Part shown: piece after piece, positions 1 to 32,001 of the stretch
Layout of the letters: the number at the start of each line of letters is the position of its first letter
Position numbering within the stretch: position 1 is the first letter of the stretch
NCBI GenBank assembly: GCA_012521465.1
Contig: JAAYMI010000038.1
Span: 1 to 32,001 of the forward strand
Length of the DNA: 32,001 bases
Source of the DNA: Bacillota bacterium
GTDB taxonomy: Bacteria; Bacillota; Limnochordia; Darwinibacteriales; Darwinibacteriaceae
Reading direction: 5' to 3'
The notes under the pieces: model-generated
Told to the model about the DNA's origin: nothing
Seen by the model: only the letters and a program-made list of their open reading frames with translations
Database searches by the model: none
Program-made: the position numbers and the translations under genes

Positions 1-154
1 CCTTCAGATAGTCTTTGATGTCCTTCACATAGGCATCAGCAACTTCTGAAATGTGAACCAAACCTGTTTGACCGTTGGAGAGCTCCACGAATGCACCGAA
101 ATTGGTTATCCCGGTAACTTTCCCCTCGACAATACTGCCGACATCAATGGACAT
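1..154 (-). CDS. yabR: S1 RNA-binding domain protein (YabR-like), 3' end outside window
   Basis: Only the first 51 codons are in the window; the gene runs off the left edge. The visible protein begins [16 protein letters not shown] and continues with FGAFVEL and [10 protein letters not shown], the classic opening of an S1/OB-fold RNA-binding domain. The start is the ATG at 154, with an AGGAGG sequence at 168-173 (spacing 13 nt, rather long). In Bacillus and Clostridium a single-S1-domain protein follows divIC at exactly this place, so position and sequence agree. It presumably binds RNA or ribosomes; the precise role is not visible here. It has its own strong promoter at 214-242, so it need not depend on readthrough from divIC. 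Confidence 0.9.
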
Positions 155-213
155 ACGTAAGAAAATTCCTCCTCTTGAATTATGGCCGATGCAGGGCCGC
201 ATGGCTAGTATAC

Positions 214-242
214 ATTATATAATAGTTGCATTTTTGTGTCAA
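214..242 (-). promoter_or_regulatory. Consensus sigma-A promoter for the S1-domain gene
   Basis: Read on the minus strand, TTGACA (242-237) is followed after exactly 17 bp by TATAAT (219-214). Both hexamers are perfect matches to the vegetative sigma-A consensus. The start codon at 154 lies about 55 nt downstream of the expected transcription start. This promoter separates expression of the S1 gene from the sporulation genes upstream. Confidence 0.88.
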
Positions 243-290
243 TCTATGGATAAATTTGCAGCCGGTTGCTGGGCTTCAATCTATTATTCA

Positions 291-590
291 TCATTCCCCC
301 GCGGGCTGTGCAAAGATATACATGGTCTCGCCAGGCTTGACCAGTCCCAGCTCTTCCCGAGCAGCGCGCTCCACATATTCGGGGGACTGCCAATTGGCGA
401 TTTCCTCCTCAAGCTGTTTATTGCGGAGTTCCATCGCGGCAATCTCCCGCTGGAGAGACTCGATTTCCACCCGCAGCTGATAATTGCGATAAGCATTCCG
501 GGCAAAATTGAGCCCAATCCAGATGGCCAGCAGGCAAACAATCACAACCCATGGCTTGGGCCGAAAACGCCGGCGCCGTTTTGCATTCAT
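291..590 (-). CDS. divIC: Septum formation initiator, FtsB/DivIC family
   Basis: This is a 99-aa bitopic membrane protein. It has a basic cytoplasmic N-terminus (residues 1-13, KRRRRFRPK), one membrane segment at about 14-30, and a coiled coil at about 35-68 (ESLQREIAAMELRNKQLEEEI). The C-terminal SPEYVERAAREELGLVKPGE motif is diagnostic for the FtsB/DivIC family. In Bacillus DivIC pairs with FtsL and DivIB at the division septum. The ATG at 590 has the ribosome site AGGAGGGG a few bases upstream. It sits between yabQ and the S1-domain gene, the standard Firmicutes order. Length and motifs are normal. Confidence 0.93.
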   Translation of the reverse strand: MNAKRRRRFRPKPWVVIVCLLAIWIGLNFARNAYRNYQLRVEIESLQREIAAMELRNKQLEEEIANWQSPEYVERAAREELGLVKPGETMYIFAQPAGE

Positions 591-652
591 GCCCGTTCCC
601 CTCCTGGCGTTTGATTCTGCCCGTCCAGGGGGATCTCCTGCCGCCCATTCCT

Positions 653-1108
653 CTATTTGCGCCAGCGCAGTCCTGGGCTGAAAATAAACCTTCTCCTGAG
701 GCGGATACTTCTGATTCCCAGACCCAACTCCTGCCCCACCACAAGGGGGAGAGTCACAATAGACCAGGCGAGAGAAGCGATAAAGGTGAGAAGCTTCCCC
801 ACGAGGTCAATCAGCCAGACAAGCAGGGCTACTACTGCCCTGCTCATTGTCAGCCGGTAAAATGCAAATCCTAAGATGATGGCAATTACGACATACCCCC
901 GCAGCTGACCCCAATTGGCCAGGAGCAGATAGCTCACCAGGACAGGTGTGAGGAGAGCCCAGAACATCAGGTCCAGAATGGCCGTGCTCACGAGGCCGGG
1001 ACGGAGGATCCCTCGCAGCACCCGGTAGAAGTCAACCAAAAAGCCTACGGACAACCCCGCCAGGAGGATGATACCAAAGGCATACAGCTGTGCACTGAGA
1101 GATTCCAT
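653..1108 (-). CDS. yabQ: Spore cortex biosynthesis protein YabQ
   Basis: This is a 151-aa membrane protein with hydrophobic segments at about 6-26, 42-62, 66-88 and 90-118, followed by a short basic tail. The N-terminal LSAQLYAFGIILLAGLSVGF and the DFYRVLRG motif after the first membrane segment match the YabQ family. In Bacillus yabQ is expressed in the mother cell and is needed for the spore cortex. Its place between yabP and divIC supports the assignment. No separate promoter is evident, so it is probably co-transcribed with yabP. Confidence 0.88.
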   Translation of the reverse strand: MESLSAQLYAFGIILLAGLSVGFLVDFYRVLRGILRPGLVSTAILDLMFWALLTPVLVSYLLLANWGQLRGYVVIAIILGFAFYRLTMSRAVVALLVWLIDLVGKLLTFIASLAWSIVTLPLVVGQELGLGIRSIRLRRRFIFSPGLRWRK

Positions 1109-1157
1109 CCCATCTACCCCCTGTGACCATCGTATGCCGCACTCATGAGAGATGTTA

Positions 1158-1442
1158 CTAGCGGAACAAGCGCTCCAGCAGGCCTTTTCCCCGTTTGCTG
1201 AGTGATTCGCCAGTGTATTCCAGAGATTTGATGAAGCCCGTCACCAGCAGATTCGCCTTTTCGAGGTTTAGTTCTTTGATGTGCAAGTCTTCCCCTTGGA
1301 TTATCAAGCCACCTAGATCTGTTTCCAGGGAAATCTCTCGATCATCAAAGCTTTCCACATTCAGTACTCCATCGATTGTTAAGCGCTCCCGCTCCGCGAG
1401 AATCACTTGGTGGCGCAAGGCATTGAGCCGCTTTTCGTCCAT
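1158..1442 (-). CDS. yabP: Sporulation protein YabP
   Basis: This is a small soluble protein of 94 aa from the chosen start. It shows the YabP/YqfC-type pattern: HQVILAERERLTIDGVLNVESFDDREISLETDLGGLIIQGEDLHIKELNLEKA, split here as VILAERERLTIDGV, then VESFDDREISLET, then LIIQGEDLHIKELNLE. In Bacillus YabP acts with YabQ in the mother cell during cortex assembly. An upstream in-frame start at 1463 exists, but the ATG at 1442 has AAAGGGG at 1450-1456 with a 7-nt spacer and gives the normal family length. A CATAGGAT string at 1478-1485 could be a sigma-E -10 element, but I cannot find a good -35. The gene ends in TAG, showing that amber is an ordinary stop codon here. Confidence 0.88.
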   Translation of the reverse strand: MDEKRLNALRHQVILAERERLTIDGVLNVESFDDREISLETDLGGLIIQGEDLHIKELNLEKANLLVTGFIKSLEYTGESLSKRGKGLLERLFR

Positions 1443-1505
1443 AAGAATGCCCCTTTCCCGCATTAGGCAGTTTGTACATCCTATGCAGAATCGGGGCAGA
1501 TTAGA

Positions 1506-2072
1506 CTAGTCGTAGATCTTCCTTATTTCCACGCCTTCTGCAAAGAACGCCTTCACTATCTCCTCGGGCGACTTGCCGTCCTTTGCCATTTTGAAGGCGT
1601 CCCACTGGCTGAGGCCCACCCCATGACCGTAGCCAGTGCCGGTGATGCGCAGCTGTCCGTCGGCGAACTGGAATTGGTCCACGAGAGTGGACTGCATGCG
1701 GGTCGAGTCCAAAGCTAAGCGAAACTGTGGTCCGGAAACCATTTCTGCGCCTTTTGAGCCCTCAATCTTGATTTTCGTGATCCGCTCAGTGGGGCCCCGT
1801 TCTGCGATGGCTATGTTTGAGATCTCGCCCACGTCTATGCCTGCATCTGACAGCATTTTCTGCAGCTCATCTGCATCATACACAGCTTCCCAGGCCTTCA
1901 CGTCATCCGGAGCATATTCATTATCCGGCAGCTCGACGCTTTTGGTAAAGGGCGGTTCCTCCTCCTGGTAATCTAAGCCTTCCTTCGCTTGGCAGGTAAC
2001 GCCACCCGAATAAGCATGGAACCACGCCCGGACATAGCGGTTATCGTAAACCATCACTTCGCCGCGAGTCAT
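1506..2072 (-). CDS. spoIID: SpoIID/LytB-domain protein, C-terminal part of a gene split by an in-frame TAG
   Basis: These 188 codons continue in the same frame as the upstream fragment; the two are separated only by TAG at 2075-2073, and this part opens with an ATG directly after it. The sequence carries the second half of the SpoIID fold: TRGEVMVYDNRYVRAWFHAY, then YSGGVTC, and near the end the family hallmark GTGYGHGVGLSQWDAFKMA. SpoIID cuts glycan strands during engulfment of the forespore, working with SpoIIP and SpoIIM. No ribosome site precedes the ATG, so independent translation would need stop-start coupling. The residues look well conserved, so any disruption appears recent, or it is a sequencing error, or the gene is expressed by reinitiation. 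Confidence 0.82.
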   Translation of the reverse strand: MTRGEVMVYDNRYVRAWFHAYSGGVTCQAKEGLDYQEEEPPFTKSVELPDNEYAPDDVKAWEAVYDADELQKMLSDAGIDVGEISNIAIAERGPTERITKIKIEGSKGAEMVSGPQFRLALDSTRMQSTLVDQFQFADGQLRITGTGYGHGVGLSQWDAFKMAKDGKSPEEIVKAFFAEGVEIRKIYD

Positions 2073-2468
2073 CTACACCGCTCGGCGGATATCATCGGTT
2101 ACTGCCTCGGCGTTGAAAGCTTGGGTTTCGGTGATATTCGTGGACACATCCGCTCCGTACTTGTCTTTGACGCCGCCCGCGGCCATAAAGTCCATGGTAA
2201 AACTCCGCGCAAAAATGGCCTGAGCTGCGTATGCCTCAACAGGCCAGTCAGGGAACATCTCACCTGCCACTACCGCGGCAACATACTCTTCCATGGGCAT
2301 CTCCTTGATTTGACCCGTCTCATGCATATACACCGAGACCTGTGGTTCTTGGTCCAACTCCCGCACGATATTCTCTTCGCTGCCCGACCAGCTGATCAGC
2401 AGCGTTACCGCGGCCACCAAGACCAAGACAAGGCCCAACACAACTCCCTGATCGACCCTGAACTTCAC
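2073..2468 (-). CDS. spoIID: SpoIID/LytB-domain protein, N-terminal part ending at the in-frame TAG
   Basis: The open frame can be extended to 2489, but the GTG at 2468 has GGGAGG at 2477-2482 with an 8-nt spacer and gives a normal signal anchor (membrane segment about residues 8-27). Then come MPMEEYVAAVVAGEMFPDW and PVEAYAAQAIFARSF, the core of the SpoIID lytic transglycosylase, including the glutamate of the AGEM motif (about residue 70) expected to be catalytic. The frame ends at IRRAV followed by TAG; in homologues the chain continues into a T(R/A)G(E/Q)V motif, which here starts just after the stop. A possible sigma-E -10 (TATACACT) lies just upstream, with a poor -35. Together the two parts give about 320 residues, close to the usual SpoIID length. 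Confidence 0.82.
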   Translation of the reverse strand: MKFRVDQGVVLGLVLVLVAAVTLLISWSGSEENIVRELDQEPQVSVYMHETGQIKEMPMEEYVAAVVAGEMFPDWPVEAYAAQAIFARSFTMDFMAAGGVKDKYGADVSTNITETQAFNAEAVTDDIRRAV

Positions 2469-2595
2469 AGCGTATTCCTCCCAATCCAAAGTGTATAGAA
2501 CTAGTCTTCGCGAACAGTGTGTGGAAAAAACACCAAAAACACGCGTAAATTCCGGGTTTATGGGGAAAATATTACCACCGCGGCAGGAATACAGG

Positions 2596-2623
2596 TGGTC
2601 AGGGAGAATAAATCTCGTATATT
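2596..2623 (+). promoter_or_regulatory. Probable sigma-A promoter for the HU gene
   Basis: TGGTCA (2596-2601, four of six consensus bases) and TATATT (2618-2623, five of six) are separated by 16 bp, about 25 bp before the HU start codon. This is the best sigma-A-like pair in the 179-bp gap between the divergent spoIID and HU genes. The weak -35 makes it a moderate call. Confidence 0.42.
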
Positions 2624-2647
2624 TCCACTCTCAAAGGAGGTCTATCA

Positions 2648-2926
2648 GTGAACAAAACACAGTTGATCGCCAGTGTTGCCGACAAGGCCAACATAACTAA
2701 GAAAGCTGCAAGCGACGCGGTCGAGGCTGTATTTGCCAGCATCACCGATGCGTTGGCCCAAGGTGACAAGGTTACAATCGTAGGCTTCGGCACATTCGAA
2801 GTCAGAGAACGGGCAGCGCGCCAAGGTGTTAATCCTTCTACAAAAGAACCCATTACGATTCCTGCTACAAAAGTACCGGCATTCAAACCAGGCAAATCTC
2901 TCAAGGAAGTCGTCGCCCCTAAGTAA
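2648..2926 (+). CDS. hup: HU-family DNA-binding protein
   Basis: This 92-aa protein matches bacterial HU over its whole length. It has an N-terminal helical dimer part (MNKTQLIASVADKANITKK), the GFGTFEVRERAARQGVNP beta-arm region with the intercalating proline, and the C-terminal VPAFKPGKSLKEVV. HU bends and compacts DNA without sequence specificity. The GTG start at 2648 follows AAAGGAGG with normal spacing. It is transcribed away from spoIID and followed by a hairpin terminator and mazG. In many clostridia hup lies in this same neighbourhood but on the same strand as the sporulation genes; here it is on the opposite strand. Confidence 0.96.
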   Translation: MNKTQLIASVADKANITKKAASDAVEAVFASITDALAQGDKVTIVGFGTFEVRERAARQGVNPSTKEPITIPATKVPAFKPGKSLKEVVAPK

Positions 2927-2939
2927 AACCGCAAAGTGG

Positions 2940-2964
2940 AGCCTGCACCATGCAGGCTTTTTCT
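2940..2964 (+). terminator. Rho-independent terminator after the HU gene
   Basis: AGCCTGCA (2940-2947) and TGCAGGCT (2951-2958) form an 8-bp stem with a 3-base loop, followed at once by a run of T (2958-2962). It stands 14 bp after the HU stop and 28 bp before mazG, so mazG would rely on readthrough or an unseen promoter. Confidence 0.8.
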
Positions 2965-2991
2965 ATTGCAGACCTGTTGTGAGGTGAGCAC

Positions 2992-3780
2992 ATGAAGTTA
3001 CAGCGACTGCTGCAGATTATGGAGAAGCTCCGTTCGCCTGAAGGATGCCCTTGGGATCGGGAGCAAACCCACCAGACGCTGAAGCGCTATTTGATCGAAG
3101 AGGCTTACGAAGTGTTGGAGGCTGTTGACAGCGGCGATCCTGCCTTACTAGCAGAAGAGCTGGGCGACGTCCTGCTTCAGGTCGTGTTCCACGCCCAGAT
3201 CGCCCGGGAATTAGGCACATTTACCATGGACGATGTCATCGACGGCATTTGCGAGAAGCTGATCCGCCGCCACCCTCATGTATTTGCTGATACGGAAGTT
3301 GAGTCGGTGGGAGACGTGATGCGCAACTGGGAGGCTATTAAGAGCCAAGAAAAGCACGGCCAAGCCCGCACCTCCATCCTCGATGGTGTGCCCAAAGAGT
3401 TCCCCGCCTTAATGCGCGCAGAGAAGATCCAGAAAAAAGCAGCCAAGGTGGGCTTTGAGTGGGATGATGTCCAAGGCGCCTTCGCCAAGGTAGAAGAAGA
3501 ACTGCAAGAACTCCGCTCTGTCCTGACAAGCGCCGACCGGGGAAAAGTCAAGGACGAATTTGGCGATGTCTTGTTTGCCCTGGTCAATGTGGCGCGGTAT
3601 GTCAAGGTCGACCCAGAGCTCGCTCTGCAGGATGCGACCAACAAGTTTGTCCAGCGCTTCCATTTCATTGAAGACCAGGCCCGCGCCAGGGGACTTTCAC
3701 TAAAAGACATGAGCCTGGAAGAAATGGATGCTATCTGGGATGAGGCGAAGGCCTACTTCCGCAAGAATCCCCAGGCCTGA
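2992..3780 (+). CDS. mazG: Nucleoside triphosphate pyrophosphohydrolase MazG
   Basis: This 262-aa protein has the full MazG layout. The first domain has LRSPEGCPWDREQTHQTL and the metal-binding EEAYEVLEA...EELGDVLLQVVFHA pattern. The second has EEELQEL and DEFGDVLFALVNVARY. MazG hydrolyses NTPs and dNTPs to monophosphates and pyrophosphate, acting as a house-cleaning or stress enzyme. The ATG at 2992 follows GAGGTGAG, and the length matches the E. coli enzyme. It is on the plus strand, and its last 28 bp overlap the 3' end of spoVB. In Bacillus and Clostridium mazG normally follows spoVB in the same direction. Confidence 0.95.
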   Translation: MKLQRLLQIMEKLRSPEGCPWDREQTHQTLKRYLIEEAYEVLEAVDSGDPALLAEELGDVLLQVVFHAQIARELGTFTMDDVIDGICEKLIRRHPHVFADTEVESVGDVMRNWEAIKSQEKHGQARTSILDGVPKEFPALMRAEKIQKKAAKVGFEWDDVQGAFAKVEEELQELRSVLTSADRGKVKDEFGDVLFALVNVARYVKVDPELALQDATNKFVQRFHFIEDQARARGLSLKDMSLEEMDAIWDEAKAYFRKNPQA

Positions 3781-5351
3781 AGTGTGCCTGCAAGTGCCGG
3801 GCCAGCAGATCCAGGAATGAGAGCCACATCTTTCTGGGTTATCGATCCCCAGATCATGAGCAGCAGGAAGTACAGCGCAAACCCACTGGTGACAGCGACG
3901 ATCGTGCTGAGCGTACCGCCCACAAGCATGGCCAAAGTATCCTGGAGGTAATAAGTCCAAGCAGCAAGGCAGGCTGTTGCTGCAAGTGGTTTGATCACGC
4001 TGTCCCAAAGTTTGAGGACAAATCCGACCCGGGAAAAGACCCCGTAAAGATTGAGCACTGCCACCACAGCCCAGCTGATGGCAGTGCTGTAAGAAGCACC
4101 GACAGCCCCTATGGCTGGATCGCCTACGAACACATAGTTGAGAACAAACTTCACCAGCACCCCAACCAGCAGGTTCCGCACCGGCAGCAGCATCATCCCC
4201 AGCCCCTGGAGAATCCCAGTAGTAGCCTGAATAAACCCCAGTGTGACCGCTCCAGAAGCAAGGACAGCAAGGTGCGGTGCCGCTTCTGGGTAACCAAACA
4301 GCATCGCGCAGATTGGCTCCGCCAAAACCGCCAGCCCCACTGCCGCGGGAATCCCAAATAAAAAAGCGAAGCGGATGGCTTCTTCAGAGCGATATGCCAC
4401 AAGCCTGCGGCTGCCTAAGGTCCAGGCTTCAGTGATGGCGGGAATTAGACTGGTAGAGAGGGCTACTGTAATAATATTGGGGAACTGGGCCACGGGCATA
4501 GCCATACCCAAGAGACCAACCCCAGCCCGAATCTGCTCCGGTGTAAAGCCAGCACTCTGCATGCGGGAGGGAATGAGGACCGTGTCAGCCATCTGCATTA
4601 CGGGCCACAGAATTGTGGCCACAACCGCAGGCACGGCCAGCTGCCAGAGGCGCTGCAGGACTTGAGAGGCGCTGCTGACCTGCACTGTTCGCCGGCTTGG
4701 CAGTGCGGCGAGAAGCTCGCTTCCCTTCACAAGATAGAATCCCACCAGCACCAGCCAGCCTGCCAGTTCCCCCACTAGTGACCCCAAAGCAGCACCCGCC
4801 ACAGCGTATGGGATACCGTAAGGTAGGAGCCAGTAGGCCATAAGCACGGTAGCCGCTACCCGCACGACCTGATCCACTACCTGTGAGATAGCGCTGGGGA
4901 CCATGTACTGCAGCCCCTGGAAGTACCCGCGCACCGCGGCACTTAAGGCTAGAAAGAAGCAGGCAGGACCCAGAATGACAATCATCGGGTAGACGGCGCT
5001 GTCCCGGGCGACATGCTCCGCCAGAAACTTGGCCCCGACCATCAGGACAGCTGCGGTAACAAGTCCCGTCACAGCCATGCACAGAAAACCGAGATAGAAG
5101 ACCTGCCGCACTCCCTGCCGAGAGCCTTCAGCAGCTTGTCCCGCCACCAGTTTGGAGATGGCCACGGGCATCCCGGAGATGGCTACCACTGCAGCAAAAT
5201 AGTGGATCGGGCGCACTAATTGAAAGAGCCCCATCCCTTCCTCTTGAATGATGCGGGGTAAGATCACCAAGTAAACAATGCCGATAACCCGACTCAAGGC
5301 ACTTGCCAGTGCCAAAGTCAGGGCGCCGCGCAAAAAAGACTCCTTCGCCAT
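3753..5351 (-). CDS. spoVB: Stage V sporulation protein B-like polysaccharide/lipid flippase (MOP family)
   Basis: This 532-aa integral membrane protein begins FLRGALTLALASALSRVIG and has about 14 hydrophobic segments, the layout of MATE/MOP-type flippases such as SpoVB, YtgP and MurJ. Features such as GMGLFQLVRPIHYF, SGMPVAISKLVAGQ and VRGYFQGLQYMVPSAISQVVDQVVR (read as RGYFQGLQYMVPSAISQ and VVDQVVR) fit SpoVB. SpoVB is needed for cortex formation and probably moves lipid-linked precursors. The ATG at 5351 has GGAGG about 11 nt upstream. It follows spoVT in the same direction, as in Bacillus, and overlaps the convergent mazG by 28 bp. Confidence 0.9.
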   Translation of the reverse strand: MAKESFLRGALTLALASALSRVIGIVYLVILPRIIQEEGMGLFQLVRPIHYFAAVVAISGMPVAISKLVAGQAAEGSRQGVRQVFYLGFLCMAVTGLVTAAVLMVGAKFLAEHVARDSAVYPMIVILGPACFFLALSAAVRGYFQGLQYMVPSAISQVVDQVVRVAATVLMAYWLLPYGIPYAVAGAALGSLVGELAGWLVLVGFYLVKGSELLAALPSRRTVQVSSASQVLQRLWQLAVPAVVATILWPVMQMADTVLIPSRMQSAGFTPEQIRAGVGLLGMAMPVAQFPNIITVALSTSLIPAITEAWTLGSRRLVAYRSEEAIRFAFLFGIPAAVGLAVLAEPICAMLFGYPEAAPHLAVLASGAVTLGFIQATTGILQGLGMMLLPVRNLLVGVLVKFVLNYVFVGDPAIGAVGASYSTAISWAVVAVLNLYGVFSRVGFVLKLWDSVIKPLAATACLAAWTYYLQDTLAMLVGGTLSTIVAVTSGFALYFLLLMIWGSITQKDVALIPGSAGPALAGTLQAWGFLRK

Positions 5352-5426
5352 GCTGCCGCTCGCCTCCGTTTGCTAAAATCTACGCCTGAGGCCGTGCAGT
5401 TATGCCGAGGAGTCTGGAACTCTAGC

Positions 5427-5960
5427 TTACTGCTCCATCTGTTTGCCCAGAAAACCTGCCGCCGTTTCGCACAGTTTCAATTCCAATTCACCAAGACTGC
5501 GGTTTGGCTCGTTCGTGCCCAGGATTACGGTGCCGATAGGATCACCCTCCGCGATGATCGGAGCAATGACATGGACAGCAAAATCCCACTGCTCATCTTC
5601 AGAACCTGGTTCACTTCTCAAAATCATGCTCTTGCGGGATTCCATGGATTTCTCAACCACCGGAACCACAGGCCGGTCCACCCACTGCTTTTTGGGGGCC
5701 CCCGCCACAGCCACAACAGCATCACGGTCAGTGATAATGGCCACATGGCCAGTGGTTTCGTAAAGTGAATCAGCGTATTCTTGGGCAAAATCGCCCAGTT
5801 CACCGATGGGCGAATACTTTTTCAGGATTACTTCGCCATCGCGATCCACAAAGATCTCTAAGGGGTCGCCCTCGCGAATGCGCAGGGTTCGTCGGATTTC
5901 TTTGGGAATTACTACTCGTCCTAGATCGTCTATGCGTCTGACTATACCTGTTGCCTTCAA
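5427..5960 (-). CDS. spoVT: Stage V sporulation transcriptional regulator SpoVT
   Basis: The first 50 residues (KATGIVRRIDDLGRVVIPKE, then IRRTLRIREGDPLEIFVD) are the AbrB-type swapped-hairpin DNA-binding domain, almost identical to Bacillus SpoVT. The rest is the GAF-like ligand domain. SpoVT adjusts sigma-G-dependent transcription in the forespore. The GTG at 5969 lies only 1 nt from the AGGAGG, while the TTG at 5960 has a 10-nt spacer and yields a protein starting MKATGIVRR like Bacillus SpoVT (177 aa against 178), so I choose 5960. A matching sigma-G promoter lies at 5995-6025 inside the end of mfd. Confidence 0.95.
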   Translation of the reverse strand: MKATGIVRRIDDLGRVVIPKEIRRTLRIREGDPLEIFVDRDGEVILKKYSPIGELGDFAQEYADSLYETTGHVAIITDRDAVVAVAGAPKKQWVDRPVVPVVEKSMESRKSMILRSEPGSEDEQWDFAVHVIAPIIAEGDPIGTVILGTNEPNRSLGELELKLCETAAGFLGKQMEQ

Positions 5961-5994
5961 TGCCCGCACCCCTCCTCTGTAGTGAACTCGGAAT

Positions 5995-6025
5995 TAGTAT
6001 GAACCCTCGTTAGTAGTTTTATTCA
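5995..6025 (-). promoter_or_regulatory. Sigma-G promoter of spoVT
   Basis: On the minus strand TGAATA (6025-6020) is followed after 18 bp by CATACTA (6001-5995). Both match the forespore sigma-G consensus. The -35 is built from the last codons and stop codon of mfd. The start codon of spoVT is about 35 nt downstream of the -10. In Bacillus spoVT is a sigma-G gene, so sequence and known biology agree. Confidence 0.85.
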
Positions 6026-9000
6026 TTTCTCCCAGCTACCCCTGGTCCTGCAACACCGTGGTAGATGTCCCGCAGAATCTCCACAAGTTGAGCCAAAGAC
6101 TGTTCATCGTCATTAGTTTTGAAGATCCGCAGCCGGGGAATGCGCGCCTGTCGGTACATCACCTGCCCGCGGTACTTGCGCACAAGGGCGGCGTAGACTT
6201 GATGGTCGAGGCTGAGCCCTTCCAATAGTTTCAAGATAAAGGCTCCCCGCTGCGCGCTGACGGAAGCAATCCCCACAAACCTTGCCAGAATCTTCGCCCT
6301 AGCAACCTGCAGGAGATTGCGCACAGGAGTGGGTAGGTCGCCAAACCGATCTTGAATCTCCTCTTCCAAATCATCGCATTCCTCCAGCGCGCTGAGCTCT
6401 ATGATGCGCCTGTAAAGCTCCACCTTCTGGTTGGGATCAGGTACGTACTCGTCAGGAATATAGGCATCAACTTCGAGGTCAAACACCGGTTCTGGCGGTG
6501 ACTGTTCCACCTCGCCCTTAAGCTCTCGGATTGATTCTTCCAGCAGCCGGCAGTACATCTCGAATCCAACAGACGTGATAAACCCGTGCTGCTCTGGACC
6601 GAGAATGTTGCCTGCGCCGCGGATTTCGAGGTCCCGCATCGCGATTTTGATCCCCGAACCGAGCTCGGTGAATTCCTTGATGGCCTGCAGGCGCTTTTCC
6701 GCATCTTCCGTGAGGATTTTGTCTTTGCGGTGAGTGAAATAGGCATAGGCGACGCGGTTGGTCCGGCCGACCCTGCCCCGCAGCTGATAAAGCTGGGCCA
6801 ACCCCAAGTGATCCGCATCGTAGACAATGAGAGTGTTCACGTTTGAGATATCCATCCCTGTCTCAATTATGGTGGTGCAGAGGAGGATATCATATTCACC
6901 GTTATAGAAATCCAGCATTACCCGCTCCAACACCGCTTCATCCATCTGCCCGTGGCCGATGACGATGCGGGCTTCCGGGACCAGTTCCTGCAGTTCGCTG
7001 TACATACGATCGATGCTCTGGACGCGGTTGTAGACGAAGTACACTTGACCTTTACGAGCCAGTTCCCGGCGGATCGCCTGCTGGACGATCTGTTCATCAT
7101 ATTCCACCACATAAGTGCGGATAGGATAGCGGTCTTCCGGCGGTGTTTCGATCACGCTCATGTCCCGCACTCCCACCATGGCCATGTGCAGCGTGCGAGG
7201 AATGGGGGTGGCAGAGAGAGTAAGGACATCCACCTGCTTGCTGATTTCCTTCAGCCGTTCTTTTTGCGCCACGCCGAAGCGCTGCTCCTCATCTACCACC
7301 ACAAGGCCCAGGTCTTTGAAGATGACGTCCTGGCTGAGCAGGCGGTGGGTGCCGATCACAATATCCACACTGCCCGTTTTCAACCCCTGCAGGATTTTGT
7401 TGATTTCATACTGTGATTGAAACCGGCTCATTACTGCCACGTTCACGGGGTAGTTCTCGAACCGCTCGCTGAATGTGCGGTGATGCTGCTGCGCCAGAAT
7501 CGTGGTAGGGACCAACACAGCCACCTGCTTACCGCTGGCAACGGCCTTAAACGCTGCCCGAATCGCAACCTCCGTTTTCCCATAACCCACATCGCCGCAC
7601 AGCAGGCGATCCATTGGCCGAGGCTTTTCCATATCCTGCTTGACCTCAGCAATGGCTGTAAGCTGATCGGGCGTTTCCTCGTAGGGGAACAAGCTTTCGA
7701 AGTCGTGCTGCCAGGGATTGTCGGGGGGATAGGCAAAACCGGGTATGGCCTCCCGCTCTGCATACAGCTTCAAAAGGCCGCCCGCCAGCTCTTTCACCGA
7801 CTCCTTGGCCCGCTTTTTTGCTCGGGCCCATTCACTACCGCCGAGTTTGGAAAGGCGGGGCGGCTGATCATCGAGGCCTACATAGCGCTGGAGGAGGTTG
7901 ATCTGATCCGTCGGCAGGTACAGGCGGTCTTGGCCCGCGTATTTGATGAGCAGGTAATCCTTTTTGTGACCGCCTACTTCCATAGTCTCCACACCGAGAT
8001 ACTGGCCGATCCCGTGGTTGATGTGCACCACATAATCGCCTTCTTTAAGGTCTGCCTGTGTCAGGCGGAGGCCCTTCTCCACCTTGGCGGTCTTGTGGCG
8101 CTTGGTGCGGCGTTTTCCGTACAGCTCCAGATCCGTGTATACAGCCAACTTAAAGGCAGGAAACTCAAAGCCTGTTTCGAGACTACCAGTCGTAACCAAG
8201 CAGCCACCCATCTGGATATTGTGCTCCACAGCCGGGCTGAACTGAGCAGGGATTTCATCATCGCGCAGCAGTTCCACTAAACGATCCGCTCGCTCCCGGT
8301 GACCCGTAACTACCAGCACACGGTAGGAGTCCCGCCGCAGCTGATCGACCCTCTGCAGAAACCGGTCGATGCTGCCATTCAGATGTTCAGGCAGGCGCAG
8401 GCCCAGAGAAGTAGACGGGACACCATCCATGCCGGGGATGCGCTTGCCCAAAACAGAAAGATACAGCAGCTTGTGGTGCTGGAGCGAGGCCCAGAGATCG
8501 TTCCAGTCCAGAAAGACCTTGGCTGTTTCCGGCAAGATCCTACCCTGTTCCAGCAGTGCTGCCAGCTGTTGACCTGTGTCAAGCGCCTGCGATCGGGCTG
8601 CGTCGCGGATCCGGGTTGGTTCATCGATGACCACCAAGGTACTGGGCGGGAGTAGATCAAGCAGGTTAATGATCCGTCCCAAGAACGGCTTATACTGATC
8701 CATTCCAGGGAAATAGCGGTACTCCTCAAACGCTTCTAAGTGCCGGGCAACTTGTTCCAAAAGACGGTCAGCCTCCGCCCGCCTGCGTAGGGAGTACAGC
8801 TTCTGGCTCTGAGCTTTGGCCGCCTCCCAGATGGCTTCCCGAATGCGGGGGAAGTCTTCCCAGTTGTACACCAACTCTCGGGCTGGCTTGATCACCACCT
8901 CCGCGATGTTCTCCAGCGATTTTTGGGTATCCAGCTGGAAAGCACGGATGGAATCCACCTCATCATCGAACAGCTCAATGCGGATGGGGTGATCTTGGTT

Positions 9001-9552
9001 GAAGGGAGCCACATCAATGATGCCGCCTCTAATGCTGAACTGGCCAAAGGTTTCCACCATAGGTGCCCGTTCATATCCAAGCGTTACCAAGAACTCCGCA
9101 AGCTCATCTGTGTCGATGCGGGAGTCCATATTTATTGACAATTCCGACTTTAATCTCGGGTCGAATTCCAGGAGGCCTTCCAACAGCCCCTGTATGGGTG
9201 CCACGATAATGGTGCCCTCCTGCTGCAGGTGGGCCAGAACCTCCAGGCGCTGCGCTCGCAGATCCCAAGCTGCCTCGGCCTCATCATAGGGCATCAACTC
9301 ATGTCCTTCCCACACGTAAACGGGTGCAGCTGGGAGCAGCTCTTCCAAGTCTTGGGCTAGGCGATCGGCCTGAGCTTGCCCATGGGTAACCACAAACATC
9401 ACCCGGTTGGGATCATACAGCGTACTGAGGAGAACGGATCGCTGCGTGCCAGATAGGCCGGAAACAAGATAATTCCCTGCTTGAATGGCGCGGGCAACCG
9501 CGGCAAAGCTCCTGCTTTGGCGAAGCAGGTCCACTAGACCTTGTAAAGGCAA
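6019..9552 (-). CDS. mfd: Transcription-repair coupling factor Mfd
   Basis: This 1177-aa protein has the full Mfd architecture. UvrB-like domains lie at the N-terminus. The CarD-like RNA polymerase-binding module is at about 503-570 ([20 protein letters not shown]). The RecG-like translocase has Walker [12 protein letters not shown] (about 650), [15 protein letters not shown] (about 753), [15 protein letters not shown] and the [16 protein letters not shown] motif. A C-terminal domain follows. Mfd removes stalled RNA polymerase from lesions and recruits UvrA. The TTG start at 9552 sits 2 nt after the stop of pth, with AAGGGGGA upstream. The small fin (yabK) gene that lies between pth and mfd in Bacillus is absent. 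Confidence 0.97.
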
Positions 9553-9554
9553 CT

Positions 9555-10163
9555 CTAATTTCCCCCTTCTGACTCGACCCCATGATCAGGTGCTGCTTTC
9601 TGCTTGCGATTATACATGTTCATGGCTGGCTGAACTCCTTCTAACAGCCAGAGTTCAGCCGCATCTGCCGCAATCACGCAGGCCTCGTGCAATATCTTAT
9701 GTTCCGCTTCACTGACTCCCTGCAAAACATAATCCGCGCTATCTAGCTCTGGAGGGGGCGCTCCGATCCCTAAGCGCAGCCTAGGAAAGCCTTCTGAACC
9801 GAGGTGAGCAATGAGGCTTTTCATCCCATTGTGCCCGCCAGCACTGCCAGCCGCGCGGATACGAATCACACCGGGTGATAAAGCCATGTCATCGTAAATC
9901 ACCAAAAGGTCGCTCAAAGGCGCGCCGAAGAACCGCACCAGCGGTCCCACGGACTCTCCACTGCGGTTCATAAAAGTCTGCGGTTTCACCAACAGCACTT
10001 TTTCCCCCTGCACCATTCCTTCACCGACTACGGCCTGGAACTTGCGTTTAGTCAGGGCAATCTGCCAGCGCGCCGCCAGTAAGTCTACCACCCAGAATCC
10101 CAGATTGTGGCGTGTTGTGGCGTAACGAGTTCCGGGATTGCCTAGGCCGACGATAATCTTCAC
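9555..10163 (-). CDS. pth: Peptidyl-tRNA hydrolase
   Basis: This is Pth, which frees tRNA from prematurely released peptidyl-tRNA. Key motifs are KIIVGLGNPGTRYATTRHNLGF (seen as VGLGNPGTRYATTRHNLGF, with the catalytic histidine in TRHN), KPQTFMNRSGESV, IYDDMALSPG and GSAGGHNGMKSL. A TTG start at 10169 is possible, but the GTG at 10163 is better placed behind GGGGGA and starts directly at the conserved KIIVGLGNPG, giving 202 aa. It lies between rplY and mfd on the same strand, as in Bacillus, and its stop almost touches the mfd start. Confidence 0.96.
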   Translation of the reverse strand: MKIIVGLGNPGTRYATTRHNLGFWVVDLLAARWQIALTKRKFQAVVGEGMVQGEKVLLVKPQTFMNRSGESVGPLVRFFGAPLSDLLVIYDDMALSPGVIRIRAAGSAGGHNGMKSLIAHLGSEGFPRLRLGIGAPPPELDSADYVLQGVSEAEHKILHEACVIAADAAELWLLEGVQPAMNMYNRKQKAAPDHGVESEGGN

Positions 10164-10259
10164 TCCCAATCCCCCAACGGGATCACAAAGAACGCACAGC
10201 CTTGTTTCAGCAGACTGTGCATCCCTTATGATCGGCTCTCAAGAATTACTTGTCCTGCC

Positions 10260-10892
10260 CTATGCTTCTTCAGCAGGTGCAGTGTCCTCAGCTTGCTCTT
10301 CCGCTTCGGCTGCTGGTTCACCGGCTTCAGCAGGTGGTTCTGCTGCAGCCTCAGGCGCATCAACCTTTACCACAACCTCTTCCGGATCGGTCAAAATCTC
10401 TACACCTGCAGGCGGGGCGAGGTCTTTCACAGCCAAACTGCCGCCTATTTCGAGGTTCTGCACATCTACGTCAATCGTTTCAGGAATATCGGTGGGCAGG
10501 CATTCCACCGTAAGCTCCCACAACAGCGTCGACACAATTCCGCCGTCGTTGGGGCGTGTGTCCTCGTTGACGAGTCGGATCGGAACTGCGATCTCGATTT
10601 TCCGATCGAGGGCAACTTCGTAAAAGTCCACGTGGAGGATTTGGGCTTTCACTGGTTCCTGCTGTACTTCCCGTACAATGACGGTCTTGGTGTCGCCGCC
10701 CAATTGAAGATCGATCAGGCTGCTGCCGGCCGCAAGCGCCTTCTCGAGGGCGCGCTGATCCACTAGGATGTGCAAGGCCGGCTTGCCTGGGCCGTATACT
10801 ACGGCGGGGATTTGATTGTTCCTCCGCAGTTTTGTCACTTGTGCAGTGCCCAGCTTATCTCTTGCTTCCACTGCCAGCTGATAATTGGCCAT
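10260..10892 (-). CDS. rplY: Large ribosomal subunit protein bL25, long Ctc/TL5 form
   Basis: This 210-aa protein is the two-domain form called Ctc in Bacillus. The N-terminal 5S rRNA-binding L25 domain (about 1-92) includes LRRNNQIPAVVYG and VKAQILHVDFYEV. A C-terminal beta domain has NDGGIVSTLLWELTVECLPTDIPE and LTDPEEVVVKV, and the final 35 residues form an Ala/Glu/Pro-rich tail. The ATG at 10892 has AAGGAGG about 10 nt upstream. It follows prs closely, has an extended -10 promoter at 10931-10939, and precedes pth, the standard order. Confidence 0.95.
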   Translation of the reverse strand: MANYQLAVEARDKLGTAQVTKLRRNNQIPAVVYGPGKPALHILVDQRALEKALAAGSSLIDLQLGGDTKTVIVREVQQEPVKAQILHVDFYEVALDRKIEIAVPIRLVNEDTRPNDGGIVSTLLWELTVECLPTDIPETIDVDVQNLEIGGSLAVKDLAPPAGVEILTDPEEVVVKVDAPEAAAEPPAEAGEPAAEAEEQAEDTAPAEEA

Positions 10893-10930
10893 AGCATTGC
10901 CGCCTCCTTCTATTTTTTCCTACGCCCCTT

Positions 10931-10939
10931 ATTATACCA
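10931..10939 (-). promoter_or_regulatory. Extended -10 sigma-A promoter before rplY
   Basis: Read on the minus strand the bases are TGGTATAAT: a perfect TATAAT preceded by the TGn extension. No good -35 hexamer lies 16-18 bp further upstream, inside the prs 3' end. It would give rplY and the genes after it an extra promoter inside the prs operon. Confidence 0.5.
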
Positions 10940-10942
10940 CAC

Positions 10943-11896
10943 TTAGTCAAACAGCTTGCTCACCGGCAGTTCTTCAAAGATGCGCTTGATGGCCTCGGCA
11001 AACAGCGGCGCAACTGAAAGCTGGGTCAGCTTGGGGATGCGCTTGTCGATGGGCAGGTGAATTGAATTGGTGACAACCACTTCCTTAATCGGACTGGCCT
11101 GCAGAATCTCTGGTGCATTGGTTGAGAAAACCGGATGCGAGCAGCAGGCATAGACTTCCGTAGCCCCCCGTTTAATCAGGGCTTCTGCCGCCTTGACAAT
11201 GGTTCCGCCGGTGTCAATTAGGTCATCAATGATCACCGCCGTCTTGCCTTCCACATTACCAATTATGTTCATCACTTCCGCCACATTCGGCTGCGGCCTG
11301 CGCTTGTCCACAATCGCGATTTCGCAGTTCAGCCGTTCCGCCAGTTCCCGTGCACGCACAACGCCGCCCACATCAGGAGATACTACGATCACGTTTTTCA
11401 AATTCTTGGTGAGCAAGTACTCAGTGAGAATCGGCAGCCCCCTCAGGTTGTCCACGGGGATGTCAAAAAAGCCTTGAATCTGCCCGGCATGGAGATCTAG
11501 TGTGACCAAGCGATCGGCGCCTGCAGCCATCAGGATATTGGCGATCAGCTTAGCCGTGATGGGATCGCGCGGTTGGGTTTTCCGATCCTGCCTGGCATAG
11601 CAGTAGTACGGAATCACCGCACAGATTTCCCTGGCAGAAGCGCGCTTCATGGCATCGATCATGATCAGGAGTTCCATAAGGTGGCGATCGCTAGGAGAAT
11701 TGCAGGGCTGGACAATAAACACCTCCGCGCCCCGCACTGACTCGAAGATCCGTACGCGAATCTCCCCATCTCGAAACCGGGTGATCTCTGACTGTCCCAA
11801 CTCTTGCCCTAAACACCTGCAGATCTCCTGCGCCAACTCAGGGTTGGCATTTCCAGTGAATACCTTGAGTTTCTTGGCTCGTTGCGTAATAGACAC
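10943..11896 (-). CDS. prs: Ribose-phosphate pyrophosphokinase
   Basis: This 317-aa enzyme makes PRPP from ribose 5-phosphate and ATP for nucleotide, histidine and tryptophan synthesis. Class I motifs are all present: FTGNANPELAQEI, RFRDGEIRV, VIPYYCYARQDRKTQPRDPI (flexible-loop and catalytic region), the divalent-metal histidine in LDLHAGQIQGFFDIPVDNL, and the PRPP loop AVIIDDLIDTGGTI. The GTG start at 11896 follows GGAGGG with good spacing, and this ribosome site overlaps the last codons of the truncated glmU. Length and motifs are normal for the family. Confidence 0.97.
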   Translation of the reverse strand: MSITQRAKKLKVFTGNANPELAQEICRCLGQELGQSEITRFRDGEIRVRIFESVRGAEVFIVQPCNSPSDRHLMELLIMIDAMKRASAREICAVIPYYCYARQDRKTQPRDPITAKLIANILMAAGADRLVTLDLHAGQIQGFFDIPVDNLRGLPILTEYLLTKNLKNVIVVSPDVGGVVRARELAERLNCEIAIVDKRRPQPNVAEVMNIIGNVEGKTAVIIDDLIDTGGTIVKAAEALIKRGATEVYACCSHPVFSTNAPEILQASPIKEVVVTNSIHLPIDKRIPKLTQLSVAPLFAEAIKRIFEELPVSKLFD

Positions 11897-11898
11897 CT

Positions 11899-12924
11899 CT
11901 AGCCCTCCACCTTCTTACAGTTGTATAAGCAGCTGTGGGGATCAAGTTTTATGCAATCCCCGACTTCTGAATTGACAACCACCGTGTGCTCCATGATTAC
12001 TCCACTGCCGACGCGGCTGTTCACCAGCCGGCAGTTTGGACCGATCACGCAGTCTTGGCCAATCACTGTTCCCGCCTGAATAATGGTCTGGGGATAGATC
12101 ACCGTATCTTGTCCTACTACACAGTCCACCTCGATATACGTGCTCTGGGGGTCGATAATGGTGACACCGCTGAGCATCAAGTCGCGGCAGATCCGCTCCT
12201 GCATGATCCTTTCGGCCTGTGCGAGCTGCACCCGATCGTTTATGCCCAAGCTTTCCTTAGGATCGCTCAGAACATAGCCGGCCACCTTATACCCTGCTTT
12301 GATCATCAAAGGCAGGACATCAGGGAGATAAAACTCTGCTTGAGCATTGTCAGGTGTAATCTCTTTGAGATGCTTAAACAGCAGCTTACTGTCGAAGCAA
12401 TATGTACCAGTATTGATCTCTCTAATTTCCCGCTGGCTCGGGCTGGCATCCTTGTGCTCGACGATGGCCTTTACATCCCCAGCCTCGTCCCGCACAATGC
12501 GGCCGTACCCCGTGGGATCGTCCACCAAGGCCGTAATAACCGTTGCCGCTGCTCCCATCTCCGTGTGATAAGCCAGAAGCTCCCGAAATGTTGCCCCGGT
12601 AAACAGCGGCGTATCGCCGTAGGTCACCAGCACTGGACCATCGAAATCAGCGAGCACGGCGCGGCACTGGTCCACCGCATGGCCCGTTCCCAGCTGCTCT
12701 GCCTGTTCTACGCAGGTCACATCCTCTAAAACTTCTCGCACCTGCGCGCCTTGATGCCCTACCACAACGTAGATCCGGTCAATTCCTGCAGCCCGCACGC
12801 TGCCCACAACGTGCCGCACCATTTCCAAACCGGCGAGCTTGTGCAGCACCTTCGCTCGCTTCGATTTCATCCGCACACCTTGTCCGGCAGCCAATACTAC
12901 GGCTGCAGCTCCCTCAACATGCAT
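11899..12924 (-). CDS. glmU: GlmU, truncated: uridylyltransferase domain with only part of the acetyltransferase domain
   Basis: GlmU normally acetylates GlcN-1-P and then transfers UMP to make UDP-GlcNAc. The N-terminal pyrophosphorylase is intact: VVLAAGQGVRMKSKRAKVLHK, EQLGTGHAV, VTYGDTPLF, TGYGRIVRD, EINTGTYCFD and the TIIDPQSTYIE linker. The left-handed beta helix starts (VVGQDTVIYPQTIIQAGTVIG) but stops at 341 residues, against about 456 for the family. The missing part holds the catalytic histidine and the conserved acetyl-CoA and substrate residues. The stop codon directly overlaps the prs ribosome site and no remnant follows in another frame, so this looks like a clean loss. The start at 12924 is chosen because GGAGGA lies 6 nt upstream. 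Another enzyme would have to supply GlcNAc-1-P. Confidence 0.88.
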   Translation of the reverse strand: MHVEGAAAVVLAAGQGVRMKSKRAKVLHKLAGLEMVRHVVGSVRAAGIDRIYVVVGHQGAQVREVLEDVTCVEQAEQLGTGHAVDQCRAVLADFDGPVLVTYGDTPLFTGATFRELLAYHTEMGAAATVITALVDDPTGYGRIVRDEAGDVKAIVEHKDASPSQREIREINTGTYCFDSKLLFKHLKEITPDNAQAEFYLPDVLPLMIKAGYKVAGYVLSDPKESLGINDRVQLAQAERIMQERICRDLMLSGVTIIDPQSTYIEVDCVVGQDTVIYPQTIIQAGTVIGQDCVIGPNCRLVNSRVGSGVIMEHTVVVNSEVGDCIKLDPHSCLYNCKKVEG

Positions 12925-13013
12925 CAGCAGTCCTCCGTTACCTATCACTCTAGATTTCCACTTGTGGGGCTTATTCCCCTTTTCTGTCATCTCTCAACTT
13001 TGCAAGCCGCATA

Positions 13014-13037
13014 AGAAAACCTCGCCGCATGACGAGG
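13014..13037 (-). terminator. Possible rho-independent terminator after the nucleotidyltransferase gene
   Basis: On the minus strand CCTCG (13037-13033) and CGAGG (13024-13020) form a 5-bp stem with an 8-base loop, followed by TTTTCTT. The stem is short, but the position just after the stop at 13043 and before glmU fits a terminator or attenuator. Confidence 0.5.
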
Positions 13038-13042
13038 ATATA

Positions 13043-13813
13043 TTAAGCCTCCCTGCTGCCGCTTACGGCACCCATGATCCGCTCCGCCAGCTCCAAGTCA
13101 CTGGGTTTATCCACATCGGTACCAATCTCCGGGTAAGGACTGATAATCGCGACGCCCCTCACGCCCAGGAGTTGGCTGGCACGCTTCTCCAGTTCTGCTA
13201 GACTCAACTGTTTGAGGAACAGCTTCACCACGAAGGATAAGCCCAAGATCTTCGCCAATTTCCAAGGCTTTTTGCGGAACGTCACCACTTTCGCCATGAG
13301 CTGTTTGGAGTTAGAGAGCACCGCGGGAGTAGCAAGCACCATGTTCCCCCCAGTGAATGTTCCTTCTTTGAGGGTAACATAAGTGCGAACACAGTCTGGA
13401 TAGACCTGTTCATTGGCTTCCTTGGAAACAATTGGGTAGTATAAGTCAGCCTGCAGTTCAGCGCAGCGGTCTAAGAAGTCCTCAATGGCATCCCTGTGGA
13501 TGAAGGGTATGTCTGAAGTTACGACCAGAATCTTGGGGCTGTTCCTGAGCGCCGCTGTACCCCGGAGGATGTTATCAGTTAAACTGGATCCGGATTCAAC
13601 GAGGCGCACCCCCGCAGGCAGCAGCTCAGCGAGGACCTTCGGCCCCACCACCACGATTTCTCTGATGCGCGGCGTGCTTTTTATAGCATCCACCACGTAG
13701 CTAATGAGAGGCTTCCCGCCCACAGGTATAGTGGCTTCATATTCTTCTGGGCTCACTTCCTGAAGCTTTCCCGTGTTCGGAGCTCCTGCTAGAACCATAG
13801 CATCGACCTTCAT
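13043..13813 (-). CDS. MobA-like nucleotidyltransferase family protein
   Basis: This 256-aa protein has the fold signature of sugar or cofactor nucleotidyltransferases. The N-terminus is VDAMVLAGAPNTGKL followed by IPVGGKPLISYVVDAI (NTP-binding loop). ILVVTSDIPFIHRDAIEDF supplies the metal-binding Asp, and the C-terminus has IGTDVDKPSDLELAERI. It presumably transfers a nucleotide to a sugar phosphate or similar compound, but the substrate is not evident. It overlaps ispE by 4 bp and lies upstream of glmU, a place where many clostridia carry a gene of this kind. Its start codon is ATG at 13813. Confidence 0.78.
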   Translation of the reverse strand: MKVDAMVLAGAPNTGKLQEVSPEEYEATIPVGGKPLISYVVDAIKSTPRIREIVVVGPKVLAELLPAGVRLVESGSSLTDNILRGTAALRNSPKILVVTSDIPFIHRDAIEDFLDRCAELQADLYYPIVSKEANEQVYPDCVRTYVTLKEGTFTGGNMVLATPAVLSNSKQLMAKVVTFRKKPWKLAKILGLSFVVKLFLKQLSLAELEKRASQLLGVRGVAIISPYPEIGTDVDKPSDLELAERIMGAVSGSREA

Positions 13814-14694
13814 CGGTCTCCTCCATTCGATTGACCAACTCCTCGCTCAACAGGATGAGACAACACGATCATTGCCTGCCCCTGCCAGCGATCGTGGAAA
13901 TGGCGAGCCTGGTCTGCTGTGCTGAATATGCCGACAACGGTTGGCCCGCTGCCCGACATCACAGTCCCTAGGACGCCACTCTCCAAAAGGCGGCGCTCCC
14001 AGATCCCTACTTCTGGCACCAGTTTGGCTGTGACGCTCTCCAACACGTTCCCCATGGTCCGGGCAAGTGCCTGCCAGTTCTCACCTTTGACCAGCTGCCT
14101 GATGAACTCTTGCGAATACTGGGTGCCAAACACGCTCGGCTCCAGCATCTGATAGACTCTCTGAGTTGCCATTCCCGCCCGCGGTTTGACTAGGACAAAC
14201 GCGGCGTTGGGTACAGGCGGAAGCTCCGTGAGCTGTTCGCCGATCCCTTCAGCGAACTGCGTTCCGCCTTGAATACAAAAAGGCACGTCTGCCCCGACGC
14301 TGAGCGCCATTTCTTGGAGTGCAGTAGGAGATAAGCCGGTGCCGTACAAGCGATCCAGCCCCACCAAGACGGCTGCAGCATCGGCGCTCCCTCCGCCGAG
14401 GCCCGCCGCGGCTGGAATCTGCTTTTCGATGGCGATGGCTGCCCCTGCCCGGATCTCCATCCGGTTCAGGAACAGCTCGGCCGCTCTCCAGGCAGTATTT
14501 TGTGCATCCGCTGGGACAGCGGGATCATTTACCGCCAAGCTGATTCCCTGCGGCGCTTTGCGCAGCGAGACAAGGTCACACAGGTCAATGGACTGCATCA
14601 CGCTCTGAAGGAGATGATAACCATCCTGCCGTTTCCCCACCACATCAAGGGTTAGGTTTATCTTAGCATATGCCTTCAGGCAGATTTCGTCCAA
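13810..14694 (-). CDS. ispE: 4-diphosphocytidyl-2-C-methyl-D-erythritol kinase
   Basis: This GHMP-family kinase catalyses the ATP-dependent step of the MEP isoprenoid pathway. It shows AYAKINLTLDVVGKRQDGYH, the ATP loop IPAAAGLGGGSADAAAVL, GADVPFCIQGGTQFAEGIGE, and VMSGSGPTVVGIF. The open frame extends to 14781 but would then overlap the upstream gene. The TTG at 14694, eight codons before AYAKINL, has GGGGTGAG about 7 nt upstream and gives the usual length (294 aa). An alternative TTG at 14739 sits only 3 nt after an AGGAGG, so the start is not settled. The 3' end overlaps the nucleotidyltransferase gene by 4 bp. Confidence 0.92.
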   Translation of the reverse strand: MDEICLKAYAKINLTLDVVGKRQDGYHLLQSVMQSIDLCDLVSLRKAPQGISLAVNDPAVPADAQNTAWRAAELFLNRMEIRAGAAIAIEKQIPAAAGLGGGSADAAAVLVGLDRLYGTGLSPTALQEMALSVGADVPFCIQGGTQFAEGIGEQLTELPPVPNAAFVLVKPRAGMATQRVYQMLEPSVFGTQYSQEFIRQLVKGENWQALARTMGNVLESVTAKLVPEVGIWERRLLESGVLGTVMSGSGPTVVGIFSTADQARHFHDRWQGQAMIVLSHPVERGVGQSNGGDR

Positions 14695-14746
14695 AGCCGG
14701 CTCACCCCATTCAAGAAGAAGTTCAGCATCGAGCGGCAAACTCCTC

Positions 14747-15190
14747 CTAGGTGGGCCGATACAACAGCAGCCATGCACCACCTGCCAGCAAGACTACTCC
14801 TAGGACCTTATAAATGGAAAAGGGTACCTGCTCCACGCCCAGCCAGCCAAAGAGATCGATCACCACTGCAGTGGAAATCTGCCCCACAATAATTGCCGTG
14901 GTGGCAGAAGCTGCACCCGCTTTGCCGATGGCCAGGGCTACCAAAAAGACTATGGCCATGCCCAACAGACCGCCGATATATGTATACCAGGTGGCCTGCG
15001 GCGCTTGTTTCAAGCCGCCTTGACCCAAGCCCGCCAAAAGCAGTACTCCACCAACCGCGGCTCCCACAACATGTACAACAAAGGCTGCCTCCAACAGGCC
15101 GATCGTTTTGCTTAAACCGGCATTTAGTGTCCCCTGTACTGCCATAAGGGCACCAGAAAGGGCCGCCGCCCCCAAGGCAAGGACAAACAT
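14747..15190 (-). CDS. DMT-family transporter, YdcZ/DUF606 type
   Basis: This small 147-aa membrane protein has about five hydrophobic segments. Motifs typical of the YdcZ (DUF606) family are LSGALMAVQGTLNAGLSK near the start, and in the second half WYTYIGGLLGMAIVFL, then TTAIIVGQISTAVVIDLFGW with LGVVLLAGGAWLLL at the end. Such proteins are thought to move small metabolites; the substrate is unknown. The ATG at 15190 follows AAAGGTGA. It lies after the strong terminator of the SPOCS/LysM gene, so it should have its own promoter. A CATACTA string at 15225-15231 resembles a forespore -10, but no -35 matches. Confidence 0.85.
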   Translation of the reverse strand: MFVLALGAAALSGALMAVQGTLNAGLSKTIGLLEAAFVVHVVGAAVGGVLLLAGLGQGGLKQAPQATWYTYIGGLLGMAIVFLVALAIGKAGAASATTAIIVGQISTAVVIDLFGWLGVEQVPFSIYKVLGVVLLAGGAWLLLYRPT

Positions 15191-15241
15191 AGGCCATCAC
15201 CTTTCCCTTGGAAATGCTTCCCATTAGTATGCCCTCAGGGC

Positions 15242-15271
15242 AAAAAAAGATGGGCCCTGCGGCCCACCTTT
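15242..15271 (-). terminator. Strong rho-independent terminator after the SPOCS/LysM gene
   Basis: On the minus strand TGGGCC (15266-15261) pairs with GGCCCA (15256-15251) around a GCAG loop. The stem extends outward through AAAGG/TCTTT with one G-U pair, and a run of seven T ends the structure at 15242. It lies about 10 bp after the stop codon at 15281. Confidence 0.88.
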
Positions 15272-15280
15272 GTGCCAACC

Positions 15281-16867
15281 CTATTTGCGCGGAATACAGA
15301 TCTTGTCACCGGGCCTGACCTGCTGGTCTGGTTCTGCCTGCAGCCAGGAGTTGGCCTCAAGGATTGCGCTTTCATCAGTGTGGTACTGCCGCGCCAGCTT
15401 CCACAAGGTGTCTTTTTCCTGCACGAAAACGTAAGTGATCGAAGGCGGATCTGGGTCTGCTGCTGTCATTTCGATCGCCTCTACTACCACATCAGTGCGG
15501 ACCTCTTCCAGCACCTGGACCTCTGTGCGGAGGGTGATGAACACTTCAATGGTTTCCCGATTGATCAGATCCGTTTTGATGTCCTTAACCTGGGTATTAA
15601 AGTGTACTTTCATGCCCGGCTGAGCTCCGCCCACAATAATTGTCTGCTGCATGGGAATGGCCGCAGGAAAAACGGCCGCGTGCAGAGGTTTGAGTTCTTC
15701 ATCGGTGTAAGCTAGATAGATCAGCTCAACATCGAGGGTGCCATCGATGGTTATTTTATCTTCATCGATGCGGTAATCGTTTACCTGAGGCCGCGCAGTG
15801 GCCCGGATCAGTTCCCGAATGGGTGGGGCAGCATCGCCTAACTCTATTACACCTTGGACAGTGCCCTGCTGCACCTTTTCATTGACAAGGTTATTGGCGT
15901 AAATGGTTTCTTTGCGCGTCTCAATGGATTCGTCGGTGGGGCACGCCAGATCAGTCAAGATTCTCACAGCCTGTTTGCGATAGACCTTGGCCGTGCCGCT
16001 CACAACCAGTTCAATACGGATCGCCCGCCCGTCATTGACGACGAATCCTTCCCACCGGGGAGCTGTATCAACCTCAACGCCCATCTCCGGTTTGAGGACT
16101 GCATCTGTGTGGTGCACCTCAAAGGGCAGCTGGTTTTCGAACACTGCCCGCCGCACCGCTCCCCCCACCGCGGTGTAGATAATGTCCACTGCCGCCGTGC
16201 CGCGGATGTGCATGCCTCCCTGGACAACTTCCACTGGTGGAATGACGATCTGGCAGTTCAGGTCCAAGATCTTCGCCATCGGATCTGTATCCTCCGGCAG
16301 TTCTACAATCCCAGTAATCTCTTTGTGGAAAGGTGCTTCTAGAATGGGGGCCCGGGTGTTGATGGTGATCTCATCCACCGCTAGTTTCTTGGGAGGGCCC
16401 ACCGCGGCGCTGGTGATCACCGTATGGGCCTCACTCAGGCGCACCATCGCGCTCGTTTGGGTGACCACATCTAGGTCAATGACGCGCTGATCAGACCTGA
16501 CTTCATATTCGCAGCCCACCACTTCCATGGCAGCATGGGCCGCCATATGCGGTTCCACGCCGACAATCTCCACATAGTGATCAAAGGGGACAGCACCAGG
16601 CCATTCTACTCGCTGTAGTTCGACAGGGTCTCCCTCGAGTACCTCTGGTACATAGACCATCTGGATATCAATGGCGCCCTGCAGTTTGACCTGGTCTTCT
16701 CCGGCAGTCACTTTCGAGACCACCGGGCGGCCCTTAACCCACACAACTCGAGCTATTTCCGGAGCATTTGTAGGCAGTTCCACTGTCCCTTGAAAAACAG
16801 CTTGCAGCGACTGGTCCCCCAGTTGGTTTTCAACATACAGGCGCTCTTCCTTTACTCTGAGGCTCAT
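15281..16867 (-). CDS. SPOCS (DUF3794) domain protein with C-terminal LysM
   Basis: This 528-aa protein has three repeats of the SPOCS/DUF3794 beta domain (about 15-150, 170-300 and 325-465) and a C-terminal LysM module (about 478-526) with TYVFVQEKDTLWKLARQYHT, ILEANSWL and VRPGDKICIP. Proteins with this layout occur in spore-forming clostridia at this place in the chromosome and are thought to be spore-coat or cortex-associated; LysM binds glycan. The ATG at 16867 follows AGAGGGGGAG; the upstream TTG at 16885 lies inside that ribosome site. A candidate sigma-E promoter precedes it and a strong terminator follows, so it is probably a single-gene unit expressed in the mother cell. Confidence 0.87.
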   Translation of the reverse strand: MSLRVKEERLYVENQLGDQSLQAVFQGTVELPTNAPEIARVVWVKGRPVVSKVTAGEDQVKLQGAIDIQMVYVPEVLEGDPVELQRVEWPGAVPFDHYVEIVGVEPHMAAHAAMEVVGCEYEVRSDQRVIDLDVVTQTSAMVRLSEAHTVITSAAVGPPKKLAVDEITINTRAPILEAPFHKEITGIVELPEDTDPMAKILDLNCQIVIPPVEVVQGGMHIRGTAAVDIIYTAVGGAVRRAVFENQLPFEVHHTDAVLKPEMGVEVDTAPRWEGFVVNDGRAIRIELVVSGTAKVYRKQAVRILTDLACPTDESIETRKETIYANNLVNEKVQQGTVQGVIELGDAAPPIRELIRATARPQVNDYRIDEDKITIDGTLDVELIYLAYTDEELKPLHAAVFPAAIPMQQTIIVGGAQPGMKVHFNTQVKDIKTDLINRETIEVFITLRTEVQVLEEVRTDVVVEAIEMTAADPDPPSITYVFVQEKDTLWKLARQYHTDESAILEANSWLQAEPDQQVRPGDKICIPRK

Positions 16868-16905
16868 ATCGCTCCCCCTCTTCAAAACAAAAGTGCGTTC
16901 TTTAA

Positions 16906-16934
16906 TACCTATGAGGACTTTTCCAAAAAGATGA
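16906..16934 (-). promoter_or_regulatory. Candidate sigma-E promoter for the SPOCS/LysM gene
   Basis: On the minus strand TCATCTT (16934-16928) matches six of seven positions of the sigma-E -35 (KMATATT), and 14 bp later CATAGGTA (16913-16906) keeps the CATA core of the -10 but departs from the second half. Spacing and location, about 40 bp before the start codon, fit mother-cell expression. The -10 is imperfect. Confidence 0.38.
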
Positions 16935-16962
16935 TTCTACGAGGAAAACCGCAGAAAGAAAA

Positions 16963-18219
16963 TCACAAGTGGGTGGTGCGAAAGTGAGACCGGAGGACCT
17001 GCCACAGGCGAGCATCTTCCATGCCCAATCTGTCGAGGACTACGCCCGCCAAATTATGCAGATTCACGAGTGCCACCACCTGGTGGAAAACCTCACGCTG
17101 CACAAGGCGCAGGTGGTACTCGGTGCCCCTTTCGGTAAACTCATAGAACTGCGCTCCCGTTTCGTCTCGGCGGATGCGAGCACTGTGGCGGTAGAGCCTT
17201 GCCACCGCCTCCTGATTCGATAGGCGGACCGGCAGCTCATCTGGCCTGCTCAGGTTCCAGAGCAGCGCATACACAGGGATGCGCAGCAGGATCTTCCAGG
17301 AGTTGATCTCTCGGATAAGGGGCCACAGTGTCTTTTCTGCTGCTGCTCGAGTCAGCACAGCACCGGGTATGTTGGGGGCGGCAAGATCCACAACCACACG
17401 ATCGGCAATCCGGCTTAGCGCCCTGTAATCAATGCCGCTCATTAAGCCCCGCCGGGGTACTCCGGGTCCGATCTGGACCAGTAGACGCTGGTGGGGGCTG
17501 AGTATCCGCCGCATCCGCCTAAGCAGGGCCAGATAGCGCCCCCCATCCACCCGGGACAGGTGCCCAAAGCAAAAACAGACCCCGCCACTGCCTTTGGCCA
17601 GCTCGAGAAGGCGTTCAGCCAGGCGCTTCCGCCGCAGGGGCGTGCAGATCTGGTGGTGAACCCACAAAACCTCATCGGGGGCGCTTGTATGGAAGGCTAC
17701 AATCCAGGTTGTGCCCTGGATCCTGGGGACACTTGCTCCTTCCGTTTCCTCACTGTCGAGGTCAATTGGGACGAGGATCCCAGTCAAGTCTCGTTCACTA
17801 AACGGCGGCTGCTCAGCCACTGCCCAGACTTCCCGGTCAAAGAATACCAGCCGCTGACCGGGATAGAGCCTGCGGACGCGGTTCGAGGCCGCAAAGGCCT
17901 CCACTCCTACCCCATATCGTTCAGCGATCTGGGCAATGGTTTCTCCCGGAGCCACGTGATGAATAAGGCGGGTAATGGGCAGCTTGTCTTGGGTCAAAAG
18001 GGCGAAGACGGTTTTTCCCGCCACTCCATCAACGGCTAGTCCGTAGTCCCGCTGAAACTGCTGCAGCGCTTCCCGAGTGAGGTAGCCAAAATGCTGTTCC
18101 TCCATGGGGATATCGTAGCCCCGCTCCCGCAGACACTCTTGGAGTTTATGGACGTCGGGCCCCCGCATGCCCATGCGCAGAACCCGGGAACCGAACTTGT
18201 AGCGGTTGAAAAGGCCCAT
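16963..18219 (-). CDS. PG-binding + LysM + GH18-like protein with degenerate catalytic site
   Basis: This 418-aa protein has a PG_binding_1 domain (about 13-75, GPDVHKLQECLRERG, FGYLTREALQQFQRDYGL), a LysM module (about 86-127, HHVAPGETIAQIAERYGVGV) and a C-terminal domain related to GH18 spore glycosidases of the YaaH/SleL type. That similarity is clear at KILLRIPVYALLW, GAQFYEFTERGTEYHLRL and NLAGVVLDRLGMED. The strand that in active enzymes reads GVNIDFE is GGVCFCFG here (212-219), with glycine at the catalytic Glu position and no Asp residues. It is therefore likely a binding or structural protein rather than a hydrolase. The start at 18219 is chosen because an upstream ATG at 18273 lies inside the veg terminator; the ribosome site is weak. 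Confidence 0.8.
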   Translation of the reverse strand: MGLFNRYKFGSRVLRMGMRGPDVHKLQECLRERGYDIPMEEQHFGYLTREALQQFQRDYGLAVDGVAGKTVFALLTQDKLPITRLIHHVAPGETIAQIAERYGVGVEAFAASNRVRRLYPGQRLVFFDREVWAVAEQPPFSERDLTGILVPIDLDSEETEGASVPRIQGTTWIVAFHTSAPDEVLWVHHQICTPLRRKRLAERLLELAKGSGGVCFCFGHLSRVDGGRYLALLRRMRRILSPHQRLLVQIGPGVPRRGLMSGIDYRALSRIADRVVVDLAAPNIPGAVLTRAAAEKTLWPLIREINSWKILLRIPVYALLWNLSRPDELPVRLSNQEAVARLYRHSARIRRDETGAQFYEFTERGTEYHLRLVQREVFHQVVALVNLHNLAGVVLDRLGMEDARLWQVLRSHFRTTHL

Positions 18220-18262
18220 GTCACACCACGTCCCTTCGCCCCAAAGATATGATTTTGGGCAT

Positions 18263-18293
18263 AAAAAAAGCACCGACTAGCGGCGCTTTTTTT
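18263..18293 (-). terminator. Rho-independent terminator after veg, symmetric
   Basis: GCGCCG and CGGTGC (minus strand, 18286-18270) form a 6-bp stem with one G-U pair and a 5-base loop. It is flanked by seven A on one side and seven T on the other, so it could work in either direction. It lies just after the veg stop codon at 18299. Confidence 0.85.
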
Positions 18294-18298
18294 ATAAT

Positions 18299-18565
18299 CT
18301 AGAGATTCGCTGCTCCAATCACAGTGTCATCCACAATAACCTCTACAGTTCGGGTAAGGACGTCAGCATATGTGTAGGATAAGCGCTTAATCGAGTTTGA
18401 TTTGTCGAGTTTGACCACAAACAGCTTGGGATACGTGTTCTCGATTATGCCTTCTGCTTCCACAACCTTCTTGCGACCGCGGTTAGCTTTCAGCTTGACG
18501 CGCTTCCCAACACAGGACTCCAGGTCTAATTTGATCTGCTCAAGAACGTTGTTGTTGTCCGCCAT
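18299..18565 (-). CDS. veg: Veg protein (DUF1021)
   Basis: This 88-aa small beta-rich protein has the family core VGKRVKLKANRGRKKVVEAEG, seen as GKRVKLKANRGRKK, then IENTYPKLFVVKLDKSN and LSYTYADVLTRTVEV. Veg of Bacillus is a highly expressed vegetative protein linked to biofilm gene control. The open frame can be extended to 18754, but the ATG at 18565 has AGGAAGGTGA with 5-nt spacing and gives the normal size. Upstream lie two strong tandem sigma-A promoters and downstream a clean terminator, so it is a single-gene transcription unit next to rsmA and ykuK, as veg is near ksgA in Bacillus. Confidence 0.94.
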   Translation of the reverse strand: MADNNNVLEQIKLDLESCVGKRVKLKANRGRKKVVEAEGIIENTYPKLFVVKLDKSNSIKRLSYTYADVLTRTVEVIVDDTVIGAANL

Positions 18566-18599
18566 CCCTGTCACCTTCCTTACACCCATGTTCATTCCT

Positions 18600-18628
18600 A
18601 TTCTACCATGGATGCGGTGACCTGTCAA
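18600..18628 (-). promoter_or_regulatory. veg proximal sigma-A promoter
   Basis: On the minus strand TTGACA (18628-18623), a 17-bp spacer, then TAGAAT (18605-18600). The -35 is perfect and the -10 has five of six consensus bases. It is about 35 bp upstream of the veg start codon. Confidence 0.85.
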
Positions 18629-18638
18629 TGAAACTAAT

Positions 18639-18667
18639 ATTTTACCAACAACCCCTTGAGCTGTCAA
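18639..18667 (-). promoter_or_regulatory. veg distal sigma-A promoter
   Basis: On the minus strand TTGACA (18667-18662), a 17-bp spacer, then TAAAAT (18644-18639). It stands 39 bp upstream of the proximal promoter, giving a tandem pair like the two promoters known for veg in Bacillus. Confidence 0.85.
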
Positions 18668-18716
18668 GACGTTTTTTGTAGATCTTTTTCCGAGGTGGGT
18701 GTGGGAAAAAGGGGGA

Positions 18717-19187
18717 CTATTTCGTATAGCGATCGGCCACTGTCGAAGCGCCATATGACTCAGGCTTAATGCGGCAGGTAAACCCGGAGCCCATCACCAT
18801 ACCCACTACTTCTTTGATCAGCTCTTTCGTGGCACCATTGTTTCCCACATCTAGATGGATCTCCACGTCGATATCCTGTCCCAGTTCTGCCAGTTTCGAA
18901 AAGACCTGGCTGGCTACGCTGAGACTCTGAGATGCTTCATAGAAAATCCTCTGCCGGAGGGCACGGGAGTACGGTTCATAGTGGCGAGTGTAGAAAAACC
19001 GCGCGCCTTTACCTTTGCGGTGAATGATCAAGGCCGTGACATAGCAAGTTTCGTCATGCCTGACCTGAGAATCAGTCCCGATAATCAGGCGAAAACTGTC
19101 CTCAGGATTCCGGTCAATGTAGGCGCGGATTTCGCTGAACACCTCATCAATGGTTAATCTGCCTTTGGTTGGACTAAGATACTCCAT
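18717..19187 (-). CDS. ykuK: YkuK-like RNase H-fold protein (DUF458)
   Basis: This 156-aa protein has LTIDEVFSEIRAYIDRNPED, FRLIIGTDSQVRHDETCYVTALI, GARFFYTRHYEP and DVEIHLDVGNNGATKELIKEVVGMV (read as DVEIHLDVG and NGATKELIKEVVGMV), the pattern of the YkuK family, which shares the RNase H-like fold. The GTDSQ and HLDVG segments carry the acidic residues expected at a metal site. The biological substrate is not known. The ATG at 19187 lies 14 bp inside the end of rsmA, so translation is probably coupled. No convincing terminator follows: an A/T-rich inverted repeat at 18684-18711 has no T run. Confidence 0.87.
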   Translation of the reverse strand: MEYLSPTKGRLTIDEVFSEIRAYIDRNPEDSFRLIIGTDSQVRHDETCYVTALIIHRKGKGARFFYTRHYEPYSRALRQRIFYEASQSLSVASQVFSKLAELGQDIDVEIHLDVGNNGATKELIKEVVGMVMGSGFTCRIKPESYGASTVADRYTK

Positions 19188-20052
19188 CTGGGCACCTCTG
19201 CACTAAGCTTTCTGTCAAGCGGCCAAAGTCTTGCAGCGTGAGATCTTCACCCCGCACATCTCCCCTTACCCCAGCACAGTTCAGCGCCTCGTCCAAAGCT
19301 TCCGGCGGCAGGTTCCAGGCTTTGGCCAGAGCTTTGAGGGAATTGCGGATGGTTTTGCGCCTCTGCTGAAAGGCAGCCCTGATCACTTGGAACAGCTCTG
19401 GACGAGATGCGGCCACCGGCGGCGGCTTGGGAACCAGCCGCACCACCGCGGAGTCAACCTCAGGGGCCGGGAGGAAAACGCTCCGGGGGACACGCGTGAC
19501 AATCTCCGCCTGTGAGTAATACTGCACAGCTAAAGTGAGCACGCCGTAATCCTTGCTCCCGACAGGAGCCACCATCCGCTCCGCTACCTCCCGCTGCACC
19601 ATCACAACGAGAGCCGCGAAGGGCACGTCGCTTTCCAAGGCCTTCATGACCAAGGGAGTCGTGATATAATACGGCAGATTGGCCACAAGCTTGACCGAAC
19701 CTGCGGACCAGCCCTGTTCCTCCAGGATGTCCCGCCAGTCGGCAGTCAGAGCATCCGTCTCTACCACTGCCACATTAGGGAAGGCTAGGGTTTCTCGGAG
19801 AATTGCCACAAGTTCGCGATCGATTTCCAGCGCCACCACTTTGTGAGCACGCTCCGCCATGGCCGCGGTAAGTACACCCAGCCCAGGACCGATTTCCAGC
19901 ACCCAGTCGGAGGGTACAATCTCAGCGGCTGCTGCGATCTTTTCGACGTAGTTCTGGTCCACGAGGAAATTCTGGCCGAGTTTTTTCTTAATGGTGTATT
20001 CCTTTTCCCGGAGGATGCTCCTCACATACGACGGTGCGCTGTACCTAGGCAC
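19174..20052 (-). CDS. rsmA: 16S rRNA dimethyladenosine transferase
   Basis: This 292-aa enzyme (KsgA) dimethylates two adjacent adenosines near the 3' end of 16S rRNA using S-adenosylmethionine. Motifs are KKKLGQNFLVDQNYVEKI, the SAM-binding WVLEIGPGLGVLTAAMA, VVALEIDRELV, and the catalytic VANLPYYITTPLV; the C-terminal domain has FQQRRKTIRNSLKALA. The GTG start at 20052 follows a perfect AAGGAGG with 6-nt spacing. It is in the middle of a tight operon, after the 75-aa unknown gene and overlapping ykuK. Confidence 0.96.
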   Translation of the reverse strand: MPRYSAPSYVRSILREKEYTIKKKLGQNFLVDQNYVEKIAAAAEIVPSDWVLEIGPGLGVLTAAMAERAHKVVALEIDRELVAILRETLAFPNVAVVETDALTADWRDILEEQGWSAGSVKLVANLPYYITTPLVMKALESDVPFAALVVMVQREVAERMVAPVGSKDYGVLTLAVQYYSQAEIVTRVPRSVFLPAPEVDSAVVRLVPKPPPVAASRPELFQVIRAAFQQRRKTIRNSLKALAKAWNLPPEALDEALNCAGVRGDVRGEDLTLQDFGRLTESLVQRCPDGVS

Positions 20053-20055
20053 ATT

Positions 20056-20283
20056 TTACCTCCTTGCCTTAGACATAGCCTCCCAATCAATGAAATCTGT
20101 CATTCCCTTGCTGATTTCCCCCAGCTCGGCAAGGAACTGCCGGTCATCGTAATCATCCATCCTATCGAGCAGGTCAATGATCTGCTGAAACTCCGATTCA
20201 GACAACTGACCCTGAGCGACCATGTTCTCACAGGCGGAAATGAAGCGCAGCTTCACTCGTTCGAGATCCTCAAACAGCCCCAC
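20056..20283 (-). CDS. Unknown 75-aa acidic protein between dnaB and rsmA
   Basis: I do not recognise this protein. It is predicted mostly helical and rich in Asp and Glu: an amphipathic N-terminal part (LFEDLERVKLRFISACENMV), a middle LSESEFQQIIDLLDRMDDYDD and a short basic end (SKARR). There is no signal peptide, membrane segment or cysteine pair. It looks real because its GTG start shares a base with the dnaB stop codon, GGTGAG lies 9 nt upstream, and its end contains the ribosome site of rsmA. Its place suggests co-expression with the helicase; a helicase-binding role is only a guess. Confidence 0.65.
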   Translation of the reverse strand: MGLFEDLERVKLRFISACENMVAQGQLSESEFQQIIDLLDRMDDYDDRQFLAELGEISKGMTDFIDWEAMSKARR

Positions 20284-21674
20284 TACACACCACTCACCTT
20301 CCCGGTGAACTCGTCAATAAAGCGGGTGTATTCCTTAATGAAGCGCAGCTTAACAGTGCCGGTGGGACCTTTGCGCTGCTTAGCAAAGATAATTTCCACC
20401 AGGCCTTCTGTGCCGTTCTGCGCCGCCAGGTCAGGGTAATAATAGTCCTCCCGATAGAGGAACATGACCACATCGGCAAATTCCTCAATGTTCCCTGAAT
20501 CCCGCAGATCCGACATCATGGGACGCTTGTTTTCTCGGCTTTCTACGCCGCGGTTCAGCTGGGAACACAAGATGATGGGTAGATCCAGCTCACCGGCTAA
20601 GTCCCGGAGTTCCCTAACAATCTCACCGATCACCAGTGCCCAGTTGCGGTGGGTGTCTGGGGGCGGTTTGATCAGCTGCAAGTAGTCGATCACGATCAGG
20701 CCCAGATCGGGCATCTCCGTCTTGACCTTGCGGGCTTTGGCCCTAATCTCAGCGCAGGTAAGACCGCGCTTGTCCACGATCCGAATTGGGAGATGGTAAA
20801 GGTCGTTGAAAACCTCCTGCGCTTTCATAAACTGCTCATCACTGAGCTTCGTCTGGTACTCATGGGAGGTGATCTCCATTTCGCCTGCCTCTTTGCGGGT
20901 GAAAAACTCACTCAGGACAATCCGATCCCCGATCTGCTCATCGTCCATTTCCAAGCTGAAAATCAGCACGGGGATATTCCGTTTGGCCACGTTCACTGCC
21001 ATATTCATGACCAGCGCCGTCTTGCCCATACTAGGCCGCGCCGCCAGGATGATGAGGTCTTTTCTCTTAAACCCGGTGGTCATGGCATCGATGGCAGGGA
21101 ACCTCACCGAAAGCCCGTAGGCATCTTCTGTGCCCTCGCGCCGTTTAAGCAGGTTGAGATAGCACTTGTTCAGCACTTCCAGCAGGCTGCGAGCATCATC
21201 GCCATCGCCGTCGTGGGCTTGAGTGGCATCAAAAATCAGCTGCTGAGCCCGGGACTGCAGCTCCGCGACATCGTCGAATTTGCTTCCCAGGGCGGCAGCC
21301 CGAATCTGGTCCGCTGCTTCCACTAACCGCCGCACATCATATTTAGTCTGCAGAATGGCGACAGCGGGTTCTAACTCACTCAACGATACGAAGGACTCCG
21401 TTAGGGCGATGAGAAATTCAGCGGGAGAGTCCGTTATCCTCTCGGTTCGCAGTTCGTTATACACTTGTGTATAAGAGATCCGCCCCCGCTTGTGGTATAA
21501 ATCGAGGATGATTTCATACACTCTCCGATGAGCTAGATCGTAGAAGTGATACGGCCGCAGCCGATCGACTACACTATCCACTTCATGGGGATACTTAATC
21601 AAGATACCCAAAACCTGCCGCTCCGCGTTGATATCCGCCACAGCAGCATCGGCTGCCTCAATCATTGAATTCAT
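20283..21674 (-). CDS. dnaB: Replicative DNA helicase DnaB (DnaC of Bacillus)
   Basis: This 463-aa hexameric helicase unwinds DNA at the fork. The N-terminal domain (about 12-115) has NAERQVLGILIKYPHEVD. The RecA-like domain has GFKRKDLIILAARPSMGKTA (Walker A about 215-223), ILIFSLEMDDEQIGDR-type H1a motif (VLIFSLEMDDEQIGDR), LGLIVIDYLQLI (Walker B), IILCSQLNRGVESR and DLRDSGNIEEFADVVMFLYR with the arginine-finger region. The first ATG (21674) has AGGAGGTG with a 7-nt spacer. Its start overlaps the DnaD-like gene by 17 bp. In related bacteria dnaB follows rplI and lonC; here other genes lie between them. Confidence 0.97.
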   Translation of the reverse strand: MNSMIEAADAAVADINAERQVLGILIKYPHEVDSVVDRLRPYHFYDLAHRRVYEIILDLYHKRGRISYTQVYNELRTERITDSPAEFLIALTESFVSLSELEPAVAILQTKYDVRRLVEAADQIRAAALGSKFDDVAELQSRAQQLIFDATQAHDGDGDDARSLLEVLNKCYLNLLKRREGTEDAYGLSVRFPAIDAMTTGFKRKDLIILAARPSMGKTALVMNMAVNVAKRNIPVLIFSLEMDDEQIGDRIVLSEFFTRKEAGEMEITSHEYQTKLSDEQFMKAQEVFNDLYHLPIRIVDKRGLTCAEIRAKARKVKTEMPDLGLIVIDYLQLIKPPPDTHRNWALVIGEIVRELRDLAGELDLPIILCSQLNRGVESRENKRPMMSDLRDSGNIEEFADVVMFLYREDYYYPDLAAQNGTEGLVEIIFAKQRKGPTGTVKLRFIKEYTRFIDEFTGKVSGV

Positions 21675-22335
21675 CTGGGAACACCTCCTTCCAGCGCAGT
21701 TCAGCAGCGGTAAGCTCTTCTTCTGCTGGTTTGTGCTGCAGCACTCGGGCTAACGTCGGCCGCTCTACAAGGTCTGCATAGGTCCGGATACCTTGGGCAT
21801 GCCAGTTGCGCAGAATGCCCTCTAAGTACGGAAAACTGGGTCTGGCCGCCCCGGCACACATTTCTTCGATGGCTACTGCGATCACCTCGTGGGACACCTG
21901 CCGGCGCTCCATCCAATATAAGAGTTTGCGCATTTCTTCGGGCGATGGATTGCCTACCCGGGCCGCATAGTAGTCCACCAGCCACTCAAACGAAGCCTGC
22001 TCTTCATCGAGTACAGCCACCGCCGTCTCCAGCGTTCCCTGCTGAACAGGTTCAGGGACCGTCAAGCGGATGACCAGGCCTTCGTCATTGATCCAGCCGG
22101 CGCTGGCTAAGATTACCATGGCTTGCTCCAGCTCGCCCACATCAACACCCATATCACGTGCCAAGTCTGCGATCCGCACCGGGCGGCTGGTCTGGGCACA
22201 AGCCAGGAGATTTATCCACAGCAGGGCGGCAGTGGGTCCAAGGTCCGCTTGATGTTGGAAAATGGTTTGCGGGACTTGTACCGGCAGCCCTTCTATGCCC
22301 TGCAAAAGCACGCCTGTACCCTTTGGGGTCGACAT
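21658..22335 (-). CDS. DnaD-domain replication protein
   Basis: This 225-aa protein has an N-terminal winged-helix region (about 20-90: LGPTAALLWINLLACAQ, VRIADLARDMGVDVGELEQA, AGWINDEG) and a C-terminal DnaD/DnaB_2 domain (about 112-190: FEWLVDYYAARVGNPSPEEM, LYWMERRQVSHEVIAVAIEE, FPYLEGILRNWHAQGIRTYAD). DnaD-type proteins act in primosome assembly and helicase loading at oriC. The ATG at 22335 has AGGAAGG 9 nt away; an ATG at 22344 overlaps the ABC-F stop as ATGA and is an alternative. It overlaps dnaB by 17 bp, so both are probably translated together, which supports a role in loading this helicase. Confidence 0.88.
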   Translation of the reverse strand: MSTPKGTGVLLQGIEGLPVQVPQTIFQHQADLGPTAALLWINLLACAQTSRPVRIADLARDMGVDVGELEQAMVILASAGWINDEGLVIRLTVPEPVQQGTLETAVAVLDEEQASFEWLVDYYAARVGNPSPEEMRKLLYWMERRQVSHEVIAVAIEEMCAGAARPSFPYLEGILRNWHAQGIRTYADLVERPTLARVLQHKPAEEELTAAELRWKEVFPDEFND

Positions 22336-22340
22336 GTCAT

Positions 22341-24227
22341 TCATCCTTCCTGAAGCCGTTCCACCAGTTCTTCCCAGCGCGCATAGCACTGGGACAGTTT
22401 GTCCTGCACTGCGTTATAGGTCTCCACAGTTGCTTTGCTGTGTTCTTCATTGAGGTAGAGCTCTGGCGATGCCAAAGCCAGCTCTAGCTCCTCCTTCTGC
22501 TCTTCCAAGCGCATAATTTCCGCTTCCACATCCTGCCGCTCCTTTTCTAGGGAGCGCTGCACCGCTTCGGCGCGGCGAGCGGTATTGGATCGCTTTTCCC
22601 GCTCGACCTGCACTTCTTCGCGCAGGGCGGCCGCGGCCTGCTTCTGGTACTCCCTGAATCTGGTGAAATTCCCCACAAACTCTGTCAGCTGGCCGTCGTC
22701 CATGACCCACAGCTTGTCTGCTAGTTTGTCAATGAAATAGCGGTCGTGGGAGACGAATACTAACGTGCCGCCAAATTCCTGGAGAGAAGCCTCTAAAGCC
22801 TCCCGGGCGTAAATGTCCAGATGGTTGGTGGGTTCGTCGAGCAGCAGAAAGTTGGGGCCGGCCAGGAGGAGTTTCGCCAGCGCCAGCCGGTTCCGCTCTC
22901 CGCCGCTGAGCACGGTGGTAGGTTTAAACACATCTTCGCCGCGGAAGAGGAACTGCGCCAGCACACTGCGGAGTGTCCCTAACTCCAGGCGGTGTTCATC
23001 ATATAGTTCATCCAGCACGGTATTGTTGGGGTCAAAGACAATCTCCTGGGAGAAATAGCCCACGTCCACATTCGCTCCCCACCTTACCTCGCCCTGGAAC
23101 TCCAGCTCGCCCGCGAGGACTTTTAGCAAGGTGGACTTGCCGCTCCCGTTCGGGCCCACAAGGCCGATACGCTCCCCGCGGCGCACTGTGGTGGAGATCT
23201 CCCTCAGCACCGGTTCCTCACCGTATCCTGCCTGAACTCCTGTAAGCTCCACGATTCTTGTGCCTGACTGGCGGCGCGGCCTAATGCTGAACCTCAGAGT
23301 CGGATCGCCGCTGAGGGTATGGATCTCCTCCATGCGCTGCAGTTTCTTTTCCAGGCTCTTGGCCTGCCGAGCCCTGTTTCCAGCACCATACTTGCGAATG
23401 AACTCTGCGATCCGCTCCTGCTCTTGGGCCTGTTTTTCCGCTGCTTCCTCCAGAGATTGGCGGAGCTGCTCCCGCTGGGGCAGGTAGGCGGTGTAATTCC
23501 CCCTGTACTGAAATACTCGCTCATCGTGAAGCTCCCATATCCGGGTGCACACCCGGTCAAGAAAATAGCGGTCATGGGAAACAACCACCAGCGCCTTAGG
23601 ATAGGCTGCCAGGAAACTCTCCAGCCATTCCACTGCTTCGATGTCTAAGTGGTTGGTGGGCTCGTCCAGCAGAAGCAGGTCAGGTTGGGACAACAGCAGC
23701 CGGGCCAAGGAGGCCCGCATGCGCTCGCCGCCGCTGAAGGAGTGCAGCGGCCGGGGAAAGTCTGCCTCGGAAAAGCCCAACCCCAAGGCGGCAGAGCGGA
23801 TCTGAACCCGATACTCATAGCCGCCGGCAGTGCTGAACTGGTGTTCTAGTTCCCCGTAAGCCTTCATGGCCCGCCGCAAACTCTCTTCGTTACCGTGTAC
23901 CTTTGGATCCGCAAGCTGCTTTTCCAGCTCCCGAAGTTGTGCAGCTGTTTCCAAGAGGGCTTGAAATGGTCCGGTAAGGTACTCTTCCAACGTCAGGTCT
24001 GCCGCCTGCACATCTTGGCTGAGCAGGCCAACTTTATAGTTCTTTGCACAGCTGATGGTGCCTCGCTCGGCCGTCAGTTCACCGGCCAAGACCCGCAGCA
24101 GGGTGGTCTTGCCCACGCCATTGGCCCCCACTAGTCCAATGCGGTCTGCTGCGCCAATGGTGGCGGAAAACTCGGCAAAGATTGGTTTGTCGCCGTAGTA
24201 TTTCCACAGATCATTGATTACCATCAT
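22341..24227 (-). CDS. ABC-F family ATPase (YdiF/Uup-like)
   Basis: This 628-aa protein has two ABC ATPase domains and no membrane segment. Domain 1 has GLVGANGVGKTTLLRVLAGE, FSGGERMRASLARLLLSQPD and LLLLDEPTNHLD. Domain 2 has GLVGPNGSGKSTLLKVLAGE, LSGGERNRLALAKLLL and LLLDEPTNHLD. A charged linker (about 240-300) joins them, and a C-terminal coiled coil (about 540-625) resembles YdiF and Uup. ABC-F proteins act on the ribosome to relieve stalls or resist antibiotics; which applies here cannot be told. Two ATGs are possible, 24227 and 24224, behind AAGGAG. It follows ddl closely and overlaps the DnaD-like gene. Confidence 0.93.
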   Translation of the reverse strand: MMVINDLWKYYGDKPIFAEFSATIGAADRIGLVGANGVGKTTLLRVLAGELTAERGTISCAKNYKVGLLSQDVQAADLTLEEYLTGPFQALLETAAQLRELEKQLADPKVHGNEESLRRAMKAYGELEHQFSTAGGYEYRVQIRSAALGLGFSEADFPRPLHSFSGGERMRASLARLLLSQPDLLLLDEPTNHLDIEAVEWLESFLAAYPKALVVVSHDRYFLDRVCTRIWELHDERVFQYRGNYTAYLPQREQLRQSLEEAAEKQAQEQERIAEFIRKYGAGNRARQAKSLEKKLQRMEEIHTLSGDPTLRFSIRPRRQSGTRIVELTGVQAGYGEEPVLREISTTVRRGERIGLVGPNGSGKSTLLKVLAGELEFQGEVRWGANVDVGYFSQEIVFDPNNTVLDELYDEHRLELGTLRSVLAQFLFRGEDVFKPTTVLSGGERNRLALAKLLLAGPNFLLLDEPTNHLDIYAREALEASLQEFGGTLVFVSHDRYFIDKLADKLWVMDDGQLTEFVGNFTRFREYQKQAAAALREEVQVEREKRSNTARRAEAVQRSLEKERQDVEAEIMRLEEQKEELELALASPELYLNEEHSKATVETYNAVQDKLSQCYARWEELVERLQEG

Positions 24228-24248
24228 CTCGCTCCTTACCAGTGCCCT

Positions 24249-25307
24249 TTACAGACTAGTTTTCAGCTTCTGGCGCTGCTCATGCCGGGCCAAGGCCAAA
24301 GCTATTAAGCGGTCCACTAACTGCCGATAAGACAGCCCCGAGGCTTCCCAGAGTTTGGGATACATGCTGATGCGGGTAAACCCAGGAATGGTGTTGATTT
24401 CATTCAAGATCACTTCTCCATCGGAAGTGAGGAAGAAATCTACCCGAGCCATACCGGCACAGTCCACTGCTTTGTAGGCTCGAACTGCACAGCTGCGCAG
24501 AATTTCGGCCTGCTCCGGTGTTACCTGCGCAGGAATGATCAGCTTGGATTGCTCGCTGTGGTACTTCGCTTCATAGTCGTAGAATTCATTGGCAGGGATA
24601 ATCTCGCCAAACACTGGCGCAACTTCGGGCTCCTCGTTGCCCAAGACACTTGCTTCGATCTCCCGAGCATTCTCCACACCCTGCTCCACAACCACTTTGT
24701 GGTCGTAGGCAAAGGCTGCAAGCAGCGCATCGCCCAGATCGCCTGCCACCTTAACTTTGCTCACGCCGACGCTGGAACCAAGATTAGCCGGCTTGACAAA
24801 TACAGGCAGCTTCAGTCTACTCTTAATCCGATCATACACAGCTTCAGGGTGCTGGTCAAATTCGTGGCGCGTCACTACTTCCCAGGGTGCCAGGGAAATT
24901 CCAGCCTGAGCAAACAACACCCGCATGATGGTCTTGTCCATGCTCACTGCCGCAGCAGTAACTCCGGCACCCACGTAGGGAATCCCGGCCAGCTCTAGGA
25001 GCCCCTGGATGGTGCCATCCTCGCCGTAGGTGCCGTGCAGAACGGGGAAAATGACATCAAAGCCCTGCCAGAGAGTAGGATCTGGCTTAACGGTCACTGT
25101 AGCTGTAGGCTCCACTTTAAAATCTAGTGCATCAGCCGGCTCAGGAATAGGCCGGCGGACCCACTGGCCATACTTGGTAATCCCGATTGCTGTGACATCG
25201 TACTTCTCCGGATCAAGAGCTCCTATAATAGATCGGGCGGACATCAGTGAGACCTCATGCTCTCCTGAACGGCCGCCGTACACTACACCAATGCGTAATC
25301 TGGGCAT
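24249..25307 (-). CDS. ddl: D-alanine--D-alanine ligase
   Basis: This 352-aa ATP-grasp enzyme makes the D-Ala-D-Ala dipeptide for peptidoglycan. It has VVYGGRSGEHEVSLMSARSI, LHGTYGEDGTIQGLLELAGI, PVFVKPANLGSSVGVSKV, the omega-loop ANEFYDYEAKY (tyrosine typical of D-Ala-D-Ala rather than D-Ala-D-Lac enzymes), and ARVDFFLTSDGEVILNEINT with PGFT. The ATG at 25307 has GGGAGG with a 7-nt spacer; the frame upstream to 25337 is not needed. It is the first gene of the minus-strand operon through the ABC-F, DnaD-like and dnaB genes, with a promoter at 25444-25471 and a leader of about 130 nt. Confidence 0.95.
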   Translation of the reverse strand: MPRLRIGVVYGGRSGEHEVSLMSARSIIGALDPEKYDVTAIGITKYGQWVRRPIPEPADALDFKVEPTATVTVKPDPTLWQGFDVIFPVLHGTYGEDGTIQGLLELAGIPYVGAGVTAAAVSMDKTIMRVLFAQAGISLAPWEVVTRHEFDQHPEAVYDRIKSRLKLPVFVKPANLGSSVGVSKVKVAGDLGDALLAAFAYDHKVVVEQGVENAREIEASVLGNEEPEVAPVFGEIIPANEFYDYEAKYHSEQSKLIIPAQVTPEQAEILRSCAVRAYKAVDCAGMARVDFFLTSDGEVILNEINTIPGFTRISMYPKLWEASGLSYRQLVDRLIALALARHEQRQKLKTSL

Positions 25308-25422
25308 GGATGTGCCTCCCTTGGATAATCTAGCCATATCTTATGCTGTGAAAATGCCCAAAGTGTTTATGCACCGCATCCGGGCCTCAAAACTACTTCT
25401 TCTCACCGCACTGCTGATTCCC

Positions 25423-25451
25423 TTGGCAGGGAACGGTTATTTTTTTATAGA
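25423..25451 (+). promoter_or_regulatory. Candidate sigma-A promoter for the galactose operon
   Basis: TTGGCA (25423-25428), a 17-bp spacer, then TATAGA (25446-25451). The -35 matches five of six and the -10 four of six. It is about 65 bp before the 23-codon ORF, and its -10 overlaps the -10 of the divergent ddl promoter. Confidence 0.5.
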
Positions 25452-25471
25452 AAGGAATATGGCAGAGTCAA
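25444..25471 (-). promoter_or_regulatory. Candidate sigma-A promoter for ddl operon
   Basis: On the minus strand TTGACT (25471-25466), a 16-bp spacer, then TATAAA (25449-25444); each hexamer has five of six consensus bases. The transcript would carry a leader of about 130 nt before ddl, in which I see only a small hairpin (TTCCC/GGGAA) and no known riboswitch. Confidence 0.6.
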
Positions 25472-25515
25472 AGATATAGTTCGTGTTTGAGCAAGCAAAT
25501 CAGGAGGTTGGGCTG

Positions 25516-25587
25516 ATGGTGAAGACTGTCCAAAAGAAGGCTGATGGCCGCTACATCATCTTTTACTCATTTCCGAAAAAGAAATAA
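25516..25587 (+). CDS. Small 23-aa ORF upstream of galT
   Basis: This 23-residue frame reads MVKTVQKKADGRYIIFYSF followed by PKKK. It is basic at both ends with an aromatic centre. It has a strong ribosome site (GGAGG at 25503-25507, 8-nt spacer) and ends 12 bp before galT. Its size and clean ribosome site suggest a translated small protein or leader peptide of the gal operon. I cannot assign a function. The DGRYIIFYSF stretch looks like a beta strand pair of a conserved micro-protein, but this is a judgement by eye. Confidence 0.58.
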   Translation: MVKTVQKKADGRYIIFYSFPKKK

Positions 25588-25599
25588 GGAGAGATTCGG

Positions 25600-26565
25600 T
25601 TGTCTGAGCTGCGTTGGAACCCACAGCTGAAGCAGTGGGTGATTGTGGCTTCCCACCGTCAAGAGCGTACATACAAGCCTCCAGCTGAGTTCTGCCCCTT
25701 GTGCCCCACCAAGCCGGGAGAGTTTCCTACGGAGGTGCCCGCGAGCGATTACGAAATTGTGGTGTTTCAAAACAAGTTTTCCTCGCTTACTCTGCCACCC
25801 CCTCCCATGGAGGTCGAAGGGACGGCGCTGTATCAAACGGCTCCCGCGGAGGGATTGTGCGAGGTTGTGCTCTATTCTCCCCGGCATAACAGCACCTTGG
25901 CGGAAGAATCTGTGGAACACATCACCAACTTAATCAAGGTTTGGACAGATCGCTATGTGGAGTTGGGCAATAACCCGGCCGTGCAGTATGTTTTCATCTT
26001 CGAAAACAAAGGCGACGCAGTGGGAGTCACCCTCCATCACCCCCACGGCCAAATCTATGCTTTTCCCTTCATACCACCGGTGATCGAGCGGGAGCTGCAA
26101 GCTGCCGCGGAACACATGGAGCACACCGGCAGCTGCCTGTACTGTGACATCCTCGCTGAAGAAGCGAAAGAGGGCGAGCGAGTCATTGTAGATAATGCTC
26201 ACTTTACTGCCTTTGTCCCGTTTTTTGCCCGTTATCCCTACGAGGTACATCTCTACGCAAAGCGCCATATCCAGTCATTTGCCGACTTTACGCCTGAAGA
26301 GCAGACAGGTCTGGCGGAAACGCTCAAGGGGCTGCTGGTCACCTATGATCGCCTCTACGGTTTCTCCCTGCCTTACATCATGGTCATTCACCAAGCACCT
26401 CCCAAGGGCGAGTATGGGGAATACCACTTCCACTTTGAGTTTTATCCTCTCCACCGCACCAGAGATAAGCTCAAATACCTCGCAGGTGTGGAATCAGGAG
26501 CAGGCGTGTTTATTACAGACATGACCCCAGAAGAACAAGCGAAAAGGCTGCGAGGTGACATTTAG
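25600..26565 (+). CDS. galT: Galactose-1-phosphate uridylyltransferase
   Basis: This 321-aa HIT-superfamily enzyme exchanges UMP between UDP-glucose and galactose 1-phosphate in the Leloir pathway. It has an N-terminal zinc-type CPLCP motif, VFIFENKGDAVGVTLHHPHG with the catalytic HPH, then QIYAFPFIPP, a CLYCD pair, and a C-terminal half repeating the fold (YAKRHIQSFADF, MVIHQAPPKGEY, YHFHFEFYPLHR). The TTG start at 25600 has AAGGAGA 7 nt upstream. The stop TAG is followed directly by the TTG start of galK. No galE is present in the window. Confidence 0.95.
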   Translation: MSELRWNPQLKQWVIVASHRQERTYKPPAEFCPLCPTKPGEFPTEVPASDYEIVVFQNKFSSLTLPPPPMEVEGTALYQTAPAEGLCEVVLYSPRHNSTLAEESVEHITNLIKVWTDRYVELGNNPAVQYVFIFENKGDAVGVTLHHPHGQIYAFPFIPPVIERELQAAAEHMEHTGSCLYCDILAEEAKEGERVIVDNAHFTAFVPFFARYPYEVHLYAKRHIQSFADFTPEEQTGLAETLKGLLVTYDRLYGFSLPYIMVIHQAPPKGEYGEYHFHFEFYPLHRTRDKLKYLAGVESGAGVFITDMTPEEQAKRLRGDI

Positions 26566-27732
26566 TTGCAGATTCAAGATCTGAAAGCGAAGTACAGCCA
26601 GCTGTTTCCCCAATCGGATGCACCGATTTGTGTGGCTGCCCCAGGGCGCGTGAATCTCCTGGGTGAACACACAGACTACAACGATGGTTTTGTGTTCCCC
26701 ATGGCCATCGACCCTCACATTTTATATGTGGGCGGCCGGAACGGCTCCTCCCGGGTGCGGGTTTTCTCTCTGGACTTTAGCGAACTTGATGAGTTTGACC
26801 TCCGCGAGATAGAGTTCTCCCACCAGCACCGCTGGGCCAATTACATTCGCGGCGTGTGTGCCCAGCTGCTGGCTAGAGGCTGCGACCTCCAGGGGATGGA
26901 TATTGTACTCCAAGGGAATATCCCCCAGGGTGGGGGACTGTCATCATCGGCCGCCTTGGAGGTTGGCGCGGCGCTGCTTATGAACGAACTCAACGGCCTC
27001 GGTATCGACCGGGTGGAGATGGTTAAGCTCAGCCAAAAAGCAGAGAACAAGTTTGTGGGCGTGAACTGCGGCATCATGGACCAGTTCGCCTCCATGATGG
27101 GCCAGCGTGACCATGCCCTCTTCTTGGACTGCCGATCTCTAGAGTATGAGCTGGTTCGAACCGGTTTTGAAGAGTTGGGGTACAGCGTTGTGGTGATCCA
27201 CAGCGGGGTTCAGCGGGGATTGGTGGATAGTGAGTATAACAAGCGGCGGTCTCAGTGCGAGGAAGCAGTAGAGCTGCTGCGCCGCGACCTGCCGGAGATC
27301 CGCGCTCTCCGGGATGTTTCCCCTCAACACCTAGATCTAGTGAACGATCTGCCGGGAGACCTCGCCAAGCGTGCTCGCCATGTGGTGACCGAGAACCAGA
27401 GGGTCTTGGACGGTATTGCTGCCTTAAGGCGCGGCGATCTGGACCTGTTTGGCCAGCTGCTTAACGCCTCCCATGAAAGCTTGCGCACAGACTATGAAGT
27501 AAGCTGCCCTGAGCTGGATCTGTTGGTGGAGCTCTGCCGGGGAATACCCGGCACGCTCGGATCCCGGATGACCGGTGCGGGCTTTGGCGGCTGCACCGTA
27601 ACGATCACCGCCGAAGCTCAAGTGAAAGAGCTGAAAGCCTGGGTAGCAGAGGAATACCCGGCCAAGACCGGGATTACTCCCAAAGTCTACGTCTTTACAG
27701 CTTCAGATGGAGCTAGAGTCCTGGAATGCTAG
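26566..27732 (+). CDS. galK: Galactokinase
   Basis: This 388-aa GHMP kinase phosphorylates galactose at C1. It has the signature APGRVNLLGEHTDYNDGFVFP, the ATP loop GGGLSSSAALEVGAALL, NCGIMDQFASMMGQRDHALF with the catalytic Asp, and TGAGFGGCTVTI near the end. The TTG at 26566 follows GAGGTGA with 7-nt spacing, located within the end of galT, so the two are translationally linked. It ends just before a strong hairpin shared with the convergent mgtE. Confidence 0.96.
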   Translation: MQIQDLKAKYSQLFPQSDAPICVAAPGRVNLLGEHTDYNDGFVFPMAIDPHILYVGGRNGSSRVRVFSLDFSELDEFDLREIEFSHQHRWANYIRGVCAQLLARGCDLQGMDIVLQGNIPQGGGLSSSAALEVGAALLMNELNGLGIDRVEMVKLSQKAENKFVGVNCGIMDQFASMMGQRDHALFLDCRSLEYELVRTGFEELGYSVVVIHSGVQRGLVDSEYNKRRSQCEEAVELLRRDLPEIRALRDVSPQHLDLVNDLPGDLAKRARHVVTENQRVLDGIAALRRGDLDLFGQLLNASHESLRTDYEVSCPELDLLVELCRGIPGTLGSRMTGAGFGGCTVTITAEAQVKELKAWVAEEYPAKTGITPKVYVFTASDGARVLEC

Positions 27733-27733
27733 G

Positions 27734-27762
27734 AAATCCCCTGCCGGTTTGGCAGGGGATTT
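27734..27762. terminator. Strong hairpin between convergent galK and mgtE
   Basis: AAATCCCCTGCC (27734-27745) and its exact complement (27751-27762) form a 12-bp stem with a 5-base loop. It sits between the stop codons of galK and mgtE. The T run is short (three bases on each side), so it may end transcription in both directions or mainly protect 3' ends. Confidence 0.7.
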
Positions 27763-27764
27763 GC

Positions 27765-29108
27765 TTACAGAAGGATGACCTCCACTATTTTGAAGTAAAT
27801 CAGAAGGCCCGCGGCATCCACAATGGTGGTAATCACCGGCGACGCCATGATGGCCGGATCCGCATTTACCGCCTTGGCCAGAATGGGCAGGATCCCGCCG
27901 ATTGTTTTGGCTACAACTACCACCGCCATCAAACTGACGGAAACAGTGGCCGCTAGTACTGGGTCACCGGGATACATGATCATGACCCTCGCGAAGTTTA
28001 AGGCCGCCAAAAGCCCGCCAACCACTAAGCTGATGCGGAACTCCTTCCAGAGGACTTTGAGGAAATCGCTCGGCCGGATTTCATCCACCGCCATGCCCCG
28101 GATTATGAGGGTGGCACTTTGGGAACCAGCATTTCCCCCTGTGTCAGTGAGCATGGGAATAAAACTTACCAGCAGCGGAACAGCCAAAAAGGCGTTCTCA
28201 TAGCGCTGCAGAACAATTCCGGTGATTGTCGCGGAAAGCATCAACACTGCCAACCATACGGCCCGATTTCTCGCCAAAGTCCAGACGTCTGTCTTTAGAT
28301 ACGGCCGCTCAGATGGACTGGTCGCCGCCATCAACTGGAAGTCTTCCGTAGCCTCTTGGGTAATGACTTCCACAACGTCATCGACGGTAACGATGCCCAC
28401 TAACCGGTTTTCCTGGTCCACCACGGGCAGAGACAATAAGTCATACTTGGCAAACAAGCGGGCGACTCGCTCTTGGTCATCGGTGGTAGTAGCCGAGATA
28501 ATCTTGGTGTCCATGATATCCGCAATTAAGGTGTCATCGGATGCCAAGAACAGCTCTCGGACGGTGATCACGCCCTCTAAGTGGCGGTTTTCGTCCATGA
28601 CGTAGCATGTATAGACGGTCTCGCGATCCACCGCGTCCCGGCGAATGCGGGCAAAAGCCTCTTTCACCGTCATGGTTTTCTTGAGGCCCACAAACTCCGC
28701 AGTCATAATACTGCCTGCCGAGTCTGGAGGATATTGGAGGAACTGATTAATCAAAGCTCGCACGTCAGGGGAGGCATTCTTGAGGACTCGCTTGACGACA
28801 CTTGCGGGCATTTCTTCCAAGAAGTCAGCCGCATCGTCCACAAACAAGTCGTTGATGATGTTCGCGATCTCCTGATCAGTGATGGAGCGGATAATCTTTT
28901 CCTGCATGTCGTAGGAGAGGTAGGAAAAGACCTCTGCGGCCGTGTCCTTATGCAGCGCGCGAAAAGCGATCACAATGTCCTCTCCCGCTAACCCTTCAAT
29001 AAAACCAGCCACGTCGACCACGTTCAACTCTTCCAACTGCTCTTTCAGTGCCTTAAGCTGCCGACCCTTCAGCAGCTCGAGCAGCGCAGGGTATTCTCTT
29101 GCTGGCAT
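27765..29108 (-). CDS. mgtE: Magnesium transporter MgtE
   Basis: This 447-aa protein has the standard MgtE layout: a helical N domain (about 1-130), two CBS domains (about 138-255, including SAGSIMTAEFVGL, LFAKYDLLSLPVVDQENRLV and GIVTVDDVVEVI) and five membrane segments from about 285. The pore region has FIPMLTDTGGNAGSQSATLI and VVVVAKTIGGILPILAK. The N and CBS domains sense cytosolic magnesium and close the channel. The ATG at 29108 has AGGAGGAGG upstream. The 210-nt gap before it contains a structured leader (29144-29269). It is converged upon by galK. Confidence 0.95.
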   Translation of the reverse strand: MPAREYPALLELLKGRQLKALKEQLEELNVVDVAGFIEGLAGEDIVIAFRALHKDTAAEVFSYLSYDMQEKIIRSITDQEIANIINDLFVDDAADFLEEMPASVVKRVLKNASPDVRALINQFLQYPPDSAGSIMTAEFVGLKKTMTVKEAFARIRRDAVDRETVYTCYVMDENRHLEGVITVRELFLASDDTLIADIMDTKIISATTTDDQERVARLFAKYDLLSLPVVDQENRLVGIVTVDDVVEVITQEATEDFQLMAATSPSERPYLKTDVWTLARNRAVWLAVLMLSATITGIVLQRYENAFLAVPLLVSFIPMLTDTGGNAGSQSATLIIRGMAVDEIRPSDFLKVLWKEFRISLVVGGLLAALNFARVMIMYPGDPVLAATVSVSLMAVVVVAKTIGGILPILAKAVNADPAIMASPVITTIVDAAGLLIYFKIVEVILL

Positions 29109-29143
29109 GTTTTTATCCTCCTCCTTGGTAGGTTAAAACCAAT

Positions 29144-29269
29144 CGGAGCGACAAAAACGGACAGCAAAGCCTGGACAGCGCGCTATGCCAGACGAAGGGC
29201 GCGAGTGAGCGGCCCGCTAGTTTGGCATGAACATCGCTGGTCTACATCGCTGTCCGTTTGAGCGCTTCG
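29144..29269 (-). ncRNA. Structured leader RNA upstream of mgtE, possible novel regulatory element
   Basis: The 210-nt gap between lonC and mgtE contains nested inverted repeats. An 11-bp perfect pair joins 29259-29249 (5' side of the RNA) and 29165-29155, and outside it a 7-bp pair with one mismatch joins 29269-29263 and 29150-29144. The same 5' strand can instead pair over 8 bp (29255-29248 with 29180-29173), because GCTGTCC occurs twice on the 3' side. An inner 6-bp stem joins 29228-29223 with 29190-29185. The 5' side also has a 9-nt direct repeat (CAGCGATGT, at 29252-29244 and 29239-29231). The outer 3' strand runs into TTTTT. These alternative pairings look like a switch. The conserved M-box strings are not seen. 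Confidence 0.5.
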
Positions 29270-29318
29270 ACAATCAGGAACCACTCATCTCACCCCTTTG
29301 CGTAGGAATTAGCCCTGC

Positions 29319-31229
29319 TTAGTTTGCCACGGGAAGCTGCAGCCGATCAAAACTGCTGCCTAAAATGGCCTCCAAAAACTGGGCAGCTGTTTTGATGGGC
29401 ACAATCTCCACCACAGTGGACTGTTCTGATATTTCATCCCAGTTATCCTGGGGGACGAACACTTTTTTCACTCCCGCCTGCCTGGCACCGTAGATCTTGG
29501 GATGCAGGCCGCCCACAGGCTTGACGTTCCCTCGAATGGAGAGCTCCCCAGTAACGGCAATATCCTGGGGAAGGGGAATCTGCCACACAGCGCTGATGAT
29601 AGCTGCCAAGATTGCCACCCCGGCAGAAGGACCGTCGATGTTGCCTCCGCCAACTACATTGACGTGGATATCATAGTCCGAGAGCTGTCTGCCAGTAAGG
29701 CTGCGGAACACAGCTGCCGCGTTCGCCACGCTGTCCTTAGCCATGGATCCTGCGGTATCGTTGAAGCGAATTGCGCCCTTACCTGGTGCACTTGCGGGAA
29801 AGGCCACCGCTTCAATCTCCAAGACGGAGCCCACGTAGCCGCTGACTCCCAACCCTAGAATGCGGCCGACCTCCTTGGTAGGAGATGCTTTGACGCCCAC
29901 ATACGGACTGAGGCGGGCCGCCTGAATCACCTGCTGGACATCGGCAGTGGAAATGACTAGATCAGTCAAGTCTCCCTCTTCCCGCTTGTACAGAGCTGTA
30001 TTATAGGCATCAGCCAAGAGGCGGGCTGCCTGGCGCCCTTCAATGGTGTACTCTGAGATCATCTGGGCGGCGCCGTCTTCCAGCTTGGCCCCGAGGCGTA
30101 CAGCCGCGGATTCCACAATCGCGACTATGTCCTGCGGAGTCAGGGGATCAAAGAACACCTCCGCGCAGCGGGAACGAAACGCGGGACTGATCTCAGAAGG
30201 ATCCCGGGTGGTGGCACCAATCAGGACGAAATCAGCCGGTGCACCTTCTGTGAAGAGTTTATGGATGTACTTAGGGATCTGGGGATCATCTGGATCATAG
30301 TATGATGATTCAAAGGTGACGCGCTTGTCTTCCATGACTTTTAGGAGTTTGTTCTGGAGAATTGGATCCAGTTCCCCAATCTCGTCAATAAACAGCACGC
30401 CGCCGTGCGCCTGAGTCACAAGCCCAAGCTTGGGCTCAGGTACCGCCCCATCCGCGAGGTCACGGCGCGCGCCTTGATAGATCGGATCATGCACCGAGCC
30501 CAAGAGAGGGTTGGTCACTTCCCGAGGATCCCAGCGCAGGGTTGTACCATCCACTTCAATAAACGGCGCATCCTCCCCAAACGGAGTGTAGCTTTTCGCT
30601 TGGGCGTACTTAAGGGCCAACCGCGCCACCGTAGTTTTCCCCACTCCAGGAGGGCCGTACAGCAGAATATGCTGGGGAAAAGGAGAGCTGACCTTAGCAA
30701 GGAGCGAACTAATGGCGCTTTCTTGGCCCACCACTTCTTCCAAAGCCTTGGGGCGCATCAGCTCTAGAGTTGACCGGGACAACTGCTTCTTTTCCAGCAT
30801 TTCCAGTTCCGCATACTTCTTCAGTGTCTGGGCGTTGTCCGGTCCCCCTTCTTCCTTGAGAACCTGCTGCCGGATCTCTTTGAGATATTCTAGATGCCGT
30901 TCCTGCATTTTGGCACTAATCTTCTTTTCCAGTTTTTCCTCAAGGGTACGGCGCGCCAAGAGATCCGCGAGGTGTTCCTCCAAATCTTCGAGCATATCCG
31001 GGATTTCATCGAGACTGCGAGCTTGATCGATGGTAGGGTCTTCATGAACAATGCGTTCTAGTGCAAGTACTCTTTCCTCCAATTTCTCAGAACGCATCAG
31101 GTTTAGCGAATCCAATTTGCCAGCTTTGAGAACCAGTTGATCTGTGCCGTGAATCTCGGCAAGTACGGCAAACAGGGCGCTAACCTGCCTGTCAAGAGAA
31201 TTTGAGTCAGTCGTTTGATGTGTCAGCAT
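29319..31229 (-). CDS. lonC: Spore-former-type Lon family ATP-dependent protease LonC
   Basis: This 636-aa protein has an N-terminal coiled coil (about 70-155), an AAA+ ATPase (ILLYGPPGVGKTTVARLAL, GVLFIDEIGELDPILQNKLL, IGATTRDPSEISPAFRSRCA) and a C-terminal Lon protease domain with the catalytic serine in NIDGPSAGVAIL and the lysine in PVGGLHPKIYGARQAG. It lacks the N-terminal Lon substrate domain, as in LonB and the spore-specific LonC subfamily. The ATG at 31229 follows GGGAGAGGG. It lies after rplI in the same direction, the usual clostridial order, but dnaB, which normally follows, is about 7.6 kb away. Confidence 0.92.
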   Translation of the reverse strand: MLTHQTTDSNSLDRQVSALFAVLAEIHGTDQLVLKAGKLDSLNLMRSEKLEERVLALERIVHEDPTIDQARSLDEIPDMLEDLEEHLADLLARRTLEEKLEKKISAKMQERHLEYLKEIRQQVLKEEGGPDNAQTLKKYAELEMLEKKQLSRSTLELMRPKALEEVVGQESAISSLLAKVSSPFPQHILLYGPPGVGKTTVARLALKYAQAKSYTPFGEDAPFIEVDGTTLRWDPREVTNPLLGSVHDPIYQGARRDLADGAVPEPKLGLVTQAHGGVLFIDEIGELDPILQNKLLKVMEDKRVTFESSYYDPDDPQIPKYIHKLFTEGAPADFVLIGATTRDPSEISPAFRSRCAEVFFDPLTPQDIVAIVESAAVRLGAKLEDGAAQMISEYTIEGRQAARLLADAYNTALYKREEGDLTDLVISTADVQQVIQAARLSPYVGVKASPTKEVGRILGLGVSGYVGSVLEIEAVAFPASAPGKGAIRFNDTAGSMAKDSVANAAAVFRSLTGRQLSDYDIHVNVVGGGNIDGPSAGVAILAAIISAVWQIPLPQDIAVTGELSIRGNVKPVGGLHPKIYGARQAGVKKVFVPQDNWDEISEQSTVVEIVPIKTAAQFLEAILGSSFDRLQLPVAN

Positions 31230-31259
31230 TGTCAGATACCCTCTCCCACGCTATTCCGC

Positions 31260-31709
31260 TTATTCTTCTGGTACTACCTCTACTTTGAACGTGACATGGA
31301 CTTCCGGATGAATCCGGGCCGTCACGCTGTAGGAACCCAAACTCTTAATTGGCTCCTTCAGATCTATCTTCCTCTTGTCAATATCTACCGCGAGCTGCTC
31401 CTTAAGCTGGTCAGCCAACTCCTGGCTCGTTATGGAACCAAACAGCTTGCCCGCTCCGCCCACTCTGGCTCGGATGGTAAGTCCTTTACCTGAAAGCTTT
31501 TCCGCGACAGCCTGCGCCTGCTTCAGTTCCCGCGTGTTCTTGGCAGCTTCAGCCTTTTTCTGCTGCTCGATCTGCCGGAGGTTGCCGGCATTTGCTTCCA
31601 CCGCAAGACCACGGGGCAACAAGAAGTTGCGGCCGTAACCTTCCGCTACTTCCAGCACATCCCCCTTCTTGCCTAGGTTCTTCACATCTTTCTGGAGAAT
31701 AACCTTCAC
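31260..31709 (-). CDS. rplI: Large ribosomal subunit protein bL9
   Basis: This is the full 149-aa L9: the N-terminal 23S rRNA-binding domain (MKVILQKDVKNLGKKGDVLE, YGRNFLLPRGLAVEA), the long connecting helix, and the C-terminal domain (KLFGSITSQELADQL, LGSYSVTARIHPEV). The GTG start at 31709 follows GGGAGGGG. It lies 17 bp after the yybS-like gene. In many Firmicutes gdpP (yybT) stands between these two; it is not here. Confidence 0.97.
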   Translation of the reverse strand: MKVILQKDVKNLGKKGDVLEVAEGYGRNFLLPRGLAVEANAGNLRQIEQQKKAEAAKNTRELKQAQAVAEKLSGKGLTIRARVGGAGKLFGSITSQELADQLKEQLAVDIDKRKIDLKEPIKSLGSYSVTARIHPEVHVTFKVEVVPEE

Positions 31710-31726
31710 GCTGTCCCCTCCCTAGT

Positions 31727-32001
31727 TTAATCTTGCCTAGCGGGCTCCCGCCGTAAACTGTACACCGAATCCACCATGGCTGCCACCACCACCCCTAAGA
31801 ACAAGGGGCCCACAGCTAAGAAATACACCAAGATGATGCGCAGCACCAGAGGTACCTTCCAGCGGTTAAAATAATACCATACAAGTGCTGTTCCCACCAC
31901 CAAGTGAGCCGGCACCATCACGAGCAGAAGGTTAAACCCAATGCGGTACAGGAACCCCCCTTCAGGTCCCCCCAATCCCAAAAGCAAGAGGCTCGCGATC
32001 A
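31727..32001 (-). CDS. yybS: YybS-like DUF2232 membrane protein, 5' end outside window
   Basis: Only about the last 90 residues are visible; the frame stays open to the right edge, so the TTG at 31987 is not the real start. The visible part has two or three hydrophobic segments (IGFNLLLVMVPAHLVVGTAL, VLRIILVYFLAVGPLFLGVV) with the YYFNRWKVP loop typical of the C-terminus of DUF2232/YybS proteins. Function is unknown. Position before rplI supports the call. Confidence 0.75.
   Translation of the reverse strand, partial: IASLLLLGLGGPEGGFLYRIGFNLLLVMVPAHLVVGTALVWYYFNRWKVPLVLRIILVYFLAVGPLFLGVVVAAMVDSVYSLRREPARQD

Follow-up and report, generated by a model that had tools for sequence, protein, structure and literature searches.

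An in-frame amber codon in a SpoIID paralogue beside yabP-yabQ looks like a fresh mutation or a sequence error

Introduction

A single in-frame stop codon in an otherwise well-conserved gene raises the question of whether the gene is broken, misread or expressed in an unusual way. This question is posed by a minus-strand gene in a window of 32,001 nucleotides, which is the entire contig C54 of the draft genome of an uncultured, spore-forming member of the Bacillota (G000; 2.52 Mb in 213 contigs). An initial annotation, made from the DNA letters, held that a TAG splits a SpoIID gene into two halves that share a frame, with an ATG directly after it. It offered four options: a recent nonsense mutation, an error in sequencing or assembly, suppression, and a two-piece protein made by stop-start translation. 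The locus was compared with those of relatives, of which G001 is the only genome from the same genus and serves as the nearest reference. The TAG is best read as an ordinary recent mutation or an error in the sequence rather than as a new way of making proteins.

Structure of the interrupted gene and its neighborhood

The coordinates bear out the layout described in the initial annotation (Table 1). The gene starts at a GTG at position 2468 and ends at a TAG at 1508-1506; the TAG within it is the single interruption, and the codon directly after that, in the same frame, is an ATG at 2072-2070. The open frame extends upstream to a TTG at 2489. The GTG was assigned as the start by homology: it is preceded by GGGAGG and aligns with the ATG starts of the orthologues in G001 and G005. 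Counted from this GTG, the gene has 131 + 1 + 188 = 320 codons, and the G001 orthologue is equally long. The two halves keep the family hallmarks, as had been noticed from the sequence, with AGEM in the first and GYGHGVGLSQW in the second. The protein obtained by reading through the TAG is 86% identical to the G001 orthologue, and the 3′ part is 84.6% identical to it, with matching C-terminal ends. Because the match to relatives continues unbroken across the TAG, a chance pair of open reading frames (ORFs) is ruled out.

Table 1. Coordinates of the interrupted gene and its neighbors in the window
Feature	Position	Strand	Description
5′ part of SpoIID/LytB-domain gene	2073..2468	-	131 codons from the GTG, with an N-terminal hydrophobic helix and the AGEM motif; followed by TAG
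In-frame TAG	2073..2075	-	Takes the place of a Glu codon that is conserved in orthologues (GAG in G001, GAA in G005)
3′ part	1506..2072	-	188 codons, beginning with the ATG (conserved Met) and closed by the true stop TAG; holds GYGHGVGLSQW
yabP, next gene downstream	1158..1463	-	TIGR02892, 92.4 bits (cut-off 75.4)
yabQ	653..1108	-	TIGR02893, 76.8 bits (cut-off 32)
FtsB/FtsL (DivIC)-like septum protein	291..590	-	NCBIfam FtsB and FtsL models, below cut-offs; same place in G001

The order of the interrupted gene, yabP, yabQ and the divIC-like gene is identical in G001. Reported gene sets of all or most spore-formers include spoIID, yabP and yabQ (PMC3533761). Other spore genes of the genome are open, namely spoIVA and five SpoIIP-domain genes (contigs C96, C173, C87, C41 and C199); together with three SpoIID-domain genes, the latter form an expanded set of engulfment-type hydrolases. 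At the left end of the window, upstream of an S1-domain gene, the minus strand carries a perfect 12/12 match to the sigma-70 consensus with 17-base spacing (242-214).

A SpoIID paralogue distinct from canonical SpoIID

The read-through protein belongs to the SpoIID/LytB-domain family by two curated models. It scores 74.4 bits against Pfam SpoIID (PF08486; cut-off 23), with a match over residues 56-148 that spans the TAG, and 170.7 bits against NCBIfam SpoIID_LytB (TIGR02669; cut-off 83.3); the 5′ part alone still scores 61.6 bits against the Pfam model. Against the equivalog model for stage II sporulation protein D (TIGR02870), the read-through protein scores 179.6 bits, below the cut-off of 234.75, and the G001 orthologue is similarly placed at 180.9 bits. 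The check for a second spoIID proposed in the initial annotation turned one up: a protein on contig C35 passes the same cut-off with 296 bits. Its gene is cut at the 5′ end by the contig edge, and it has a counterpart in G001 that is 83% identical. The protein of the interrupted gene is about 30% identical to it. That the interrupted gene is the main spoIID was rejected, since it falls below the cut-off that the C35 protein passes. Judged by these scores, the interrupted gene is a paralogue of SpoIID, and the C35 protein is the canonical SpoIID. The third SpoIID-domain protein of the genome has 597 residues and lies on contig C156.

Structural comparison agrees with the family assignment. A phmmer search of the read-through protein against solved SpoIID proteins gave an E value of 4e-27. 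The G001 orthologue was modeled with 28 orthologues as input (mean pLDDT 80.7, pTM 0.78), and Foldseek matched the model to C. difficile SpoIID (5i1t) with an E value of 2e-21 and a TM score of 0.73 by query length. We take the AGEM motif of the interrupted gene to hold the equivalent of the glutamate E101 of C. difficile SpoIID, in agreement with the alignment to SpoIID. This catalytic residue, on which lytic transglycosylase activity depends, was reported to be essential in the C. difficile protein (PMC6221140).

Most genomes of the family and order carry this paralogue (1506-2468 in the window) next to yabP-yabQ. Its motifs, VVAGEMFPDWP, WFHAYSGG and GYGHGVGLSQWDA, are nearly fixed, and it is distinct from canonical SpoIID. 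A literature search found nothing on this paralogue or its TAG, judging by titles and abstract openings.

The stop site in relatives

Comparison with close relatives, which the initial annotation had suggested as a check, found a sense codon at every locus examined. DNA matches to the paralogue are present in 34 of 40 genomes, with the window genome counted, and the loci examined come from 29 relatives. At the TAG position, 27 of the 29 orthologous loci encode Glu, one Gln and one Ala. The view that this position is variable in the family therefore does not hold among orthologues; it does vary between distant SpoIID-domain paralogues, with Lys and Asp in the other two of the window genome. All 28 full-length orthologues are open (0/28 with an internal stop), so the disabling change, as in a pseudogene, is absent from the orthologues. 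This genome and 39 relatives, 40 in all, give 109 SpoIID-domain matches, of which the window gene alone has an internal stop. Conservation of the TAG or of the split, as would be expected for programmed readthrough or a maintained split gene, was seen in none of the orthologues examined. Given GAG in G001 and GAA in G005, one G-to-T change on this lineage is the simplest history. The residue after the TAG position is Met in 23 of the 29 orthologous loci, none of which has the stop; the ATG thus predates the TAG and, as a conserved Met codon, lends no support to stop-start translation.

Some loci call for separate mention. The partial locus L023 (G006:C56) was omitted from the 28-row alignment because it runs into a contig edge. 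That contig ends in a 19-base adapter, presumably of the Nextera type, which was left in the assembly and opens the frame with MCIRDR; this is the only such locus among those examined. Two loci besides the 29, L040 and L041, have Gly and Glu at the TAG position and no stop in the alignment, and no motif-bearing frame was found in them. Genome G018 has two matches to the paralogue (C31 and C25), possibly through duplication or contamination (estimated at 7%).

Selection on the two halves

Decay of the interrupted gene is not detectable. On the branch leading to this genome, nonsynonymous and synonymous changes number 7 and 21 in the 5′ half and 18 and 34 in the 3′ half, with no significant difference between halves (Fisher p 0.45). 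On the G001 branch, the corresponding counts are 11 and 19 for the 5′ half and 9 and 30 for the 3′ half. The 5′ counts cover 7 codons that lie ahead of the probable GTG start, among which one change is reconstructed as passing via a stop codon. The nonsynonymous share of the 3′ half is somewhat higher here than in G001, not significantly (18N/34S versus 9N/30S; Fisher p 0.26). From the site and branch counts, a neutrally evolving 3′ half would show about 120 nonsynonymous changes per 34 synonymous ones, and 18 were seen; by rough arithmetic, the gene has been unconstrained for at most about one-sixth of the branch. Adding the window protein leaves the list of residues invariant among the orthologues unchanged, such that both halves keep every invariant residue. 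The lack of detectable decay means that the TAG is young, or not real, or tolerated. An error, or a gene that still works, would account for it just as well as a recent hit would.

A scan for other internal stops

The rest of the genome was sampled for similar interruptions. A total of 363 ORFs from G001 (80 stretches, 1.6 Mb), selected for divergence mostly at third positions, were set against 60 stretches of this genome plus the window (0.64 Mb), over 111,091 aligned residues. An inner stop was flagged when at least 9 of 20 residues matched on each side, and stops within about 18 codons of a gene end are for this reason uncounted. Nine of the 363 ORFs were flagged. Eight were explained away, and the SpoIID-like gene remains. 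The rejected queries are frames opposite a real gene (L078, L114, L174 and L168), a frame opposite a real gene whose only stop precedes its start (L082), two genes with the stop before the true start (L106, which we take to be DinB, and L179), and a frame running through a tRNA (L162). The same scan in the reverse direction also listed flagged frames in G001, as flags before inspection. In a smaller scan of 136 ORFs, no frameshift-like pairs were seen in this genome.

TAG usage and the decoding machinery

The initial annotation considered genome-wide recoding of TAG unlikely, and the wider comparison leaves it scarcely credible, as is also the case for pyrrolysine. Among 285 reciprocal-best orthologues with matching C-terminal ends, the true terminator is TAG in 108, TAA in 96 and TGA in 81; within the window, TAG ends 11 of 23 such ORFs, with the 3′ half of the interrupted gene counted. 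Release factor RF1 is present (571 bits; cut-off 423). The best match in a search of the genome for PylS scores 25.8 bits against a cut-off of 178, and none passes. This genome gives three such weak matches, and 13 of 14 control genomes also give matches, one of them above the cut-off. Recoding and pyrrolysine were rejected because TAG is the commonest terminator, RF1 is present, PylS is not found above the cut-off, and only one internal nonsense codon is left among the 363 ORFs.

Evidence for a local means of readthrough was also sought. No tRNA with a CTA anticodon was found among the 7 tRNAs read on 61 of the 213 contigs; for the genome as a whole, 30 tRNA matches are listed by Rfam. RNA structure around the TAG shows nothing unusual as a readthrough signal (z +0.61).

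Weighing the explanations

The TAG is probably a recent nonsense allele that arose by a one-base change. In this model, the gene is predicted to encode a membrane-anchored peptidoglycan lytic enzyme of the SpoIID/LytB family, and a recent G-to-T change would have turned codon 132 (Glu) into an amber stop. At least some of the sampled population would truly carry the allele, which would be a loss of function, the product being a 131-residue membrane-anchored stub with AGEM and without the second conserved motif, GYGHGVGLSQW. Restart at the ATG would be possible in principle. The N-terminal membrane helix would be missing from the resulting piece, which would therefore be expected to stay unexported. 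With the canonical SpoIID encoded on C35, the cell may be able to tolerate the loss. The main rival, clearly less probable and still a serious possibility, is that the organism's gene is intact and the TAG comes from an error of sequencing, assembly or strain mixing. The draft is fragmented, with an estimated contamination of 4.01%; a single base differs in an otherwise fully kept gene; and spurious internal stops made by assembly are documented in bacterial genomes in a study whose scope leaves out metagenome-assembled genomes (PMC11017572). Against this, the stop is the sole confirmed one among the compared ORFs, which indicates that the consensus is not noisy, and the smaller scan saw no frameshift-like pair. 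A real allele is favored over an error, given that no other internal stop is left in the part of the genome that was scanned; one event cannot decide between them.

Two further models keep the gene functional. An amber tolerated through some readthrough, by natural or near-cognate suppression, would yield a little full-length enzyme and let selection persist. The apparent constraint on both halves is consistent with this, and in-frame stops under retained purifying selection have been reported to be widespread in bacteria (PMC7918605). It is nonetheless improbable: no relative carries the stop, the scan found no other readthrough gene, the 7 tRNAs read on 61 of the 213 contigs include none with a CTA anticodon, and the RNA structure is ordinary. 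Moreover, a general suppressor would be costly, since TAG is the commonest terminator (108/285). At least as improbable is its more specific form, in which low-level readthrough lowers the output of the lytic enzyme with the whole gene staying under selection; if true, a spore-forming lineage would be using a stop codon as a dimmer. A functional split enzyme, assembled from two pieces made by stop-start translation, is very unlikely. The ATG does follow the TAG directly, and in the G001 orthologue model the break falls where a helix (125-133) ends, ahead of a strand (137-141). However, that ATG is a Met codon conserved without the stop, no relative is split, and no Shine-Dalgarno-like run precedes the ATG when the sequence is read by eye. 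The second piece would also lack the N-terminal hydrophobic helix, and hence an export signal, and the break lies inside one SpoIID fold, parting AGEM from GYGHGVGLSQW. Thus, of the options first offered, nonsense mutation and sequencing or assembly error are supported as a pair, and suppression and stop-start translation are improbable. The case serves mostly as a caution: when a one-base nonsense change arises next to a conserved Met codon, the result can look like designed stop-start translation, and comparison with relatives settles the matter.

Comparison with known systems

The kind of event favored here, a recent nonsense allele, is an ordinary one. In-frame stops with purifying selection were described as widespread in bacteria and mostly of short persistence (PMC7918605). 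Those alleles likewise have one in-frame stop with conserved flanks. Unlike them, the stop described here is private to one genome, so its persistence cannot be shown. Many apparent pseudogenes have been attributed to assembly errors, in an assessment outside which metagenome-assembled genomes fall (PMC11017572), and those spurious pseudogenes likewise present as one internal stop in a draft assembly. Unlike those cases, the scanned part of this genome has no excess of internal stops. The family of the interrupted gene shares its fold and conserved motifs with SpoIID (TIGR02870; structures 5i1t and 4rwr). Unlike canonical SpoIID, the interrupted gene scores under the equivalog cut-off and adjoins yabP-yabQ. 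A family-wide SpoIID paralogue in this position holds modest interest for sporulation biology, and this does not depend on whether the present copy is broken.

Follow-up and report, generated by a model that had tools for sequence, protein, structure and literature searches.

In Firmicutes, the textbook regulator of mgtE by Mg2+ is the M-box (ykoK leader, RF00380), which provides Mg2+ control of mgtE-type genes in Bacillota. A different principle, that of ribosome-destabilizing leader peptides, is known from enterobacteria. The MgtL leader peptide, which precedes mgtA in E. coli and Salmonella, has an EPDP motif, and ribosome drop-off in low Mg2+ has been proposed for it (PMC11282234). In the Salmonella mgtC-mgtB operon, the acidic codons of MgtQ abort translation, which frees the mgtB RBS via alternative stem-loops, and it has been argued that low Mg2+ favors this abortion (PMC8092293). 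Ribosomes of B. subtilis stall at Asp-Pro and polyacidic stretches (PMC11381351). A structured mgtE leader with its SD in a stem has also been reported as the Thioalkalivibrio mgtE motif (PMC11109978); this is a riboswitch candidate with 32 examples from Thioalkalivibrio only and no described uORF, and it was compared by description only.

The leader studied here occupies a gap before mgtE in a window of 32,001 nt (the whole stretch of DNA that was analyzed) from a bacterium of the Darwinibacteriaceae. We read this gap as a translation-controlled mgtE leader in which an upstream ORF (uORF) acts as sensor and three helices as switch, operating through Mg2+-dependent ribosome abortion (probability about 0.66). 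Its principle matches those of MgtQ and MgtL. As in MgtQ, a short ORF with early acidic codons precedes a Mg2+ transporter gene, and alternative stem-loops that overlap the ORF expose or hide the transporter RBS. MgtQ, however, has 8 codons and lies within an enterobacterial operon, whereas the uORFs of Bacillota mgtE leaders have 26-42 codons and are accompanied by an additional helix through which the uORF shuts off its own start. MgtL likewise has an acidic/proline start and a Mg2+ importer downstream, and peptides such as MDTGPLPRRR from Tissierellia are similar to it in look, but its target is a P-type ATPase gene and its mode of action Rho-dependent termination, in contrast to the apparent SD sequestration here. 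The phylum, mgtE as target, the start that closes itself and the tandem arrangement with M-boxes are new, and no description of such a uORF before mgtE in Firmicutes was found in the published open-access literature. If the reading is correct, ribosome-destabilizing leader peptides would extend to another phylum and transporter family, Mg2+ sensing via ribosome stability would appear to be general, and self-closure of the uORF start would be an added design feature. Many lineages without a recognized M-box before mgtE would then have a second, translation-based sensor there, and a few would have it beside an M-box.

The uORF and its peptide

The gap between the Lon-type protease gene and mgtE is 210 nt long. 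The genes, the uORF and its signals are as follows.

27765-29108, minus strand: mgtE, Mg2+ transporter/channel of 447 aa (Pfam MgtE 3e-35, MgtE_N 7e-27, two CBS domains)
29319-31229, minus strand: Lon-type AAA protease gene upstream of mgtE, context only (Pfam Lon_C 8e-31)
29183-29284, minus strand: leader uORF of 33 codons, GTG start at 29284, TAG stop at 29185-29183, MVPDCRSAQTDSDVDQRCSCQTSGPLTRALRLA
29293-29299, minus strand: Shine-Dalgarno-like AAAGGGG of the uORF, from its sequence and the purine block conserved in leader alignment A1
29240-29254, minus strand: acidic motif Asp11-Ser-Asp-Val-Asp15 (DSDVD), codons 11-15, proposed to destabilize the ribosome

The earlier note had proposed a structured, switch-like cis-regulatory mgtE leader; all the elements that it listed are present, and the structure is borne out by the fold. 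The 126-nt leader segment on the minus strand reaches -60.3 kcal/mol (z -5.6, with 0/200 shuffles as good), and the full 210-nt gap folds with z -3.9. The plus strand folds equally well (z -6.0), as expected for a palindrome-like element; because energy alone cannot decide between the strands, the strand was assigned from the uORF and mgtE. A pattern scan of the leader gave no sigma-70 promoter.

That the gap encodes a conserved uORF under coding constraint is well supported computationally, its translation being predicted. The frame stays open in relatives, and indels between close pairs of the same family are multiples of three. Thirteen close pairs give a pN/pS of 0.54 for the uORF frame vs 0.85 for each of the two alternative frames, and stop-containing codons number 0 in the uORF frame vs 29 and 33 in the others. 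This uORF, the helix at its start (reaching 29301) and the hairpin at the mgtE SD (down to 29109) had been missed by the earlier note. This locus has several marks of an MgtL/MgtQ-type leader: a constrained short ORF directly upstream of an MgtE gene, early acidic codons in the form of DSDVD, and, by computation, exclusive structures that couple translation of the ORF to the downstream gene.

The peptide begins with MVPDCRSAQTDSDVDQ and ends with LRLA*. Across leaders, uORF peptides have 26-42 residues, an acidic-rich start and a variable end. In leaders of the same type as this one (type I), 20 of the 21 peptides have the pattern [DE](x)[DE] within residues 2-20, compared with a mean of 9.4 after shuffling (0/2000). 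When all types are pooled, 41 of 47 peptides have an acidic residue 2; in this genome it is Val, which is not acidic. In one subgroup (L041, L043, L045, L071), acidic residues are scarcer in the middle of the peptide. Peptides beginning MDSGPLP, MDPSPLP, MDADPDD, MDPLP or MDIDQSPVP resemble the ribosome-destabilizing start of MgtL. The peptides are short and variable, and the likeness of MDSGPLP to MgtL may be convergent.

The same uORF switch could in principle answer to another signal, such as the overall state of translation, EF-P/ABC-F activity or one particular charged tRNA. Proline and acidic codons are affected by EF-P and ABC-F factors as well, and in Salmonella, mgtP answers to charged tRNA-Pro (PMC8092293). 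The uORF peptides, however, have no amino acid common to all of them; the recurring feature is an acidic/proline stretch early in the peptide, which in the scan is seen only before mgtE and is sometimes in tandem with an M-box. The run of codons for a single residue that marks an amino-acid attenuator of the trp type is likewise not common to the peptides in the table. A signal other than Mg2+ is thus unlikely, although the uORF would work in the same way.

Helices A, P1 and S

Three helices involve the uORF, the RNA beyond its stop and the mgtE start.

29277-29301, minus strand: 5' arm of helix A, comprising the uORF SD and start codon, in duplex with 29191-29216
29191-29216, minus strand: 3' arm of helix A, uORF codons 23-32, in duplex with 29277-29301
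29249-29266, minus strand: 5' arm of P1, AGCGCTCAAACGGACAGC, within the uORF at about codons 7-12 (RNAalifold, pair changes, permutation)
29147-29165, minus strand: 3' arm of P1, GCTGTCCGTTTTTGTCGCT, 3' of the uORF stop (RNAalifold, pair changes, permutation)
29145-29158, minus strand: 5' arm of the S hairpin, GTTTTTGTCGCTCC, overlapping the P1 3' arm, present in the MFE fold
29109-29124, minus strand: 3' arm of the S hairpin, GGAGGAGGATAAAAAC, from the mgtE SD to the start codon, near-invariant in alignment A1

Helix A pairs the late part of the uORF with the uORF's own start. Its duplex has -32.1 kcal/mol here (z -4.6), and in most type I leaders its target begins near codon 23. The mean z is -3.4 over 49 leaders vs 0.05 over 61 ordinary control genes that were tested identically. 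To evaluate covariation, permutation tests of helix A and P1 compared the pairing of each arm with its own partner and with a relative's partner; these statistics ignore phylogeny. For helix A, 0/20000 permutations were as good within its own family, 0/20000 in type I and, separately, 0/20000 in Tissierellia. An example of cognate pairing is AUGAGUGG/CCGCUCAU vs AUAAGUGG/CCGCUUAU.

P1 corresponds to the helices of the earlier note and has 17 bp in its best members. The 11-bp perfect helix described there is present on the minus strand (AAACGGACAGC, 29259-29249, with GCTGTCCGTTT, 29165-29155), as is the outer 7-bp helix (CGAAGCG, 29269-29263, with CGCTCCG, 29150-29144, including one G-U). The repeats it listed were also recovered: GCTGTCC occurs twice, from 29179 and from 29165, 14 nt apart, and the 9-nt direct repeat CAGCGATGT lies at 29252-29244 and just downstream. 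Covariation among related mgtE leaders, which that note had named as a check, was found. In the P1 alignment, 89.7% of the cells are paired and double changes occur at 8/17 pairs; RNAalifold, unaided, returns P1 together with the CUCC/GGAG part of S. For P1, 1/20000 permutations were as good within the family and 0/20000 across the type I leaders as a whole, and the negative control, P1 in Tissierellia, gave 16359/20000. Covariation of helices A and P1 is thus well supported computationally. The two helices cross each other, as a pseudoknot or as alternatives, and the energies permit them to form together or alternately (helix A at -32.1 and the remainder at -58.4, vs -84.4 without A, loop costs uncounted).

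The third helix, S, is the pairing of GUUUUUGUCGCUCC with the mgtE SD and spacer GGAGGAGGAUAAAAAC, and it masks the mgtE SD in every leader examined. The 3' arm of P1 contains the nucleotides that form S (GUUUUUGUCGCUCC here, GUUUUUAUACUCC in relatives), and S and P1 compete for them. With the 5' arm of P1 left free, opening the mgtE start costs 5.8 kcal/mol here; with that arm blocked, as a ribosome would do, it costs 18.6. The means of 14 leaders are 4.2 and 12.9 kcal/mol for a free and a covered arm. This competition was computed in 19/19 leaders, and in 17/19 the real P1 arm outdoes all 12 shuffled arms. The inner CUCC/GGAG pairs persist in either state, so that the probability of an unpaired SD, taken alone, depends little on the state; a better measure of accessibility is the cost of opening the entire SD-AUG stretch, and this revealed the competition. 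At equilibrium, this leader folds with S alongside the inner portion of P1, and the switch is therefore a shift in opening cost rather than all-or-none. The mutually exclusive helices that the earlier note had expected are found in this computed form. For the Tissierellia equivalent, the calculated effect is weak and uneven, and the output there is therefore not firmly claimed.

The T run of the earlier note exists (T5 at 29157-29153), but it is common to P1 and S, and a pattern scan gave no short-loop terminator at it. An attenuator, in which P1 with its U run, or Rho, halts transcription and S is secondary, would account for the UUUUU at the end of P1 and for the nested hairpin and U run in several Lachnospiraceae leaders (L046, L062), and has a precedent in MgtL, which operates through Rho (PMC11282234). 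The P1 loop, however, measures about 90 nt, P1 pairing with compensatory changes runs past the U run, where a terminator does not need it, the nested hairpin of L147 is without a U run, and S covers the SD in all leaders examined. Control by transcription attenuation is therefore quite improbable.

Proposed mechanism and the place of Mg2+

The leader most likely works as follows. When Mg2+ is sufficient, ribosomes would translate the entire uORF, and those crossing codons 23-32 would hold helix A open, leaving the uORF start free for the next ribosome. Ribosome traffic across codons 6-13 would at the same time block P1; without P1, GUUUUUGUCGCUCC would be free to form the S hairpin with the mgtE SD GGAGGAGGAUAAAAAC, and mgtE would be OFF. 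When Mg2+ is low, ribosomes would drop off or stall at DSDVD (codons 11-15), short of the 3' arm of helix A. This arm, left unread, would let helix A shut the uORF start, and the ribosome-free codons 6-13 would pair with the RNA beyond the stop to form P1. Since P1 takes the strand needed by S, mgtE would be translated (ON). Each ribosome has to complete the uORF if the start is to remain open for the next one, and the switch should therefore be self-reinforcing. Abortion at the acidic codons, the Mg2+ signal, the on/off polarity and an output that is translational, not transcriptional, are steps that we infer; the Mg2+ link is suggested by the controlled gene, the character of the peptide and analogy.

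Direct sensing by the RNA was also considered. Within the 32,001-nt window, the M-box model RF00380 had no match at gathering score or at E<=10, and the same search finds M-boxes in L074, L149 and L152 (132-156 bits), which served as positive controls. The earlier note was right that this is not an obvious M-box. NiCo, yybP-ykoY and other Rfam riboswitches gave no match either, apart from a chance snoZ278 at E=1, and its suggestion of a divergent M-box or NiCo-like aptamer is not borne out, there being no such Rfam match at gathering score or E<=10. A new riboswitch class, with A and P1 as a Mg2+-dependent pseudoknot and the ORF incidental, would fit the strong conserved helices, the crossing topology and the mgtE downstream. 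Against this, the leader has no conserved unpaired core, its interior is free to change in both sequence and length but preserves the reading frame, and Rfam gives no match. Mg2+ that stabilized A and P1 would, moreover, turn the importer ON at high Mg2+. We consider such a riboswitch very unlikely. Of the new Mg2+-responsive class put forward earlier, the magnesium part probably stands, but the sensor is most likely a translated leader ORF and not a ligand-binding RNA.

Distribution of the leader in Bacillota

Model R1 was built from this family alone. It matches strongly in 14 of 23 same-family genomes, always at mgtE and once per genome, and also in a second family of the same order (G027, E 8e-23). 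In Diplocloster and Pseudoflavonifractor, the top genome-wide match is exactly the mgtE leader, and mgtE leaders of Lachnospiraceae and Oscillospiraceae have the same plan. Other R1 matches in the phylum are weak (E about 1e-5 to 1e-3) and appear to be due to chance; the strongest of these, L182, spans a coding region.

The 11-bp inverted termini and the good folding on both strands had also raised the possibility of a MITE or decayed palindromic repeat. The element, however, has a single copy in this genome, each family genome with a strong R1 match has it once, at the mgtE leader, and it is syntenic and covarying in relatives. A repeat of this kind is thereby refuted.

Five same-family relatives (L037, L039, L047, L063, L109) have mgtE without the leader, and one family genome has a degenerate copy; the leader is therefore a removable regulatory module. 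In the same five relatives, a promoter-like stretch immediately precedes mgtE.

An automated scan of gaps of at least 120 nt found a self-closing uORF (z < -2.5) before mgtE in 42/73 Bacillota gaps vs 1/117 before other genes. In the same scan, residue 2 was acidic in 46 of the 73 mgtE gaps and in 3 of the 117 others. A second uORF type, M(D/E)(S/T)(G/S)PLP..., occurs in mgtE leaders of Tissierellia (L079, L080, L081, L087-L099, L101, L103, L111). These leaders have a plan of four segments, namely the uORF start, the complement in the late uORF, a 3' hairpin arm and the mgtE SD. Their output logic is less clear than in the type I leader studied here.

In L074 (2646-2808), L149 (1149-1311) and L152 (1082-1251), an M-box is followed by an acidic/proline uORF (MDPSPLP..., MDADPDD...) and then by mgtE. 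The M-box and the uORF are thus distinct modules, and the position of the uORF between M-box and mgtE ties the module to Mg2+ independently. These loci are candidates for two stacked Mg2+ sensors. Taken together, we consider it reasonably probable that a widespread Mg2+-sensing leader-peptide family exists in Bacillota, distinct from the M-box and sometimes stacked behind it. In this family, the uORF would close its own start site unless ribosomes reach its end, and stochastic ribosome abortion would be turned into a sharp, self-reinforcing mgtE switch.

In L046, L062 and L057, strong hairpins lie within the mgtE leader or after it, and some of them precede U runs, which suggests an extra transcription terminator in the Lachnospiraceae/Oscillospiraceae versions. 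A lysine riboswitch (L111, 1225-1408) and a T-box leader (L146, 632-871, minus strand) lie near mgtE and are unrelated.
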